Made by a program: the position numbers and the translations under genes. A stretch of DNA of 64,000 nt from Gilvimarinus xylanilyticus. GTDB lineage: Bacteria; Pseudomonadota; Gammaproteobacteria; Pseudomonadales; Cellvibrionaceae. Positions 1 through 64,000 of this stretch are shown here, piece by piece. The notes under the pieces are model-generated. The model worked only from the letters and a program-made list of their open reading frames with translations. It searched no databases and had not been told where the DNA came from. Position 1 is the first letter of the stretch; every line of letters begins with the position of its first letter. Where the stretch lies: contig NZ_JAMFTH010000001.1 in the NCBI RefSeq assembly GCF_024195295.1, positions 1,729,428 through 1,793,427 of the forward strand. Direction: 5' to 3'.

Positions 1-2576
1 TCCAGCCCTGTGCTTAGGCTTTCGCTCACCGCAATCACCTGCGGGGCAACCTGATCTATCACATCGATATCGCTAACTGATAAGGTGCCAGTGGCGGTAA
101 GCTCGGTATTGCTCTCGGTAAGCGATGCACTGTCGCTATCGCCATTAGTTGTATCCAGCGAAATCACCGGAGCATCATTGGTGCCTATGATGTCTACGCT
201 TATAATGTGGCGAGTTCCGTCAACAGTAGTAACCCAGAAGTGCTCCTGCCTGACTTCATCTCTTGCCAGGTATTGCACATCGGCATTGAGAACCTCGTAG
301 GTCCAGGCGCCGCTCGCATTGATATCAAGATTACCCAAGACCTCGCCTTCGGGCTCTGGGGCAATTGTGTCGTCAATGGCGGTTTCATTTTCATCCAGAT
401 CAAAGCCTGTTAACTGGCCATCGTAAGTCAAAACCGGATCAGCGGTATCTTCGATAACCGTGCCTTCATCCCCACCGGTAATCACTGCGCCATCGTTGGT
501 ACCATTAATTGTAATAGTCACCACATGCTCACCAGTGGCTCCCTGTGAGTCTGTGACCACCACGGTGTAATCCAGAATTAATTGGTGCCCTTCTTCCAAG
601 TAGTCGAAGGTTTCAATACCGCTGTCAAACGACCAGTTGATGGTGCCTTCGGTCTCACCACCTGCGATAACTTCACCAGCGTCCACCGAGAACATCGCCA
701 AAATAGCCGCCACACTAAAAGTGCCCGACTGGCCGGTAATACTGACACCATTAACACTCGCCTCGTCGGCGTCGGTGACATCGACATCAGAGGCAGAGAG
801 AGTGCCACTGGCTAAAAGAGGATCGTTAGTTTCGGTCAGCTCAGCCGAATCTGAATCTCCCTGTTCTACGGTTATAATCGGCGCATCGTTGACCCCGGTA
901 ATCGTTACCGTGACTTGTGCCCTTGTTCCATCAACAGTTGCAACTGAGAAAATCTCGACACGCTGCTCGTCAACGGCCAGATACTGGGTTTCAGCATTGG
1001 CAATGGTGTACTGCCACTGACCATTTTCATCCAAGCTCAAGCTACCCAGGTTATCACTCACGCTTTCGATAGAATTAGGGTCAAAAGCCGCTTCCCCAGC
1101 ATCTGGATCTACCACGTCAAGCTTGCCACTATCAGTTAACTCTGGATCACTGTCATCCTCGGTAACATCACCAAGGTCGTCGCCAGTGATAACTGCAGGG
1201 TCTGATTCAGGAGTAACGGTAATATACACATGTGCAATGGCAGTTCCGCCATTGCCATCGTCTACTTCTACGGTAAACTCATCTTCTCCCACGTAATCCG
1301 GGCCAGGCTGGTAAGTAAACTGACCAGTGTCCGAATTAAATTCTACCTCACCAAACTCCGCAGGCTCGGTAATTGAGAAACTGAGAGTATCGCCGTCAAT
1401 ATCACTAGCGGTGATCCTCCCAGGAACCGGTGTATCCTCGGGTGTGGTCAGATATAAATCCTGGGTCACCGGCGGGTCGTTAACGGGGGTAACGTCAATA
1501 TAAACCACAGCCTCGGCCGTGCCGCCATTACCGTCATCTACCAACACGGTAAACTGATCTTGCCCAACATAATCCGGACCCGGTTGATAATCAAAGCTGC
1601 CGGTGGTGTTATCAAAACTAACACTGCCATGATCCGGGGCATCGATCACAGTGTAGGTGAGCGTATCGCCGTCAAGATCACCGGCGGTAATACCACCGGG
1701 AATAGGCGTATCCTCAGGCGTAGTGAGATATAAATCCTGAGCAACCGGGGGATCGTTTACCGGGGTGACATCGATATAGGTCGTCTGGGTAACTGTCTGG
1801 CGACCATCACTGACACTGACCTGAAACTGATCCGGGCCGTGATAGTCTTCATCCGGCGTATAGACAAAAGCGCCAGTAGCCGGGTCGAGACTTACGGAAC
1901 CGTGTTCAGGCTGAGTCAGTAACTCATAGGTCAAGGGCTCGCGATCGGGATCAAAGCCCGGGATATCACTATCGATGGAAGTATCTTCCGGGATAGTGAA
2001 ATATAAATCTTCTGTCTCTGGGGGACGGTTGGGAATGATAGGATCTGGATCGGGGTCAGGATCGGGGTCTGGATCTGGATCTGGATCAGGGTCTGGATCG
2101 GGATCCGGGTCCGGCGTCTCATTAAAGTAATGACTTGCCTGCTGGGTGAGGTAACTGGAATCCAGCATTTGTATCGACACTGACGGGCGGAAACCGTCAA
2201 GATCTTCACCCACCCGCTTTAGAACAACAAGGTAATGTGCGCCATCAGAGGAAACTTGTTCATCGTTCTCGGGAGAATTATCCGAGGTACTGCGGGCAAT
2301 TAAGGGGACACCGGCCAAATCCAAAATACGCGGAGCGTCATCAGAATCCTCGTTCGAATCTGCCCAGACCAGATGAACATTACCTGGGCCTCCGAACTCC
2401 CGGCCAATGCCGTCGCCAAAGTCAACATTTAAGATCGCATTGCGATCGAGAACAATCCGCCCCGGCTCTGTTAAAAGTTGTTCGGATTGCAATACGATGA
2501 CACGCCCGTCTCCCGTGCGAAACCAAGCCTTACCATCAAGCTGCTTAATTTCCGCCTGAATTCCTTCCGCTGGCAT
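1..2576 (-). CDS. Giant repeat adhesin, 5' part (LapA/BapA-like, secreted by type I system)
   Basis: An uninterrupted reading frame of at least 858 codons runs off the left edge, so the C-terminus is missing. The ATG at 2574-2576 has a good ribosome site (AGGTGAGG) six bases upstream. Residues 1 to about 135 resemble the N-terminal retention module of LapA-type adhesins (a G-A-W-R-DG-L pattern near the start). Residues 156-179 are twelve Asp-Pro pairs, a stiff linker. Residues about 183-455 hold three cadherin-like repeats ending in VNDPPV, and from about 455 on there are VCBS-type repeats with VTIxGxNDAP motifs. Asp-rich turns suggest calcium binding. No signal peptide is seen, as expected for type I export, whose signal lies at the missing C-terminus. 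The gene follows its putative exporter genes on the same strand, so it is probably their cargo: a cell-surface biofilm adhesin. No di-alanine LapG cleavage motif was recognised before the linker. Confidence 0.88.
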   Translation of the reverse strand, partial: MPAEGIQAEIKQLDGKAWFRTGDGRVIVLQSEQLLTEPGRIVLDRNAILNVDFGDGIGREFGGPGNVHLVWADSNEDSDDAPRILDLAGVPLIARSTSDNSPENDEQVSSDGAHYLVVLKRVGEDLDGFRPSVSIQMLDSSYLTQQASHYFNETPDPDPDPDPDPDPDPDPDPDPDPDPIIPNRPPETEDLYFTIPEDTSIDSDIPGFDPDREPLTYELLTQPEHGSVSLDPATGAFVYTPDEDYHGPDQFQVSVSDGRQTVTQTTYIDVTPVNDPPVAQDLYLTTPEDTPIPGGITAGDLDGDTLTYTVIDAPDHGSVSFDNTTGSFDYQPGPDYVGQDQFTVLVDDGNGGTAEAVVYIDVTPVNDPPVTQDLYLTTPEDTPVPGRITASDIDGDTLSFSITEPAEFGEVEFNSDTGQFTYQPGPDYVGEDEFTVEVDDGNGGTAIAHVYITVTPESDPAVITGDDLGDVTEDDSDPELTDSGKLDVVDPDAGEAAFDPNSIESVSDNLGSLSLDENGQWQYTIANAETQYLAVDEQRVEIFSVATVDGTRAQVTVTITGVNDAPIITVEQGDSDSAELTETNDPLLASGTLSASDVDVTDADEASVNGVSITGQSGTFSVAAILAMFSVDAGEVIAGGETEGTINWSFDSGIETFDYLEEGHQLILDYTVVVTDSQGATGEHVVTITINGTNDGAVITGGDEGTVIEDTADPVLTYDGQLTGFDLDENETAIDDTIAPEPEGEVLGNLDINASGAWTYEVLNADVQYLARDEVRQEHFWVTTVDGTRHIISVDIIGTNDAPVISLDTTNGDSDSASLTESNTELTATGTLSVSDIDVIDQVAPQVIAVSESLSTGL
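2040..2111 (-). repeat. Hexanucleotide repeat encoding (Asp-Pro)12
   Basis: Twelve consecutive GAY-CCN units encode alternating Asp and Pro inside the adhesin, between the N-terminal module and the first cadherin-like repeat. The unit varies at third codon positions, so it is kept for its protein sequence and is not a fresh slippage tract. A length change in whole units would only shorten or lengthen the linker. Confidence 0.9.
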
Positions 2577-2628
2577 ACCTACCTCACCTTGGTTACCGTT
2601 TTTTCCGTAACCAATATCTTAATAGGTT

Positions 2629-3225
2629 TTACTGCTGAGCGCGAATAAGAGGACGCAAATAAACGGTTAACTGAACCCGATCTCTTACCTGGAGCTTTTC
2701 AAAGCACGCCCCCAGGTGCGCTTTAACGGTGCGTTCGGTAATATCTAATTGACGCGCCACTTCTTTATTACTGAATCCCTGAGCCACTAGCTCGGCGACG
2801 ACGCGTTCACGATTGCTTAAATTACTAACATCCGGCAAGGGCGCTGGCACGGGTTTGGCGGGAGCTACCAGCTGCTGCATGAGTTCGCGTCCCAGCCATA
2901 AACCATCGTACTCGACCGCCGTTTTTACCTTAAACAGCAACTCTGGCGCGGCCATCGCATGGACATAACCGCGCGCGCCCAAGGAAATCAACTGGCGCGC
3001 TTCGCTGGCGGATTCGTTTAAGGTTAAAGCGACTACCTTCGCACCCAGATTACTGGTTAGGGTCAAGTGCTCGCGCCATGGACCATCTAACACCAACCAA
3101 ACGAGAGTATCGGTGTTGACAGCAATGCTGCCGGGCTCGGCATTGGTATAAACCTTGGCATCGGTGAAGCCCGCCGTCCAACGCGCCGAGTGAATGGCAG
3201 ATGTAGTGATAAATAGCGAATGCAT
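2629..3225 (-). CDS. LuxR-family DNA-binding regulator with degenerate receiver
   Basis: 198 residues. The C-terminal part (about 130-190) is a clear LuxR/NarL helix-turn-helix, with LSNRERVVAELV followed by SNKEVARQL and ERTVKAHL. The N-terminal 115 residues have the length and pattern of a response-regulator receiver. The acidic pair expected near the N-terminus is absent, and the only candidate phospho-acceptor is the Asp of WLVLDGPW, so phosphorylation is doubtful. It is therefore likely a LuxR-type regulator working without a standard kinase. The start overlaps the stop of the upstream membrane fusion gene (TAATG), so translation is coupled. It sits between the secretion genes and the adhesin gene, 52 bases before the latter, so local control of adhesin expression is the natural guess. 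No cognate kinase is present in the window. Confidence 0.82.
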   Translation of the reverse strand: MHSLFITTSAIHSARWTAGFTDAKVYTNAEPGSIAVNTDTLVWLVLDGPWREHLTLTSNLGAKVVALTLNESASEARQLISLGARGYVHAMAAPELLFKVKTAVEYDGLWLGRELMQQLVAPAKPVPAPLPDVSNLSNRERVVAELVAQGFSNKEVARQLDITERTVKAHLGACFEKLQVRDRVQLTVYLRPLIRAQQ

Positions 3226-4643
3226 TATCGTTCTGTTAGCGCGTTCTGCTTAGCTCGTAAAATAGGTTTGAGTAGGTACGAAAGAATGGTTTTCTTACCC
3301 GTTAAAATATCTACTTGCGCCGTCATACCGGGAATAATGGGCAGCGCTTGGTCAAAGCCGGCCTCTTTGGTCCTCACTCGCACAAGATAGTAAGTCTGAT
3401 CATCTTCATCGGTAATGGTATCGGCGCTGATGTGCTCCAGTTCGCCGTCAAGACCGCCGTAAACGGTAAAATCGTAAGCGGTAAATTTCACCATTGCCTC
3501 TTGCCCAGGACGCAAAAACGCAATGTCTTTAGGGGGAATTTTCGCTTCAATTAATAACTGATCGTCCAAGGGCGTCATTTCTAACACTTCACTGCCAGGC
3601 TGTACCACGCCACCTTCAGTATTAATAAACAAACGCTGAACCGTACCGCGCACTGGCGCGCGAATATCGGCATACTTTAGCTTATCCGCCAAGCCGGTAC
3701 TGGTCTCTGACAAGGTGGAAAGCTTAGCCAAAACTTCCGATAGCTCCACCCGCCATTCATTTTTAGCGGCCAGAGTAACCTGCTGAATTTTATTTTCCGC
3801 CTCGCTGATAGCTGCTAAGATTCGCTCGCGCTGGGCACGGGCTTGGTTAATTTCGCCCTGGGTATTAGCGACATCACGCTCCAGGCGAATAATTTCCACC
3901 TCGGAAATAGCTCCGCTGCCCAACAAGGGCCGAGTCACTTCAAGCTCGCGAGATGAAAGCTCGTAATCGCGCTCAAACTGAACCAAGCGCGCCTCAATTT
4001 CTCTCAACTCTTGCTGGCGTTGCGCCAATTGCGCTTGCGCCTGAGACAGCTGTTGCTGCAACTCCTCCAGATTGGATTGAAATAGCGTCTGCTCGTTCTC
4101 CACCAGTGCGGGCTCAGCCTCCAACACCTCTTGCGGTATTTTTAGGGGCTCGCCGCTGACCAAAGCGTTCAAACGCGCGGACTTTGCCCGCAAAGATAAA
4201 TATTGCGCCTGATTTTCGCGCAGCGACGATAAAAATCGCGTGGAGTCGATACGCATAAGCACGGCGCCTTCCTCTACCACCTGCCCCTCTTCGACCAAAA
4301 TCTCCTGCACCACGCCGCCGTCAAACGATTGCACAATTTGAGTTTGCCTGGAGGGAATGACTTTACCCTGGCCGCGCGCAACCTCATCAATTTCGGCAAA
4401 GGCCGCCCAGACAATAAGCGCAACAATGACCAGCAACATGCCATACAGTAAACCGCGAGCGCGCACCGGCGCCTGCTGAACCTGCGCCCAATCGGCATCC
4501 TCGATCCAATCGTTCGAGTGATCGCCGGTGGGAGACATCCACTTGGCCCATACCCGATCCACCAATCGACTAAAGGGCTGCCCCAATCGCCTAATCGAGC
4601 GACCGATAAAGTTAAAACGCTTTTGTTCGGAAGTGGCGCTCAT
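3225..4643 (-). CDS. Type I secretion membrane fusion protein (HlyD/LapC family)
   Basis: 472 residues, normal for HlyD-type adaptors. A short cytoplasmic N-terminus is followed by one membrane helix near residues 65-85 (GLLYGMLLVIVALIVWAAFA). Then come a lipoyl-like half, a long Gln/Glu-rich coiled coil (about 150-300, with QLSQAQAQLAQRQQELREIE) and a beta-barrel C-terminal half with the usual APVRGTVQRL motif. It should bridge the inner-membrane ABC exporter and the TolC-like channel across the periplasm. Its ATG overlaps the exporter's stop (TGATG) and its stop overlaps the LuxR gene's start, so the three genes form one translationally coupled unit. This order matches lapB-lapC of Pseudomonas. 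Confidence 0.93.
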   Translation of the reverse strand: MSATSEQKRFNFIGRSIRRLGQPFSRLVDRVWAKWMSPTGDHSNDWIEDADWAQVQQAPVRARGLLYGMLLVIVALIVWAAFAEIDEVARGQGKVIPSRQTQIVQSFDGGVVQEILVEEGQVVEEGAVLMRIDSTRFLSSLRENQAQYLSLRAKSARLNALVSGEPLKIPQEVLEAEPALVENEQTLFQSNLEELQQQLSQAQAQLAQRQQELREIEARLVQFERDYELSSRELEVTRPLLGSGAISEVEIIRLERDVANTQGEINQARAQRERILAAISEAENKIQQVTLAAKNEWRVELSEVLAKLSTLSETSTGLADKLKYADIRAPVRGTVQRLFINTEGGVVQPGSEVLEMTPLDDQLLIEAKIPPKDIAFLRPGQEAMVKFTAYDFTVYGGLDGELEHISADTITDEDDQTYYLVRVRTKEAGFDQALPIIPGMTAQVDILTGKKTILSYLLKPILRAKQNALTER

Positions 4644-6799
4644 CAGCTCGCTCTCCCGATTCGGCCCTGCTTGAGCGCTTCTACCACTTTTTCTTTGGGG
4701 CCATCAGCGACAATTTTTCCCGCATCCAAAACAATTATGCGATCCACTAAAGTCAGTAATGATGTGCGGTGTGTAATGACCAACATAGTTCGTCCCTGAC
4801 TGTATTCGGCCAGGCGTTTTTTCAAGGACTCTTCGCTGGTATGGTCCATGGCCCCTGAGGGCTCATCCAGCAATAAAATTGACGGATCGTTAACCAGTGC
4901 GCGTGCTACCGCAACACTTTGACGCTGCCCGCCGGACAGTAACGAACCGCGCTCTCCCACCGGCATAGCCAAACCCTGTGGGTGGTTATTGATAAACTCC
5001 CCCAGACCACTGATATTGATCGCCTCCATCAGTCGCTCGTCACTGGCATTAGGGTCACCCATGGTAATATTGTCGCGCAGTGTTCCCAAAAACAAATGGG
5101 TATCTTGCGGGACATAACCGATGTTGTGTCGCAACTGGGCCGGATCGATTTGCCCCTGCTCGATATTGTCGATCAACACACTGCCAGAGGTAGGCGAGTA
5201 AAGCCCGGCAATGATTTTTTCAATCGTGGTTTTCCCTGAACCATTGCGCCCCAAAATGGCAACACGCTCACCCGGTTGCAAAACAAATGACACATCGCGC
5301 AATACGTCGCGCTCATCGTTAGGGTAACGAAAAGACACTTTATTGAACTCAACCCGCCCCTCAATGCTGGGCAGGCTAATCCACTGGGCCTCAGGAGGGC
5401 GCTCAATGGGCTTGTTCATCACCATATCGACACTCTCAAGGGCCGTGGCGGCCTGATGGTACTGCATCATCAGCGCAGCGCTCTGCCCCACCGGCGCCAT
5501 AATCCGTGAAGACAACATATACGCGGCAATCAAACCACCCTGAGTCAGCTCGCCCTCGGTAATGAGATAAACGCCGACGATAATAATAGAGACCGCGACC
5601 AGCTGTTGCGCCCAGAGCGCACCGGATGTGACCGACCCCGAGAGAATGCGCATTTTCGTTGTAGTGCGAGACAGATAGACCGTGGCTCGCTCCCACAAAT
5701 GCTGCATTTTGCCCTCGGCACTTAAAGACTTTAACGATTCCAGGCCATCCAAACTTTCCACCAGTACCGCGTTGCGATAGGCGCTGGCCTCCATACTGGA
5801 CAAAGAAAGCTCGTGCATTTTTGCCTGTACGCTAGCGGCATACAATAGACAGAAGAGAACACCAATGGCAATGGGAACGACAAGCCACCAGGACGTAAGC
5901 AGACCAATGACGAGGGAAAATACGATAACAAAGGGTAAATCGACAAAGGCGATAATTGTGCTTGAGCCGATAAAAGCTCGCACCGACTCAAAGGCCTGCA
6001 GACCTGCTGCAAACGACCCCACCGAGGTCGGCTTTTCGGTCATTCGCATGCCCAATACCCGCGACATAATATTCGCCGACAAGGTGATATCAATCCGGCT
6101 GGCCGCTAAATCCACAAACCAGGCGCGCACCATTTTCATGGCGAAATCTGCACAGAGTACCAATCCCACGCCAGCGGCCAAGACCCACAGGGTTTCAATA
6201 GCAAAGTTGGGCACTACCCGATCGTAAACATTCATCACGAACAAAGGCATTGCCAAAGCAAACAGGTTAATCATAAAAGCGGCGAACAATACATCGCGGT
6301 ACAACTTGCGATGCTCTTTAATCACCGCCCAAAACCAGTGGCCCTGAGGCGTTTTATGAATATCGGCGTTGCGCGATGAGAACTTGACCTTGGGGCGGCA
6401 ATAGATAACTCGCCCGGTGTAGTCAGCCTCAAGCGACTCGATAGATTCTTCCACCGGTGATTGGGTCAGTTCTGGGTACACCACCTGAGCCGTACCTGAC
6501 TCGGCATCCAGCGACAACAATAAGCAGGCCGTATTATTTTCCAACAGTAAAATGGCGGGCAGCAATGCCGTATTGAGCCTATCGAGCGGACGCCCCAGCA
6601 ACTGACAACTCAAACCCGCCCTGGAGGCTGCGCGGGGTAGCAGAGAAGGCGTTAACTGCTCGTGCTGGAGCGGTAATCCCGCCAACAGTGTGGTAGCGGA
6701 AGCATTAATACCATGGGCTTTGGCCAGTGCCACTAAGCAAGCCAAAAGCGGTCCGCCCCGGCCTGAGGCACCCAGGCTTTCGCCTGAAACATCACTCAT
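4643..6799 (-). CDS. Type I secretion ABC exporter (LapB-like, inactive C39 domain)
   Basis: 718 residues in the usual three parts. Residues 1 to about 130 are a C39-peptidase-like domain. The catalytic Cys context (normally DCG) reads GPLLACL, so it is a non-cleaving domain that probably docks substrate, as in LapB and HlyB. Residues about 160-440 form the six-helix ABC membrane domain. The ATPase domain has Walker A GRNGSGKTT near residue 520, signature LLSGGQRQ, Walker B ILLLDEPSGAMD and switch His in ITHR. It should power export of the repeat adhesin without cutting a leader. It lies 60 bases after the TolC-like gene and overlaps the fusion-protein gene, so all belong to one operon. Confidence 0.94.
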   Translation of the reverse strand: MSDVSGESLGASGRGGPLLACLVALAKAHGINASATTLLAGLPLQHEQLTPSLLPRAASRAGLSCQLLGRPLDRLNTALLPAILLLENNTACLLLSLDAESGTAQVVYPELTQSPVEESIESLEADYTGRVIYCRPKVKFSSRNADIHKTPQGHWFWAVIKEHRKLYRDVLFAAFMINLFALAMPLFVMNVYDRVVPNFAIETLWVLAAGVGLVLCADFAMKMVRAWFVDLAASRIDITLSANIMSRVLGMRMTEKPTSVGSFAAGLQAFESVRAFIGSSTIIAFVDLPFVIVFSLVIGLLTSWWLVVPIAIGVLFCLLYAASVQAKMHELSLSSMEASAYRNAVLVESLDGLESLKSLSAEGKMQHLWERATVYLSRTTTKMRILSGSVTSGALWAQQLVAVSIIIVGVYLITEGELTQGGLIAAYMLSSRIMAPVGQSAALMMQYHQAATALESVDMVMNKPIERPPEAQWISLPSIEGRVEFNKVSFRYPNDERDVLRDVSFVLQPGERVAILGRNGSGKTTIEKIIAGLYSPTSGSVLIDNIEQGQIDPAQLRHNIGYVPQDTHLFLGTLRDNITMGDPNASDERLMEAINISGLGEFINNHPQGLAMPVGERGSLLSGGQRQSVAVARALVNDPSILLLDEPSGAMDHTSEESLKKRLAEYSQGRTMLVITHRTSLLTLVDRIIVLDAGKIVADGPKEKVVEALKQGRIGRAS

Positions 6800-6859
6800 A
6801 AACGCGTAAATTCCTTAACGCGCCGCGGAGCATAAGCCGCGGCGCCAATCACAAAAGCT

Positions 6860-8671
6860 TTACTGACCGATAAACCTTACTTCGATTTCCATCAAATCGG
6901 TAGCCGGCTGTATACGACGATCTCCCGGTAAAGGTTGCTTTACTTTTGCGACTTCAATGCCATTGAGCAGCAGATAATCTTTAACCGCCGCCGCGCGGGC
7001 ATTCGCCAAAGATTGATTAACCGCCGATGACGATGGGGACAAACTATAAGACACCCAAGCATCAGATACCGAGCCGCCCACTTGGAAGTCGGCTAAAAAT
7101 TCGTCCAACCGCATTTTGCCCGAATCTGACAAAACACTGCTACCAGACGCAAACAGATCGGCCATCTCCATACTCACCACTTCGGTGGTCAGATTGGCAT
7201 TGTATCCCTCGCTTGGCGAGATAGCCGGGCAAGCAGCAGAAGGTTCCACCGAGATACTGGCCAAGTCTTCGTCCAACTCGCTATTAAGCGGCATGGCTTC
7301 GTCGACAATGTCTAAGCTCTGGAGCAACTCGCCCGTTGACTCTAACACCTCGGCGTAAGCAATGTTTAAATCATGCTCACCGTTAACCAACGCGCGACTG
7401 GATTGAAAGTACTCATTCTCCGCGTCCAGCAAGTCCAACAAGGTACGCTGGCCAATCTGAAACTGCTCGTTATAGGCGGCTCGCACTCGGTTACTGGCAT
7501 CGCGATGTTCGCGCAGTGATACCAGCTGCTCATTCAACTGCACCGTGTCGTTATAGGCAATTTGGGCCGTCTGACGCAGGTTGATACAGGCCTGATCACG
7601 CTGATCTTTCGCCGATGAGACTTCGGCAAGCGAGCGCTTTACCGCCGCGCGATCACTGCCGCCGCGAAACAGGTTGTAGGTAAGAGCCAGCTCTACCGCC
7701 GCTTCATCACCGAAATCGTCCGGGTCATAGCGATCATCGAATACCCCCAGGTTTTGCTCAGTGCCATAACGAGCGCGCAATTCAAGCTTGGGATAGTAGT
7801 TCGAACGCTCAACTGTAACCGCTGACTGGGCCGCCGAGATATTTTTAATCGCCGCATGGAAACCAGGATTACCCTGATAAGCGCTGTAGAGCACCTCTTT
7901 AATCGACGGCGGCAAAGGCTCATCGGTCAGACTGACAGGCACCAGGTATTCTGGAGGCAGTTCGCCCACTAAACGCAGATATTTGGCCGTTACATCATGC
8001 AAATTAGCCGCCTCGGTAATTAAGTTGGATTCGGCTAACGCAACCCGCGCCTGCACCTGGTCCAAGTCGGCGCGACGCCCTACGCCCTGATCGACGCGGT
8101 CTTGAATTTGGGTTTGAACATCCAGATGTTCTTGGTAGTTGGAGCGAGCCAAGTCAAGCAATTTGCGATAGCGCACCAGATGCTCGGCAATGGTAAAAGA
8201 CTCAAGCGCTGTCTCGTTAACAGTATTTAGGAACTCCAGGTATCTCACCTGGCGAGTGTCGTCCAGCTCTGAGACCTGTCCCATGGTGCGAAAACCATTA
8301 AACAACAACTGTGTCACAGAAATTTCGGCGCGATTGGTCGTATAATCGTCTCGGTCGTCATAGTCGCGCTCCATTTTGCCAGTGCCAGCTGACAAATCGA
8401 CCGACGGGAAATACCCCCCCCGAGCAGTGCCAACGTTGTGATCAGCCGCTTGGAAGGAGTGCAACGCTTCCCGAACTACCGGGTTAGTATCCAGCGCCTT
8501 GATAACCGCATCGCGGCTGCTGTAAGGGTTTTCATAGGCGTATGCCAATACCCCATCATAGTCATTAGTTGAAGCCTCTTGAGCCGAAGCCTGTAAAACT
8601 GTAACACTGGCCACAGCGGTACAGAGACAGACAGCAAACGTCCCTTTAAGTCGCGATATAGAAAAGAGCAT
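6860..8671 (-). CDS. TolC-like outer-membrane channel with OmpA-like C-terminal domain (LapE role)
   Basis: 603 residues, longer than normal TolC proteins (about 450). An N-terminal signal peptide ends near ASAQEAS. Residues about 45-450 hold the two repeated TolC/OEP halves, with typical helix motifs such as ALxSFTIAEHLVRYRKLL and GQRTLLDLLDAENEYFQS. The extra ~120 residues at the C-terminus resemble an OmpA-like peptidoglycan-binding fold: a LFASGSSVLSDSGKMRLDEF segment, then an NQSLANARAAAVKDYLLLNG helix. It should be the outer-membrane exit of the adhesin exporter, perhaps tied to the cell wall by the extra domain. A GAGGG ribosome site lies eight bases before the ATG. First gene of the secretion operon. 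Confidence 0.9.
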   Translation of the reverse strand: MLFSISRLKGTFAVCLCTAVASVTVLQASAQEASTNDYDGVLAYAYENPYSSRDAVIKALDTNPVVREALHSFQAADHNVGTARGGYFPSVDLSAGTGKMERDYDDRDDYTTNRAEISVTQLLFNGFRTMGQVSELDDTRQVRYLEFLNTVNETALESFTIAEHLVRYRKLLDLARSNYQEHLDVQTQIQDRVDQGVGRRADLDQVQARVALAESNLITEAANLHDVTAKYLRLVGELPPEYLVPVSLTDEPLPPSIKEVLYSAYQGNPGFHAAIKNISAAQSAVTVERSNYYPKLELRARYGTEQNLGVFDDRYDPDDFGDEAAVELALTYNLFRGGSDRAAVKRSLAEVSSAKDQRDQACINLRQTAQIAYNDTVQLNEQLVSLREHRDASNRVRAAYNEQFQIGQRTLLDLLDAENEYFQSSRALVNGEHDLNIAYAEVLESTGELLQSLDIVDEAMPLNSELDEDLASISVEPSAACPAISPSEGYNANLTTEVVSMEMADLFASGSSVLSDSGKMRLDEFLADFQVGGSVSDAWVSYSLSPSSSAVNQSLANARAAAVKDYLLLNGIEVAKVKQPLPGDRRIQPATDLMEIEVRFIGQ

Positions 8672-8715
8672 GTTGAATTTCCCTCGTTAACGATCTCTTT
8701 TGATAATAGTATTGC

Positions 8716-8743
8716 ATTATAAATGTAGCACTCTGGATTTCAT
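8716..8743 (-). promoter_or_regulatory. Candidate promoter of the adhesin-secretion operon
   Basis: On the minus strand a perfect TATAAT (8721 to 8716) is preceded, after 16 bases, by ATGAAA (4 of 6 match to the -35 consensus). The predicted start would leave a leader of about 35-40 bases before the TolC-like gene. The weak -35 would fit activator control. If this is the main promoter, the hairpins at 8778-8880 are upstream DNA and not part of the leader. Confidence 0.4.
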
Positions 8744-8777
8744 TTGCGCTCAGACACCTGCAGTTTGACCGCGACTG

Positions 8778-8880
8778 CCCTACCTGAACTTTTGATTCAG
8801 TGGGTAAACAGATCGTCCGAATCTGCTTATTGATCCCTCTTAAAACGGGCGAACCCGTGAGGAAACCCGACTTTTAAGGG
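8778..8880 (-). other. Hairpin-rich non-coding element upstream of the secretion operon
   Basis: The 455-base gap 8672-9126 has no gene. Within it three potential hairpins follow each other. Read on the minus strand, the first (8880-8835) has an outer stem CTTAAAA/TTTTAAG enclosing ACGGG-TTCG-CCCGT. The second is CAGAT/ATCTG (8825-8809) and the third pairs CTGAA/TTCAG with flanking CCC/GGG (8804-8778). The strand is a guess, made because the downstream gene is on minus. It could be a structured leader, an attenuator, a small RNA or a decayed mobile-element end. I do not recognise a known riboswitch class; in particular the c-di-GMP class I core was not found. The remainder, 8881-9085, is AT-rich near 9000-9060 with no clear feature. 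Confidence 0.35.
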
Positions 8881-9085
8881 CTCCCACGAACCTCAATTCA
8901 CGGCGGCGCATCCACACACCACCCACTAACCCGACAATCGTGGTGCCAGATTAATCGTTAGAAGGATTGGGTCGGAAAACAGCGCCGCCTTATAAGCTTA
9001 AAATCATAATATACGAATTGATATTACCAAACTACTACATAAGTGCAAATTACGTGCAATTACACGCCACAGAAACCCTAATAGG

Positions 9086-9114
9086 AAATAATAATGCCCC
9101 ATCAGAGATGGGGC
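9086..9114 (-). terminator. Rho-independent terminator after phoH
   Basis: On the minus strand GCCCCATC-TCT-GATGGGGC forms an eight-pair hairpin 13 bases after the phoH stop, followed by the T-rich run ATTATTATTT. Confidence 0.75.
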
Positions 9115-9126
9115 AGAAAGGAAGGC

Positions 9127-9930
9127 TTAATTTAGCTCATAACGGTCAATAATATCCCGCACTAAGCCGCTGCGGACAATGTCATCCCGCTCGAAGCGGT
9201 GTACAAACACCGATTGGAGGTCACTGAGCTTTTCAATCGCGTCCGATAAGCCGTTGGGGCCGCGGATATCGCTTTGCTCAACATCGCCGTTAATTACTAC
9301 CTTGCAGTCCTCGCCGATGCGCGTCAAAAACATCTTCATTTGCGCGATGGAGGTATTCTGCGCCTCATCCAACACCACGAAAGTGCGATTATTAAAGGTT
9401 TTACCCCGCATAAACGCCAGCGGCGCTGCCACAATACGGCCGTGACGCAAACAGTAATCGACTGTGCCCGCGCCCAGGCGCTCGTTAAGAATATCCCGAA
9501 ACGCGTCAATATAGACCGAGAACTTCTCATCCAGGGCACCCGGCAAGAAGCCTAACTGCTCACCTGCCTCGACGGCCGGACGGGTAAGGATAATACGTTC
9601 GATACGCCCCGACTCTAAGGCCTCGGCGGCCAGCGCTCCAGCGCAATAGCTTTTACCGGTACCGGCAGGACCAATACCAAAGGTTAGGTTGTGAGATTTG
9701 ATTGCGTCGATGTATTGCTGCTGGGCGGAGGTTTGTGGTCGGAGAGGTTGGTTGGCACGCTGGGGGGCGTAGGCAGTTTCGAGTTGGCGGGAGGGGGATT
9801 TCATTTCGACGATGTTGCCGTCTTCCCGTCGCTGTTTGCGGCCCGATTTTCCCCGAGCCTTGTTGGCCTTGAAGCCGTTGTCATCCAGATCGTAGTGGTT
9901 GTTGCGTCGTGCGTGAGATCTTTTCGCCAT
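9127..9930 (-). CDS. phoH: PhoH family ATPase
   Basis: 267 residues, close to E. coli PhoH, and without the extra N-terminal extension of YbeZ-type proteins. The first ~65 residues are basic and low in complexity. The P-loop is GPAGTGKS (about residue 95), Walker B reads FVVLDEAQNT (about 180), followed by a conserved GDVEQSDIRG sensor segment. PhoH proteins are cytoplasmic nucleotide-binding proteins linked to phosphate starvation in E. coli and to RNA metabolism; the exact reaction is not settled. It is a single-gene unit with its own terminator. The ATG has an AAGGGA site about 11 bases upstream. Confidence 0.9.
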   Translation of the reverse strand: MAKRSHARRNNHYDLDDNGFKANKARGKSGRKQRREDGNIVEMKSPSRQLETAYAPQRANQPLRPQTSAQQQYIDAIKSHNLTFGIGPAGTGKSYCAGALAAEALESGRIERIILTRPAVEAGEQLGFLPGALDEKFSVYIDAFRDILNERLGAGTVDYCLRHGRIVAAPLAFMRGKTFNNRTFVVLDEAQNTSIAQMKMFLTRIGEDCKVVINGDVEQSDIRGPNGLSDAIEKLSDLQSVFVHRFERDDIVRSGLVRDIIDRYELN

Positions 9931-10233
9931 GGAATTTGTCCCTTTCGGTGCAAAGTTAACAGTGGCGCATCGCGTGTGATGTAAAACTGTCTGTGCCCCG
10001 CGACGAGCCTTGCCAGATTACGCGAAGAAAAATCACTCCTTTGGTTGGATGCATGGATTATCCGGACATTAAAAACACAATATATGCCCTCGAAATCCAT
10101 ACTAAGCCCCATTTATTGTGTTGGTCAACGGTTTTTTAGCAAAACAACAACAGCGCGAAAAAAGGCACCAACAAATGTCATAAAGTTTTATTGTTAGTGT
10201 CATACGCCCTAAATAAACGCACCGAGCAAGCCC
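9931..10233. other. Non-coding region between phoH and mtfA
   Basis: This 303-base gap holds the phoH upstream region. Its right part (about 10140-10203) is AT-rich, with two TGTCAT words exactly 22 bases apart (10176 and 10198). No small ORF with a ribosome site was seen. Confidence 0.6.
10099..10128 (-). promoter_or_regulatory. Candidate phoH promoter
   Basis: On the minus strand TTGACC (10128-10123, 5 of 6) and TAGTAT (10104-10099, 4 of 6) are separated by 18 bases. The transcript would have a leader of roughly 160 bases before phoH. Confidence 0.35.
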
Positions 10234-11001
10234 CTAATTGAGGCGTTTTGAGGGGTCCTGGCGATAAAAGCTGACATAGTTGCGATAGACGTCGGGATAT
10301 TCGGCCCGCAGACGCACTGGCAACTCAAAAAACACCTCCGAGGTCACAGCGACAAATTCGGCGGCATTGGTGGCGGCGTAGCGGTCAATCGCACTGGTCT
10401 CGCCCCGCGAGAGCTTAGCGGTTAAATCATCAAAAGCCTGGCTAAAGCTTGCGGTCCAGTCTCGGCCCGACATCTCCGGCGGTAGAGGAAAGAAGCCATC
10501 GGCGGCGCCATTTAACATATCCAGCTTATGTACGAATTCGTGAATCACCAGGTTGTGGCCATCGATAACGCCCGCATCTGCGGTATCGTCCCAGGCCAAC
10601 ACCACCCCGCCGTGACTCCAGGCCTCGCCCAGCAAGTCGTGCTCGACCTCATGGGCAATACCATATTGATCGACCTGGGTACGCTTGGCGCGAAAGGCGG
10701 CCGGATACACCAGAACCGACGACCAACCCCGATACCAATCAATACCCAAGTGCAAAATAGGTAAACACGCCTGCAGGGCGATCAACAGCGCCATGTTGCC
10801 AGTCAGCACCTGCCCCTTAATGCCGATAAAATCTTTCTCGTGCATAAACACAATCGCCAACTCGCGCAGTTTATGCAATTCCGCATCGCTCAAGCCTTTT
10901 AACACCGGCAACTGAGATAGCACTTGCTGCCAATCGCGGGGGTCAATCGGGTTCTGGCGGATGATCCGCTTGCGCTTCCAGCGCTTGTACCATTGCAGCA
11001 C
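10234..11001 (-). CDS. mtfA: Zinc-dependent peptidase MtfA
   Basis: 255 residues, the usual size. The zinc-binding motif is VIHEFVHKLDMLNG (His-Glu-x-x-His at about residue 150), which is the M90 family signature. The segment SWSHGGVVLAWDD just before it is also typical (here EAWSHGGVVLAWDD). In E. coli MtfA is a cytosolic peptidase that binds and inactivates the glucose repressor Mlc. No Mlc homologue is visible here, so the target may differ. It follows the srmB-like gene by 10 bases on the same strand and probably shares its transcript. Confidence 0.92.
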   Translation of the reverse strand: MLQWYKRWKRKRIIRQNPIDPRDWQQVLSQLPVLKGLSDAELHKLRELAIVFMHEKDFIGIKGQVLTGNMALLIALQACLPILHLGIDWYRGWSSVLVYPAAFRAKRTQVDQYGIAHEVEHDLLGEAWSHGGVVLAWDDTADAGVIDGHNLVIHEFVHKLDMLNGAADGFFPLPPEMSGRDWTASFSQAFDDLTAKLSRGETSAIDRYAATNAAEFVAVTSEVFFELPVRLRAEYPDVYRNYVSFYRQDPSKRLN

Positions 11002-11011
11002 GGGCTACTCC

Positions 11012-12319
11012 TTATTTATTTGACGGTGCAGGTTTGCGCCGCTTGCCGAGGTTTTTCTGGTCGCGCGCGCGTTTTTTTAGCTTAGGCTTATCGGCTTTTT
11101 TAGCGCTTTTTTTCTTTTTGGCTGCCTTAGCGCCCTGGCCACCGGCGGCCTTACCGCTGGATTTTACTTTTTTGGGGCCTTTGTAGTGAGCCTCGAATCC
11201 AGGCACAGTCATCAACTTGGCCGGCGCACCCAGGTGTTGCTCAATACTCGCCATTAAGTCCCAGGTATGAGCCGATACCAGCGATACGACCGTGCCCTCG
11301 CGCCCCGCGCGCGCGGTGCGTCCGGCGCGATGAATAAAACTGGGGACATTAAAGGGCAACTCGGCATTCACCACCAGTTCCACAGCGGGGATATCCAATC
11401 CACGCGCGGCCAGATCAGTACTGAGCAGCACCTTAGCTCTGCCCTGATTAAACGCCTGCAGTGTGAGCTTGCGCCGACGGGCATCAATATCGCCATGCAA
11501 CAAAGCCACGTCAAAGCCAGCTGACTGCAAGACGCCGGCGAGGGTTTGGGCTCGCTCCTTTTTGTTGACGAAGACAATCGCCTGCCGGTATTCCACTTGT
11601 TGCAATAACGCCGGGAGTAGACGGGCAACATGGTCCGGATCATCCACCAGCACCTTGCGCTGCTCGCGCTGATCCGACTGAGACTCAATGGTGACAGTCT
11701 CTAACGTCTCAGGGTTGGTAATAACCTGGATAAAATCCAACACTTGCCGACCGCGAACCGTAGCCGAATAAATTAAGGTTTGCCGCTCGGGATTACAGGC
11801 CAAGGCAATTTGGGTCAGCGCCTCGGAAAAGCCCATGTCCAAGGTACGATCGGCCTCGTCGACCACCAGAAACTCCAGCCCCGATAAGTCCACCTCGCCC
11901 TTGGCCACATACTCGGCCAGACGACCGGGGGTCGCCACCAGAAAGTCCGCCGCCTGCATGTACTGACTCTGGGTCTGCTTGTGATCGCCACCCGTAACCG
12001 CCACCACATTCACCTGATCTTGCTCGCAGAGTTTGCGCGCCTCGCCCACAATCTGACGCGCCAACTCTCGCGTCGGGGTTAGCACCAAAGCCCGTACCTG
12101 TTTCTTCGCCTTGCGAGCCTGTAAAAGCTCCAACACAGGCAGCACAAACGCCAGAGTCTTGCCCGACCCCGTGGGGGCGCTCACCAAAACATCAGCCCCG
12201 TCCAAAACCGGCTCAATCGCTGCCTGTTGCACGGGAGTAGGCTCGATAATTCGTCTGGAGGACAGAGCCGCTAACAGAGGCGCGTACTCAATACCGGCAA
12301 ATGAGGTTAACTCGGACAT
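11012..12319 (-). CDS. srmB: DEAD-box RNA helicase, SrmB-like
   Basis: 435 residues from the chosen start. Motifs in order: Q-motif PTPVQQAAI, Walker A APTGSGKT, PTRELA, DEAD in FLVVDEADRTLDMGF, SAT, and HRAGRTARAGR. The Lys-rich tail ends in KKRARDQKNLGKRRKP, which closely matches the distinctive end of E. coli SrmB, so the assignment goes beyond a general DEAD-box call. SrmB helps early 50S ribosome assembly. An ATG nine codons upstream (12346) is rejected because it lies immediately after the T-run of the oadB terminator. The ATG at 12319 begins the conserved MSELTSFAGI, although its ribosome site is weak. Confidence 0.85.
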   Translation of the reverse strand: MSELTSFAGIEYAPLLAALSSRRIIEPTPVQQAAIEPVLDGADVLVSAPTGSGKTLAFVLPVLELLQARKAKKQVRALVLTPTRELARQIVGEARKLCEQDQVNVVAVTGGDHKQTQSQYMQAADFLVATPGRLAEYVAKGEVDLSGLEFLVVDEADRTLDMGFSEALTQIALACNPERQTLIYSATVRGRQVLDFIQVITNPETLETVTIESQSDQREQRKVLVDDPDHVARLLPALLQQVEYRQAIVFVNKKERAQTLAGVLQSAGFDVALLHGDIDARRRKLTLQAFNQGRAKVLLSTDLAARGLDIPAVELVVNAELPFNVPSFIHRAGRTARAGREGTVVSLVSAHTWDLMASIEQHLGAPAKLMTVPGFEAHYKGPKKVKSSGKAAGGQGAKAAKKKKSAKKADKPKLKKRARDQKNLGKRRKPAPSNK

Positions 12320-12333
12320 TTTTAAGACCACAT

Positions 12334-12362
12334 AAAAAAGCGCCACACTCAGGGTGTGGCGC
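12334..12362 (-). terminator. Rho-independent terminator of the oadGAB operon
   Basis: On the minus strand a nine-pair hairpin (GCGCCACAC-CCTGA-GTGTGGCGC) is followed by TTTTTT. It lies 36 bases after the oadB stop and just before the srmB-like gene. Confidence 0.93.
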
Positions 12363-12397
12363 GGGATTGTGACAACATTAAACCGTTGCTTAAGGCT

Positions 12398-13708
12398 TTA
12401 CGTCAAAGACGAGACAATCGAAATCATTACCCCCGCCGCCACGGCCGAGCCAATCACACCGGCCACATTGGGGCCCATAGCGTGCATCAGCAGGTAGTTT
12501 TGCGGGTTGGCTTCCAGACCGACTTTGTTGGAAACCCGGGCCGCCATTGGCACCGCCGATACCCCAGCCGAGCCAATCAGCGGATTGATCTTTTGTTTGA
12601 CGAACATATTCATAAACTTGGCGGTCAATACCCCCATGGCGGTACCGATTGCAAAGGCGACAATCCCCAAAATCAGAATGCCCAAGGTTTTGGGGTCCAG
12701 GAATTTGTCGGCCGCCAACTTGGAACCCACCGACAGGCCCAAGAAAATCGTGGTGATATTGATCAGTGCATTCTGCGCCGTATCGCTCAAGCGCTCTACC
12801 ACACCACATTCGCGCATCAGGTTACCGAAGCAGAACATGCCCAGCAGGGGCGCGGCACTGGGTAGAATCAACGCCACCAGAATCAGCAGAATCAGCGGGA
12901 ATACGATTTTTTCCCGGCGCGATACTACGCGCAGTTGCTCCATGCGAATCACGCGCTCTTCCTGGGTGGTCAAAAGACGCATGATCGGCGGCTGAATCAT
13001 AGGCACCAGCGCCATGTATGAATAGGCCGCAACGGCAATCGCACCCAGCAGCTCCGGCGAGAGAATGCTGGCCACGTAGATGGCGGTTGGACCATCGGCG
13101 CCGCCGATAATCCCGATGGCGGCGGCATCGGCGATGGAAAAATCAATCACCCCGGTCACCGACAGGCCCACAGCGCCCATCACTGTGGCAAAAATACCAA
13201 ACTGCGCGGCGGCCCCCAAAAACAGAGTTTTGGGGTTGGCGAGCAAGGGGCCAAAGTCGGTCATGGCACCCACACCCATAAAGATCACCAGCGGAGCAAC
13301 ACCACTGCCAATGGCCACGCTGTAAAAGTTGTACAGCATGCCGTTGGCGTACCCCAAATCGGTGGCCAGGCGGTAAGCGTCGGCCTGAACCGCAGCGGGA
13401 GCCTGGTTATAGGCGGCGGTTAGCGCTTTGATACCGGCATCGGCCTGTTCGCCCAGCAATTGCGCCAACGGGCCCACCACCTCGGGGTAACCGGAGTAAA
13501 AGGCGTTTTCCACTGCAGACATTGCCAGGCCGCCGCCGGGTATATTGGCCAAAATACAGCCAAAACCGATGGGTACCAGCAATAGGGGCTCAAAACCTTT
13601 GCGAATCGCAAGGAACAACAGGCCCAACCCGATAAGCATCATAAAGGCCTGGCCCATATCCATATGATACAGGCCCGAGTCGTGCCAAAGACGTAAGAAA
13701 TTCTGCAT
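12398..13708 (-). CDS. oadB: Sodium-pumping oxaloacetate decarboxylase, beta subunit
   Basis: 436 residues and very hydrophobic, with about nine to eleven membrane segments. Conserved segments of the family are present: [35 protein letters not shown], and a C-terminal [18 protein letters not shown]. In OadB the Asp of the DFxPLL region and polar residues of the later helices carry sodium. It decarboxylates the carboxybiotin of OadA and couples this to export of two Na+ across the inner membrane. Third gene of oadG-oadA-oadB, 25 bases after oadA. Confidence 0.95.
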
Positions 13709-13733
13709 AGTCTTCTCTCAAATCCTCAGGCCG

Positions 13734-15518
13734 TTAGCTGATGCTCAGAAGGTTATCGCCGGCGGCCACTGCGTCGCCCGCCTGTACGTTAATGGAAGCC
13801 ACGGTGCCGGCGCGGGGCGCACTGACTTCGGATTCCATTTTCATAGCTTCCAGGGTCAGCAGGGTATCGCCCTCGGCAACCAGGTCGCCGGGCTGCACCG
13901 CCAAACGCACAATAGTGCCGCCCAGGGGCGCGGGAACCGGTTCACCAGAACCACCGCCCGCGGGCGCTGCGGCAGGCGAAGCACCCGAACCACCGACCGG
14001 AGCCAGACCGGTAATGTCGCCGCCATTGTTGACAGTCACCGTGTATTTTTTACCTTCCACCTCTACGGTGTAGATCTCATCGCCACCGTCGGTGGTGGGC
14101 ACAGAGCCTTCTTTGCCGGTCGGCGCCGGCTCAAAAGCATCCGGGTTGCCGCGATTTTGCAGAAACTTCAGGCCAACCTGGGGAAAGAGTGCGTAAGTAA
14201 GAACATCATCCACCTGGCCCTCGCCCTCGGTCAGGCTGATGCCCTTGTCTTTGGCCTCGGCCAGCAGCTCGTCGGTCAGCTTGCTAAACTCCGGCTCAAT
14301 CAAATCGGCCGGGCGACAGGTAATCGGGTCTTTATCGCCCAATACCCGCTGCTGCAACTCTTTATTCACCTCCGCCGGGGCCGAGCCATACTCGCCCTTT
14401 AACACGCCTTCGGTCTCGCGGGTAATGGTTTTATAGCGCTCACCGGTTAATACGTTCATAACCGCTTGCGAGCCCACAATTTGCGAGGTGGGGGTTACCA
14501 AAGGGATATACCCCAAATCTTCACGCACGCGGGGTATCTCGGCCAGCACATCGTCCAGTTTGTCGGTGGCATTTTGCTCGCGCAGCTGATTTTCCATATT
14601 GGTCAGCATGCCGCCCGGCACCTGGGCTACCAGAATGCGTGAATCTACGCCTTTCAACGCACCCTCAAACTGGGCGTACTTTTTCCGCACTTCGCGGAAG
14701 TAGCCGGCGATATCTTCCAGCAGGTGAATGTCCAAGCCGGTATCGCGATCGGTACCTTCCAAGCTCGCCACCAGGGTCTCGGTGGGACTGTGGCCGTAGG
14801 TCATGGACATAGAGGAGATAGCGGTGTCGACATTGTCGATACCCGCTTCCACGCACTTGAGGTTAGTGGCGTGAGCCAGGCCGGTGGTGGCATGGCTTTG
14901 CATATGAATGGGGATAGAACAGCTTTCTTTTAAGCGCTTAACCAGCTCGTAACCCACATAGGGCTTGAGCAAGCCGGCCATGTCTTTAATGGCAATGGAG
15001 TCGGCGCCCATGTCTTCGATGCGCTTACCCTGTTCGACCCAGCCTTCCAATGTATGTACCGGGCTCAGGGTGTAGGCGATGGTCCCTTGAGCGTGTTTGC
15101 CCTGGTTTTTAACCGCCTTTAGCGCCGCTTCGATATTGCGCATATCGTTCATGGCATCGAATACGCGGAACACATCGACACCGTTGGTAGCAGCGCGCTC
15201 GACAAATTTTTCCACCACATCGTCGGCATAGTGACGATAGCCCAGCAGGTTTTGCCCACGCAGCAGCATTTGCATTTGCGTTTTGGGCATGGCCTTTTTC
15301 AGCTCGCGAATGCGGTGCCAGGGGTCTTCCCCCAAATAGCGGATACAACTGTCAAAGGTGGCGCCGCCCCATGTTTCGAGGGACCAAAAGCCTACGGAAT
15401 CCAGCTTTTCGGCAATTGGCAGCATGTCATCCAGACGCATGCGGGTGGCAAATAATGACTGGTGCGCATCGCGCAGAACCACGTCGGTAATACCCAGTGG
15501 TTTTTTAGCCTCGCTCAT
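13734..15518 (-). CDS. oadA: Oxaloacetate decarboxylase, alpha subunit (biotin protein)
   Basis: 594 residues. The N-terminal carboxyltransferase barrel begins with the typical [11 protein letters not shown] and contains RxFDAMND ([15 protein letters not shown]) and [11 protein letters not shown], whose His residues help bind the metal. A Pro/Ala/Gly-rich linker (about 500-530) precedes a biotinyl domain with EAMKMES, whose Lys is biotinylated. It transfers CO2 from oxaloacetate to biotin in the cytoplasm. It works with OadB (membrane pump) and OadG (assembly). No citrate lyase genes are in the window, so a role in anaplerotic balance and sodium pumping is as likely as citrate fermentation. 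Confidence 0.95.
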
Positions 15519-15575
15519 GGCGTTTCTACCCCAAATTAATCTGTCTTAAACTTGTACATAGAGCGCAGTGCGCTA

Positions 15576-15824
15576 TCACTTATGCGATTGTCGGTGTTGG
15601 CGAAGGGCCTGTTCAATCACCTTTTGAATACGCGGCTCCACCTGAGCGCCGCTGCTCGGACGCTCTTTCTTCTTCGGCTCGATAACAACCGGATCGGGAA
15701 AGTAGCGAAGCATCAGGCGGGACATAATGCCTGTAGCAATGACCAGTACGGTAAGGAACACGAGAACGGTTCCCATGCCATAAATCATCAGGTCCATGCC
15801 CTGCTGCAACAGTGTTTCTTGCAT
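15576..15824 (-). CDS. oadG: Oxaloacetate decarboxylase, gamma subunit
   Basis: 82 residues from the ATG at 15824, which has the site GAAGGTAG seven bases upstream. A longer frame starting at 15860 is possible but adds a segment with no family counterpart. One membrane helix (YGMGTVLVFLTVLVIATGIM, residues about 15-34) is followed by a polar tail rich in Lys, Gln and His. In the family this tail binds zinc and OadA, and anchors the complex. It is the first gene of the operon. Confidence 0.88.
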   Translation of the reverse strand: MQETLLQQGMDLMIYGMGTVLVFLTVLVIATGIMSRLMLRYFPDPVVIEPKKKERPSSGAQVEPRIQKVIEQALRQHRQSHK

Positions 15825-16098
15825 AGCGACTACCTTCTGCAAAGTTAAGCAGCCGGGCACCAGCGCCCAACTGCCCGCGAAAAACGGCCGTGCATTTTCT
15901 CTTATCTTTCATAAACTTACAAGACAAGCGCATAAGCACACTTTGCCACGGGGGAGCTTTAGGGGTAATTTTAGCGAAATTATCCGACTTTCACCCCAAA
16001 TAAGCGCCACTTTACTGCAATATTTGGCACACCTAGCATCGAGCACATTCTCGTGTAAAATGCCGCCCCATTAACCAAGCTCGGCAAACAACTCCCCT

Positions 16099-17088
16099 AT
16101 GCGCATTCATTTAGCCCCGATGGAAGGGGTCGTCGATTATTTAGTTCGCGATATGCTCACTCAGGTGGGCGGCATTGACCAGTGCGTAACCGAGTTTGTC
16201 CGGGTGGTGGACCAGCCCTTGCCGCGCCGGGTATTTCGCCGCATCTGTCCCGAACTGGAAAACGGCTGCCGGACGCCCGCGCGAACCCCCGTCAAATTGC
16301 AACTGCTGGGCGGCCAGCCGGATCCTGTGGCCGAGAATGCCAGGCGGGCCGTGCGAGCGGGGGCTCTATCAATCGACCTCAACTTTGGCTGCCCAGCCAA
16401 AACCGTTAACAAAAGCGATGGTGGAGCCTGCCTACTGCAAACCCCCAGCCGGGTGTTCGCTATTGTCGAGGCAGTGCGCCAGGCTGTGCCCGACGACATT
16501 CCCGTCAGTGCCAAAATTCGCCTGGGCTTCGCCGATCGCTCCAGCTATCTGGAAAATGCCATGGCCTGCCAGGAGGGCGGCGCCGACGAGCTAGTAGTGC
16601 ACGCGCGCTCCAAGGTGGACGGCTACAAACCTCCCGCCTACTGGGACTATATAGGACGCATCAAACAGCGCCTGAGCATCCCGGTTATTGCCAACGGGGA
16701 AATCTGGTCGGTGGCCGACTACCTGAACTGCCGCACACAGTCAGGCTGCGATGACGTTATGCTGGGGCGCGGTCTGCTGGCCTGCCCTGACCTACCCCTG
16801 CAGATTAAAGCCCATTTGCGCGGTGAGAGCTATCGCGCCATGAGCTGGCTTGAGGCCTGCGAACTTCTGCACGATTACTATCGCACCAGCTTCCCCATTT
16901 ATCCGCTCAAGCACGCAGGCAACCGTATTAAGCAGTGGCTGATGTACCTGCAATTCCACTACCCGCAAGCAAAAGCATTTTTTGAAGCCATTAAGCGCGA
17001 ACGCGACCCGGATGCGCTAGAGCAAGCTTTTGTACGCCAACTTAGCGGTGATTGCGCTGCTCCAGACGCGGCTCTGACACTGCCGTAA
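16099..17088 (+). CDS. dusC: tRNA-dihydrouridine(16) synthase
   Basis: 329 residues. It opens with MRIHLAPMEGVVDYLVRDML, the DusC form of the FMN-binding start, and has DLNFGCPAKTVNKSDGGACL with the catalytic Cys, then VSAKIRLGF and GRGLLACPDL. It reduces uridine 16 in the D-loop of tRNAs with FMN and NADPH. Its last 47 bases overlap the 3' end of the convergent ggt gene, so both stop codons lie within the other coding sequence. Confidence 0.93.
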   Translation: MRIHLAPMEGVVDYLVRDMLTQVGGIDQCVTEFVRVVDQPLPRRVFRRICPELENGCRTPARTPVKLQLLGGQPDPVAENARRAVRAGALSIDLNFGCPAKTVNKSDGGACLLQTPSRVFAIVEAVRQAVPDDIPVSAKIRLGFADRSSYLENAMACQEGGADELVVHARSKVDGYKPPAYWDYIGRIKQRLSIPVIANGEIWSVADYLNCRTQSGCDDVMLGRGLLACPDLPLQIKAHLRGESYRAMSWLEACELLHDYYRTSFPIYPLKHAGNRIKQWLMYLQFHYPQAKAFFEAIKRERDPDALEQAFVRQLSGDCAAPDAALTLP

Positions 17089-18727
17089 ACTGCCCATCGC
17101 GCCACTCAATCGCCTGGGTCGAGCCGTAGGGGCCCAGGGTTTTCATTTCATGCCCCAACTCAGCCAATCCCTTGCGCAACGATTCTGCCGCACTCTTTTC
17201 CAGGTACAAAGCATTAGGGCGCCATTGGTGATGAATTCTGGGGGTCGCCAAGGCCTCGTACAGGGGCAACCCCAAATCGATATGGTTAATAATACCCTGC
17301 ACAACCTGGGTGATGATGGTGGGCCCACCGGCCGCCCCCAACGTCATAACCGGCTTGCCCTCACGCAGCACTAAAGTGGGACTCATACTCGACAGGGGGC
17401 GCTTACCCGGCGCAATGGCATTGGCCTCGCTGCCGACCAACCCGTAAATATTGGGCACGCCGGGCCGGGCAACAAAGTCATCCATCTGATTATTCATCAC
17501 CACACCCGTACCGGGAATAACCACCTTAGAGCCAAAATCGGTATTGACCGTGGTGGTAATAGCCACCCAATTGCCCTCGCTGTCGGCGGTGGCGATATGA
17601 GTGGTGTGCTTATCAAATAAATCCACCTCGGCATTGGCCGGGGTGCCATGCCCGGTATCCGCGAGAGTCTTTTTAAGACTGATTAGCTTGGCCCGCTCGC
17701 GCGCATAGCGCTCGCTGATCAAACCTTTGGGAACATCCACAAAAGCCGGGTCCCCCAACCAGTAGGCACGGTCGGCAAAAGCGAGTTTCATCGCCTCGGC
17801 GATCAGGTGATAGCGACTGACGTTATCCAGCTTACGCAAATCAAAGGGCTTGAGGGTATTGAGAATCTCGGCCACGTGCACCCCGCCCGAACTGGGGGGA
17901 CCGAAGCCGACAATTTCATAACCGCGATAATCGCTGCGCACTGGCTCGCGGCGGTGCATCTGATAGGCGGCAAAATCCTTGGCGTCGATCATACCGCCAT
18001 TGTCATTCATCCACTTCTCAACCGCCCGAGCAAAGTCTCCGCGATAAAAGTAGTCCGCTCCCTGCTTGGCAAGCTGGCGGTAGGTTTGCGCCAAATCTTT
18101 TTGTATCAGTTTATGGCCTGCAGGCCAGGGCTCACCTTGAGGGCTAAGCAATACCTTAGCTGAACCCGAAAAACCGGCCAGTACCTCTCGGTGGCGCGCC
18201 AAGCGCTCGGCATAAATCGCATCAATGGCAAACCCCTGCTCCGCCAGATCAATCGCAGGCTGATATACTTTTGCACGCTCTAACGCGCCGCCTTTTTTGA
18301 GCATATAATCGTAGACGGCTACCGATCCCGGTACGCCAGAGGCCAAAGCTCCGGTGCGACTGAGCGACTTCACCACTTCGCCATCACGCACATACATCGC
18401 CCGCGACGCCTTTGCGGGCGCCATTTCACGGCCATCTAGCGCCTCTACCGAGCCATCGGCCCAGCGAACTATGGCGAAGCAACCACCTCCGATTCCCGAG
18501 TTATGGCCATCCACAACCCCCAGTGCCAGGGCCGCTGCCACAGCGGCATCCACCGCATTACCCCCCTTTTCCAGAACCTGCATGGCGGCCTCGGTGGCCC
18601 GGGGCTGCACAGTAGCCACGGCCACTTTACCGTCAGCACTGACCCGGGCATAACCCTCCATTGCCCCGTAAGCATTCAGCCCCAATGCCAGCCACAGCGC
18701 TATTAAGGTCGATCCAAAAACCTTCAT
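17042..18727 (-). CDS. ggt: Gamma-glutamyltranspeptidase
   Basis: 561 residues from the ATG at 18727, preceded by GGTGGGAG. A longer frame to 18820 would cross the terminator at 18779-18808 and is rejected. Residues 1 to about 22 are a signal peptide (MKVFGSTLIALWLALGLNAYG). The proenzyme cleavage site is in KHTTHIATAD: the second Thr becomes the N-terminal nucleophile of the small subunit. Later motifs SSMSPTLV and GAAGGPTIITQ are typical. The enzyme acts in the periplasm on glutathione and other gamma-glutamyl compounds. It stands alone and converges on dusC. Confidence 0.93.
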   Translation of the reverse strand: MKVFGSTLIALWLALGLNAYGAMEGYARVSADGKVAVATVQPRATEAAMQVLEKGGNAVDAAVAAALALGVVDGHNSGIGGGCFAIVRWADGSVEALDGREMAPAKASRAMYVRDGEVVKSLSRTGALASGVPGSVAVYDYMLKKGGALERAKVYQPAIDLAEQGFAIDAIYAERLARHREVLAGFSGSAKVLLSPQGEPWPAGHKLIQKDLAQTYRQLAKQGADYFYRGDFARAVEKWMNDNGGMIDAKDFAAYQMHRREPVRSDYRGYEIVGFGPPSSGGVHVAEILNTLKPFDLRKLDNVSRYHLIAEAMKLAFADRAYWLGDPAFVDVPKGLISERYARERAKLISLKKTLADTGHGTPANAEVDLFDKHTTHIATADSEGNWVAITTTVNTDFGSKVVIPGTGVVMNNQMDDFVARPGVPNIYGLVGSEANAIAPGKRPLSSMSPTLVLREGKPVMTLGAAGGPTIITQVVQGIINHIDLGLPLYEALATPRIHHQWRPNALYLEKSAAESLRKGLAELGHEMKTLGPYGSTQAIEWRDGQFTAVSEPRLEQRNHR

Positions 18728-18778
18728 GTTTTCTCCCACCTTGCCCCCAAAAGTCCAGAGTAACAAATGGCCAATACC

Positions 18779-18808
18779 AAAAAGCCCCCGCCGACAGCGA
18801 GGGCTTTT
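18779..18808 (-). terminator. Rho-independent terminator after the small ORF
   Basis: AAAAGCCC pairs with GGGCTTTT around a 13-base loop. On the minus strand it is followed by a T-run and sits 31 bases after the stop of the 39-codon ORF and 52 bases before the ggt ATG. It may also work on the plus strand. Confidence 0.75.
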
Positions 18809-18839
18809 AACGCCAAACACGAGACAGGGGCCAGATCAT

Positions 18840-18959
18840 TTAAACCCAAAAATGGTTGCCGCGCACACCCTCTAAGCCCATAAATGCGCTCAGCTTGCCG
18901 CGGCGCACCACGCGAAAACTGATAACCGAGAATAACAAGTACTGCTTAACCTTGCCCAT
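18840..18959 (-). CDS. Small ORF of 39 residues, unknown
   Basis: The ATG at 18957-18959 has AGAGG seven bases upstream and the frame ends with TAA at 18840-18842. The product (starting MGKVKQYLLFSVISFRVV, ending RGNHFWV) is basic, with a hydrophobic stretch near residues 7-18 that is too short and charged for a clear membrane helix. It is enclosed by two strong terminators (18992-19024 upstream and 18779-18808 downstream), which marks it as its own short transcript. I do not recognise the family. It may instead be a chance frame inside a small RNA gene. Confidence 0.45.
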   Translation of the reverse strand: MGKVKQYLLFSVISFRVVRRGKLSAFMGLEGVRGNHFWV

Positions 18960-18991
18960 AAATACCTCTACCACTTAGCTTTTTCACAAAC

Positions 18992-19024
18992 AAAAAAAGC
19001 CCACCGGTTTAGGGTGAGCTTTTT
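18992..19024. terminator. Rho-independent terminator, possibly bidirectional
   Basis: AAAGCCCACC pairs with GGGTGAGCTTT with one mismatch, and T-runs occur on both strands. On minus it lies about 33 bases upstream of the small ORF, so it either ends an upstream transcript or acts as a leader attenuator. Confidence 0.75.
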
Positions 19025-19266
19025 ATTATTGTTTGCTTTGGTAGTCGCTATTATAACGCACTTTTGTACGCTTAGTGATCGACCCTCCCAATTTGTCAGG
19101 CAAGAATATTTATCGATCAAACACTACTTATAAATATCAATTGATTTACGCAGATAGCGTCTGCCCCCAGCACACCAACAACCGATCTAACGATTAAAAT
19201 TTTTCTGATATTTATAGCGTACTCGGGAGAATTGCATGGCGCGACCTCTAGCTCCCCTACAGGCAT
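19025..19266. other. AT-rich non-coding stretch with a tRNA-like remnant
   Basis: No gene was seen. A minus-strand TATAAT (19055-19050) lacks a good -35. A palindrome ATCAATTGAT lies at 19136-19145 and a short hairpin GCAGA/TCTGC near 19151-19165. The segment 19216-19247 resembles the 3' part of the tRNA-Arg gene to the right. Confidence 0.5.
19216..19247 (-). pseudogene. Decayed copy of a tRNA-Arg 3' end
   Basis: Aligned without gaps to the 3' end of the intact tRNA-Arg gene, about 22 of 32 bases agree, including the unbroken block ACTCGGGAG. The rest of a tRNA cannot be recovered. It lies about 60 bases beyond the 3' end of the intact gene, on the far side of that gene's terminator. Confidence 0.4.
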
Positions 19267-19297
19267 AAAAAAAGCCCAACCTTACGGTTGAGCTTTT
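19267..19297 (-). terminator. Terminator of tRNA-Arg
   Basis: On the minus strand AAGCTCAACC-GTAA-GGTTGGGCTT followed by a run of T, seven bases after the tRNA-Arg CCA end. Confidence 0.9.
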
Positions 19298-19304
19298 CTT
19301 TATA

Positions 19305-19381
19305 TGGCGCACTCGGGAGGATTCGAACCTCCGACCGCTCGGTTCGTAGCCGAGTACTCTATCCAGCTGAGCTACGAGTGC
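19305..19381 (-). tRNA. tRNA-Arg (anticodon ACG)
   Basis: 77 bases with the CCA encoded. The acceptor stem GCACTCG/CGAGTGC, anticodon stem CTCGG/CCGAG around loop CTACGAA, and T-arm GGAGG-TTCGAAT-CCTCC all pair fully. The anticodon ACG would be edited to ICG and reads CGU, CGC and CGA. Confidence 0.97.
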
Positions 19382-19727
19382 GTCGTTAGGAGGCGCGTAT
19401 AGTAGGGTTTTAACCCCAGGCCGTCAAGCACTTCTGTAAAAAAATGCCACTTTTTTTAATCTCTTTTGCCCGGGAGATCAACAGGCAAACAACTTGTTGA
19501 GCAGTCGCACAAGACGAACAATTTATACGCAACTTACCCGGCTGACATAATCCGTCGAGGGTGTTTAACCTTCGGCGGTTCTTTATGTAGGGTGGTGAGG
19601 GAGGGATTAACTGGCGCACATCCATGTGCGCCACCCTTCGGGCGCCTCCGGCGGTGCCATTTGCTCCCGGCAAATGGTCGAACCCTCTTTCGGGCTCGAA
19701 CGCCTCCCGCACAACCTTTTGCGCAAT
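19382..19727. other. Non-coding spacer with partial tRNA-Ser/terminator copy and hairpin cluster
   Basis: Between tRNA-Arg and the tRNA-Ser terminator no true gene is seen. From 19569 to about 19606 the sequence copies the tRNA-Ser terminator arm and 3' end: CGGCGGTT, then GGTGAGGGAGGGATT exactly as in the intact gene. It is followed by a row of hairpins to about 19711: GGCGCACAT/ATGTGCGCC, CCATTTGC/GCAAATGG, and CGAACCC/GGGCTCG. Frames translated from this region repeat themselves across the intact tRNA and are not proteins. Confidence 0.6.
19569..19606 (-). repeat. Partial duplicate of tRNA-Ser 3' end plus terminator arm
   Basis: It aligns to 19752-19790 with few changes, including fifteen identical bases GGTGAGGGAGGGATT. 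The original is the functional tRNA-Ser and its terminator. The copy has lost the T-loop and CCA. Confidence 0.6.
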
Positions 19728-19764
19728 AAAAAACCGCCGGAGGTAATTCTACCTACGGCGGTTT
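19728..19764 (-). terminator. Terminator of tRNA-Ser
   Basis: AAACCGCC pairs with GGCGGTTT, with an inner AGGTA/TACCT stem. On the minus strand it ends in TTTTTT, seven bases after the tRNA-Ser CCA. Confidence 0.9.
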
Positions 19765-19771
19765 CTATATA

Positions 19772-19859
19772 TGGCGGTGAGGGAGGGATTCGAACCCTCG
19801 AACGGTTGCCCGTTACACACTTTCCAGGCGTGCGCCTTCGACCACTCGGCCACCTCACC
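19772..19859 (-). tRNA. tRNA-Ser (anticodon GGA)
   Basis: 88 bases with CCA encoded and a long variable arm, as class II tRNAs require. Acceptor GGTGAGG/CCTCACC, anticodon loop CTGGAAA, T-arm GAGGG-TTCGAAT-CCCTC. It reads UCC and UCU. Confidence 0.96.
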
Positions 19860-19982
19860 ATCAGCTTGGGTAACACGACAAACTGACGTTTATCGAAATA
19901 CCGCTAGCACCTCTTACATCAAGTTTGCCCTGATTTAAGAGGGTCGCAATCCTACACAAACGCTTGTGTAAACGCAACGAGT

Positions 19983-20540
19983 TTAGGGCCAGTCTTGCAA
20001 CAATGGTTCAGTCGCGAGGGGCTTGGGCGCGGGAATTTTATTCACTGGCGTTCCCAAATATAAATAGCCCACCAGCTCTTCGCTTTCGGCAAGCCCCAGC
20101 GCGCTGCGAACTTCGGGATGGTAGGCCATGTCGCCGGTGCGCCACATGGCCCCTAAGCCCAGAGCGAAGGCGGCGTTAATAATATTCTGGGCCGCCGCGC
20201 CTGCGGAGATGATTTGCTCTTGGGCGGGCACCTTGGGATGATCCTGCACACGGGCGATCACCAGCAGCAGGCAGGGTGCGCGCAAGGGCATCTTGCCCAG
20301 TTTTTCGCGCTGGGGTTGCCCCAGATCGGGCTTATCCTTCTCACCGGCGCGAATAAATACTTGTCCCAGCCTTTCTCGCCCCTCCCCTTCGATTCGCACA
20401 AAGCGCCAGGGGCGAATTAATCCATGATCAGCCGCTCGCACAGCCGCGTTTAACAGTATCTTCAGCTGCTCATCGGTGGGTCCCGGAGCCTGCAGCTTGG
20501 CAACCGAGGCACGCTGAGTTAGTGCGGCAATAGCATCCAT
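19983..20540 (-). CDS. ydjA: NAD(P)H nitroreductase, YdjA-like
   Basis: 185 residues from the ATG at 20540, which follows AAGTGGA and matches the start of E. coli YdjA (MDA). A frame opening 11 codons earlier is less likely. Family landmarks are ADHGLIRPWRFVRIEGEGRERLG, here with APDH replaced by AADH, then KVPAQEQIISAGAAAQN and LGLGAMWRTG. It is a small FMN-dependent dimer that reduces nitro compounds or quinones; the natural substrate is unknown. A hairpin (ACACAA/TTGTGT, 19954-19969) lies after the stop but lacks a T-run. Confidence 0.88.
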   Translation of the reverse strand: MDAIAALTQRASVAKLQAPGPTDEQLKILLNAAVRAADHGLIRPWRFVRIEGEGRERLGQVFIRAGEKDKPDLGQPQREKLGKMPLRAPCLLLVIARVQDHPKVPAQEQIISAGAAAQNIINAAFALGLGAMWRTGDMAYHPEVRSALGLAESEELVGYLYLGTPVNKIPAPKPLATEPLLQDWP

Positions 20541-20610
20541 AATTTTTCCACTTAGGTCATAATCAGGCGACAAGTTTAACAGCTAGAAGAGGCTGGGTTA
20601 TAGCTAAGAG

Positions 20611-20678
20611 CGTCTATTTTCGAATAGCCTATAGCGAAGTGTTCTTTAGTGCCGAACCTGACATAGACGACTATAGGC
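20611..20678 (+). promoter_or_regulatory. Interleaved inverted repeats (pseudoknot-like) before the adenylate cyclase gene
   Basis: Four words occur in the order A-B-A'-B': CGTCTAT (20611-20617), GCCTATAG (20627-20634), ATAGACG (20663-20669) and CTATAGGC (20671-20678). A pairs with A' and B with B', both perfectly, which is the layout of an H-type RNA pseudoknot. A also overlaps a hairpin CTATT-TTCG-AATAG (20614-20627), so two folds exclude each other. The CTATAG cores are themselves palindromic and 42 bases apart (four DNA turns), so a pair of protein operators is the alternative. The last repeat is 64 bases before the cyclase ATG. Confidence 0.45.
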
Positions 20679-20741
20679 AGTACTATATAAGATGTTGCAC
20701 CGGATTCAGCCGGACGCGGTACTACCAGGCCCAGAACGACA

Positions 20742-22118
20742 ATGATGACAGCCGATAACTCAAAAGCGTTTAATTCGAACTTACAACAGTACTATTTTCG
20801 CACCCTAATGTGTTTTGCCACTGGCGGCACTCTGGCAGCGATGATGGACTGGAAAGCCGTTAATTGGGTTTATATCGCAGCCATTGTTTTTTTACTCGGC
20901 TATGCCTACGGCAGCTACGCCTACACCAACCGCCAGGAAGGCGAAACCCAAATCAAAGCGCAGCGCTGGTTCTCCTACGCCGATGCGGCCATTATCGGCA
21001 TTATCCTCAACCTGATTAACTTTTCTCTGCTACCCAGCATCTTGTTCTTGGCGATGATTCAATTCAACGCTCTGCTCCACGGTGGTTTGCGGCGCTGGCT
21101 GGAAGACAACACCGCGCTGGCCTGTGGCGTGGGCTTAAGCTTGCTGGTCCACAAGCCACAACTGATTTTTAACAGCAGCTTTCAAATCAGTGCGGTCAGC
21201 CTTATCGGTATTCTGACCTATTTTTTGGCTTATGCGCTTTATATGCATCAGCGCTTTCACCGTTTAAAGCTAAACAGCGAGAAATTACTCAACGAGCAAA
21301 AGTGGCATAAGATTCGTGCCTACAAGCTATCTCGCTATTTAGCCCCCGCTGTATGGCAAGCAGTCAACCAAGGGCGCGACGAAACCCTGCAGGCCGAACG
21401 CAAAAAGATCACCGTATTCTTTTCCGATATTAAAGACTTCAGTCAGCTGTCAGAAGAAATGGAGGCGGAAGCTCTCACCGAGCTTCTCAACCAGTACCTG
21501 ACCGAAATGACCAAAATCGTCGCCCATTTTGGCGGCACTATCGATAAATTCATGGGCGATGCGGTTATGGTGCTGTTTGGTGATAGCACCAGCAAAGGGG
21601 TGAAAGATGACTGCCTGCGCTGCGTGCACATGGCCATTGCCATGAAAAAACGCATGAAATCACTTCAGCTAGAATGGTGGAACCAGGGCATTAAAAAACC
21701 TTTGCAGATTCGCATGGGCATCAATACCGGCTTTTGCACCGTGGGCACCTTTGGCACCTCAAGCCATCTGGACTACACCGTTCTCGGAACCCACGTGAAC
21801 CTGGCCAGCCGCCTGGAATCAGCGGCCGACCCGGACGAAATTTTAATTTCCCACGAAACCTGGTCGCTGGTGAAAGACTCGGTACTGTGCCGCGATAAAG
21901 GGGAAATTACCGTTAAGGGCTTTAGCGCCCCGGTGAAGGTTTATCAGGTGGCCGGGCTTCGCAAAGATATGGGGCGCAACCAAACCTACTTCGAAGACCG
22001 CACCGAAGGCTTCTCAATGTACCTGGACCTGGATAAGGTCAAAAATTACGATAAAGATCGGGTAATCACCGCCCTGAAAAAAGCCGCCGACAAGCTCAAC
22101 GACAAAATTATTGTCTAA
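20742..22118 (+). CDS. Membrane-bound class III adenylate cyclase
   Basis: 458 residues. The first ~190 residues carry about six membrane helices, a MASE-like sensor region without a known ligand. The catalytic domain spans about 215-400. Metal-binding Asp residues are in FFSDIKDFS (about 226) and FMGDAVMVLFGD (about 270). The Lys before FMGD and the Asp in DYTVLGTHVN (about 344) are the adenine-selecting pair, and the Asn and Arg of VNLASRLE stabilise the transition state. So it should make cAMP from ATP, not cGMP. It is a single gene with the unusual repeat set upstream. Its 3' end overlaps the convergent queF by 11 bases. Confidence 0.92.
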   Translation: MMTADNSKAFNSNLQQYYFRTLMCFATGGTLAAMMDWKAVNWVYIAAIVFLLGYAYGSYAYTNRQEGETQIKAQRWFSYADAAIIGIILNLINFSLLPSILFLAMIQFNALLHGGLRRWLEDNTALACGVGLSLLVHKPQLIFNSSFQISAVSLIGILTYFLAYALYMHQRFHRLKLNSEKLLNEQKWHKIRAYKLSRYLAPAVWQAVNQGRDETLQAERKKITVFFSDIKDFSQLSEEMEAEALTELLNQYLTEMTKIVAHFGGTIDKFMGDAVMVLFGDSTSKGVKDDCLRCVHMAIAMKKRMKSLQLEWWNQGIKKPLQIRMGINTGFCTVGTFGTSSHLDYTVLGTHVNLASRLESAADPDEILISHETWSLVKDSVLCRDKGEITVKGFSAPVKVYQVAGLRKDMGRNQTYFEDRTEGFSMYLDLDKVKNYDKDRVITALKKAADKLNDKIIV

Positions 22119-22935
22119 CCAGTCTTACCCGGGGCGCACTACCCGCCTCGCTACTGCGATAGGGGTTAATATCCAAGCCACCGCGCCGCGTGTAGCGTGC
22201 GTAAACCTCAAGTTTTTGGGGCCTGCAGCGGGCCATCAAGTCGCAGTAGATGCGCTCGACACAGTGCTCGTGAAAGTCCTGATGCTCGCGGAACGAGACG
22301 ATATAGCGCAGCAAACCCGCAGGATCAATCTCGGCGCCGGTATAGCGAACCCAAACACTGGCCCAATCAGGCTGCCCCGTTACCGGGCAATTGGACTTTA
22401 ACAGATCACTCTTCCAGCTGCGGCTGACCTCTTGCTCACTGCGCAGAGTTAACAAGCTCGAATTCGGCTGGTACTGACTCACCTCAATCTCTTGCTCATC
22501 CAGGCTTTGGGCCGCACTGAAAACCCCGGCGCTCACCGCGAACCCCGAGCCTAACGAAAACACCCGAACATCCACCCGAGCACCGGCGGCGGCGGATAAA
22601 TCCCGCGCGATCAGCGCCTCCACCTCTGCCCGCGATTCAAATCGCGTCTGATTAAACGAGTTTAAATACAACTTAATAGATTTAGATTCGACGATATGAG
22701 GGCTCTGACAGGGCAGCACGAACTCTAGCAAAGCCACCTGGGGCAAGCCTTTGGGGTTTAACCAAGATAGCTCGTAGCCGGTCCAGACGTCCTCACCCAT
22801 AAAGGGAAGCGCATCGCCCGACAAGCCTAAAAGCGAGCGCGAGTCGGCGCGGGCGATAGGAAACAACAGCGACGCGTCATACTCCGACACATAGGCAGAG
22901 GTTTTACCCAGAGGGCTATTGCTGATAGTCGCCAT
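22108..22935 (-). CDS. queF: NADPH-dependent 7-cyano-7-deazaguanine reductase
   Basis: 275 residues, the long two-domain form found in E. coli. The catalytic Cys is in NCPVTGQPDWASV, and the C-terminal HEHCVERIYCD and GGLDINPYRS motifs are family signatures. It reduces preQ0 to preQ1, the base later put into tRNA position 34 to make queuosine. No other queuosine genes are in the window. Confidence 0.95.
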   Translation of the reverse strand: MATISNSPLGKTSAYVSEYDASLLFPIARADSRSLLGLSGDALPFMGEDVWTGYELSWLNPKGLPQVALLEFVLPCQSPHIVESKSIKLYLNSFNQTRFESRAEVEALIARDLSAAAGARVDVRVFSLGSGFAVSAGVFSAAQSLDEQEIEVSQYQPNSSLLTLRSEQEVSRSWKSDLLKSNCPVTGQPDWASVWVRYTGAEIDPAGLLRYIVSFREHQDFHEHCVERIYCDLMARCRPQKLEVYARYTRRGGLDINPYRSSEAGSAPRVRLVRQ

Positions 22936-22978
22936 ACAGATACCTTTTAATACCTAACCCTTAATTTTCTACGACCCA

Positions 22979-23752
22979 CTAAGCGCGCAGGCGTTTACCG
23001 GATTTTAATAAGTGCAAACCCACCGCAAACAGCACCCCGGTAAAAAGTATTAACCCGATAAAAGCGTAGACAACATACTCCCCCCCGGCACCCAGCATGC
23101 CGTAGCGAAAAGCGCTTACCATATGCAAGATGGGATTCAACTGCGACACGCCCTGCCAAAAGTCGGGCAATAAATTAATGGAGTAAAACACCCCGCCCAG
23201 ATAGGTAAGTGGCGTGAGAATAAATGTCGGCACAATCGAAATATCGTCAAAGGTGTTGGCGTAAACGGCATTAATAAAACCCGCCAGCGAGAAAAACAGC
23301 GAGGTTAAAATAATAATACTCACGGTCAGCGGCCAACTGTGCACCTGAATATCCGTAAAGAACAAGGCCACCGCCGTCACTAAAACGCCCACCATCAGGC
23401 CGCGGGCCATACCTCCGGCGCAATAACCCAGCAAAATAATTACATTGGGTGTGGGCGAAACCAACAACTCTTCAATCGAGCGCTGAAACTTGGCACTGAA
23501 AAACGACGACACCACATTGGAATATGAGTTGGTCAGTACCGACATCATAATTAAACCTGGCACCACAAACTGCATATAACTAATGCCGTCCATGGTTCCC
23601 ACGCGCGAACCGATTAATTTACCGAAAATCACAAAATACAGTGACATGGTGATCACCGGCGGCAAAAGGGTCTGCACCCAGATGCGCGAGAATCGCTTTA
23701 TTTCTTTGCGCACAATGGTGCTGAGCGCAACCCACTGAGCATTAATTTCCAT
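22979..23752 (-). CDS. yadH: ABC-2 type export permease (YadH-like)
   Basis: 257 residues from the ATG at 23752, which has GGAGG seven bases upstream. The longer frame to 23791 lacks this support. Six membrane helices and the FVVPGLIMMSVLTNSYSNV region are typical of ABC-2 permeases. Its start overlaps the end of the ATPase gene by 11 bases. With that ATPase it should form an inner-membrane exporter of unknown substrate, like YadGH of E. coli. Confidence 0.88.
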   Translation of the reverse strand: MEINAQWVALSTIVRKEIKRFSRIWVQTLLPPVITMSLYFVIFGKLIGSRVGTMDGISYMQFVVPGLIMMSVLTNSYSNVVSSFFSAKFQRSIEELLVSPTPNVIILLGYCAGGMARGLMVGVLVTAVALFFTDIQVHSWPLTVSIIILTSLFFSLAGFINAVYANTFDDISIVPTFILTPLTYLGGVFYSINLLPDFWQGVSQLNPILHMVSAFRYGMLGAGGEYVVYAFIGLILFTGVLFAVGLHLLKSGKRLRA

Positions 23753-24680
23753 GAGATACCTCCGCACGACTACTGGCAACCAGCGAGACAAACAACTCTT
23801 CCAGACGGTTGGCTTTATTGCGCATACTCACAATCTCATACCCTTGGCGGGTCAGCTCGGCAAACAAGTGGTTCAAACTCTGCCCCTTCTCTACCTCGAC
23901 TTCAAAGGAATGCTCATCAATCCACTGCACATCGTGCCCTTCAAGCGTTGGCGCGCTCTGCAAATCACCGGCGACATCAAAAATAAACACCTCTTTATTT
24001 AAGCGCTTAAGTAAAGACTTCATGCTGGTGTTCTGAACTATTTCACCGTGGTCAATAATCGCCACATTGCGGCACAGGCTCTCGGCCTCTTCCAGGTAGT
24101 GGGTGGTGAGAATAATGGTCGTGCCTTCGGCGTTGATTTCGCGCAAAAACTCCCACATGGAGCGGCGCAGCTCAATATCCACACCGGCGGTGGGCTCGTC
24201 CAGAATCAAAACTCGCGGTTCATGCACCAACGCCCGGGCAATCATCAAGCGCCTTTTCATGCCGCCCGACAGCATACGGGCGGGCGTATCGCGCTTGTCC
24301 CACAACCCGAGTTTGCGCAGGTATTTATCCGCGCGCTCGGCCGCCTGGGCGCGGGGCATGCCGTAGTAACCACCCTGCTGCAGCACAATATCGCGGACTT
24401 TTTCAAACTGGCTGAAGTTAAACTCCTGCGGCACAATACCCAGCTCTTGCTTGGCAGCGGAGAAGTCGGTATCGATGTCGTGACCAAACACCTTTACCTC
24501 GCCCGAGGTTTTGCGCACCAGCGAGCAAATAATCCCAATAGTGGTGGACTTGCCTGCGCCGTTAGGCCCCAGCACCGCAAAAAAATCTCCGGCCTGCACC
24601 TCGAGGGAAACCCCTTTAAGCGCCTCAAAATTATTGCCGTAAGTTTTGCGCAGATTTTTTATCGAGAGCGCAGCTGTCAT
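23742..24680 (-). CDS. yadG: ABC exporter ATPase (YadG-like)
   Basis: 312 residues from the ATG at 24680, which follows AGGGG. Walker A GPNGAGKSTT, signature LSGGMKRRL, Walker B VLILDEPTAGVD and switch His in TTHYLEEAE are all present. A ~90-residue C-terminal extension follows, as in other drug-type ABC-2 ATPases. It is coupled to the permease gene that follows. Confidence 0.92.
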   Translation of the reverse strand: MTAALSIKNLRKTYGNNFEALKGVSLEVQAGDFFAVLGPNGAGKSTTIGIICSLVRKTSGEVKVFGHDIDTDFSAAKQELGIVPQEFNFSQFEKVRDIVLQQGGYYGMPRAQAAERADKYLRKLGLWDKRDTPARMLSGGMKRRLMIARALVHEPRVLILDEPTAGVDIELRRSMWEFLREINAEGTTIILTTHYLEEAESLCRNVAIIDHGEIVQNTSMKSLLKRLNKEVFIFDVAGDLQSAPTLEGHDVQWIDEHSFEVEVEKGQSLNHLFAELTRQGYEIVSMRNKANRLEELFVSLVASSRAEVSHGN

Positions 24681-24736
24681 AATGACCCCTGAATTACCCA
24701 CATTAACTGTGGCTTAACAAACATTTTGGAGAGAAG

Positions 24737-25141
24737 ATGTCACTCACCCCGGCCGAAACCCAATACCGCGACGTTCAACGGCAACTGCTGGCACGCTTTA
24801 TTCAAGCGGCGCAGCAACAACCGCCGTTTATTGACGATGACTGCGACGCCGAGTCACTGCACTATTTAAAGCAGCTTGAGTCCCTCCCTCAGCTAACGGG
24901 TACTGAATACGCCGAAACTGGCCAATGGGTTGTATGCCGCACCATTGCTGCCTACGCCCACCTGGTCCCTCTGCTGCCGCGCGACCTGCTGTGGCACTTT
25001 GGCGGCGACTGCTTACACTACATGCCCGACGAAGAAATCGATAAGTTCCAGCGCCTGGATGAACGGTTACATGAGGCCATTGGCAACGGACAAGATTTTA
25101 ACTACGAGCAGGAGCGAGCAAAAATACTGGGCTTGCATTAA
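24737..25141 (+). CDS. Conserved protein of unknown function, PA2817-like
   Basis: 134 residues, soluble and acidic, with GGAGAGAAG before the ATG. It has a characteristic segment DLLWHFGGDCLHYMPDEEI (residues about 81-100), which I associate with the Pseudomonas PA2817 family from memory; this is not verified. No catalytic motif is evident. It is divergent from the yadGH pair and followed by the tRNA array on the other strand. Confidence 0.65.
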   Translation: MSLTPAETQYRDVQRQLLARFIQAAQQQPPFIDDDCDAESLHYLKQLESLPQLTGTEYAETGQWVVCRTIAAYAHLVPLLPRDLLWHFGGDCLHYMPDEEIDKFQRLDERLHEAIGNGQDFNYEQERAKILGLH

Positions 25142-25237
25142 AGCCGCGAGAGTATAGCAGCTGAACGCTGAACAGTTTGGCGCTCGGCGCGGCCCCATTA
25201 AAGAAGCAAACGGGAAAATTCAGCCGCTTAAACCAAA

Positions 25238-25265
25238 AAAGGGCCAGCGCAAGCGCTGACCCTTT
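25238..25265 (-). terminator. Terminator of the Gly-Glu tRNA array
   Basis: On the minus strand AAAGGGTCAGCGC-TT-GCGCTGGCCCTTTTTT forms a long GC-rich hairpin with a T-run, just after the last tRNA-Gly. Confidence 0.92.
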
Positions 25266-25270
25266 GAATT

Positions 25271-25346
25271 TGGAGCGGAAAAGGAGGCTCGAACTCCCGA
25301 CCCCAACCTTGGCAAGGTTGTGCTCTACCAACTGAGCTATTTCCGC
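25271..25346 (-). tRNA. tRNA-Gly (anticodon GCC), copy 2
   Basis: 76 bases with CCA encoded. Acceptor GCGGAAA pairs with TTTCCGC; anticodon loop TTGCCAA. It is identical to the copy at 25485-25560 and last in the transcript. Confidence 0.97.
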
Positions 25347-25348
25347 AA

Positions 25349-25424
25349 TGGCGTCCCCTAGGGGAGTCGAACCCCTGTTACCGCCGTGAAAGGGCGGTGT
25401 CCTAGGCCTCTAGACGAAGGGGAC
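25349..25424 (-). tRNA. tRNA-Glu (anticodon TTC), copy 2
   Basis: 76 bases with CCA encoded. Acceptor GTCCCCT pairs with AGGGGAC; anticodon loop CTTTCAC. Two bases separate it from tRNA-Gly. Identical to the copy at 25563-25638. Confidence 0.97.
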
Positions 25425-25484
25425 TTAGGACTTAACCTATAACCTCTTTTAACATTGACACTACCTGCCCCAAAAAGGGGAAAG

Positions 25485-25560
25485 TGGAGCGGAAAAGGAG
25501 GCTCGAACTCCCGACCCCAACCTTGGCAAGGTTGTGCTCTACCAACTGAGCTATTTCCGC
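25485..25560 (-). tRNA. tRNA-Gly (anticodon GCC), copy 1
   Basis: Same 76-base gene as at 25271, displaced by exactly 214 bases. The Gly-Glu pair is a tandem duplication. Confidence 0.97.
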
Positions 25561-25562
25561 AA

Positions 25563-25638
25563 TGGCGTCCCCTAGGGGAGTCGAACCCCTGTTACCGCCG
25601 TGAAAGGGCGGTGTCCTAGGCCTCTAGACGAAGGGGAC
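25563..25638 (-). tRNA. tRNA-Glu (anticodon TTC), copy 1
   Basis: Same 76-base gene as at 25349. First gene of the four-tRNA transcript, about 20 bases after the predicted start. Confidence 0.97.
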
Positions 25639-25662
25639 AGCGTCTCGTCAAAAGAGGGGCGC

Positions 25663-25691
25663 ATTCTAAGTACAGCTTGGCCACCTGTCAA
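25663..25691 (-). promoter_or_regulatory. Strong sigma-70 promoter of the tRNA array
   Basis: TTGACA (25691-25686), a 17-base spacer and TAGAAT (25668-25663) on the minus strand. The -10 is followed by a GC-rich discriminator (GCGCCCC), as in stringently controlled stable-RNA promoters. Confidence 0.88.
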
Positions 25692-25822
25692 CACTTTCCG
25701 CTGTATTTTTTTAATGAGGCTAAACAACAACTTACAGCCGCTCAAGTAATCGCCAAAACGGCTAATGGGCAATCAACAGACAGGGTGCTGAGCCCCACAC
25801 CCGTCGCGACCGGGCTGCAATA

Positions 25823-25838
25823 ATAGCAAAAATGCTAT
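25823..25838 (+). promoter_or_regulatory. Inverted repeat overlapping a candidate -10
   Basis: ATAGCA-AAAA-TGCTAT is a perfect six-base inverted repeat. Its right arm runs into TATACT (25836-25841), a good -10 for the gene starting at 25875. It could be an operator. Confidence 0.35.
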
Positions 25839-25874
25839 ACTCTCAAGGCTTTATACGCCAAACGGAATCTAATA

Positions 25875-26642
25875 ATGACGCCCGTATATCTGATTGCCGG
25901 CCTGATTATTCTGCTTACAGCCCTGGCCTGCTACGTCTTTATTAGTCAGCACCTGACTAAAAAGCGCAAACAACAGCAGCGTGTGCTCAATGCCCTGCAA
26001 AAACGCCAACAACTGTTTAAACAACTGGTGGCCGGTTTTCCTCCCGGCTACCTCACCACTGAGCTCAATCAGTTTCTATACCGATCGCTGCTCAACAACT
26101 GCGAACAGCTGGCCAAACTGGCCCCCAAAGAAGATTACGATCAGCAGTTTCAGCACTACAGTAAGCAATTAGAAACTCAGCAAGCGTCTCTTTCAGGCAA
26201 AGTAAAGTTGGCCCCAGAGCAGCTCAACCAGGTACGCCCTCTACTGCAAGAACTGGGACGCTACATCGCCAGCCAAGCCGAAAAGAACCGCCTTGCCCCA
26301 CCCCAAGCAGCCACTTATAGCCAGCAAATTCGCCGTCTGCTTCTGCAAAGCACCATTGAAAATTACAGCCAGCAAGCGAAACAGGCACTAAACGATCAAA
26401 AGCCCCGCCTGGCCATCCATTACTACACCTTGGCTCGTAAGCTTTTATTAAAAGAGGCGTCGCGGCAAAACGTGAAAAAGCAGGTCGAGCAGCTGAGCGC
26501 GATCATCAACAAGCTTGAAGCGCAGCAACCCGAACTCGCGGGCGGCACCGCCGCCGAGGCCGAAGACGAAGAACAAACCCGCAAGCAGTGGGAAGCGTTT
26601 GAAGAATCCGAAGACTGGAAGAAAAAACAGATTTACGATTGA
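25875..26642 (+). CDS. Single-span membrane protein with coiled coil, unknown
   Basis: 255 residues. An N-terminal membrane helix ([20 protein letters not shown], about 5-24) is followed by a basic KKRKQQQR stretch, so the bulk should face the cytoplasm. The rest is Gln/Leu-rich and helical, with likely coiled coils near 35-50 and 205-220, and an acidic tail [17 protein letters not shown]. No enzyme motif was seen and I do not recognise the family. Its last 10 bases overlap the 3' end of msrB. Confidence 0.7.
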
Positions 26643-27037
26643 TCCTTATCAGCCAAATCGATAGACGCTGAGTTAATGCAGTAGCGCAGCCCAGTGGGTG
26701 CCGGACCATCGGGAAACACATGCCCCAAGTGGCTGCCGCAACGCTTGCACAACACCTCGGTGCGTCGCATACCGTGGCTGCTGTCAAAGGCCTCTGCTAC
26801 CGCCTGCTCATTGGCGGGCGCGTAAAAGCTGGGCCAACCGCACCCGGCATCAAACTTGGTATCCGACGCAAACAATTTTTCGCCGCAGGCGCGACATAAA
26901 TACTCGCCCTCGCGAAACACATCCCAGTACTCTCCGGTAAAGGGCCGCTCGGTGCCTTTTTCCCGCAGCACATGGTATTGCTCGGGGGACAAACGCTCGC
27001 GAAAGTATTGTTCGGTAAACTTATCGGATTCAGACAT
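26633..27037 (-). CDS. msrB: Peptide-methionine (R)-S-oxide reductase
   Basis: 134 residues from the ATG at 27037, preceded by AAGGAA. Two zinc-binding pairs (CRAC and CKRC) and the catalytic Cys in RYCINSAS identify MsrB. GCGWPSF and [10 protein letters not shown] are also conserved. It repairs oxidised methionine residues in cytoplasmic proteins. It is divergent from the alaA-like gene; the same pair is neighbouring in Pseudomonas. Confidence 0.96.
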
Positions 27038-27147
27038 AACGATTTCCTTGACACAGGCGCCCGGCAAACCGGATGATTACCGGTTTCCAAACTAAAAAGC
27101 CTCACCCTCGGCGCCACATTCAATATTGGCAAGGCAGTTTACTGTAA

Positions 27148-28362
27148 ATGAAGACGATTCAAAAATCCGACAAACTCAACGGCGTATGCTACGACATACG
27201 CGGGCCCGTGCTAGAGCACGCCTACCGGTTAGAAGAAGAAGGCCACCGCATTCTCAAACTGAACATCGGTAACCCCGCCGCCTTCGGTTTTGCCGCCCCG
27301 GATGAAATTATTCAAGACGTTATTTACAACCTGCCCAACGCCGAGGGCTATGTGGCCTCGCGCGGCCTGTTTGCCGCGCGCAAAGCGATTATGCAAGAGT
27401 GCCAAAAACTGCGCATTCCCAATGTGGATATCGACGATATTTACCTGGGTAATGGCGTCAGCGAATTAATTGTCATGTCCATGCAGGCGCTGCTGAACAA
27501 TGGCGATGAAATGCTGATTCCCGCCCCCGACTACCCGCTGTGGACCGCCGCGGTCAACCTCGCGGGTGGTAAAGCTGTGCACTACTTGTGCGACGAGCAA
27601 TCGGACTGGTACCCGGATATTGACGACATTAAGTCGAAAATTACCGACAAAACCCGGGGCCTGGTGCTGATCAACCCCAACAATCCTACCGGGGCGGTCT
27701 ACAGCCAAGAGATTCTCGAGCAGCTGGTAAAACTGGCCGAAGAAAAAGGCCTGATTATTTTTGCCGACGAGATTTACAGCAAGATTCTCTATGACGACAC
27801 CGAGTTTGTCCCCCTGGGGCGGCTGGTGCGCGACACCTTGTGCATTAGCTTTAACGGCTTGTCCAAGTCTTACCGGCTGGCGGGTTTTCGCGCCGGCTGG
27901 ATGATTGTGAGCGGTGCCAAGCACAAGGCCAAAAACTACCTTGAGGGCATTGAGATGCTCGCCTCAATGCGGTTGTGCGCCAATGTGCCCGCCATGTACG
28001 CCGTACAGACAGCGCTGGGTGGTTATCAGAGCATTAACGAGCTGATTATCCCCGGCGGCCGCCTGCGCGATCAGCGAGATGCGGCGCTGGCGGCGCTGGC
28101 GGAATTACCTGGCGTGAGCTGCGTCAAACCCAAAGGGGCCATGTACTTATTCCCCAAGATCGACCTCAATCGCCACAAGATCAAAGACGATCAGCAGATG
28201 GTACTGGACTTTTTAATTCAGGAAAAAATCCTATTAGTTCAGGGCACAGCTTTTAACTGGCCCGATCGGGACCATTTGCGAATTGTCTTTTTGCCCCGCG
28301 AGGACGAGCTAACCCGCGCCATTGAGCGCTTGGGCGAATTTTTGGAACGCTACACACAGTAA
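27148..28362 (+). CDS. alaA: Alanine-forming aminotransferase (AlaA-like)
   Basis: 404 residues, close to E. coli AlaA from its first residues (KLNGVCYDIRGPVLEHA) to its end. PLP binding is shown by NPNNPTGAVYS, FADEIYSKILYDD and the Lys of FNGLSKSYR (about residue 240). It should interconvert alanine/pyruvate with glutamate/2-oxoglutarate. The next gene starts 11 bases later. Confidence 0.93.
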   Translation: MKTIQKSDKLNGVCYDIRGPVLEHAYRLEEEGHRILKLNIGNPAAFGFAAPDEIIQDVIYNLPNAEGYVASRGLFAARKAIMQECQKLRIPNVDIDDIYLGNGVSELIVMSMQALLNNGDEMLIPAPDYPLWTAAVNLAGGKAVHYLCDEQSDWYPDIDDIKSKITDKTRGLVLINPNNPTGAVYSQEILEQLVKLAEEKGLIIFADEIYSKILYDDTEFVPLGRLVRDTLCISFNGLSKSYRLAGFRAGWMIVSGAKHKAKNYLEGIEMLASMRLCANVPAMYAVQTALGGYQSINELIIPGGRLRDQRDAALAALAELPGVSCVKPKGAMYLFPKIDLNRHKIKDDQQMVLDFLIQEKILLVQGTAFNWPDRDHLRIVFLPREDELTRAIERLGEFLERYTQ

Positions 28363-28372
28363 GGGAGCGGGC

Positions 28373-28837
28373 ATGGCCGATATCCATATCAGCGATTTTC
28401 ACAAAGACGCCGCCCGCGCGCTCAACATGCTATACAGCAGTTTTCCGCGCAAGCTGACGATGTTTGTGGAAGATATTGCCGGACCCGACGCGCCGGATGA
28501 GTTCGGCCTGCACAGCCCCCGTCATATGGCGTGTTTGTCCTGCTTAATGTGGTTGGCGGACGAAGGCTATATTCGCTATGAGGACACCGTGCGCCAGGAG
28601 GCGGTGGACCAGGCCACTCTCACCCACAAGGGCTTTACCCTACTAAGCGCCTTAATTAGCTGTCGCTCGCGACTCGCTAATCACGCTACCCAGATTAACG
28701 CTCAACTTGAGCCGGTGTTAGAGCAAAGCGACATTGAGGGGGATTTTGCCCCTGCCATCGACTTGGTCAGAGCCGCGCTGCGCGGCGGCTCGTCCAACGC
28801 CGTGGACGCAATTATGCAGATCCTGTTGAATCGCTAA
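28373..28837 (+). CDS. Conserved small protein of unknown function
   Basis: 154 residues from the ATG at 28373, which has AAGGGAG upstream; an ATG 17 codons earlier lies inside alaA. The segment RHMACLSCLMWLADEGYIRY looks like part of a winged-helix fold, with the following TLTHKGFTLLSAL as its wing and last helix. DNA binding is only a guess. Probably co-transcribed with alaA. It overlaps the convergent methyltransferase by 26 bases. Confidence 0.7.
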   Translation: MADIHISDFHKDAARALNMLYSSFPRKLTMFVEDIAGPDAPDEFGLHSPRHMACLSCLMWLADEGYIRYEDTVRQEAVDQATLTHKGFTLLSALISCRSRLANHATQINAQLEPVLEQSDIEGDFAPAIDLVRAALRGGSSNAVDAIMQILLNR

Positions 28838-29762
28838 AGCCTGGCCCCGGGTAGTTATAGTGCAAGAGTTTTAGCTGGCGCTCGGGCTGGGCGTCGGGAA
28901 AGTCCGGGGAGCCCGGCAAGCGCTGAACAAATCGCGCTTCGGGGCACTCAGCAGCAAACAGCTCGCTCATAAACTCGGGGCCGAGCTCGGGAGCATTTAA
29001 ACAGGCCAGCACCTCTCCACCTTCGGTCATTAGCTCGGGCACACGGCGCAGCAACTTGGCGTAGTCCCGGGTGGCCACAAAACTCCCCTTTTGGAAGCTG
29101 GGCGGATCGAAAATCACAATATCATAGGGGCCGGGGCGGCGAATCCGACTCCAGGACTTTAAGATTTGCTCGGGCAAAAACTGGCTGCGGGCTTTGTCCA
29201 GACCATTCAAATGGTGATTGTCTCGCCCGCGCCCCAGGGCCGACTTGCTCATATCCACGTTCACCACTTTGGTCGCACCGGCGGCCACCGCCACCACCGA
29301 AAACGCGCAGGTGTAGGCGAACAGATTGAGCACGCGCTTATCTTTCGCATGGGACTCTAACCACTGACGTCCCGGCTCCATATCCAGAAAAAAACCGGGG
29401 TTCTGCTGCCCCTGAAGGGCAAGTTTAAACACCAGCTCGCCCCGCCGGGCATACCAGGTCTCGGGCACTGAGCCCACCAGTTCGCGGGTGGGGGCCCCTT
29501 CGAGGTAGCGCTCTTGCAGCAGCACACAATTGGCCGCGCCCGCCAAAAGAGGCTGCAGCTCTGCCACCAGCTGGGCTACCACACCTTCCGATGGCTCGGC
29601 AAACAAGGTGATTAAAATGACCGGCTGGAAGTAATCCACCACCAGGGTTTCATAGCCCGGATAACATTGGCCCCGACCGTGAAACAGACGGCGGCTGTCC
29701 ACCGCCGCATCGCGCTCAAAATCGGCCAATAAGCGTTCTATGCGCGCCTTATCGAGTATCAC
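28812..29762 (-). CDS. SAM-dependent RNA methyltransferase, RlmI/RlmK-like
   Basis: 316 residues starting at GTG (29762). Motifs: GFFLDMEPGR before motif I, VLNLFAYTCAFSVVA (motif I) and DIVIFDPPSFQKGSF (motif IV). These are as in the RlmI/RlmK family of 23S rRNA cytosine or guanine methyltransferases. The PUA domain of RlmI is not evident. The target base cannot be told. Its GTG overlaps the stop of the upstream NAD-kinase-like gene (TAGTG), so translation is coupled. Confidence 0.82.
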   Translation of the reverse strand: MILDKARIERLLADFERDAAVDSRRLFHGRGQCYPGYETLVVDYFQPVILITLFAEPSEGVVAQLVAELQPLLAGAANCVLLQERYLEGAPTRELVGSVPETWYARRGELVFKLALQGQQNPGFFLDMEPGRQWLESHAKDKRVLNLFAYTCAFSVVAVAAGATKVVNVDMSKSALGRGRDNHHLNGLDKARSQFLPEQILKSWSRIRRPGPYDIVIFDPPSFQKGSFVATRDYAKLLRRVPELMTEGGEVLACLNAPELGPEFMSELFAAECPEARFVQRLPGSPDFPDAQPERQLKLLHYNYPGPGFSDSTGSA

Positions 29763-30895
29763 TAAATTTCTCCCACGGGGTAAATAACTTGCTGGCGGTA
29801 GCCGGTAGTGACAGGCAGTGCGCCGCTTAAGGCGCGATCGAGCGAGGGATTGTTGGTATCCACCAGCAGCGGCCTACCCTCTAGGGCTTTGAGTTTTTCC
29901 GGCGTAGCCACCAGCCAAATATTGTCGCGCCCGACCTGCTCGATAATATCCCACGCGATCTGCTGATTGCCGCGCCCGAAGATATGCCCCTGGCCGCCGA
30001 TCGCAGTGACCATAATTCTGACCGGCCCAGCATGCGCCGCCAGAGCCTCGCGGATTTGTGCGGCGTTGACGTCCTTTTGCCGCAGCTGGTTGTCCAGCAG
30101 TAAATCCACCCCCAAAAGTGTGCCCTCGAGACCGAGCTGCTGCAAAATAACGTAGGTGGTGGAGCCCGGCCCGACCACATAAAGGGTTCCGGGGTCCAAC
30201 TGCTCGATCACCCCGTCGGCGAGATCCAGCTGCGACAGTTCATCCACCTCGGCGCCGGCGTTTTTAACCTGCTGCAGGGCCTCGGGCACCTCGGGCACTA
30301 ACAGCTCGCTGTAATGGCGAGCCCTGACCACTCCGCGCGCAAATGCCTGCTCGTCAATATCGCGCACTTCGCGCTCGATTAAAGGCGCCCAAAGCCCGTC
30401 GGCCAGGCGTTTTAACACCCGTCCGGCAGCCTCGGGACTGGTGGTGTAGACGCCCGAGTGAATTTTTACCCCGGCGGGCACCCCCAAACAGGGCACGGAC
30501 AGGCCCACCGCATCGGCGATGTTGCGCGCCGTGCCGTCACCACCGGCCAACACCAGCAAGTCTATCCCCGCCGAGTGCATGGCCCGCGCCGCCCGAGCGG
30601 TATCCGCCGCCGTGCTTTGATCGGCTTGGGGAGCGCCCAGTATCTGTGGGTTAAAACCCAACTCGCGCAGCAAATTTGCACCCATGGAGCCGTCGAAAGC
30701 GAAAAAATCCAGTGTGTCCGAGTGCTCTTGCAAAGGCGCAAGCGCTCGAGCCATGCGCGCGGGAGCGTGGGGTTGCAGCCCACCGTGCCCGGCGCGTTCA
30801 CGCACCAAAGCCAGATCGTCACTGCCTTTTAGTCCCAAGCTACCGCCCAGGCCCGCAAAAGGGTTAACAATAATGCCGAGTTTTAGCCGCGTCAT
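29762..30895 (-). CDS. ATP-NAD kinase-like protein
   Basis: 377 residues, longer than NadK (about 290). It begins LKLGIIVNPFAGLGGS and has the kinase motif LVLAGGDGTARNI (about residue 115) and GVPAGVKIHSGVY, which mark the ATP-NAD kinase-like family. Later GPGSTTYVILQQLG and IGGQGHIFGRGN are typical of this longer subgroup. The substrate is not established for this subgroup; it is unlikely to be the main NAD kinase. First gene of a pair with the methyltransferase. Confidence 0.8.
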   Translation of the reverse strand: MTRLKLGIIVNPFAGLGGSLGLKGSDDLALVRERAGHGGLQPHAPARMARALAPLQEHSDTLDFFAFDGSMGANLLRELGFNPQILGAPQADQSTAADTARAARAMHSAGIDLLVLAGGDGTARNIADAVGLSVPCLGVPAGVKIHSGVYTTSPEAAGRVLKRLADGLWAPLIEREVRDIDEQAFARGVVRARHYSELLVPEVPEALQQVKNAGAEVDELSQLDLADGVIEQLDPGTLYVVGPGSTTYVILQQLGLEGTLLGVDLLLDNQLRQKDVNAAQIREALAAHAGPVRIMVTAIGGQGHIFGRGNQQIAWDIIEQVGRDNIWLVATPEKLKALEGRPLLVDTNNPSLDRALSGALPVTTGYRQQVIYPVGEI

Positions 30896-30961
30896 ACAAA
30901 CGTCATACTTTAAGGTTAGGGTGGTCGCCAGATATGCGCTTTGCGCCTCTGTCAGTCATTT

Positions 30962-32101
30962 TCATTTGTTGAAATGAAATCCTAGGGCCGCTAGCGACTT
31001 CGCCAGCGGCTCTTTTTTTACCTTTCCCGCGACCTGATAATTGTGAAATTCGCGCCGGATGGCGTAGTGTTTGCGCAGCAAATCAAACCCCGCACCCAAA
31101 TCGACTCCATGGTCCAAGTGCTGGCGGGCGAGTTTGCGCATGGCGCGGTCATCGTCTTCAATATCGTAAACTTGCGCCACTAAGTCACAGATCGCGGTCC
31201 AGTCGTCGCCCTCTAACTCGGCACTAAGGGTGTTATTAGCCACCTTGGGAGTCACCTGCGCCAGGCTGATCTGCTCGCTTAACCCGAAGTGACGGCAAAA
31301 GGCCTGATAAATCATCGAGGTGCCTGCCAATTTACCGTCAAAGCTGTAGCCGGCGATATGAGGTGAGCCCAGAGTGACCCTTTCGAGTAAGTCGGTGGAA
31401 AAATTGGGTTCTGTTTCCCAGACATCCAGCACCACCTGCAAGTCATCGCGCGCACGCAGTACCTGCAGCAGCGCCTGATTATCCACTACCGGCCCCCGCC
31501 CCGCGTTTAGCAGTACCGCCCCCGGGGGCAAGAGCTGGAGCTGCTCTTTACTTAGCAAATGCCGGCTGGGGTGAGGCCCGGAGGTGGTTAAAGGGGTGTG
31601 CATGCTGACAATATCCGCCTGCAGCACATCATCCAGCTCGGCCAAATCCGGGTTGTCGGCGGCGGTTAAAAACGGATCGTAGCAACGGCACTCTACCCCC
31701 TGGGCTTTAAGCGCCCGATAGAGCGCGCCGCCCACATTACCGCAGCCAATAATACCCACTGTGCGCTGGCGCCAGTCGATATTCATATAACAGAGCGCGG
31801 CGTAGACATACTCCACCACCGAATTGGCGTTACAGCCGGGCGCATTGGTAAAGGCAATATTCTGCTTGGTTAAATAATCCTGCTGCAGATGGTCCATGCC
31901 GATGGTGCAGGTACCCACAAACTTAACCTGAGAGCCCGCCAACAGAGCCTCATTAACCTTGGTGACCGAGCGCACCAAGAGCGCATCGGCATCGCGTACC
32001 TGCTCGGCGGTCATATTCCGCCCAGGCAAACGGACAATCTCGGCGTGGGGGGCAAAGAACTCTTCTACCAGGGGAATATTTTCGTCGGCGATGATTTTCA
32101 T
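30962..32101 (-). CDS. pdxB: Erythronate-4-phosphate dehydrogenase
   Basis: 379 residues. It starts KIIADENIPLVEEFF and has the NAD fold GIIGCGNVGGALYRAL, then NAGRGPVVD, DVWETEP and SPHIAGYSFDGK, with the Arg, Glu and His catalytic triad of the 2-hydroxyacid dehydrogenases. It carries out the second step of DXP-independent pyridoxal phosphate synthesis. Its start overlaps the exonuclease gene by four bases. Confidence 0.95.
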   Translation of the reverse strand: MKIIADENIPLVEEFFAPHAEIVRLPGRNMTAEQVRDADALLVRSVTKVNEALLAGSQVKFVGTCTIGMDHLQQDYLTKQNIAFTNAPGCNANSVVEYVYAALCYMNIDWRQRTVGIIGCGNVGGALYRALKAQGVECRCYDPFLTAADNPDLAELDDVLQADIVSMHTPLTTSGPHPSRHLLSKEQLQLLPPGAVLLNAGRGPVVDNQALLQVLRARDDLQVVLDVWETEPNFSTDLLERVTLGSPHIAGYSFDGKLAGTSMIYQAFCRHFGLSEQISLAQVTPKVANNTLSAELEGDDWTAICDLVAQVYDIEDDDRAMRKLARQHLDHGVDLGAGFDLLRKHYAIRREFHNYQVAGKVKKEPLAKSLAALGFHFNK

Positions 32102-33015
32102 GCACTCAGTGTCCTGTATTCGTTGATTGTTCGGGCCCTGGCAATAAAGCTCGCGGGCCAGCCCATCGACCGACTAAACTCGGCAAAGGCCTCTAATTGG
32201 ATGGGGCGCGCGACAAGCTCGCGTCGGTGATCGATTAATGGGACAGTATCCACCAGGGTCACCAGCTTCCGGGCCAGGAGGATTTGCGCCTGATAATCGA
32301 TTAATTTTTGTCCTAAAGACCGGGCGCCGCGAATGGGATAAGACGCCACCGCTTCGGGATTTTGCAAAAGCGCGTCCAGACTGCCGGCAGCGGTTAGCAA
32401 TGCGGCGGCGGTTTTTGGGCCCACGCCGGGCACACCGTCGATATCGTCAGAGCTGTCCCCCACCAGAGCCTGGAAATCGGCCATTTGTTCAGGGGGTACC
32501 CCAAAACGGCGTTCAATATCGTCCGGGTAGTGACGTTTATCGGCGCTGTAATCCCATAAAAAATCCTGAGGCCGGGCAATAATCTGGCTTAAGTCTTTAT
32601 CGCGACTCAGCACGGCCACAGGCTCGGGGCCTGCGGCGCGGCAGACTCGCGACAAACTGGCCAACAAATCATCCGCCTCGTATTCCGCACTGGCAAAACT
32701 TGCCACCCCCAAAAGCTCGGTCACCTGGCGGCAGGCGTTTAACTGATAAGCCAGCGTCTCGTCGGGCAGCGCGCGCGAACTTTTATAAACAGGCGATAGC
32801 TGATGCCGAAACCCACTTTGTAAACTCTCGTCAAAGCAGGCCGCTACCCAGGGCGGGCTTTGCTCCTGCAATAATTTCAGCAAGAAACCCGTGTAGCCAT
32901 AAGCCGCTTCGGTAGAAAAGCCTGTTTTAGCGCAAATCCAATTGGGCGGCAGGGAAAAATAATAGCGGAAAATATAGATGGAAGCGTCGATCAGACACAC
33001 GGGGGCCGGGCTCAA
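32098..33015 (-). CDS. 5'-3' exonuclease / flap endonuclease (Pol I N-domain family)
   Basis: 305 residues with a TTG start (33015), preceded by GGGGAGAGAG and overlapping the epmC stop by four bases (TTGA). Metal-binding acids are in LIDASIYIFRYYF, EYEADDLLA, SRDKDLSQI and GDSSDDIDGVPGVGPKTA (helix-hairpin-helix). It resembles E. coli Xni (ExoIX) and the N-terminal domain of DNA polymerase I. It should cut 5' flaps during repair or replication. Its place between pdxB and epmC looks like convenience, not pathway. Confidence 0.88.
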   Translation of the reverse strand: MSPAPVCLIDASIYIFRYYFSLPPNWICAKTGFSTEAAYGYTGFLLKLLQEQSPPWVAACFDESLQSGFRHQLSPVYKSSRALPDETLAYQLNACRQVTELLGVASFASAEYEADDLLASLSRVCRAAGPEPVAVLSRDKDLSQIIARPQDFLWDYSADKRHYPDDIERRFGVPPEQMADFQALVGDSSDDIDGVPGVGPKTAAALLTAAGSLDALLQNPEAVASYPIRGARSLGQKLIDYQAQILLARKLVTLVDTVPLIDHRRELVARPIQLEAFAEFSRSMGWPASFIARARTINEYRTLSA

Positions 33016-33578
33016 AGACTCTCTCCCCGGAAATGCTGCTCATCCAGCAACCAGTTTCTATCTCGCTCAGGTCGATAATACTCCAGCAGCGCCTCAGCGA
33101 AGTTCCTCGCACGCGGGGCCAGCCCGTTATGACAGATAGCGATGGCCTGGTTAGCCACCGCCAGCTTAAACGCCCTGGAAGGGCCCAGGTTTTGCGTCAG
33201 GTTATCGGCACTGACTCTAAACCGCCAAGCAGCGGCGCGCGAAAAAATCCACTCCAGCGCCTGAGGCCGAGCCTCGACCCGCTCAAATTCCGCCTGCTGG
33301 TCGGCGCTGCGACCATCGGGAGCATACCAATAACCGTAATCCTCTTGGGCGCGACGCTGGGGGCCTGCCACACACCAGTGAGCCACCTCGTGCAGGGCGC
33401 TGGCGAAATAATTCTGGGTAAACGCTATTACTGCGGGTTGGTCACCCCGCGCCGGGGCATATAAAGGCTCGCTCGCGCCCCCACGCAACACGGTATTTTC
33501 GCTTGAGGCAAAGCAGCGATTAAATAGATGCTCCAAATCACGGCAATTATGGGTTATCTGTGGGGAAAAAGCGGTCAA
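33012..33578 (-). CDS. epmC: Elongation factor P hydroxylase
   Basis: About 188 residues from a TTG at 33578, a tentative start. The frame has no ATG between 33578 and the stop. The ATGs at 33749 and 33827 would add an unrelated N-terminus overlapping the divergent gene's leader, while E. coli EpmC has 182 residues. Family motifs: SALHEVAHWCVAGPQRR with the metal-binding HExxH, DYGYWYAPDGRS and VEARPQALEWIF. It hydroxylates the beta-lysylated Lys of EF-P. EpmA and EpmB are not in the window. CTG and ATT codons just upstream are other possible starts. Confidence 0.85.
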   Translation of the reverse strand: MTAFSPQITHNCRDLEHLFNRCFASSENTVLRGGASEPLYAPARGDQPAVIAFTQNYFASALHEVAHWCVAGPQRRAQEDYGYWYAPDGRSADQQAEFERVEARPQALEWIFSRAAAWRFRVSADNLTQNLGPSRAFKLAVANQAIAICHNGLAPRARNFAEALLEYYRPERDRNWLLDEQHFRGESL

Positions 33579-33771
33579 AATCAGTAACTCGTTTAAACAT
33601 TTACAAACTCTGGGGGTTTGCCAAGCAGAGCCAGAGCAAAAATTTACAGCATAGGTATTGTGTGCGGGCGTTTTAGCATATACCTTATGTAGTGATGGCG
33701 CGAAATATTTTCCGGTTAGCCTTCCCGACGACGCTTTCGGCGATGTCATGGCCTCATTCAGGAGGTGTATT

Positions 33772-34467
33772 ATGAAGACCCCCGCTAAAAGCCACAATGA
33801 CAATGTGGTCGACTTTTTCTCTGGCAAATCCTACCGCGAGCTGCACGACGAGCGTTTTATTCGCCTGTCGCCCGAGCTGGACGGTTTGGAGATGCTCTAC
33901 TCCAACGAAAGCAATCCGGACAAGCTGTTCAGCTTAAAAATCCTCGCCTGGGGCCTGCGCGCCAACGGCGAAGTGGTGGGCCTGGTGCCCTGGCTTAATG
34001 ACATTGTCGCCTGCACCGAAGTGTTTGACCCGTTAAACGGTCAGTGGGAAGGCTACTATGACGTGGGAATCGACGAAGTCTTCTTTGACGCTCCCATACA
34101 CAAAATCATCGAGCTTGAAACCGCGGCCGAGTACTACGAGCTTGAGTGCGATAACGACGATGATGTGGTGCAAGAGCTGCCCGACACCATCGGCACCCAC
34201 GCGGTTCTGGCCAACGAGACCACTCACCAGCTCACGCTGGTAGAAGTCGTTAGCTGGCGACTGCTGCACGACGGCAATATTTACGGCATGTTAACCGATG
34301 CCGATAAAGTCAGCAGTACACCGGTATTACCCGGCGACAAATGCCTGTACCCGGCGCAACTTAACGACGAGTTTCGCTACTTTTTTCAGCATCAGATCGC
34401 CAACAAGATCAAAGCCGAGGACCCCGAAGCTTTGGCCGCCATTTCCATTTTGGTCGAGGAAAATTAA
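33772..34467 (+). CDS. Conserved acidic protein of unknown function
   Basis: 231 residues from the ATG at 33772, which has a full AGGAGGT site six bases upstream; the frame upstream is open but unsupported. The protein is soluble and very acidic (ELECDNDDDVVQELPD), with aromatic segments such as LAWGLRANGEVVGLVPWLND. No known domain was recognised. It is divergent from epmC and converges on tusA. Confidence 0.75.
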   Translation: MKTPAKSHNDNVVDFFSGKSYRELHDERFIRLSPELDGLEMLYSNESNPDKLFSLKILAWGLRANGEVVGLVPWLNDIVACTEVFDPLNGQWEGYYDVGIDEVFFDAPIHKIIELETAAEYYELECDNDDDVVQELPDTIGTHAVLANETTHQLTLVEVVSWRLLHDGNIYGMLTDADKVSSTPVLPGDKCLYPAQLNDEFRYFFQHQIANKIKAEDPEALAAISILVEEN

Positions 34468-34485
34468 CCGCTTTTTGCCGGTGCC

Positions 34486-34728
34486 CTACTCACCTTCCTG
34501 TAGCCGAAGGGTGTAATAAAACACTCCTTCGGTCTCGCTTTGCTCCAACAACTCGTGCCCTAAAAACAGACAAAATTTGGGTATATCCCGGGTTGTTGAA
34601 GGATCGGTCGCTTTAACCTGAATAATTTGTCCCGCCTGCATATCCCGCACGGCCTGATGCAGCATCATGACCGGCTCGGGGCACAATAACCCGCTGGTGT
34701 CTAAAAGATTATCAATCTGGTGATTCAT
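34486..34728 (-). CDS. tusA: Sulfurtransferase TusA
   Basis: 80 residues with the signature LDTSGLLCPEPVMMLHQAV, where the Cys carries the persulfide. It passes sulfur from cysteine desulfurase to the TusBCD relay for 2-thiolation of tRNA wobble uridines. The Asp-Pro-Ser-Thr-Thr-Arg-Asp-Ile segment is the usual second landmark. Confidence 0.95.
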   Translation of the reverse strand: MNHQIDNLLDTSGLLCPEPVMMLHQAVRDMQAGQIIQVKATDPSTTRDIPKFCLFLGHELLEQSETEGVFYYTLRLQEGE

Positions 34729-34984
34729 AGCGTTAGATCATCTATTAATTCTAAGTGGGCCGCTCAAGGTATTGCTAAACTGCATAGTAACAGGCAGCCC
34801 TAAGTTTACACGGTGCTCACAGCGATTCCCACGCCACCAACACCCCAGCCCGTTACTTTGCCAACCGCCTGTAGGCCTCACGCTCTATTGCCGAATTGGC
34901 GAACCAATACCGACAACCAAAGCACAGGGGCGACACTACTTTTGGGTTTTATGGCGTAGCGCACTGCGTGCGGGAGTTTGTCAG

Positions 34985-35341
34985 ATGCCATCGTTGTACC
35001 TAAGTTCTCCACCCTCGGGCCCCGCGCCGACTGAGCTAAACGGCGACTGTCTGGCATTAACCGCGACTTTACTGCGCCCGCACCTGCCGGGGCTTGCCGA
35101 TACGCTGTTAGCGCTGAGTCAAAAGGCGCGCAAAGAAAGGCACAAAGCCCTAACCAACCAGACGCTATACCAACACCTGGGGGCGGAAGGCATCAGCCAG
35201 GTGATCGCGCAACTGACTCATATGGGCAATCAATGGCTGGCCCAAGGTCGCAACCAAGCCAATTCTACCCAAGCTTTGCAGCAGGTTTTACGTCAGTGGA
35301 TCGCCGTGGGCGAATGGTTGATAGAGCAGGCCCAACAATAA
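34985..35341 (+). CDS. Small helical protein of unknown function
   Basis: 118 residues from the ATG at 34985 (GGGAG eight bases upstream). The open frame from 34772 gives a Pro/Cys-rich N-terminus with no protein-like pattern and is rejected. The product is helical and Gln-rich (NQANSTQALQQVLRQWIAV). No recognised domain. Bases 34729-34984 hold no other visible feature. Confidence 0.5.
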   Translation: MPSLYLSSPPSGPAPTELNGDCLALTATLLRPHLPGLADTLLALSQKARKERHKALTNQTLYQHLGAEGISQVIAQLTHMGNQWLAQGRNQANSTQALQQVLRQWIAVGEWLIEQAQQ

Positions 35342-35513
35342 CCCGGGCACGCCCGGCGTTTTGGATCTCCCACTGCGTTGCAGAATTTCCAGCTTGCGCG
35401 CCTTTAAACTCATGCGGCAAGGCTTCCCCCTCTGCGGTTTTGCGTTACAATAAAAATACACGGGCGCCGTTATTATAAAGGTACGCCTAGTTAAACCGGT
35501 AGAAAGGTTCGCA

Positions 35514-35795
35514 ATGATTTACGTATTGGTTGAAAGACATATCGCCGACGGCATGGAAGGCAACTACGACCTGGCCGCGCAACAAGCATTAGAGGCCGCC
35601 CACCGGGCGCCGGGCTTTATTAACGGCGAGACATTGGAAGATATTCAGCGGCCCAACCATCGCTATTTACTCTCCAAGTGGCGTTCACTGCACGACTGGA
35701 AACAGTGGTATTACAGTGACGAACGCCACGAAACCCTCAATCAACTTAACCCTACCCTGGCGGATTTTGAGAAGATTACCCTGCTGAAAAAGTAA
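35514..35795 (+). CDS. Antibiotic biosynthesis monooxygenase (ABM) domain protein
   Basis: 93 residues, a single dimeric alpha-beta barrel of the ABM type: it opens MIYVLVERHIADGMEGNYD and has the usual PGFINGETLED, then RYLLSKWRSLHDWKQW. Such proteins range from quinol monooxygenases to haem-degrading enzymes; the substrate here is unknown. It abuts rlmM tail to tail with no gap. Confidence 0.85.
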   Translation: MIYVLVERHIADGMEGNYDLAAQQALEAAHRAPGFINGETLEDIQRPNHRYLLSKWRSLHDWKQWYYSDERHETLNQLNPTLADFEKITLLKK

Positions 35796-36848
35796 TCAGC
35801 CGAGCAGACGCAAGTGCCCGGTAACCTCTTCGCGATCGTGATAGAGTTGCTTAAAAGCCAGCTCGGCTTTTAGGTCGTGCTCGGCGAATAAATCCAACAA
35901 ACGATCGCGCAACTTAACCACCTCGGCATAGCGCTGTTTCATGGGCAGCTTTAAATTAAACACCGCCTCTTTAAACTGTCCGTCCAGCGCGCGCTCGCCA
36001 ATCATATTCGCCACCCGAGCAGGCTTATCGGCAATATCGCACACCAGCCAGTACACCGGCTTTTTGGGCTGATAGATAAAACCATCCTCTAAGTGGTGGG
36101 TCACCTGCCCGGTTTCCATTAACGACTCGGCCATCGGGCCATTGTCCACCGCATCCACAAACATACCGCGGTTGACCAACTGCCAGGTCCAGCCACCGGG
36201 TGCCGCGCCCAAATCAATACCGCGCAAACCGCCTGTCAAGCGGGTATCCCAATCCTCTGCGGGAATAAAATGATGCCAGGCCTCTTCCAGTTTTAACGTG
36301 GCGCGGCTGGGGGCTTGCGACGGCTGACGCAAACGGGCAATCCCCATAGGCCACTGGGCGCTGTTCGCTACTGGCGCGACGCCTAAAAGCGCGTAATTGC
36401 CGGAAATAAACACCAGGTGCAGGCGCCAAGGGCTACCGGGTTTTAACAAGCCGCGTTTTTTTAACCCGGCGGCGAACGGCCTAGCGAACTTTTTGCTGAG
36501 CGCCGACATGGCTTTGCCGTCGTTGGTATCCAGAGTCTCTGTCCACCAATCACAGGCATTGGGTAAGGCCTCGGCCGCTGCCAGCAAAGGCGTCAGCCGA
36601 TCGCTGGGGTCGGGTAGCTCTACCGCTGTGCCCGCAAACCACTGACGCACAAAAATAAGCTTGTAAAAAGCCAGTTTACGGATCAAGTCCAATGCCCCCT
36701 CGGGCTCGTGAGTCACATAAGTGACCAGAGCCGATCCTGCTTCGGCCTTGGGGTAACCGTATATCCCCAAGTCATTGGCGATGTCAGTAATCTCGGCGGC
36801 GCACTCCTTTTCAAAACCGGGCCGACAGTGCATATATAGGTGATTCAA
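35796..36848 (-). CDS. rlmM: 23S rRNA (cytidine-2498-2'-O)-methyltransferase
   Basis: 350 residues. An N-terminal THUMP-like part starts MNHLYMHCRPGFEKECAAEI. The SAM site is DLGAAPGGWTWQL (about residue 210) and the catalytic Lys/Asp/Lys/Glu set typical of RrmJ-fold enzymes follows, including WLVCDIADKP. It modifies C2498 of 23S rRNA before 50S assembly. Its start overlaps the hydrolase gene by four bases. Confidence 0.95.
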   Translation of the reverse strand: MNHLYMHCRPGFEKECAAEITDIANDLGIYGYPKAEAGSALVTYVTHEPEGALDLIRKLAFYKLIFVRQWFAGTAVELPDPSDRLTPLLAAAEALPNACDWWTETLDTNDGKAMSALSKKFARPFAAGLKKRGLLKPGSPWRLHLVFISGNYALLGVAPVANSAQWPMGIARLRQPSQAPSRATLKLEEAWHHFIPAEDWDTRLTGGLRGIDLGAAPGGWTWQLVNRGMFVDAVDNGPMAESLMETGQVTHHLEDGFIYQPKKPVYWLVCDIADKPARVANMIGERALDGQFKEAVFNLKLPMKQRYAEVVKLRDRLLDLFAEHDLKAELAFKQLYHDREEVTGHLRLLG

Positions 36849-37492
36849 AGTGTTTCTCCGGCGTGAATAGAGTGAATAAAGCGGGCCGCTTTGTTTGCCG
36901 CGGTATGAATATGCTGGGCGTGGGTAAAACCGCTTTTGACTCGCGGCTTTAAATCATGGTCACCATCTTCCAGCCATTCAATCTGTAAGTGTTGCGGCAG
37001 AGAATACGAGGCAGCATCGTCGCGACTGCCCAGTTTGTCCCGTGTGCCCTGAACAATCAATAAAGGGCATGGGGATTGCGCCAAAGGCTCCAGGCGCAAT
37101 TTTTCCAGTTTGGCTGGCGGATGAAACGGATAGCCAAAACAAATCACGCCTTTAACCTTTTGCTCTGCGCTGGTAATGGCAGCCATTCGCCCGCCCATCG
37201 ACTTGCCACCGATAAACACGTCGCCCTCCCCCGTGGCATCAAATTGCTGCAGCACCTGACGCCAGGTATCTATCAGCACCGGCTGGCGATCGGGAGGCCG
37301 CTTACTTCCGCCCTCGCGGCGCTGACGCATATAGGGGAACTCAAACCTGGCGACGCTCACCTGCAAAGCCACCAACTCAGTCGTTATCTGCTCCATGAAA
37401 ACGCTGTCCATGGGGGCGCCGGCGCCGTGGGCCAGTACCAGTAAAGGAGCGTTATCGCCAGCGCGGTTAAATATCAGTTGGGGCTCAGTCAT
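36845..37492 (-). CDS. Alpha/beta hydrolase, KANL3/Tex30 type
   Basis: 215 residues. An oxyanion segment LVLAHGAGAPMDSVFM, the nucleophile elbow FIGGKSMGGRMA with Ser in GKSMGG, a later Asp in VQGTRDKLG and the His of EDGDHDLKPR complete a Ser-Asp-His triad. Substrate unknown. It overlaps yheU upstream by eight bases and rlmM downstream by four, so the three genes form an operon. Confidence 0.88.
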   Translation of the reverse strand: MTEPQLIFNRAGDNAPLLVLAHGAGAPMDSVFMEQITTELVALQVSVARFEFPYMRQRREGGSKRPPDRQPVLIDTWRQVLQQFDATGEGDVFIGGKSMGGRMAAITSAEQKVKGVICFGYPFHPPAKLEKLRLEPLAQSPCPLLIVQGTRDKLGSRDDAASYSLPQHLQIEWLEDGDHDLKPRVKSGFTHAQHIHTAANKAARFIHSIHAGETL

Positions 37493-37721
37493 TCAGTAGC
37501 CCCGCCTCTTGGGCATCGCGTTTGGGCACCAGCGAGGTGGTCTCCAAAGCAGGATCAAATACAATAAAAATATCGCCGCGCTTTAACTGTTGCTGTAACT
37601 GCTGCACTTTGGTTTGCAGCTCAACTTCTTCAAAGCCGTACTCGGTCCCCTCGCGGGTCACGAATTCTTCTAAAAGAGCCTGTAAGGTATCGGCGGGCAA
37701 GGTTTGATAAGGTATGATCAT
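37485..37721 (-). CDS. yheU: YheU family protein (UPF0270)
   Basis: 78 residues matching the family from its start (MIIPYQTLPADTLQALLEEF) through REGTEYG. Function unknown. First gene of yheU - hydrolase - rlmM; it is divergent from the gcvR-like gene with about 48 bases between the starts. Confidence 0.9.
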   Translation of the reverse strand: MIIPYQTLPADTLQALLEEFVTREGTEYGFEEVELQTKVQQLQQQLKRGDIFIVFDPALETTSLVPKRDAQEAGLLND

Positions 37722-37769
37722 AGCTATCTATACGGGGTTAGCCCGTGCAACAAGAATAAGGACTGGCCA

Positions 37770-38297
37770 ATGAATCAGTATTTAGTGCTCACTGTCATCA
37801 GCGACGATCGTCCGGGGGTGGTACAAAAGCTCGCGCAAACCATTAGCGCCCACGGCGGTAACTGGCAAGAGAGCCGCATGTCGCACCTGGCCGGTAAATT
37901 TGCCGGTATTCTACAGGTTGCGGTGGCCGAGGAACATCACGCCGAGCTTCGCAGCGCACTTCTGGCCTTAGCCGGTGATGGCTTTCAGGTAGTGGTGGAA
38001 AACGCCAACCAGGGGAGCGACTCGTCTCTGCCCGCCTATCACTTTAGCGTGGTGGGGCCGGATCGCACCGGTATTGTGGCGGAAATCTCCAATGCCTTTG
38101 CCGAGCGCCACATTAGCGTGGACGAGCTGGAAACCGACTGCTCCAGCATGCCCTGGTCGGGCGAGCCGATGTTCGAGGCCACGGGCATTATCCATGTTCC
38201 CGCCCAAGTTGATTTGGACAATTTGCACGACCAGTTGGATGTAATTGCCGATGAGCTGGCGGTGGATATTCGCCTGGAGCAGCCCCCGGCGTCATAA
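37770..38297 (+). CDS. GcvR-like regulator with two ACT domains
   Basis: 175 residues from the ATG at 37770 (AAGGA upstream). The two ACT domains begin YLVLTVISDDRPGVVQKLAQ and FSVVGPDRTGIVAEISNAF. This is the layout of GcvR, which binds glycine and controls the glycine cleavage operon by contact with GcvA. No DNA-binding domain is present. Whether it serves glycine here cannot be told; no gcv gene is nearby. It overlaps the convergent VIT gene by six bases. Confidence 0.85.
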   Translation: MNQYLVLTVISDDRPGVVQKLAQTISAHGGNWQESRMSHLAGKFAGILQVAVAEEHHAELRSALLALAGDGFQVVVENANQGSDSSLPAYHFSVVGPDRTGIVAEISNAFAERHISVDELETDCSSMPWSGEPMFEATGIIHVPAQVDLDNLHDQLDVIADELAVDIRLEQPPAS

Positions 38298-39053
38298 ACC
38301 GCTGATTAGCGCCCCTACCCAATAGGCCAGGCCAGCGGCAGCGCCACCTATGGCCAGGGTTTCAAGTGCCGAAATCCAGGCTGAACTGCCCACTTGGCGA
38401 CCCTTAGCGGCGCCGACCAAGGCAAAGCCCACAAAGGTAAGAACAAGGCTAAAACGATAGGGGTGAGCCAGATCAACGCCCACCAGGCCCAACAAAAAAG
38501 GCAGCAGCGGCAAAGCTCCCAACAAAACAAACGCGCTTAAAGTGGCCAGCCCTGCTTTTAGGGGCGAGGCCTGCTGCAGGCTAAACCCGTGCTCGTCTTG
38601 CAGCATGGTGTCCACCCAGAGCTTTTTGTCATCGGTAATGGTGGCAACAATATCCTCAAGCTGCGCGCCAGAGAACCCTTTGGCCGCAAAAATCTGCCGT
38701 ATTTCTTCGCGTTCGCCTTCGGGGTAGAGCTCGACTTCCAAGTGCTCTTGTCGTCGGGTTTTCTCTATGCGTTGATTATCGGCGCGTACCCCCAGAAAAT
38801 TGCTGGCGCCCATACTAAAGCCATCGGCCAATAAATTCGCCAGCCCCAGCACCACCACAACCGACACCGAAAGCCCGGCACCGGCCACGCCCGCGACAAT
38901 CGCAAAGGTCGTGATTAAACCGTCGATGGCACCGTAAATAAAATCGCGCAAATAGCTGTTGCCCGGCCCCTGAGAAAGTCGCCGGGCGATACGCTGAGGT
39001 TGATGAGACTGCACCAGTTGCTGGCGCAGCTTTGCCGATTTGGATTGAGCCAT
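38292..39053 (-). CDS. VIT1/CCC1 family metal transporter
   Basis: 253 residues from the ATG at 39053; a longer frame to 39083 is less likely. Membrane helices: LRDFIYGAIDGLITTFAIVA, then GLANLLADGFSMGASNFLG, and three at the C-terminus. Between them lies the charged cytoplasmic segment EGEREEIRQIFAAKGFSG typical of this family. It should move Fe2+ or Mn2+ out of the cytoplasm. It follows nasA on the same strand by 33 bases, but a shared role is not evident. Confidence 0.88.
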   Translation of the reverse strand: MAQSKSAKLRQQLVQSHQPQRIARRLSQGPGNSYLRDFIYGAIDGLITTFAIVAGVAGAGLSVSVVVVLGLANLLADGFSMGASNFLGVRADNQRIEKTRRQEHLEVELYPEGEREEIRQIFAAKGFSGAQLEDIVATITDDKKLWVDTMLQDEHGFSLQQASPLKAGLATLSAFVLLGALPLLPFLLGLVGVDLAHPYRFSLVLTFVGFALVGAAKGRQVGSSAWISALETLAIGGAAAGLAYWVGALISGL

Positions 39054-39086
39054 GCCCCGAGTATAGCGCAAGAGGACTGACAATAA

Positions 39087-41741
39087 TTAACGCAATAGTG
39101 CCTTTAACTCGGGAATGCACGAACCGCAGTTGGTGCCGCATTTAAGTTTTTCACCCAGGGCCTCAACGCTGGCACAACCCCCTTTAATGGCCTTGGCAAT
39201 CGTATTCTGCCCCACCTGATAACAGGAACACACCATGGCGCCTTCGTCTTCAACACCGCCACCGGGTATCCCCGCCAAAATGGCAAATCGAGTATTGGCA
39301 TCAATCTCTTGTCCCAGCTGCTGTTCCAACCAGCGCATTTCGCGGGCCGAGGTTTTATCCGTGGCCGCACTGAAAACGACCTGCAAACGCCCACCGGTGA
39401 AGCCCGCCGCGCGGAAAAACTGTTGGCCAGAATCGCACACATCCACCCAATCATCGATATGGGGGAACTGATTTTTTACCCAGCTGGCCCAGTTATCCGG
39501 ACACTCGCCATCCGCCAGACGGAATTTATAACCGCCATCAAGAGTAATTTTGGCCCAGTATTCACACGCCGGTGTAATGTCGTCAGCGCACACCAAAAAG
39601 CCATTCCAGGCCTGTTTAAATGGGCTGATGCGAACCGGGCTGTGTTTAAATTCGGGCTGCCCACAAATGGGGTCCACTACCGCGTTAACCAATGCATCGG
39701 CGCAGCTAGAGGCGGCGTATTTGCCGTTCCAGTGCATGGGGACAAACACCTCGCCCTCGCGCTGATCCGCGCTTTTTTTAACCCGCCCAAAATAGCGCTG
39801 CCCCTGATTGGCCAAAACGGCCAAATCGCCCTCAATTAACCCAAATCGTTCAATGTCCTCGGGGTGAATATCAATATAGGGTTCATCCACATGGCCCAGC
39901 AATTTGGCCGCCGTGCCCGTGCGCGACATGGTGTGCCACTGATCGCGTATGCGACCGGTGTTCAAAATTACCTGATCGGCCGCCGGGGTATTAACAGGCA
40001 GTCGCGCTTCAATAGGAATAAAACGCGCGCGACCGTCGGGGGTATAAAATCGGCCATCAGTAAATAAACGATCGGTGCCCTCAGGCGACTGGTCGGTTAC
40101 CGGCCAACGCAAAGGGGCAAAGTTCTCGTAATCTTTTTTGTCGATTTCTTCCAGCGCCGAGATATTAAAACCCCGGCTATGGTTATTATCCAATCCGGAC
40201 AGCGCAGCGTGCTCGCGAAAAATGTCGACTTGGTGGGAGTAACTAAAATGCTCGCCATAGCCCAGCTTTTGCGCAAACTGGCAGATAATCTCCCAGTCGT
40301 GTCGCGCCTCACCCGGCGCATTTAAAAAGCCTTTTTGCAGAGAAATACAGCGCTCGGAATTGGTTACCGTACCGTGCTTTTCACTCCAGGTGGTAGCGGG
40401 CAGGACTAAATCTGCCAGTTTGGCGGTATCGGTATTGCCAATACAATCGCTCACCATTACCAGGTCGCACTTTTCTAAGGCTTTGCGCACGCGACCCGCC
40501 TCGGGCATGGTAACCGCCGGGTTGGTGGCCATAATCCAGACGGCTTTAATCTTGCCCTCTTCAATAGCGCGGAACATATCCACGGCCTTCAGGCCCTCTT
40601 TGCGGGCCATATTCGGAGCCTGCCAAAACTGCTCCACCCGATGAATATCCTCGGGCTTATCAAAGCCCATATGGGCGGCCAGTTGATTCGCCAAGCCGCC
40701 CACTTCACGTCCGCCCATGGCATTGGGCTGGCCGGTAATGGAAAACGGTGTCGCGCCTGGCTTGCCGATTTTTCCCGAGGCCAGATGGCAATTGATTAAC
40801 GCATTGCCTTTATCCACCCCCGACGAGGACTGATTAACCCCCTGAGAGAAAACCGTGACCACCTTGTCGTTTTGCGCAAACAACTGGTACACCTTTTCGA
40901 CATCGGCGCGCTCTAGCTGACACAGATGGGCGGCGGCGGTGATATCCGGCACCTGTCCGCGCGCGGCCGCCAAGCTGTCGTCAAAGCCATTGGTGTGCGT
41001 ATCCACAAAGTCCTGGTCTATGCCATTATGATCCGCCAGATAAGTTAACAAGCCGTTAAAAAAGTAGGCATCGGTGCCCGGACGCAAAGGCAAGTGAATA
41101 TCGGCAATTTCACAGGTGGCGGTGCGGCGCGGGTCCAGCACCACAATTTTCATATCGGGCCGTTCTTCTTTGGCCTTGGCAATACGCTGGTACACCACTG
41201 GGTGGGCATAAGCAGTATTGGACCCCACCATTATCAACACATCGGTTTGTTCTAAATCTTCATAGCAACCGGGTACGGCATCTGAACCGAAGGCGCGCTT
41301 ATGAGCCACCACCGCCGAGGCCATACACAGGCGCGAGTTGGTGTCTATGTTCGCGGTGCCCACAAAGCCTTTCATTAGCTTGTTGGCCACATAGTAGTCT
41401 TCGGTTAGCAGTTGGCCGGACAAATAAAATGCCACTGCATCCGGGCCGTGCTGCTCGATAATATCGCGAAACTTCGCGGCGCCATAATCAAGCGCCGTAT
41501 CCCAATCCACCGGTTTGCCGTGCAGCATTGGGCTCAGCAAGCGGTCGGGCGAGCTCTGGGTTTCGTGCAGCGAAGAGCCTTTAATACACAGACGGCCTTT
41601 ATTGGCCGGGTGCTGGTTATCCCCCGCTACCGCCACCACTTGGTTATCCGCCACAGCCGCCGTTACGCCGCAACCGACGCCACAATAGCAACAGGTGGTA
41701 TTGACCGTATCGGATGCTATTAACTTCTCAGGCAAATTCAT
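39087..41741 (-). CDS. nasA: Assimilatory nitrate reductase, catalytic subunit
   Basis: 884 residues. The N-terminal [4Fe-4S] Cys set is in TCCYCGVGCG and GRLCIKG. The molybdopterin domain has SGQLLTEDYYVANKLMKGF, GSNTAYAHPVVYQR and DPRRTATCEIAD, and the C-terminal cofactor domain LNTGRIRDQWHTMSRTG. An extra C-terminal BFD-like [2Fe-2S] domain has Cys in MVCSCYQVG and CGTNCGSC, as in several NasA proteins. No twin-arginine signal, so it is cytoplasmic. It reduces nitrate to nitrite with electrons from the FAD protein encoded just before it, whose stop overlaps its start. No nitrite reductase is in the window. Confidence 0.94.
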   Translation of the reverse strand: MNLPEKLIASDTVNTTCCYCGVGCGVTAAVADNQVVAVAGDNQHPANKGRLCIKGSSLHETQSSPDRLLSPMLHGKPVDWDTALDYGAAKFRDIIEQHGPDAVAFYLSGQLLTEDYYVANKLMKGFVGTANIDTNSRLCMASAVVAHKRAFGSDAVPGCYEDLEQTDVLIMVGSNTAYAHPVVYQRIAKAKEERPDMKIVVLDPRRTATCEIADIHLPLRPGTDAYFFNGLLTYLADHNGIDQDFVDTHTNGFDDSLAAARGQVPDITAAAHLCQLERADVEKVYQLFAQNDKVVTVFSQGVNQSSSGVDKGNALINCHLASGKIGKPGATPFSITGQPNAMGGREVGGLANQLAAHMGFDKPEDIHRVEQFWQAPNMARKEGLKAVDMFRAIEEGKIKAVWIMATNPAVTMPEAGRVRKALEKCDLVMVSDCIGNTDTAKLADLVLPATTWSEKHGTVTNSERCISLQKGFLNAPGEARHDWEIICQFAQKLGYGEHFSYSHQVDIFREHAALSGLDNNHSRGFNISALEEIDKKDYENFAPLRWPVTDQSPEGTDRLFTDGRFYTPDGRARFIPIEARLPVNTPAADQVILNTGRIRDQWHTMSRTGTAAKLLGHVDEPYIDIHPEDIERFGLIEGDLAVLANQGQRYFGRVKKSADQREGEVFVPMHWNGKYAASSCADALVNAVVDPICGQPEFKHSPVRISPFKQAWNGFLVCADDITPACEYWAKITLDGGYKFRLADGECPDNWASWVKNQFPHIDDWVDVCDSGQQFFRAAGFTGGRLQVVFSAATDKTSAREMRWLEQQLGQEIDANTRFAILAGIPGGGVEDEGAMVCSCYQVGQNTIAKAIKGGCASVEALGEKLKCGTNCGSCIPELKALLR

Positions 41742-43030
41742 TAAGCGGCCTCTGTCTCGTCACTGCTATCTGGCTGTTCATTGGTTTGGTAAAAGGCGCG
41801 TCCCATCAACAAAAAGGGCGCGATCTCGGTCACGTCTTTTTTCTCGGTCAGCATAGAAAAGTAATCTTGACCGTCGCGGGCATCACCAATCAGTACCGCG
41901 CCTACAATGCGGTTATCGCGCAGCAGTAATTTGCGGTAAATGCCGGCCTTATCGTCTTGATAGACAAGCTCGCGGTGCTCATCAGTGGTTAGGAATTCGC
42001 CGGCGGAAAACAAATTAACCCCCGAGACTTTTAACTTAGTGGGCACCGGATTATTTTCAAAAGGGAGCTTGATGTTATTACACAGGCGCTCGGCCAGCGT
42101 CGTGCACTGCTGCCAGATTGGCTCTACCAAACCAAAAGTATCGCCTTTAAATTCCACGCATTCGCCTAGGGCGCTAATACTCTCATCAGAGGTGGCCATA
42201 AACGCATTGACCGCCACGCCGCGCTCACCTTTTAACCCTGCAGCCAGCCCCAACTCTTTGTTGGGAGTAATACCCGTAGCGATCACACACAATTTACAAC
42301 TTAAGTGCTTGCCTGACTTAAACTCCGCGGCTTTTAACTCGTGGGTGCCGGTAAAGCGCGCGACCTCATCACTTAGCATAAACTCGATGTTTTTGGCTTC
42401 TAATGCACGCTTTAAGTAACCCGCCGCGATGGGGTCTAGCTGACGATTTAACAACCAGCCCGAGCGGTGTACCAGAGTCACCCGCAAGCCTTTTAACGCC
42501 AAACCGTAGGCGGCCTCTAGCCCCAACAGGCCACCGCCAATCACCAACGCATCGGTATCGGTTTTGCGGCCATGCATTTCGTGAAAGCGCGCCTTATTCA
42601 GCAGGCGGTCAACATCGCGTAAGGTTCGAAAACTGTAAATATTATCCAGCTGCTGATTTTCGGCGGGAATTTTCGCGGGGCGCGACCCCACCGCCAACAC
42701 CAAGTGGTCGTAGCGCAAGCGATTGCCCTCGGTGGTTAACACACACTTTTGCGCGCGCTCGATCGCTTTCACCTGAACACCGCTAACAAAGCGAATACCC
42801 TGGTCCCGATACCAGCTGCTGGGTTTGCCGATAATCGCAGGCACATCGGTCTCCCCCGCGAGCACGGGCGAGAGCATAATGCGGTTGTAACTGCCCTGGC
42901 GCTCATCGCCAATCACGGTCACTTCAAAGCCGGAAATACCCCGCTTGATCAGCTCGTCTAAAAAACGACCTGCGGCCATACCATTGCCGACAATCAGTAA
43001 TTTTTGCTTAGCCTTACTCAAATCTGCCAC
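41741..43030 (-). CDS. FAD/NAD(P)H oxidoreductase, electron donor of nitrate reductase
   Basis: 429 residues. FAD site KLLIVGNGMAAGRFLDEL, NAD site ALVIGGGLLGLEAAYGLALKG, and the family segments SYNRIMLSPVLAGE and LVLAVGSRPAKIP resemble the N-terminal half of NirB and NasB-type proteins. It should pass electrons from NAD(P)H to NasA. The start is GTG at 43030, directly after AAAGG, which is tight; the TTG three codons later has better spacing. The C-terminal end is acidic. First gene of the nitrate operon. Confidence 0.87.
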   Translation of the reverse strand: MADLSKAKQKLLIVGNGMAAGRFLDELIKRGISGFEVTVIGDERQGSYNRIMLSPVLAGETDVPAIIGKPSSWYRDQGIRFVSGVQVKAIERAQKCVLTTEGNRLRYDHLVLAVGSRPAKIPAENQQLDNIYSFRTLRDVDRLLNKARFHEMHGRKTDTDALVIGGGLLGLEAAYGLALKGLRVTLVHRSGWLLNRQLDPIAAGYLKRALEAKNIEFMLSDEVARFTGTHELKAAEFKSGKHLSCKLCVIATGITPNKELGLAAGLKGERGVAVNAFMATSDESISALGECVEFKGDTFGLVEPIWQQCTTLAERLCNNIKLPFENNPVPTKLKVSGVNLFSAGEFLTTDEHRELVYQDDKAGIYRKLLLRDNRIVGAVLIGDARDGQDYFSMLTEKKDVTEIAPFLLMGRAFYQTNEQPDSSDETEAA

Positions 43031-43068
43031 CTTTTGCTACCGGACGCACCAGAACTACCGACCCGAGC

Positions 43069-43083
43069 GCACCTTATTGGCGC
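43069..43083 (-). promoter_or_regulatory. NtrC-like binding site, proximal
   Basis: GCACC-N5-GGCGC, one base from the NtrC dyad GCACC-N5-GGTGC. It lies 39-53 bases before the first gene of the nitrate operon. No convincing sigma-54 promoter (-24 GG / -12 GC) was found between it and the gene. Confidence 0.4.
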
Positions 43084-43133
43084 CACCTGCAACCCACAAA
43101 ACGCACCCCAATGGAGAGCAATAGCGTGCAAAC

Positions 43134-43148
43134 GCACCCTAATCGTGC
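43134..43148 (-). promoter_or_regulatory. NtrC-like binding site, distal
   Basis: GCACC-N5-CGTGC, also one base from the NtrC dyad, 104-118 bases before the nitrate operon. Two further CGCACC words occur in the same 100 bases (43045, 43102). Confidence 0.4.
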
Positions 43149-43270
43149 TCAGATTGCGCCATTACGGGGGTCCAATGGGTTTATGGGGGCAGCAGCAAAA
43201 GCCAGGCCAATCAACATAGACACTGACGACCGGGCACAGAGAAAAGAACCACGGCCTTAACCATCAACAC

Positions 43271-43279
43271 TGGTAGAAT
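43271..43279 (+). promoter_or_regulatory. Candidate extended -10 promoter of the trmL operon
   Basis: TGGTAGAAT, an extended -10 (TG-n-TAGAAT), 35 bases before the trmL ATG; no good -35. Confidence 0.35.
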
Positions 43280-43313
43280 ACAAGCCTGTATCTAATGACG
43301 ACCGAGAAAAGAC

Positions 43314-43784
43314 ATGTTTCATATCGTCCTGTTTGAACCCGAAATCCCCCCCAACACCGGCAACATTATCCGTCTGGCGGCCAATACCGATTGCCAAGTG
43401 CATCTGATAGAACCTTTAGGGTTTGTGCTGGACGACAAACGGCTGCGGCGCGCCGGATTGGATTATGGCGAGTGGCGCGACCTTAAAACCTATCCCAGCT
43501 GGGAGGCCTTTTTAGAGCGCGCACGGCCGGAGCGCATCTTCGCGCTAAGCACCAAGGGCCGTGCCCGTCCGGATCAAACCCCCTTCCGCACCGGAGATTA
43601 TCTGCTGTTCGGCCCCGAGACCCGAGGCCTACCGGCGGAGATTCGCGAGTCGCTGCCCGCCGAACAGGTGCTGCGCATCCCCATGTGCCCGAACAGTCGC
43701 AGCATGAACTTGTCCAATGCCGTGTCGGTGATTGTCTACGAGGCCTGGCGCCAGCTGGATTTTGCCGGCGCCGCACTGCCTTAA
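43314..43784 (+). CDS. trmL: tRNA (cytidine/uridine-34-2'-O)-methyltransferase
   Basis: 156 residues, the minimal SPOUT size. Starts [20 protein letters not shown] and ends with the knot motifs [10 protein letters not shown] and [20 protein letters not shown]. It methylates the ribose of position 34 in tRNA-Leu isoacceptors. First gene in a row with two flavodoxins and mnmC, the last three of which are overlapped. Confidence 0.95.
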
Positions 43785-43836
43785 CGAACCGAATTAAAAC
43801 CATTATCATGGGCGCCTTTTACAAGAGAGACGCTTT

Positions 43837-44283
43837 ATGACCCGCATCCAAATTCTGGTGGGCTCGGAAATGGGCACCGCGGAAATGGTCGCTGCCAGCG
43901 CCAAGGATTACCTGGAAGGCGCAGGCTTTGACGCTGTGGTTAATCCACTGCCTGAGATTTCCGACATTACCGACCACCCGGACGATCTGCTGCTGGTGTG
44001 TACCTCTAACACCGGTGCCGGTGATCTGCCGGGCAATATCCAACCGCTGTACCTATCGCTCGTGCGCGAGTTTCCCGCCATCGCCGGGCGCCGCTACGGG
44101 GTGATTAACTTGGGCGACAGCAGCTACACCACGTTCGGTGAAGCTGGACGAGCCATTGACCACGCGCTCAGCGAGTTGGGCGCTGAACGCGTAGGCGAGC
44201 CTTTGGTTTTGGATGCCTGCAGTGGCGAAGACCCCGAGCAAGAGGCCCTGGACTGGCTACCCCAATGGGTCGCGCAACTATGA
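43837..44283 (+). CDS. Short-chain flavodoxin, MioC/YqcA-like
   Basis: 148 residues. The FMN phosphate loop is VGSEMGTAEMV, followed by CTSNTGAGDLPGNI and INLGDSSYTTFGEAG, the patterns of MioC and YqcA. It carries single electrons in the cytoplasm. Its stop overlaps the next gene's start (ATGA). Confidence 0.88.
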   Translation: MTRIQILVGSEMGTAEMVAASAKDYLEGAGFDAVVNPLPEISDITDHPDDLLLVCTSNTGAGDLPGNIQPLYLSLVREFPAIAGRRYGVINLGDSSYTTFGEAGRAIDHALSELGAERVGEPLVLDACSGEDPEQEALDWLPQWVAQL

Positions 44284-44801
44284 GTCGGGCCCCCATCGCG
44301 CTGTTTTACGGCAGCTCCACTTGCTACACCGAGATGGCCGGCGAAAAAATTCGCCAGGTATTGGGCGAGTCGCAAGTGGATATTTTCAGCATTACCGAGA
44401 CCCCGATTATTGAGGCCGGCTTTTACTCGCGGGTGATTTTAGGCATACCCACCTGGGACTACGGCGAACTACAGGAAGATTGGGAAGACATCTGGGACGA
44501 GATTGACCAGGTAAACTGGCAGGGCAAGCGCGTGGCTTTGTACGGCTTGGGCGATCAGGTGGGCTACCCCGAGTGGTTTCTGGATGCCATGGGCTACTTG
44601 CACGCTAAAGTGGTCGCCCTGGGCGCCTCTGCCTGCGGTTACTGGAGCATAGAAGGTTACGAATACGAAGCCTCTAAAGCGCTTACCAGTGAGGGCACCC
44701 AGTTTGTGGGGCTGGCACTGGATGAAGAAAACGAATTTGACCTGACAGATGAGCGCATCCAAGCGTGGTGCGCACAAATAAGCCGCGAATTTGAGCTGTG
44801 A
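44280..44801 (+). CDS. fldB: Long-chain flavodoxin, FldB-like
   Basis: 173 residues from the ATG at 44280 (an ATG five codons earlier lies inside the previous gene). FMN loop FYGSSTCYTEMA, then LGIPTWDYGELQEDWE and YGLGDQVGYPEWFLDA with the long-chain insertion, and GYWSIEGYEYEASKAL. It overlaps both neighbours by four bases, which shows strict co-expression with mnmC. Confidence 0.9.
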   Translation: MSRAPIALFYGSSTCYTEMAGEKIRQVLGESQVDIFSITETPIIEAGFYSRVILGIPTWDYGELQEDWEDIWDEIDQVNWQGKRVALYGLGDQVGYPEWFLDAMGYLHAKVVALGASACGYWSIEGYEYEASKALTSEGTQFVGLALDEENEFDLTDERIQAWCAQISREFEL

Positions 44802-46810
44802 GTGACCGCCCCACTCTGGCAAACATAGAATGGGACGAGCAGGGTCAGCCTCTGTCCGCTGCTTTTGCCGATGTCTACTTCTCTCGTCACAACGGCTTGG
44901 CGGAAACCCGGCATGTGTTTATTCAGCACAACCATCTCGCTGCACGGTTTGCCGCCCTCGCCCCCGGAGCCCATTTTAGTATTGCCGAAACTGGCTTTGG
45001 CACTGGCTTAAATTTTTTGGCCGCCTGGCAGATGTGGCAAGAAACAGCGCCTGCCAATACGCGACTGCACTTTATCTCCTGCGAAAAGTTTCCCCTAACA
45101 CGCGGTGACCTGGAGCGGGCCTTAAGCCTATGGCCCGAGCTGGCCACGCTAAGCCAGGCACTTATTGACGCCTACCCGGAACACCTGGGACCAGGCATAC
45201 AAAGACTGCATTTCGGGGCGGTCAGTCTGACCCTGATTATCGACGATGCCGCTGCGGGACTTGCGCAACTGCTGCCCTGCCGTGATGAACGCTACCAAGA
45301 GACAAGCGCCAAAATCGACGCTTGGTTTCTGGATGGCTTTGCCCCGAGTAAAAACCCCGACATGTGGTCAGAGGCGTTGTTTAAGACCATAGGGGATTTA
45401 TCCCACGCCGACACCACCGCCGCTACATTTAGCGCAGCCGGCGTGGTTAAGCGGGGTCTGCAAGCGGCGGGCTTTAGTATTGCAAAAGTTGCGGGTTTTG
45501 GCCGCAAACGGGAAATGATTCGCGCCCGGCGTGAACCACCACCCACCCCAATCGAACACTCGCGTCGTCCCTTCGAGCTGTTTCAATGCGCGACTCAGCC
45601 GCCCGATCTCAAGCAAGCCATGGTCATTGGTGCTGGCTTAGCGGGCTGCCATATCGCCCGCGCCCTGGCCGAACGTGGCTGGCAGGTGGCGGTGCTGGAC
45701 ACTCACACGCAACCGGCCAGCGGCGGTTCGGGTAACGCTCAGGGGGTGCTCTACAGTAAGCTGAGCCATAAAAACGACACCCTGCCGCGATTTAACTTAA
45801 GCGCCCTGCTCTACGCCCAGCGACACTACCAACCCTTTTGGCAACAAGGGGCAGGCATTGGCGAGGCCTGCGGCGTTTTACAGCTCGCATACAGCGCCAA
45901 AACTGGGCAGCAATACCGCGCCATTGCCGATCCCTGGCAACAGGAGCCTTGGCTAGAGTGGCTGGACGAAAAACAGGCGAGCGCGGCCGCAGGCGTTCAA
46001 CTGGAACACGGTGGGCTCTTTTTCCCCCACAGCGGCTGGCTAAATCCGCCGGCAGTGTGTGGCGAATTACTTAACCACCCGCAAATTGACTATCTTGGCG
46101 GGCAAGCGGTCGCCACCTGCGACCGCATCAATGGCCAATGGCAGGCGCGCGACAGCGAGGGCGAACTTATCAACCAGGCACCCACCGCGGTCATCGCCTG
46201 TGCCCACTACAGTCGCGGGTTTGCGACCCTCGAGCATCTGCCCCTAAAAGCCATTCGCGGCCAGGTCAACTATTTGCCGCAAACCGGCGCCAGTGGCGAG
46301 CTAAAAACCGTACTCTGCGCCAAAGGTTATCTGGCCCCGGCAAGCGATGGACAGCACAGCCTGGGGGCAACGTTTAATCTGGGCGAGACCGACCTGACGC
46401 TGACACCCGCCGATCAAAGCAAAAACCTGGAGCATTTACAGGATTTTAGCGGCGCACTTGCCCAAGCGTTCGCCCCCTTTAGTGACCGCGACCTGCCCGG
46501 CCGCGCCGCCTTTCGCTGTACGACTCCGGATTATTTGCCCATCGTGGGCCCCGCCCCAGACGCTCAGGCGTTTGCGCGCGAATTGGCACCACTGGGTAAA
46601 AACGCTAGAGCCTATTTGGATAAATCAGCGCCCTACCACCCGGGGCTGTATGTAATGACCGGCTTCGGCTCGCGCGGGCTGGCCTACACGCCTTTGTGCG
46701 CGGAGTTTCTCGCAAGCTTAATGGCGCGCGAGCCCTGGCCGCTGGACCGCGAGCTGAGTAAAGCTCTGCACCCGGCACGCTTTTTATTGCGGCAAATGAT
46801 TCGCGGTTGA
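44798..46810 (+). CDS. mnmC: Bifunctional tRNA mnm5s2U34 synthesis protein MnmC
   Basis: 670 residues, GTG start (44798) overlapping the fldB stop. The N-terminal methyltransferase has ETGFGTGLNFLAAWQ and DAWFLDGFAPSKNPDMWS. The C-terminal FAD oxidase has VIGAGLAGCHIARALAERGW and ends with GFGSRGLAYTPLCAE. It removes the carboxymethyl group from cmnm5U34 and methylates nm5U34 to mnm5U34 in tRNAs for Glu, Gln and Lys. The tandem tRNA-Glu(TTC) genes in this window are likely substrates. Confidence 0.95.
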   Translation: MSDRPTLANIEWDEQGQPLSAAFADVYFSRHNGLAETRHVFIQHNHLAARFAALAPGAHFSIAETGFGTGLNFLAAWQMWQETAPANTRLHFISCEKFPLTRGDLERALSLWPELATLSQALIDAYPEHLGPGIQRLHFGAVSLTLIIDDAAAGLAQLLPCRDERYQETSAKIDAWFLDGFAPSKNPDMWSEALFKTIGDLSHADTTAATFSAAGVVKRGLQAAGFSIAKVAGFGRKREMIRARREPPPTPIEHSRRPFELFQCATQPPDLKQAMVIGAGLAGCHIARALAERGWQVAVLDTHTQPASGGSGNAQGVLYSKLSHKNDTLPRFNLSALLYAQRHYQPFWQQGAGIGEACGVLQLAYSAKTGQQYRAIADPWQQEPWLEWLDEKQASAAAGVQLEHGGLFFPHSGWLNPPAVCGELLNHPQIDYLGGQAVATCDRINGQWQARDSEGELINQAPTAVIACAHYSRGFATLEHLPLKAIRGQVNYLPQTGASGELKTVLCAKGYLAPASDGQHSLGATFNLGETDLTLTPADQSKNLEHLQDFSGALAQAFAPFSDRDLPGRAAFRCTTPDYLPIVGPAPDAQAFARELAPLGKNARAYLDKSAPYHPGLYVMTGFGSRGLAYTPLCAEFLASLMAREPWPLDRELSKALHPARFLLRQMIRG

Positions 46811-46846
46811 CTAGACTAGAGATAAAACCGCGCGAAGGAGTAAAGT

Positions 46847-47173
46847 ATGCTCAGCAATCGACCCGCCCGCCCAACCGAGCAAGACGACAGCGGCGGTATT
46901 CACAATTATTACGAAAGGCCCGTGCTTGAAGAGATCCATAAGCAAAGTGAGCGGGCTCGCAATGGCGACCGGGATTTTATCGCCGATGTTGCCTGCGTGG
47001 CCCTCAACCATTTACCGCCGCGCTATATTCGCCACGACGTGGACATGAGCTTTTTTATGTCGCCGCTGGAATTTGATGAAATGAACGCGAAGGTAACCCA
47101 GGCCGTAAAAGAGGCCCTGGCCTTTGTAGGAACGCGCAGTGAGCCGCAAGCCTCCACCGGCGATAAAACCTAA
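46847..47173 (+). CDS. ComFB-type late competence / c-di-GMP receptor family protein
   Basis: 108 residues with GAAGGAG before the ATG. IHNYYERPVLEEIHKQ and DVACVALNHLPPRYIRHDVD match the ComFB domain. Some ComFB proteins bind cyclic di-GMP; that this one does is inference. It lies 36 bases after mnmC and is convergent with the DUF502 gene. Confidence 0.8.
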   Translation: MLSNRPARPTEQDDSGGIHNYYERPVLEEIHKQSERARNGDRDFIADVACVALNHLPPRYIRHDVDMSFFMSPLEFDEMNAKVTQAVKEALAFVGTRSEPQASTGDKT

Positions 47174-47180
47174 CGACCCG

Positions 47181-47813
47181 TTAAGTGCGCTCGGAAGATT
47201 CAACCGCCGCCGGATACATAATCTGCGAGCCACTGCCGCAGGCGATCACGGTGCGCATCGCGGTCTCGACGCTGACGTCGGGGGTTAACACCACACAATC
47301 GGCAGGCAAATGATAGACAAACCCCGAGGTGGGCACAGGCGCGGTTGGGACATACACCGTGTACTCGCCGGTGCCATGCTCGGCGGTGACAATACCCGTC
47401 ACGCAAACCGGGCTCTGGGCACCCATAATGTAGGCGCGGCAGACCTTGCCGTTCAGAAGCGACGCATTTCCCTCACCGCCCATAATTTGTGACACCATTT
47501 CTCTGATGGTGCTGTAGCCCGGTGCGAGGCGCGATAACAAAGCATCCACCTTGCGGTGCAACCAGCGCCCCACCCCGGTTTTAACCAAAAGCCCAATGCA
47601 AAAGCATACCCCCAATACCAGGGCGACGCCCAATACATCGGCAGTGCGCGCGTTGACGGTCACATAATCGGCAAGCCAGGCACTTAAAGGCGCCACCAAG
47701 TCCACCACCAAGCGCACCAACCACTGCAGCAAAAAAATAAAAATGGTGATGGGCAGCACCACCGCCAAGCCGCCGAGCAGGGTTAAAATGACAAATGATC
47801 GCAAACGTCTCAT
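47181..47813 (-). CDS. DUF502 family membrane protein
   Basis: 210 residues. Two membrane helices (FVILTLLGGLAVVLPITIFI and DVLGVALVLGVCFCIGLLV) precede a soluble C-terminal domain with GYSTIREMVSQIMGG and VYVPTAPVPTSGFVYHLP, the DUF502 landmarks. Function unknown. Single gene, convergent on the ComFB gene with seven bases between stops. Confidence 0.9.
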   Translation of the reverse strand: MRRLRSFVILTLLGGLAVVLPITIFIFLLQWLVRLVVDLVAPLSAWLADYVTVNARTADVLGVALVLGVCFCIGLLVKTGVGRWLHRKVDALLSRLAPGYSTIREMVSQIMGGEGNASLLNGKVCRAYIMGAQSPVCVTGIVTAEHGTGEYTVYVPTAPVPTSGFVYHLPADCVVLTPDVSVETAMRTVIACGSGSQIMYPAAVESSERT

Positions 47814-47881
47814 GGACTAGCCTTGTTAATTGAGTACCGGGCGGTATTATGGCCAAACCGCGTTAATCATACTAGCTACCT

Positions 47882-48667
47882 ATGCCGCATCCAGCTTTCT
47901 ACCGCCTTCCCCAACTCAGCTTTATCGCGCTGCTGCTAAGCGCCAGTGCTTTGTGTGCCGAGCCTTTGAAATACACCGTGCTGCAAAAACTCGAGCGCCC
48001 CTCACCCGCCTTTACTCAGGGGCTGGAGTTTGACGGCGAGCATTTACTGGAAAGCAGCGGCTTGCGCGGCCAGTCTTTTGTTCGCAAAAGCGCTGCGCCG
48101 GGTTCTGACACCAAGCTCTGGCGGACGGACTTGGCCGACGCCTATTTTGGCGAGGGGTTAACGCTTTATGGCGACCGGCTTTACGTGCTTAGCTGGCAGG
48201 GAGAAACCGGCTGGATAATCGATAACCGAGACGGAACCATTCTGGAACAATTTCACTACCGCGGACAGGGCTGGGGTTTGTGCCAATCCCAGGATCACTT
48301 AATCCGCAGCGACGGCTCGGAGCATTTGTATTTTCATCACCCTAATGATTTCGCCCTGCAAAAAAGCTTAGCGGTGACCTGGAACAACAAACCGGTCAAA
48401 CGCCTTAACGAACTTGAGTGCGCCGGGGGGCTGATTTGGGCCAATATTTGGCAAACCCCCTATCTTGTCGCCATCGACCCCGCCAGCGGTGACGTCGTAC
48501 ACCACTTGGATTTAACCGCCCAGGTCGAAGCCGAGGCGCGGCGCAACCGGGACGACGTACTAAACGGTATTGCCTACCACCGCGAGAGCAATAGCTTTTG
48601 GATAACCGGCAAGCGCTGGCGGTATATTTATCAGCTCGATATTGCACTGCCCGAGGCGTCTCCCTGA
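47882..48667 (+). CDS. Glutaminyl-peptide cyclotransferase (glutamine cyclotransferase)
   Basis: 261 residues. A signal peptide ends near ALCAEP. The beta-propeller enzyme motifs FTQGLEFDGEHLLESSGL, RLNELECAGGLIWANIWQ and NGIAYHRESNSFWITGKRW are clear. It turns N-terminal Gln of exported proteins or peptides into pyroglutamate in the periplasm. Confidence 0.9.
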   Translation: MPHPAFYRLPQLSFIALLLSASALCAEPLKYTVLQKLERPSPAFTQGLEFDGEHLLESSGLRGQSFVRKSAAPGSDTKLWRTDLADAYFGEGLTLYGDRLYVLSWQGETGWIIDNRDGTILEQFHYRGQGWGLCQSQDHLIRSDGSEHLYFHHPNDFALQKSLAVTWNNKPVKRLNELECAGGLIWANIWQTPYLVAIDPASGDVVHHLDLTAQVEAEARRNRDDVLNGIAYHRESNSFWITGKRWRYIYQLDIALPEASP

Positions 48668-48771
48668 CAGACGCATAAAATAGCACCAACGACCCTAACA
48701 GGGATAAACCTTAAATCCGGCGCCAAATTACCGTAGAATTGCGCCCTTAACCCATGCCAGCGCGAGCTATT

Positions 48772-49521
48772 ATGGACAACACTACCGCCCAGTGTCCCAA
48801 TCACCACCCCAAACGCGACTACAGTCACTGCAGTAACTGTCGGCTCAGCGGCATCTGCTTGCCTTTGGCCCTTGAGGTGTCAGATATCGAGCGCCTGGAC
48901 TCAATCGTTCAACGCGGCAAACCTCTGCAGCGCGGCGAAGTGCTTTACCGAGCAGGCGATCCGTTTACGGCTATCTATGCCATCCGCTCGGGGGCGGTTA
49001 AAACCTCCCACAGCGACCGCGAAGGCCAGGAGCAGATTACCGGCTTTCACCTGCCGGGCGAGGTTATCGGTCTGGATGGCCCCGCTAACAACCGCTATCG
49101 CAATACCGCAATAGCGCTGCAGACGACATCAGTGTGCGCCATTCCCTTCCCTGAACTGGAAACCTTAAGCCGCCAGGTGCCCGGCCTGCAGCGCAACCTG
49201 CTGCAGCTGCTAAGCCGCGAAATCACCACCGAACAGCGCCAGTTTGGCCTGTTAGGCCATGCCAACGCCGATGGACGGGTAGCCGCACTACTATTAAGCT
49301 TTTCGGTTCGGCACGAACGCCATAAATTATCCCCCAGTGAATTTACCTTACCCATGGCGCGCGGCGATATTGCCAACTTTTTGGGGCTGACGCTGGAAAC
49401 CGTCAGCCGGGTTTTTACCCGCCTGCAAAAGCAGAATGTGATTCACGCAAAAGGAAAAGACATCGACATACGCGACCTGGACGCCCTGCGCCAGCTCGCC
49501 CACAACCCCGAGGATTTGTAA
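48772..49521 (+). CDS. fnr: Oxygen-responsive regulator Fnr/Anr
   Basis: 249 residues from the ATG at 48772. The [4Fe-4S] Cys residues are in HCSNCRLSGIC near the N-terminus plus one in TTSVCAIPFPEL. The cyclic-nucleotide-like fold (RAGDPFTAIYAIRSGAVK) and the helix-turn-helix (ADFLGLTLETVSRVF type, here NFLGLTLETVSRVFTRLQ) follow. It should bind TTGAT-N4-ATCAA boxes when oxygen is low. Its stop overlaps the start of the DUF4202 gene (TAATG). A candidate box lies before trhO at 52353. Confidence 0.94.
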   Translation: MDNTTAQCPNHHPKRDYSHCSNCRLSGICLPLALEVSDIERLDSIVQRGKPLQRGEVLYRAGDPFTAIYAIRSGAVKTSHSDREGQEQITGFHLPGEVIGLDGPANNRYRNTAIALQTTSVCAIPFPELETLSRQVPGLQRNLLQLLSREITTEQRQFGLLGHANADGRVAALLLSFSVRHERHKLSPSEFTLPMARGDIANFLGLTLETVSRVFTRLQKQNVIHAKGKDIDIRDLDALRQLAHNPEDL

Positions 49522-50102
49522 TGAGCACGCAAGCCGATTTAGCCGGTGCCTTCGCCGACATTGACGCCGCCAACCGCCAAGATCCCAACCTTGAACACGG
49601 CGAACCCAAAGAGCTGCTCTATTCCCGACGCATGAGCGAAACCCTGGCCGAGTTTGCTCCCCAGGCCTCGGCCAATCTGCAGCTGGCAGCCCGGGCGCAG
49701 CATATTGAACGCTGGATTTTGCCGCGCAGCGACTACCCTATGGATCGCGCTGGTTATAAAAAATGGCGCACCGAACTGGGCCGCCACCACGCGCAAAAAA
49801 CCGCCGAGATTATGGCCGCGCGAGGCTTTAGCCAGGAGGACTGTGACCAAGTCTCTGATATGTTGCAGAAAAAACGACTAAAACGTGACCCCGAGGTTCA
49901 GGCTCTAGAGGACGTTATCTGCCTGGTATTCTTGCAACACTACCTGGATGACTTTGCCCGCAAACACGATAAAGCCAAACTGATCGATATTATTCGTAAA
50001 ACCTGGAAAAAAATGTCGGAAGACGGCCATAAGGCCGCCCTAAAGCTGAGCTTTAGCCCCGAATCGGGCGCCCTAGTACAAAAAGCGCTGCAAGGTGACT
50101 AA
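49521..50102 (+). CDS. DUF4202 family protein
   Basis: 193 residues. His/Asp-rich helical protein with AARAQHIERWILPRSDYP and LEDVICLVFLQHYLDDFA, patterns of DUF4202 that recall HD-type metal sites. Function unknown. Translationally coupled to fnr, so perhaps tied to the oxygen response. Confidence 0.87.
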   Translation: MSTQADLAGAFADIDAANRQDPNLEHGEPKELLYSRRMSETLAEFAPQASANLQLAARAQHIERWILPRSDYPMDRAGYKKWRTELGRHHAQKTAEIMAARGFSQEDCDQVSDMLQKKRLKRDPEVQALEDVICLVFLQHYLDDFARKHDKAKLIDIIRKTWKKMSEDGHKAALKLSFSPESGALVQKALQGD

Positions 50103-50223
50103 AGTCGCCTTGCCACGGGCCAGCACAACAAGTGGAAAAGCATAGAAATTGAGCACCAAACGAAATAATAATTTTAAAATCTAGTCTGTATTGCAATAAC
50201 ATTGCCGAAATGAGGCCCAACGC

Positions 50224-50252
50224 TTGACCTGAAGGCGAAAGTCCTTTATACA
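50224..50252 (+). promoter_or_regulatory. Sigma-70 promoter of the periplasmic protein gene
   Basis: TTGACC, a 17-base spacer and TATACA; leader of about 40 bases with AAGGTGA before the ATG at 50301. Confidence 0.75.
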
Positions 50253-50300
50253 AAAAGTGTGATTTAAATAACAAAAAAGATAATAAAAGGTGATGCTTTT

Positions 50301-50834
50301 ATGAGAATTCTAACAATCCCACTCGCCTTGGCAGCGCTGGCCTTTTTTGCCGCTCCAATCTACGCCTGCGACGAAGACTGCAAAAAAGCAAATGCCGAGC
50401 AAGAACACGGAGTAAAGTTTGCCAGCTACCTAAACCAAGACTTTTGCCGCTCCACCCGGGCCGACTTTCTGATTCAGGACTATAAAAGTCTGGCGAAATA
50501 TCGCGCCGATCAACTGCCGGGGGGACACAAAGGCGGGATGAACAATATTCGTAAAATGCTGGACCAGCGCGTCGACTGGTTGCGCGAATGCGACGACTAC
50601 CTGCGTTTAACGGATCAGGGCCGGATATTTCGCGACCGCGACACCACCGATAAAATCTTCAAGGCCATGAAAGGCGTAAGCGAAGAGCTTAATAACCTAG
50701 TCTATAACGGTAGCCAAGACGTCATCGTGACCAATGGCCTGGATATTGCCGAACAGGACTTTGACCAAATGCTGCAATTGCTGGATCAGCATCGCACGCA
50801 AATGCAACTTCGCGGACAACTGGTTAATCTGTAG
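50301..50834 (+). CDS. Exported protein of unknown function
   Basis: 177 residues. A signal peptide ends at APIYA-CDED. The mature part is helical and charged, with Cys residues at the new N-terminus and in DQDFCRS-like and LRECDDY segments, which may form disulfides in the periplasm. No recognised domain. It overlaps the convergent gene by 11 bases. Confidence 0.75.
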   Translation: MRILTIPLALAALAFFAAPIYACDEDCKKANAEQEHGVKFASYLNQDFCRSTRADFLIQDYKSLAKYRADQLPGGHKGGMNNIRKMLDQRVDWLRECDDYLRLTDQGRIFRDRDTTDKIFKAMKGVSEELNNLVYNGSQDVIVTNGLDIAEQDFDQMLQLLDQHRTQMQLRGQLVNL

Positions 50835-51192
50835 CGGCAGGAGTCGAGCGCTTTTTAAGCGACAAAACCGCCCGCTTGGGCTTGTCCGGATTGTCGGCAA
50901 ACAGCCGTGCCTTGCGCTCCAGCTCTTGCGCAGTGCGGCTTTTCACTTTCACACTGGCTTCGCGCGCTTGGGCACCGGCGCCCGAATAACCGCCATTGCG
51001 AGCCGCATTGGCCAGAGCCTCAACGCCGCCACGCAGCAGGCGCGCCTGATCCACAAAGCTCATATCTTTAGGGAAATTACTGGGGTCTACCGACATGGGG
51101 TTTTGCGGATCGCCTTCAACGCGAACCACGCAGCCGCATTCATGCCGCGCTTCACCGGATGCCAGGTCGACATCCCAGGATTCAAAGTCCAT
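50824..51192 (-). CDS. Small basic protein of unknown function
   Basis: 122 residues. An N-terminal SWDVDLASGEARHECGCVVRVEGDP looks like a short beta domain with a Cys-x-Cys pair; the tail is Lys/Arg-rich. No recognised family. The next gap to trhO (51193-51318) has a run of eight G near 51259 and nothing else. Confidence 0.6.
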   Translation of the reverse strand: MDFESWDVDLASGEARHECGCVVRVEGDPQNPMSVDPSNFPKDMSFVDQARLLRGGVEALANAARNGGYSGAGAQAREASVKVKSRTAQELERKARLFADNPDKPKRAVLSLKKRSTPAATD

Positions 51193-51318
51193 TACTCTGA
51201 CCTATATTTGAGTAAAAGATAACCCGCACCAGGGTGGTGATTACCGGTTGTCCGGCACGGGGGGGGAGAGATTACGCCCCTATTATGACACCTTTACGAC
51301 ACGGGGCGTCAAATTCGT

Positions 51319-52269
51319 CTATTGACCAAGCGCCTTTTCTTTGCGTTGACGCGCCGGCGGTTCGGCTCCAATATGCACCTCGTTGCGCTGGTTCGCCAGT
51401 TCAATTTGCTTTTGGCGCTCAGCAAAGCGGGTCTTTTGTTCGTCGGTCAAGGTATCGAAGCAGCGGGGGCAACAAACTCCTTTCATGTATTGCTCCGAGC
51501 GCTTCTCCTCTTCGGTAATCGGGTGCCGACAGCCAAAGCACTGATCGTAGGAACCTTTCTCCAGGCTGTGATTCACCGCTACCCGGTTATCAAACACAAA
51601 GCACTCGCCGCGCCACAAGCTGTCTTGCTCGGGCACCTCTTCCAGGTATTTTAAAATTCCGCCCTCCAGGTGGTAAACCTCGTCAAACCCCTGCTCTTTC
51701 ATATAGGCAGTGGCTTTTTCGCAGCGAATCCCACCGGTGCAGAACATGGCAACCTTTTTGTGCTTTTGCGGGTCCAGGTTTTTCTCAACATAGTCGGGAA
51801 ACTCACGGAAGGTCTCGGTTTCCGGGTCCACCGCACGCTCAAATGAGCCAATGGCGTACTCATAGCGGTTGCGGGTATCGACCACCAGCACCTCGGGGTC
51901 GCTGATCAGGTCGTTCCACTGGGCGGGTTTTACATAAGTGCCCACCACTTCTTTCGGGTCTATCCCTTCAACGCCCATGGTGACAATCTCTTTTTTCAGC
52001 TTTACCTTCATCCGGTAGAAGGGTTTGTCCTGGTGCAGAGATTCTTTATGCTCTAAATCCGCAAAGCGCGGATCTTTTTTAAGATAGGAAAGAAGACCAT
52101 CGATGCCTTCGCGGGTGCCAGAGACTGTACCGTTAATACCCTCGGCCGCTAACAGCAAAGTGCCCTTGAGCCCCAGGCGCTCACATTCACGCAACAACGG
52201 CTCGCGCAGCCTCTCGTACTCGGGCAGTAAAACGAATTTATACAGGGCGGCAACAACAATTTCACTCAT
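51319..52269 (-). CDS. trhO: tRNA uridine(34) hydroxylase (rhodanese-like)
   Basis: 316 residues, the YceA family. The rhodanese Cys is in [12 protein letters not shown], and FGCRHP with later CCPRCF forms a C-terminal Cys cluster. It makes ho5U at the wobble position by an oxygen-dependent route. The N-terminus has the acylphosphatase-like fold usual in TrhO. An FNR-like box and a perfect TATAAT lie upstream. Confidence 0.93.
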
Positions 52270-52314
52270 AGCGGTACAAATATCCGGTCGATCGGGTCAT
52301 ATTTCGGGGGCGGG

Positions 52315-52366
52315 ATTATAGCCGGTTGTTTTTTATACAGCCAGCCCCTGCCTTGATCTGGCTCAA
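52315..52366 (-). promoter_or_regulatory. Candidate FNR-controlled promoter of trhO
   Basis: TTGAT-CTGG-CTCAA (52353-52366) matches the FNR consensus at nine of ten defined bases. On the minus strand a perfect TATAAT (52320-52315) follows, with no good -35. The box centre would be about 50 bases before the start of transcription, not at the ideal -41.5; a second AT-rich hexamer TATAAA (52337-52332) is closer. Confidence 0.4.
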
Positions 52367-52373
52367 GAAAAGG

Positions 52374-52682
52374 TTACTTACCCCCACCCAGACAATTGGG
52401 CGATTCTGGCACCTGGGCCTCCTGCCACTCGGCGGGGGCGTAGGTATGCAAAGCCAGGGCGTGCACCGGGCCTGCCAGCTGCTCGCGCAATTCGCCGTAG
52501 ACATTCTGATGGCGCTGCACCTGACGCTTACCGGCAAAGGCCTCACTCACCAGGGTGATTTTAAAGTGAGTTTCGGAATTGGCGGGCACATTGTGTTTAT
52601 GGCTTTCGTTTTCTACGACCAAAACCTCGGGGGCAAAAGCCTTTTGCAGGGCTTGCTCAATGCTTTGCTGGACACTGTTCAT
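52374..52682 (-). CDS. bolA: BolA family protein
   Basis: 102 residues with AGGAGA before the ATG. The fold is marked by ESHKHNVPANSETHFKITLVS and QRHQNVYGEL, with the conserved His residues. BolA works with monothiol glutaredoxins in iron-sulfur cluster handling and affects cell shape and biofilm. It stands alone between the RND pump and trhO. Confidence 0.93.
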   Translation of the reverse strand: MNSVQQSIEQALQKAFAPEVLVVENESHKHNVPANSETHFKITLVSEAFAGKRQVQRHQNVYGELREQLAGPVHALALHTYAPAEWQEAQVPESPNCLGGGK

Positions 52683-52739
52683 AGAATTCTCCTGAACCTG
52701 AAGTAATGCGGGGCGGCATTGTACAACACCCTGACGGGG

Positions 52740-55700
52740 CTATTCGCCCCGATCGGGTATGGCGCGCGCCTGTTCCAGCTCCTGCTCCAAGCGCTGCCCT
52801 TCTTCGGCCCGGGGTTTGGCCCAGCGGGCCACCAACAAATACACCACCGGCGTCAGGTAAAGGGTAAAGACCGCCGCCAGACCCAGGCCGCCAAACACCA
52901 CCCAACCGATGGAATAGCGCGCCTCGGCACCTGGACCGGTACTAAGTATAAGCGGCAGGCCCCCGAGCACGGTCGACATCATGGTCATCACAATGGGGCG
53001 CAAACGCACGGACGCGGCATGTTTGACCGCATCGATTACGCTCTCGCCCTTATCGCGCAGCTGATCGGCAAACTCCACCAGCAAAATACCGTTTTTGGCC
53101 ATTAGGCCAATTAGCATTACCAGACCAATTTGCGAATATACATTGATACTGGTGCCTGTCAGCAGGAGCGCGAAAATAGCGGCTGCGACACCGAAAGGCA
53201 CGGTGAGCATTACAATCAGCGCGCTGGTAAAGCTTTCAAACTGGGCGCAGAGCACCAAAAACACCACCACCAGGGCAATGATGTAAGTCATCATGACCTC
53301 TTGCGAGGTTTCATCCAGGGTCTCGGCCTCGCCCAAAAAGATTAAACCAATTCCCGGCGGCAGCTCTGTCTCTGCCAGATCGCGCAAATCGTTAACGGCC
53401 GATTGCAACGCATAGCCAGAGGCCAGATCAACGTCGACTTCAATGGCGCGGCGCTGTTTATGCCTGTCTAATTCCGCGGCTACTGCCTCTTCGCTTAACG
53501 AGACCACCGTCGACAGAGGTAGGAGCTTTCCGTCACGGGTACTCACGAACAGATTCACCAAGTCACCTGGATCGTTAATTTGATCACCGGAAGATTCCAA
53601 AATAATGGGAATGGCTTCATCGCCCACGGATAAATCCACTAAATCATAGCCATCCACCATCGCCCGGAGGGTTGTAGAGATGTTGTCCAAAGGAATATCC
53701 AAATCCGAGGCCCGGCGTCTATCAATAGTCACGGCCAATTGCGGCTGAGTGGGCTGAAAATTGATATCGGGCTGAGACAACCCCGGCAGCTGCTCTTCAA
53801 TCTTGGCCACAAACGCTTCTACGGCGGTGAAAATACTATTATAGTCCGGCCCCACCAGAGCAAATTCTAGGCCGCCGCCCCCACCGTTAAGATCTAAACT
53901 ATTCGTGGATCTGACACGCACATAGGAACCCGGGATTTCATTCATGGGACCGCTCAACTGTGCCATCATTTCCTGCTGGGAGCGCTCGCGTTCTTCCCAA
54001 TCGACCAGGGGCAAGATGACCCGCCCCCGGTTGGGGTCATAGCGTCCCACGATACTAAACAGCTGCTTGGCCTCCCCGGATTCAAGCAGCGGCTGGACAC
54101 GCTCTTCCATGGCCGCCACCTGGCGCTCGGTGTACTCTAACCCTGTCCCATCCGGGCCTGTGGCATCCACATAAATAACGCCGCGATCTTCCTCGGGCAG
54201 TAGCACTTGGTCGACATTGTGATACACCATCACAGCCCCCAGAATCACCAGCGCTGCCGCCACTAGTGCCAGCCACTTAAGCCTTAGCACAGCATCCAGC
54301 GAATCACTGTACCAACCGGCCAAACATCCGCCTACCGCTTGTAAACGGTCGCGAATAGCGTGAGGTTTATCACTGCGTTCGGGCACGATACGAGCCGCCA
54401 TAGCCGGCACCAGCGAAAGTGCGACAAACGACGAAATGGCCACCGCAAAAGCCAATACAAACCCAAATTCACGAAACAGACGTCCGGCGGTACTCGGCAA
54501 CATGGCAATGGGCACAAATACCGACACCAGCACGGCGGTGGTGGCAATAACCGCAAAAAATACCTGGCGGGTTCCCAATACCGCCGCCGCCCGAGCACCC
54601 AAGCCCTGATGCCGACGCCGCTGAATGTTCTCTAGCACCACAATGGCATCATCCACGACCAAGCCGGTGGCCAAAACGAGCGCGAGTAAAGTGAGAATAT
54701 TGAGCGAGAACCCCATGGCCCAGATAGCTGCGACCGTACCGATCAAGGCGACCGGAATGGCAACACTGGGGATGAGAGTGACCCGCAACGAACCGATAAA
54801 CAGCCAGATCGTCACCACGACTATGCCTACGGTCAGCATCAAGCTGACCAGTACTTCTTTCATCGCGCCGGTGATAAATTTAGCGCTGTCTTCGGTGACC
54901 ACCATAGTGGAGTCGGTAAATCGCGTATTGAGACGGGCAACGGCTTTGTGCACCCGCTCGGCAATATCCAAAGTATTGGATTGCGATTGCCTCACAACCC
55001 CCAACCCCACCACGGGCAAGCCATCCAGGCGAACATACGAGCTGGCGTCTTCCGGGGCAAAAAACACTTGCGCCACATCGGACAGACGAATATCACCCCG
55101 GACGATCATCGACCTCAACTCGTCTTCTTCGACCGCCGAGGCATCGGCGCGTACCAACAGCTCCAAATCTCCCGAGCGGAAGCTGCCCGAGGGCACATCA
55201 AAGGGTGCCTCACGCAGAGCGTCAGCCACATCCCCCACCGATAAACCAAAGCTTGCCAAGCGGATAGGGTCCATGACCACCCGAAGCACTTTTTGGCGCT
55301 CACCAAACAGCACGACGTCGGCCACGCCATCAATGGAAATTAACTCTGGAATAAGATCCTGTTCGGCCCGGCGGGTAAGTTCAAGCTCGTCCAAGGTTTC
55401 ACTCACCAACGCCAGGTTAATAATGGGGTTAGCATCCGGGTCTGCTTTCACCACAGTTAACGATTCCATATCCGGCGGCAGATCCCGCTCTACCTGGCTC
55501 ACCGCCTCGCGCACATCCGACGCGGCGGCGTGCAGGTCCGAGTCTGGAGAAAACTCCACATGCAACCGCATGTTATTTTCTTCGCTGGACGAACGAATAT
55601 TGCGTATACCCGAGACCCGAGCCACGGCCCCTTCCACGATGCTGGTCACCTCGGCGTCCATAGTTTCCGGCGAAGCCCCCGGGTAGACACCTCGCACCGA

Positions 55701-55865
55701 TACCACCGGGCGATCTACATCGGGCAGCTCGCGCACTTCTACCGCCACCACGGCGGCAATGCCGGCAATCGCAACCAGTAGATTGAGCACCAGCACCAAG
55801 ATGGGCCGGCGAATACTCAGACTCGGCAAATCCTCTTTGTGCAGTTGTTCGTGTTGATCACTCAC
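52740..55865 (-). CDS. RND efflux pump, inner-membrane transporter (MMPL/HAE1-like)
   Basis: 1041 residues from a GTG at 55865 that follows AGAGG and overlaps the adaptor gene by eight bases; a longer ATG frame to 55904 lies in the adaptor. Twelve membrane helices and two large periplasmic loops fit the family. The proton-relay Asp pair is in TGLVVDDAIVVLENI. Unlike the second pump, its N-terminus is extended (SDQHEQLHKEDLPSLSIRRP). Drug or solvent export is likely; the substrate is unknown. No outer-membrane channel gene is adjacent. Confidence 0.92.
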   Translation of the reverse strand: MSDQHEQLHKEDLPSLSIRRPILVLVLNLLVAIAGIAAVVAVEVRELPDVDRPVVSVRGVYPGASPETMDAEVTSIVEGAVARVSGIRNIRSSSEENNMRLHVEFSPDSDLHAAASDVREAVSQVERDLPPDMESLTVVKADPDANPIINLALVSETLDELELTRRAEQDLIPELISIDGVADVVLFGERQKVLRVVMDPIRLASFGLSVGDVADALREAPFDVPSGSFRSGDLELLVRADASAVEEDELRSMIVRGDIRLSDVAQVFFAPEDASSYVRLDGLPVVGLGVVRQSQSNTLDIAERVHKAVARLNTRFTDSTMVVTEDSAKFITGAMKEVLVSLMLTVGIVVVTIWLFIGSLRVTLIPSVAIPVALIGTVAAIWAMGFSLNILTLLALVLATGLVVDDAIVVLENIQRRRHQGLGARAAAVLGTRQVFFAVIATTAVLVSVFVPIAMLPSTAGRLFREFGFVLAFAVAISSFVALSLVPAMAARIVPERSDKPHAIRDRLQAVGGCLAGWYSDSLDAVLRLKWLALVAAALVILGAVMVYHNVDQVLLPEEDRGVIYVDATGPDGTGLEYTERQVAAMEERVQPLLESGEAKQLFSIVGRYDPNRGRVILPLVDWEERERSQQEMMAQLSGPMNEIPGSYVRVRSTNSLDLNGGGGGLEFALVGPDYNSIFTAVEAFVAKIEEQLPGLSQPDINFQPTQPQLAVTIDRRRASDLDIPLDNISTTLRAMVDGYDLVDLSVGDEAIPIILESSGDQINDPGDLVNLFVSTRDGKLLPLSTVVSLSEEAVAAELDRHKQRRAIEVDVDLASGYALQSAVNDLRDLAETELPPGIGLIFLGEAETLDETSQEVMMTYIIALVVVFLVLCAQFESFTSALIVMLTVPFGVAAAIFALLLTGTSINVYSQIGLVMLIGLMAKNGILLVEFADQLRDKGESVIDAVKHAASVRLRPIVMTMMSTVLGGLPLILSTGPGAEARYSIGWVVFGGLGLAAVFTLYLTPVVYLLVARWAKPRAEEGQRLEQELEQARAIPDRGE

Positions 55866-56976
55866 CGGACACCTCTTTTGCGTCGGATTCCGATGCAGAA
55901 GCAACTTCTAATTCGACCACCTCAGCGATCTCTACCGGCTGGCCCTGGCGCACTTTTTGAATCCCTTCAAGCACCACCAGATCGCCTTCCTCCAGTTCCG
56001 TGTCAACCAGCACCCGACCGGCGCGGCGCTGCACAATAGTAGCGATCACCCGCTCGGCTTTGCCGTCAATCACGGCCCACACATAAGAGCCGCGCGCGCC
56101 CCACTGCAGAGAAATTTCGGGCACCAACACAAAGCGATTGCCCTGTAAGGTTAAATCGATACGAAAGCTCATCCCTGGGCGAAGGGCATCATCGGGGTTA
56201 TCGACTTTTGCTCGCACCCGAAAAGTGCGCTCGGTATTGTCCACCCGACTATCAATTTCGATAATCTCCCCCGCTACGGCGACAGCATCGTTACGCCAAG
56301 CCGACAATTCGATGGCCTGACCTGGCTGAATTTGTCCGAGCAAAAGCTCGGGCAAGTTAAAGGTCACTAATAAGCGACTGCGATCATCCAAGGTGGTGAC
56401 GACCGTGGAAGTGTCCACCCAGGCGCCCGGATCAAGATCGGTAAAACCAACATAGCCCGAAAAAGGCGCGCGAATCTCTTGATACTGTAGATCCACCGAC
56501 GCCTGATCAACCGCAATCTCTGCCCGCGCCACCGCACTTTCAGCATCGTCCAAGGTGGACTTGGTAACCGCACCACTGTCTTTGGTTTGCTGGTAGCGAG
56601 TGAGCAAGCGGCGGGCGTCTTCTAGCTCTACTTCCGCGTTGCGCAACGTTAAGCGTTCGTTGCGGCTATCCAGCTCGAGCAGAAGCTGCCCCTTCTCGAC
56701 CCACTGCCCAGGTTGAATGTGAACCTCTTCTACCTGCCCTGAGACTCGGGGACGCACGGATACAGAGCGAAAGGCACGGGAAGTTCCCACGGCTTGAACT
56801 TCCTGCATTTCGGGGGAATAAACCACTTTAGCGGCAATCACCGGCTGAGCGGAGCGTTTAACAGCAGAAGGGGTAACGTCAGAGTCCTGGCAGGCCACCA
56901 CACTAAAGATCATTCCGAGGTAAAGGCTCAAGCGCACGATCAACGCATAGCGACTAGACACAGGCATACTGAACAT
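55858..56976 (-). CDS. RND efflux pump, periplasmic adaptor (lipoprotein)
   Basis: 372 residues. A lipobox SVVAC near residue 29 suggests a lipid-anchored protein. Adaptor landmarks: RVSGQVEEVHIQPGQWVEKG (lipoyl), a short coiled coil with LEDARRLLTRY, and IRAPFSGYVG. A GGAG site is 12 bases before the ATG, with another ATG three codons on. It forms an operon with the pump gene that follows. Confidence 0.9.
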   Translation of the reverse strand: MFSMPVSSRYALIVRLSLYLGMIFSVVACQDSDVTPSAVKRSAQPVIAAKVVYSPEMQEVQAVGTSRAFRSVSVRPRVSGQVEEVHIQPGQWVEKGQLLLELDSRNERLTLRNAEVELEDARRLLTRYQQTKDSGAVTKSTLDDAESAVARAEIAVDQASVDLQYQEIRAPFSGYVGFTDLDPGAWVDTSTVVTTLDDRSRLLVTFNLPELLLGQIQPGQAIELSAWRNDAVAVAGEIIEIDSRVDNTERTFRVRAKVDNPDDALRPGMSFRIDLTLQGNRFVLVPEISLQWGARGSYVWAVIDGKAERVIATIVQRRAGRVLVDTELEEGDLVVLEGIQKVRQGQPVEIAEVVELEVASASESDAKEVSGE

Positions 56977-57062
56977 CTTGTATTTGTTCTCCAGAGCAGA
57001 CTAAAAACGGCTTTCGATTCTAAGGATTGCTTACCCACACTGCAGCAGCAGCTCCGTAAGGA

Positions 57063-57108
57063 ACTGTTAACAGTGAATAGAAGTGAAAAACTCGGGTTGG
57101 TCGACCAA
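57063..57108 (-). promoter_or_regulatory. Two palindromes upstream of the first RND operon
   Basis: ACTGTTAACAGT (57063-57074) and TTGGTCGACCAA (57097-57108) are perfect 12-base palindromes, 34 bases apart from start to start, in the 162-base gap between the two pump operons. They look like repressor operators, but no TetR or MarR gene is in the window. Confidence 0.4.
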
Positions 57109-57138
57109 TTTTCGTATAGGCTCGCCAATTAGCCCGGA

Positions 57139-60100
57139 TCAATTGCTGGGCTCAGCCTCCACAGAAGGTGACGCGACCTGTCCTGACTTAGCCGGCCCGC
57201 CAATACGTTCGCGCAGATGCTGAACGCCGAGATAAAAGACCGGAATCAATAACGGCCCTAAAAATGAAGCAGCCAACATACCGCCAAAGGCCGTGCTACC
57301 CAACGCAATGCGAGACGCGGCCCCGGCGCCCGAAGAAAACATTAACGGCATAACGCCCAACACAAAAGATAACGCCGTCATCAGGACCGCGCGAAAGCGC
57401 AAATGCGCCGCGGTAAGTGCCGCATCAAAAATGCTCTTGCCTTCGCGCCTTTGTTCCATGGCAAATTCCACAATCAAAATCGCGGTTTTAGCGGACATAG
57501 CAATCAACAACACCAACCCTATTTGCGCGTAAATATTATTGTCCAACCCTACTAACTTTAAGGTCGCGAGCGCTCCGAAAAGAGAAATAGGCACCGACAA
57601 CAACACCGCCACGGGGATGGTCCAGCTTTCGTACAGTGCTACCAGAAATAAATACACAAACAACAGCGCCAACGACATCAAGATGGGGGCTAAATTTCCC
57701 GCCTCCAACTCCTGACGCGACTGCCCCGCCCACTCGTATATAAACCCTTCGGGCAATTGTTCAGCCTGCTGGGTCATGGCGGCAATCGCCTGCCCCGAAC
57801 TCAATCCGGGCGCGGCAGAACCACTGATTTTGGCGGAGCGATACAAATTAAAGTGATTAATTGTGGTGGGCCCCAAAATCGGCTCGATTGAGACCAAGGT
57901 CATTAAAGGTACCATTTCGCCTTTGGCATTGCGCACAAAGTAGTGTTGTAAATCATCGGGGCTCAGGCGAAATTCGCTGTCGGCCTGAATCATGACTCGG
58001 TAGGTACGTGAAAATTGGTTAAAATCGTTGATATAGAGCGAGCCCAAATTTGCTTGCAGTGTCATAAACACATCGCTAATCGCCACCCCCTGAGTTTTCG
58101 CCTTTAAGCGGTCCACTTCGACAAAAAACTGGGGAACATTCGCGCGATACGTGGAATAAACCTGACTCAGTTCAGGCGAGCTATTGGCCTGGTAAATTAG
58201 AGCGCCCATGGCCTGGGCCAATTCTGCCGGCGTTCGTCCCTGCATGTCCTGCAGCTGGAATTCAAAACCACTGGAAACCCCCAGACCGGGAATCGCCGGA
58301 AGGTTAAAAATCATCGCCTGGGCTTCAGACACTTGCCACAACTGCCCCTGCAAACGCTGCTGGATGGCCTCTACGCTAAGATCGTCAGACGTACGCTTGT
58401 CCCAGTCGTCCAGTACCGCAATTGCAAAGCCGGTATTAGACCCCACCCCACTTTGGATACTAAAGCCCGCGACGGTAATAACGTCTACCACCCCCGGGTC
58501 TTTACGAACGATATCGGTTACTTTCTCCATCACTTTTTCCGAGCGGGCGCTGGAGGCGGCATCGGGCAGCTGCACATCGACAAACAGATACCCCTGATCC
58601 TCCGAGGGCACAAACCCCGTGGGCACACTGGTAAACAGCCAACCCAAGGCCACCACAATAGTCATCAGGGCCAAACCGGCACGTCCGGCGCGCCGTAAAA
58701 TAGCCCCGACCGTGCGCTGATAAATCGCAATGGTTTTGTTTAATCCGCGCTCGAAAGGCCGCAGCCAGCCAATAGACTGAGAATCCTTTTTTAACAGAAC
58801 CGCGCACAACGCCGGACTGAGGGTTAGCGCATTAATTGAAGAAATAACCACCGCGCAGGAAATGGTCACCGCGAACTGTTTATACAAAACCCCGGTCATG
58901 CCCGGCATAAACCCCACGGGTACAAACACCGCCAGAAGCACTAGGGTGGTGGCGATAACCGGCCCGGTCACCTGCTTCATGCTTTTAACCGTGGCCTCTT
59001 GGATTGACAGGTCACCTTCTTTGAGAATGCGCTCGGTGTTTTCGATCACGATAATGGCATCGTCCACCACCACACCAATCGCCAACACCAAGCCGAACAA
59101 GGTAATGGTGTTAATCGAAAAACCCAGCGCCAGCATACAGGCGAAGGTACCGATCAAGGAAACGGGAATAGCCACCGTGGGCACAATGGTGGCCCGCCAA
59201 TTCTGCAAGAAAGCGAATACCACCAGTACTACAAGCACTACGGCCTGCAACAAGGTTACCACCACTTCGTGGATCGAGCGCTCGATAAACCGCGTTGAAT
59301 CATAGAGTACACTGAACTCTAAAGAATCGGGCATGGTCTGCGCCAACTCTTCCATCTTGGCATTCACTGCCTGCGCCACCTGGGTAGCATTGGCCTCGGG
59401 CAGCTGGTAAATCACCACAAACCCTGTGGCCTTATTATTCAGCTTGGCTTTAATGCCGTAGGTTTTAGAGCCCAACTCCAGACGCGCCACATCGCGCATG
59501 CGCACCATGGCGCCTTGCGCATCGGCGCGCAGTACGATATTGCCAAACTCTTCAGTTTCAATCAGCCGGCCCTGAGCCTGAATACTGTACTCAAAGGGCT
59601 GAGAGTCGGGAATGGGTGCCTGACCAAACTTACCCGCCGCGACAATCACATTCTGTTCTTGCAAGGCTGCGGCAACATCGGACACCGTTATATTGAGCGC
59701 GCTCATGCGCTCCGGGTTTAACCATATCCGCATGGCATAGGCTTTATCGCCCATGACATTCACATTAGAGACACCCGGCACCCGGGATAAGGGCTCGCGC
59801 AAAAAATTGGTGGCGTAATTACTTAAGTACAAGTCATCGATATGCGGGTGGCCTTCTTTGGCCAAAAGGTTAATACCCATCAACATATCGCTCGCCTGCT
59901 TGCGAACGTTAATGCCCTGGCGCCTTACCTCTTCGGGCAAAAATGGCTCAGCCAGTGACACCCGGTTTTGTACATTCACCTGGGCCATATCAATATCGGT
60001 GCCCGTGGCGAAGGTAATGGTTATATTGGCCGAGCCGTTATTCGAGGCGGAGGATTCAATATAAATCATATCCTCAACGCCGTTAATCTGCTCCTCCAGT

Positions 60101-60294
60101 GGCCTTAGTACCGAGTCTTCGACAACCTGGGCACTGGCACCCGGGTAAACGGCGTTCACCTGAACCTTGGGTGGCTTGATATCCGGGTACATGTTGACCG
60201 GCAGGTTGGCAATGGCCAGTAACCCCACCAGGGTAATCACAATAGAGATGACAAACGCAAACTTGGGACGATAGATAAACGTTTTGCTGATCAT
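57139..60294 (-). CDS. RND efflux pump, AcrB/HAE1 family
   Basis: 1051 residues, the AcrB size. It starts [20 protein letters not shown] and has the proton-relay Asp pair in [19 protein letters not shown] (about residue 410), [15 protein letters not shown], and the C-terminal repeat of the same helices. It should be a trimeric drug/proton antiporter in the inner membrane. It follows its adaptor gene by 11 bases. The tripartite channel must be encoded elsewhere, or the TolC-like gene of region 1 could serve, which is less likely given its OmpA tail. Confidence 0.94.
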
Positions 60295-60305
60295 GGCCGA
60301 ATCCC

Positions 60306-61499
60306 TTACTGACCGTTTTCAAGTGGCGCTATAGCGCCGGTGGTCGGATCTACCGCCCCCGCTATAGGCTTTACCTCTATCCCTACTCTTACTTTTTGTA
60401 AGCCGTCGATAATAATGCGATCGCCCGAGCTTAACCCCGCATCGACCGCCCACATGGGACCGATTCGCCGCCCCATTTCCACTACTTTTTGCGCAACAGT
60501 GTTGCCGTCATCGACCACTAATACGGTGTATCCCTCTTGGGTTGATTGCACCGCTGACTGGGGTATGACCACCTTATTCACTTTTTCGCGCCCCTCGACC
60601 AACAAGGTGACATACATACCAGGCACCACTAAACCATCGGGGTTGGGAAACTGAGCCCGCAAATTCACCGCCCCCATGGTGGGATCGATCTGGGTATCGG
60701 CAAAGGTTAAACTTCCCTCCTGAGCATAGACCTCATTGTTGGGCAGACGCAGAGAGATATCCAGTGCGGGCGCGGCACTGGCGGCACCCTCGCGTTGACG
60801 CTTTTGTAAATACGAAATATAGGCGCTCTCTTCGAGCTGAAAGTTCACGTAGATTGGATCGGCAGCCGACAACTCCACCAAGGTTCCACTGGAAGGCCCC
60901 ACCACTGTTCCCACGTTGTAGTGGGTTTTACCCACCAACCCCGCAAAAGGTGCAGCAATTTTGGTGTAACCCAAGTTGATGCGGGCGGCCGCCAGCTGTG
61001 ACTCGGCCGCTTTTACCGCTGATTGTGCCTGACTGGCAGCCGCTTTAAGTTTTTCCAGATCCTGAGCGCTCAAAAAACCTTCGGGCGCCAACTGTTGGCC
61101 CCGTTCAAACTCACCGGTCGTGCGCTCTACTTCACTTCGGGCGCGTTCAAGCTCGGCCTCGGCGCCCTGCACAGTGGCCACATAGGGTGCATCGTCAATG
61201 GTATAAAGTATTTGCCCCTCGGACACCATGGCCCCTTCGGTGAAGCCTCGGCGGGTCAGCTCACCTTCGACTCGGGCGGTAATTTGAACTGTGCGATGGG
61301 CTTGGGTACGTCCCACGAACTCGCGATAACTGCCCACGGGTTTTTCAGTCACCGTATAAACAGTCACTGCCGGCGGCGGCGCCGACGGAATTGACGCATT
61401 ATCAGACTTAGAGCATCCACCCAGCCCCGCCAATAACAGTGCAATAGCCGCGATATACCCTCGATACGACATCCCCTCCGGTGCCAACAACTTTTTCAT
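60306..61499 (-). CDS. RND efflux pump, AcrA-like adaptor lipoprotein
   Basis: 397 residues. Lipobox LGGC near residue 28 follows the signal [33 protein letters not shown], a hairpin near residues 110-165 and [19 protein letters not shown] are AcrA-type motifs. The ATG has AGGGA upstream. First gene of the second pump operon. Confidence 0.92.
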
Positions 61500-61552
61500 G
61501 GTATCCCTGTCCTTTAATTAACCCGCCGGTTATGACTCTATGCCTAGCCTGC

Positions 61553-61579
61553 ATTATAGCTGGTTAAGCGTTGCCTCAA
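61553..61579 (-). promoter_or_regulatory. Candidate promoter of the second RND operon
   Basis: On minus, a perfect TATAAT (61558-61553) with TTGAGG 15 bases upstream (61579-61574), which is a short spacer. It overlaps the end of dgkA. Confidence 0.4.
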
Positions 61580-61950
61580 CTGCCGACAAAGCGGTGATAG
61601 GCGACAATCCCCCAGACCACCACCAGCAAAATTAAGCTTAGTAGCACGACCGCCGAGGCGATATCCTTCGCTCGCCCGGACAGTTCATGCATTTCCGACC
61701 CGGTGCGATCCACCACCGCCTCGACCGCGGAATTAACCAGCTCGGCAATCAAAACCCAGAATACACTGGAAATGAGCAGTGCCAGCTCGATATGGTTTTG
61801 CGCCAATAAAAAAGCGCCGGGAATCAATACCAGCGCCATGGTGACCTCTTGACGAAAGGCCGCTTCAAACTTCCAGGCCGCACCCAACCCCTGTACTGAA
61901 TAACCGAACGCATGAATCAATCGCGTCAGGCCCCGCTTACCTGGCTTCAT
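61576..61950 (-). CDS. dgkA: Diacylglycerol kinase
   Basis: 124 residues, three membrane helices. The family core EAAFRQEVTMALVLIPGAFLL and ELVNSAVEAVVDRTG (with the metal-binding Glu and Asn) is intact. It phosphorylates diacylglycerol to phosphatidic acid in the inner membrane. The site TGGAG before its ATG lies within the PhoB-like repeats at 61951-61990, so PhoB bound there could block its expression. Divergent from the PAP2 gene, whose product should do the reverse reaction. Confidence 0.94.
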   Translation of the reverse strand: MKPGKRGLTRLIHAFGYSVQGLGAAWKFEAAFRQEVTMALVLIPGAFLLAQNHIELALLISSVFWVLIAELVNSAVEAVVDRTGSEMHELSGRAKDIASAVVLLSLILLVVVWGIVAYHRFVGS

Positions 61951-62006
61951 TTGTCACAACTCCATCAAATATCTGTCACATAAGCGTCATGCAGCGGTGG
62001 TATCAC
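61951..62006 (+). promoter_or_regulatory. Double Pho box and promoter of the PAP2-glycosyltransferase operon
   Basis: Four 7-base PhoB half-sites lie in exact 11-base steps: TTGTCAC (61951), CCATCAA (61962, weak), CTGTCAC (61973) and GCGTCAT (61984). The last pair forms CTGTCAC-ATAA-GCGTCAT, close to the Pho box CTGTCAT-N4-CTGTCAT. Exactly 10 bases after it is TATCAC (62001-62006), a fair -10 at the spacing usual for PhoB-activated promoters, with no separate -35. The orientation is towards the PAP2 gene. Confidence 0.7.
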
Positions 62007-62045
62007 TAAGCCGTCCCCACCGGTAACGCACAAACGGGTGAAACT

Positions 62046-62582
62046 ATGAATGCTTTTTTGCAAAGAGTCCACCAGCTAGACACCCTGGCTTTTATGTGGC
62101 TCCACGTCACCAAGCAGTTTCCCTACCGGCGCACGGTACGCTGGATTTCGCGCTGCGGCGATGGCCCTTTGTATATTGCGATAGCGCTGGGACTGATCGC
62201 CGCTGACATTCCCCACAGCGATACATTTTTGTTTATGGGGCTCACCTGTTACACGTTGGATGTAGGCCTGTATTTGGTGTTAAAAAACGCCATCAAACGG
62301 GATCGCCCCGCCGTTAAAATTGACGTATTTGAAAGCTGGATTACTCCCTCGGATCAATTCAGCTTCCCCTCGGGACACACCGCCGCCGCCTTTGTGTTCG
62401 CCTACTTGGTGTTGCTGTTTTTCCCCGCCTTTGCGTTGGCCGCCTATGTCATGGCGTGTTTAATTGGCAGCTCGCGGGTGCTACTCGGGGTGCACTACCC
62501 CACCGATATTCTGGCCGGTGCCGCCCTGGGTACAGGCTGCGCTATGCTCGGTAGCGTGGCTTACGCAGGATTATGGGGATGA
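62046..62582 (+). CDS. PAP2-family membrane phosphatase
   Basis: 178 residues with GGGTGA before the ATG. The three catalytic motifs are present: KNAIKRDRP, then FPSGHTAAAF and SRVLLGVHYPTD. About five membrane helices place the active site at the periplasmic face. Substrates in this family include phosphatidic acid, phosphatidylglycerol phosphate and undecaprenyl pyrophosphate. The setting beside dgkA and a lipid-type glycosyltransferase favours phosphatidic acid. It overlaps the next gene by four bases (ATGA). Confidence 0.88.
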   Translation: MNAFLQRVHQLDTLAFMWLHVTKQFPYRRTVRWISRCGDGPLYIAIALGLIAADIPHSDTFLFMGLTCYTLDVGLYLVLKNAIKRDRPAVKIDVFESWITPSDQFSFPSGHTAAAFVFAYLVLLFFPAFALAAYVMACLIGSSRVLLGVHYPTDILAGAALGTGCAMLGSVAYAGLWG

Positions 62583-63655
62583 AAATACTCTACGGTGTAC
62601 AAGGCACCGGCAATGGTCACCTTACCCGGGCGCGCTCGATGGCAAAGGCCCTGGCGCCGCACAATGTAACGGTAGACTGGTTAGTTTCCGGACGCCCCCG
62701 CGAGGCGTTATTTGATATGGACGCCTTCGGCGATTTTCGCTGTTTTAAAGGCCTGACTTTGCAAACCTTTAAGGGCAAGGTCAATATGGGAAAGACCATC
62801 GTTAAAAGCGATTTGTTACAACTTAAGCGCGACATCAACGCTCTGGATTTGAGCCATTACGACCTGGTGGTAAGTGACTTTGAGCCGGTCTCGGCTTGGG
62901 CGGCGCGCAAACAGGGCGTTCGCTCTATCGGCATCTCCCATCAAAATGCGTTTTTATACCCGATCCCCAAGCGCGCCAATAATATTTTTACCGACCTTTT
63001 TATGCGCTGGTTTGCCCCCACCGATGTCCCGGTGGGAACTCACTGGCACCACTTTGATCAACCCTTGGTGCCTCCCATTGTCGAGCCCTCGAGCCACCCG
63101 GTAACGCTTCGGGAAAAGCACATTTTAGTGTATCTACCCTTTGCCGAGCTGGATGATATTCTCGCGCTAATTAAACCTTTTTTGGGTTACCAGTTTTACG
63201 TGTACCACAAAGTCGCTCAGGCCGAGACCCGGGGGCACATTCACCTGTGCCCATTTTCTCGGGAGGGATTTCAGAACCATTTGCACAGCTGCGAGGGTGT
63301 TATCTCCAGCGCCGGGTTTGAGCTGCCAAGCGAAGCTATCAGTCTGGGTAAAAAGCTATTGGTGGAACCGGTGGCGGGGCAAATGGAGCAACAATCTAAT
63401 GCCGTAGCGCTGCAATCACTGGGCTACGCCAGCACCGCGATGCGTCTAAGCGCGGCAAGTATCGCCCGCTGGTTGGAATTACCCGGATCTCAAGCCATTC
63501 ATTATCCCAACGTTGCGGCGGCGCTGGCACAATGGTTCGTGGAAGATAAGGCGGAAAATCTGACAACATTGAGCGAGAAATTGTGGCGCCAAGTGCCTGG
63601 GGTCAGCGCACCGGAGCAAGCGCAGGAATATCAAGCCAGCCTAAGCCGCTGCTGA
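62579..63655 (+). CDS. MurG/MGDG-synthase-like glycosyltransferase (MJ1255 family)
   Basis: 358 residues from the ATG at 62579, which overlaps the PAP2 stop; another ATG two codons earlier is possible. It is a GT-B fold: KILYGVQGTGNGHLTRARSM has the glycine-rich acceptor loop of the GT28 type, and CEGVISSAGFELPSEAISLG with GQMEQQSNAVAL is the nucleotide-sugar site. GT28 includes MurG and the plant/bacterial galactolipid synthases. The acceptor is not proven; diacylglycerol is inferred from the operon. It overlaps the rseC-like gene by 25 bases at the 3' end. Confidence 0.82.
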   Translation: MKILYGVQGTGNGHLTRARSMAKALAPHNVTVDWLVSGRPREALFDMDAFGDFRCFKGLTLQTFKGKVNMGKTIVKSDLLQLKRDINALDLSHYDLVVSDFEPVSAWAARKQGVRSIGISHQNAFLYPIPKRANNIFTDLFMRWFAPTDVPVGTHWHHFDQPLVPPIVEPSSHPVTLREKHILVYLPFAELDDILALIKPFLGYQFYVYHKVAQAETRGHIHLCPFSREGFQNHLHSCEGVISSAGFELPSEAISLGKKLLVEPVAGQMEQQSNAVALQSLGYASTAMRLSAASIARWLELPGSQAIHYPNVAAALAQWFVEDKAENLTTLSEKLWRQVPGVSAPEQAQEYQASLSRC

Positions 63656-64000
63656 TCATCGATAAGTACCGGTTGTAAACGGCTATCATGGCGGGTGACA
63701 TGAGCGCGCCAGCGCACCAAGGCCCCGCCCAGCACTAAGCCGGCAATACCGGCAAGGGTAGTCAAACCCTCACCCGCCGCCAGAGCATCCGCGCCCAGGG
63801 TAAACAGCACCATCGCCACCAAAGGCAGTAAATACACCAGCATCGAGCCGTGGGCCACCACTTGTTCAGGCACTCCCAGCTCTATATTGTCGCCAATGCT
63901 GTAATTTTCGGCCGGGCGCCCACCGAGCGACACCCAAATAAAAGTGGTGTGGCCCGAGACTTTTTCCAATAGGCTTTGGCCGCAGCCTTTTTGGGCCGCG
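63631..64000 (-). CDS. rseC: SoxR-reducing / RseC family protein, 3' part
   Basis: At least 123 codons; the 5' end is beyond the right edge. The visible part starts with a Cys-bearing segment QKGCGQSLLEKV, then IELGVPEQVVAHGSMLVYLL, two membrane helices, and a polar tail. This is the RseC layout (N-terminal Cys cluster, two spans). RseC acts in the inner membrane in sigma-E control or in reducing SoxR with Rsx proteins. A TTG at 63969 is not the true start, since the frame stays open and family-like upstream. Confidence 0.85.
   Translation of the reverse strand, partial: AAQKGCGQSLLEKVSGHTTFIWVSLGGRPAENYSIGDNIELGVPEQVVAHGSMLVYLLPLVAMVLFTLGADALAAGEGLTTLAGIAGLVLGGALVRWRAHVTRHDSRLQPVLIDDQQRLRLA

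Follow-up and report, generated by a model that had tools for sequence, protein, structure and literature searches.

What is a run of PhoB-type half-sites doing between a diacylglycerol kinase gene and a gene pair for a membrane phosphatase and a glycosyltransferase? The locus lies in a 64-kb stretch of the genome of a Gilvimarinus, a marine bacterium (the whole stretch is hereafter the window; features in Table 1). The gene dgkA, which holds the sole PF01219 match of its genome, is divergent from an operon encoding a PAP2 phosphatase and a glycosyltransferase (GT). For the GT a start at 62579 is more likely than one at 62573, because most homologs start at the equivalent of (M/V)KILYGVQ; it would give a 4-base ATGA overlap with the PAP2 gene.

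Table 1. Features of the dgkA//PAP2-GT locus; coordinates count along the window. DAG, diacylglycerol; PA, phosphatidic acid.
Feature	Position	Strand	Basis
dgkA, diacylglycerol kinase (DAG to PA)	61576..61950	-	PF01219, 111 bits, E 2.5e-32
dgkA Shine-Dalgarno GGAG	61960..61963	-	Read from the sequence (complement of CTCC); inside the span of PhoB half-sites 1-2
Four PhoB half-sites, 11-base register (two Pho boxes)	61951..61990	+	Top quad score of the window; kept in relatives
Half-site 1 TTGTCAC	61951-61957	+	Sequence
Half-site 2 CCATCAA	61962-61968	+	Sequence
Half-site 3 CTGTCAC	61973-61979	+	Sequence
Half-site 4 GCGTCAT	61984-61990	+	Sequence
-10 element TATCAC, TGG before it	62001..62006	+	TANNNT at the same spacing in aligned promoters of relatives
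PAP2 membrane phosphatase, probable lipid-phosphate phosphatase	62046..62582	+	PF01569, catalytic motifs, fold model
GT-B glycosyltransferase, MJ1255/VC2487 family, proposed DAG glycosyltransferase	62573..63655	+	TIGR00661, fold model

Scored together as a quad, the half-sites reach 23.0, the maximum over both strands of the 64 kb; the next-best quad, with shifted registers of the same site left out, scores 18.7, and 0.04 sites at 23.0 would be expected by chance per whole genome of independent bases. Tandem CTGTCAT-type half-sites at 11-base spacing and above chance are the mark of a Pho-regulon promoter, and here they face PAP2-GT, as a sequence-only reading of this DNA had claimed. That reading also placed a -10 element at the correct distance, and the spacer from the last half-site is indeed exactly 10 bases, the hexamer having the TA of TANNNT and lacking its final T. 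A scan of 61850-62150 gave no canonical sigma-70 promoter, in keeping with one that needs an activator.

Is this promoter peculiar to one genome? The Pho-boxed PAP2-GT promoter is kept across many genera, in dozens of related bacteria. The sequence-only reading had proposed a search for the same box at orthologous loci, and 43 of 52 non-redundant PAP2-GT promoters score at least 19 on their half-sites, the -10 element being left out of the scoring; one of the nine below 19 (L042) has its GT split into two frames. The quad score was above every one of 200 shuffles at 23 loci of a first set of 30 (own locus counted). A further set of 26 PAP2-GT loci, four of them from genomes already in the first, gave this result at 18, and among 19 named loci 12 promoters reach a score of 20 against 1 of 448,280 other positions. 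A TANNNT lies exactly 10 bases past the last half-site in 27 of the 43 promoters scoring at least 19, and at none of 39 alternative spacings in more than two of them. No Pho site was found at 17 loci where the GT occurs without PAP2; these belong to one clade and therefore count as one event, not as 17 controls (at one of them, L069, the gene before the GT presumably resembles that of a thymidine kinase).

The other Pho-boxed genes of the genome, identified by pattern searches with an independent-base expectation, tell a similar story, with matches preceding PstS, PhoD, Ppk, a porin and the ornithine-lipid gene OlsF. A two-half-site pattern matched 23 times and its control 11 times, several of the 23 preceding genes without an evident phosphate role. 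A second pattern with one mismatch allowed gave seven (two of them one place in shifted register) against six for the reversed control, so that we used its three exact matches alone, which belong to PAP2-GT, OlsF and a TonB-receptor gene, the last facing a gene whose product we take to resemble an endonuclease/exonuclease/phosphatase. A PlcP orthologue (L160:5706-6563), which shares 41% identity with the S. meliloti protein encoded close to an autoinducer synthase, has a Pho box with a quad score of 22.7; OlsF (L112 gene, cut at the locus end) scores 711.7 bits against NF052615, cut-off 620. This gene set fits phosphate starvation and thereby supports PhoB control of PAP2-GT. With the promoter kept in so many genera, the operon is very likely under PhoB control, as had been proposed.

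Does the same site also shut off dgkA? The half-sites lie 1 to 40 bases ahead of the dgkA start, whose ATG begins at 61950 on the minus strand, and the Shine-Dalgarno sequence bears out the earlier observation that they cover the dgkA ribosome-binding region. A bidirectional switch, in which one PhoB site activates PAP2-GT and directly represses dgkA, would accord with this overlap and with a dgkA-PAP2 spacing of about 95-100 bases in all eight genomes of the genus. However, two of the eight (L007 and L010) have a half-site pair only and no four-site register, in the four next genera dgkA and PAP2 lie about 113-253 bases apart, so that the overlap of the sites with dgkA is not kept there, no dgkA promoter could be located at 61850-62150, and proximity alone could explain the overlap. 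Of the dgkA loci read elsewhere, 23 of 24 have no Pho box (score at most 18.4 on both strands). The gene is peripheral to the system, being a neighbor in one clade: it stands beside PAP2-GT in 12 of 30 loci (own counted) and also in Pleionea. From the switch first suggested, the overlap with the dgkA upstream region survives, and the counts of adjacent and boxless loci go against the rest. Judged by geometry, repression of dgkA by PhoB is possible, and we give the direct two-way switch somewhat less than an even chance.

What, then, do the two enzymes do? The PAP2 protein scores 81.9 bits against PF01569 (curated cut-off 27.2). The superfamily has the catalytic motifs KxxxxxxRP, PSGH and SRxxxxxHxxxD, and residues K80, R87, P88, P108-H111, S143, R144, H150 and D154 are invariant in 20 sequences. 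The nearest folds to its predicted model (pLDDT 90) are B. subtilis PgpB/YodM, a phosphatidylglycerophosphate phosphatase and the top match by E-value, and Aquifex LpxE, which is also the best sequence match among solved structures (profile E 2.1e-18; fold TM 0.78/0.84). Since both are among the best matches, these do not choose a substrate, and the protein falls under the NCBIfam cut-offs for the LpxE equivalog (14.5 of 177 bits), the undecaprenyl-diphosphatase SepP (48.2 of 250) and PRK11837 (37.2 of 229). We infer that the substrate is PA or a similar lipid phosphate.

The GT belongs by score to the MJ1255/VC2487 family (NCBIfam TIGR00661, 241.2 bits, cut-off 195.9; Pfam family PF13528), a family name that assigns no substrate. 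Its predicted model (pLDDT 91) has a GT-B fold with UDP-sugar enzymes among the nearest folds. MurG matches at Z 21.2 (rmsd 3.6, 287 aligned), but is equalled by a sterol glucosyltransferase (Z 22.0) and by UDP-GlcNAc 2-epimerases (Z 22.1); because such unlike enzymes match equally well, the folds give the GT-B class and no acceptor. The sugar, too, is fixed by neither fold nor sequence. Against solved structures, the GT sequence alone had no match and its profile a sole, weak one, to MurG (E 0.06). The earlier label "GT28-like" holds at the level of fold, the family assigned by score being MJ1255/VC2487. The GT should act in the cytoplasm, because it has no membrane-spanning stretch (longest helix in the model, 17 residues; hydropathy over 19 residues peaks at 1.27, and in PAP2 at 2.47). 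In the available part of one report (PMC11856585), VC2487 itself is called a putative glycosyltransferase, and a ChIP peak of ChiS lies upstream of it. Among the ranked matches of an open-literature search, with few subscription papers, we found neither a PAP2-GT phosphate operon nor a function for this GT family, and the matches listed for Gilvimarinus species descriptions held nothing usable on glycolipids.

Indirect evidence on the acceptor comes from the company that the GT keeps. Counting matches below E 1e-60 in 58 genomes, GT and PlcP occur together in 26, GT only in 9, PlcP only in 4 and neither in 19 (one-sided p 2.3e-5); the window's family alone gives 23, 8, 0 and 6 (p 0.0013), and counting the genus of the window a single time gives p 0.0003, all three tests ignoring the tree. 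PlcP is not obligatory, as 9 of the 35 GT genomes lack a strong match. The genes plcP and GT are neighbors in four genomes: as plcP-PAP2-GT in G305; as plcP-patatin-PAP2-GT-DAGK_cat (a lipid kinase), with GDPD upstream, in G379; as plcP followed directly by GT in G413, where the contig ends inside GT; and as olsF//PAP2-GT/plcP, with a further glycosyltransferase beyond plcP, in G052. No good Pho quad was found in the G413 and G052 clusters. In G037 an OlsF gene (46% identity) follows plcP, and in the window's family plcP mostly lies apart from PAP2-GT. The membrane-remodeling role put forward in the sequence-only reading is thus supported by linkage to plcP, olsF, patatin, GDPD and DAGK_cat in single genomes.

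Could the GT stand in for Agt? With a single Agt query over the 58 genomes, and a cut-off of E 1e-30 set after the gap was seen, Agt matches occur in none of the 26 genomes with PlcP and GT against three of the four with PlcP alone, and a Sphingomonas query found no match in the own genome at E 0.001. We dropped the idea of strict exclusion, as G193 and G298 have Agt-like genes beside plcP and also carry PAP2-GT. Separately, G010 and G036 contain 32-33% identical relatives of a plcP-adjacent GT of Thiodictyon, at loci from which plcP is absent. Most likely the GT takes the place of Agt and glycosylates DAG supplied by PlcP and PAP2, its product likely being a glycosyl-DAG.

Two other substrates deserve weighing, each of which we regard as improbable. 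If PAP2 were an LpxE-type phosphatase and the GT put a sugar in place of the lost phosphate of lipid A, LPS phosphate would be saved; Pho control would be expected in that case as well, and the LpxE matches noted above lend this some weight, yet YodM/PgpB is the top fold by E-value and the matches favor no one substrate. LpxE acts at the periplasmic face, whereas the GT should be cytoplasmic, and the plcP linkage in four genomes points to DAG. The operon might instead economize on undecaprenyl phosphate, with PAP2 as an undecaprenyl-diphosphate phosphatase and the GT acting on a polyprenyl-linked or envelope glycan in low phosphate, for which MurG, as fold relative and sole profile match, and the SepP and PRK11837 matches might speak; those two are, however, far below cut-off, and the Pfam-named neighbors in the four plcP-linked clusters are of lipid turnover, the extra glycosyltransferase of G052 notwithstanding. 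That the box serves dgkA alone or is a chance match, with PAP2-GT constitutive, is very improbable: the region is common to divergent promoters, but site orientation and -10 spacing face PAP2, and the box stays before PAP2 where dgkA is elsewhere.

We consider it probable, as the explanation of the whole, that the locus is a PhoB-activated phosphate-starvation operon of membrane remodeling. Phosphorylated PhoB on the four half-sites would recruit RNA polymerase to the -10 element and turn on PAP2 and GT, and would in parallel induce plcP and olsF at other loci of the genome. PlcP would convert phospholipids to DAG, PAP2 would release phosphate from PA (or a related lipid phosphate) and so yield further DAG, and the GT would transfer a sugar onto DAG from a nucleotide-sugar donor. 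The product would be a glycolipid free of phosphorus, accompanying the ornithine lipids of OlsF. In the Gilvimarinus clade, the PhoB site on the dgkA region may also lower dgkA expression, so that DAG would not be returned to PA. We put forward more tentatively, and think rather unlikely as a package, that MJ1255/VC2487 adds another, unrelated family to the DAG glycosyltransferases of phosphate stress and is widespread among marine gammaproteobacteria, that PAP2 and GT can run without PlcP from PA, the precursor of all phospholipids, and that the Gilvimarinus PhoB site is a two-way valve, which turns PAP2-GT on while turning dgkA off.

Over much of the ocean, growth is held back by a shortage of phosphate. 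A chief response of bacteria is to exchange phospholipids for sugar lipids, and the known routes are recognized when a genome has PlcP together with Agt or BtaAB. If the operon makes glycolipids, many marine gammaproteobacteria that would be scored as having PlcP without a glycolipid enzyme do have one, a protein family without an assigned function gains a testable one, and PAP2 would be a second entry to DAG, at the level of PA.

How does this compare with known systems? One finding counts against the glycolipid reading: the low-phosphate lipidome of Vibrio cholerae, as given in the available part of its report, is about 90% ornithine lipid with no glycolipid reported, identification being from phospholipid and ornithine-lipid lists (PMC13157583). 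OlsF synthesis of ornithine lipids in that species (VC0489) is under PhoB in the portion available (PMC12186959); the likeness is a PhoB-controlled phosphorus-free lipid, with a Pho-boxed OlsF here too, but it is a parallel arm with another product. In B. subtilis PgpB/YodM and Aquifex LpxE, fold and catalytic motifs are like those of our PAP2, at 29% and 22% identity by structural alignment. The closest parallel is PlcP-Agt remodeling under phosphate stress, described for Agrobacterium, SAR11 and Pseudomonas aeruginosa in the accessible parts of two papers (PMC4796936; PMC8528852), with which our system would share PhoB-type boxes, a PlcP that makes DAG and a GT that makes a presumed phosphorus-free glycolipid. 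The accessible text of the former also places plcP beside glycosyltransferases of other kinds (types 3 and 5), for one of which di- and tri-glycosyl-DAG products were demonstrated, so that PlcP can have various GTs as partners; the name MJ1255/VC2487 does not occur in that text. The sequence-only reading had foreseen a route different from PlcP, which the Pho-boxed PlcP orthologue of the same genome speaks against; what differs is the GT, which shows no BLASTP relation to two Agt-type GTs so called by their place beside plcP and not by tested activity (best E 5.4), the added, dedicated PAP2, and a plcP that in this family mostly lies apart. New here is the pairing, in a probable PhoB-controlled lipid remodeling, of an uncharacterized MJ1255/VC2487 glycosyltransferase with a PAP2 phosphatase of its own.

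The PAP2 (PF01569) membrane phosphatase gene and the following MJ1255/VC2487-family (TIGR00661) GT-B glycosyltransferase gene (GT) are preceded by four PhoB half-sites in 11-base register whose joint score (the Pho quad) is 23.0 of 28, the highest in the 64-kb window, with 0.04 expected per genome at that score (the genome is 3.93 Mb in 13 contigs). Both this register and its cover of the dgkA ribosome-binding region, as claimed in the sequence-only reading, were borne out, the dgkA Shine-Dalgarno falling within the four-half-site span. The half-site weights came from the E. coli consensus, independent of the sequences scored; PMC8528852 also quotes CTGTCATNNNNCTGTCAT. The window belongs to a genome of Gilvimarinus or of a very close neighbour: the nearest named relatives of the GT are in Gilvimarinus species (66-70%). 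Beside the dgkA locus, two periplasmic adaptor genes were seen by eye around one RND pump gene (window 55858-61499).

Features of the dgkA-PAP2-GT locus and the PlcP orthologue of the same genome (G000; L, locus; C, contig)
Feature	Position	Strand	Remark
dgkA	61576-61950	-	sole dgkA match of the genome
Four 7-base PhoB half-sites, 11-base spacing	61951-61990	+	between dgkA and PAP2 starts
TATCAC, -10 position	10 bases past last half-site	+	
PAP2 phosphatase	62046-62582	+	divergent from dgkA, 95 bases off
GT	to 63655	+	start overlapped by PAP2 stop codon
PlcP orthologue	L160:5706-6563 (G000:C7), outside the window		Pho box of four half-sites; no shared operon with GT

Of 58 genomes, the window's own and its relatives, 35 contain the GT; in all 30 loci read it follows PAP2, and in 23 the four-site register outscores every one of 200 shuffles (own included in both counts). 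Scanning named genomes turned up 36 GT loci, 19 with PAP2 beside GT and 17 without, and PAP2 was found in seven of 13 class-level loci read, the quad being scored for those seven alone. In 18 of these 26 further PAP2 loci, which take in Pleionea, Kangiellaceae, Saccharospirillum, Pseudidiomarina, Haliea and Photobacterium, and four of which are from genomes already in the first 30, the quad beats all shuffles. At 19 loci, 12 promoters reach 20 versus 1 of 448,280 other positions. The Pho box that the sequence-only reading saw before PAP2-GT recurs at orthologous loci, with a quad of at least 19 in 43 of 52 non-redundant promoters and at least 20 in 38 (four repeats taken out; an Aeromonas record, one additional promoter with quad 22.0, left out).

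The strongest single result is a -10 element that recurs at fixed spacing among the 43 promoters scoring at least 19, which include close congeners and are therefore not fully independent. Scoring used the half-sites without any -10 term, and alignment by half-sites alone gave T in 81%, A in 91% and T in 77% at bases 11, 12 and 16 past the last half-site. TANNNT at 10-base spacing occurs in 27 of the 43, and in at most 2 at each of 39 other spacings tested. The E. coli pstS promoter has the same ten-base spacing from half-site to -10. In the window's hexamer, as in its closest relatives, TA is present and the final T absent. PAP2-GT is very likely under PhoB control.

Before the 17 GTs without PAP2, mostly of Rheinheimera and Alishewanella (among L067-L096, e.g., L069:6001-7017), no four-site Pho quad was found (best 14.7-18.3). 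All 17 fall into one clade (100/100) of a GT tree with 76 members, nested with weak support (97/63 and 86/48) within the PAP2-linked GTs. The simplest reading would be that PAP2 and box were lost together, once, in this clade, where GT function may differ from that of PAP2-linked GTs. Nine of the 52 PAP2-linked promoters score under 19; some (L007, L010, L011 and L012) retain a moderate half-site pair. L042 (G108:C12), with PAP2 then GT in two frames, no Pho quad, and a genome without a strong PlcP, appears to be either a copy in decay or the result of a sequencing error.

What else might PhoB control in this genome? A two-half-site pattern with at most one mismatch gave 23 matches versus 11 for a reversed control. 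Some precede PstS, PhoD, polyphosphate kinase, a porin, a TonB receptor and the ornithine-lipid synthase OlsF; others precede genes without evident phosphate role (e.g., a penicillinase-repressor-type protein) or lack an obvious gene downstream. The exact four-site TCA pattern has three matches, two being the PAP2-GT site and OlsF (L112:1607-3016, G000:C4; quad 23.7). The third (L164, G000:C1:1854609) lies between an apparent endonuclease/exonuclease/phosphatase gene and a TonB-receptor gene whose product has a carboxypeptidase-regulatory domain; the two are possibly a phosphate-ester uptake pair. Two further genes, one for an EAL/CBS/GGDEF protein and the other for a GGDEF protein (L099 and L111), have Pho-box-like pairs upstream, hinting at a phosphate-c-di-GMP link.

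One of nine metallophosphoesterase genes carries a Pho quad (22.7). This gene, the PlcP orthologue, shares 41% identity across 268 residues with an S. meliloti protein encoded near an acyl-homoserine-lactone synthase and a LuxR gene, the location of S. meliloti PlcP (SMc00171). Among promoters of plcP relatives, 24 of 30 score at least 20 (own included). By their boxes, PlcP and OlsF look to share the control of PAP2-GT; because this genome has both, each Pho-boxed, the earlier proposal of a route different from PlcP-Agt needs rewriting.

With PlcP scored as a match below E 1e-60, the 58 genomes divide into 26 with PlcP and GT, nine with GT alone, four with PlcP alone and 19 with neither (p 2.3e-5); the window's family gives 23, eight, zero and six (p 0.0013), and counting the window's genus once gives p 0.0003, all by tests that ignore the tree. 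PAP2 is beside GT in 31 of 31 GT genomes read, out of 35 holding GT. PlcP occurs in six of seven class-level PAP2-GT genomes, the exception being G108 with its GT in two frames. Physical linkage also occurs: G305 has plcP-PAP2-GT with boxes before plcP and before PAP2, and G379 (L229, G379:C1:811500-819500) has a compact cluster for lipid turnover, in which GDPD and an unknown gene come ahead of plcP, patatin, PAP2, GT and a DAGK_cat lipid kinase and a box precedes PAP2; Pfam gives no match for the 386-residue unknown frame (5729-6886, minus). In G413 GT directly follows plcP, the contig ending inside GT, an order resembling plcP-agt; in G052 olsF is divergent from PAP2-GT, and PAP2-GT faces plcP. 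As a point against, neither the G413 nor the G052 cluster has a good Pho quad. An OlsF homologue (46%) comes after plcP in G037.

Across 20 sequences the PAP2 catalytic motifs do not vary, and the PAP2 model (pLDDT 90) is nearest to B. subtilis PgpB/YodM and Aquifex LpxE; the GT model (pLDDT 91) has a GT-B fold close to UDP-sugar glycosyltransferases including MurG. These predicted folds leave the substrate unfixed. We take DAG as the GT acceptor because of the link to PlcP and the regulon content, and GT likely forms glycosyl-DAG from DAG supplied by PlcP and PAP2. Divergent dgkA lies beside PAP2-GT in 12 of 30 loci (own included), about 95-100 bases from PAP2 in all eight genomes of the genus, and the adjacency was seen in just one GT-tree clade, which includes Pleionea. 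Of 48 dgkA matches, 30 had loci, six of them PAP2-linked; of the remaining 24 read, away from PAP2-GT, 23 score at most 18.4 and L122 alone reaches 20, on the other strand. Of the proposed dgkA switch, the site overlap stands; the geometry makes repression plausible, and PhoB possibly lowers dgkA as well.

The sequence taken as Agt, one plcP-adjacent glycosyltransferase of Sphingomonas, shows no sequence relation to the window's GT (E 5.4) and has no match in the window's genome. At E 1e-30, a cut-off chosen after the gap was seen, Agt matches occur in five of 58 genomes, none with GT, and in three of four PlcP-only versus 0 of 26 PlcP+GT genomes. Agt adjoins plcP at one of 30 plcP loci (G057), and Agt-like genes do so as well in the class-level PAP2-GT genomes G193 and G298; hence GT seems usually to replace Agt and sometimes to accompany it. 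The PAP2-GT operon is probably a variant of PhoB-controlled phospholipid replacement, of the same kind as the known systems but built on a different GT family, one without assigned function.
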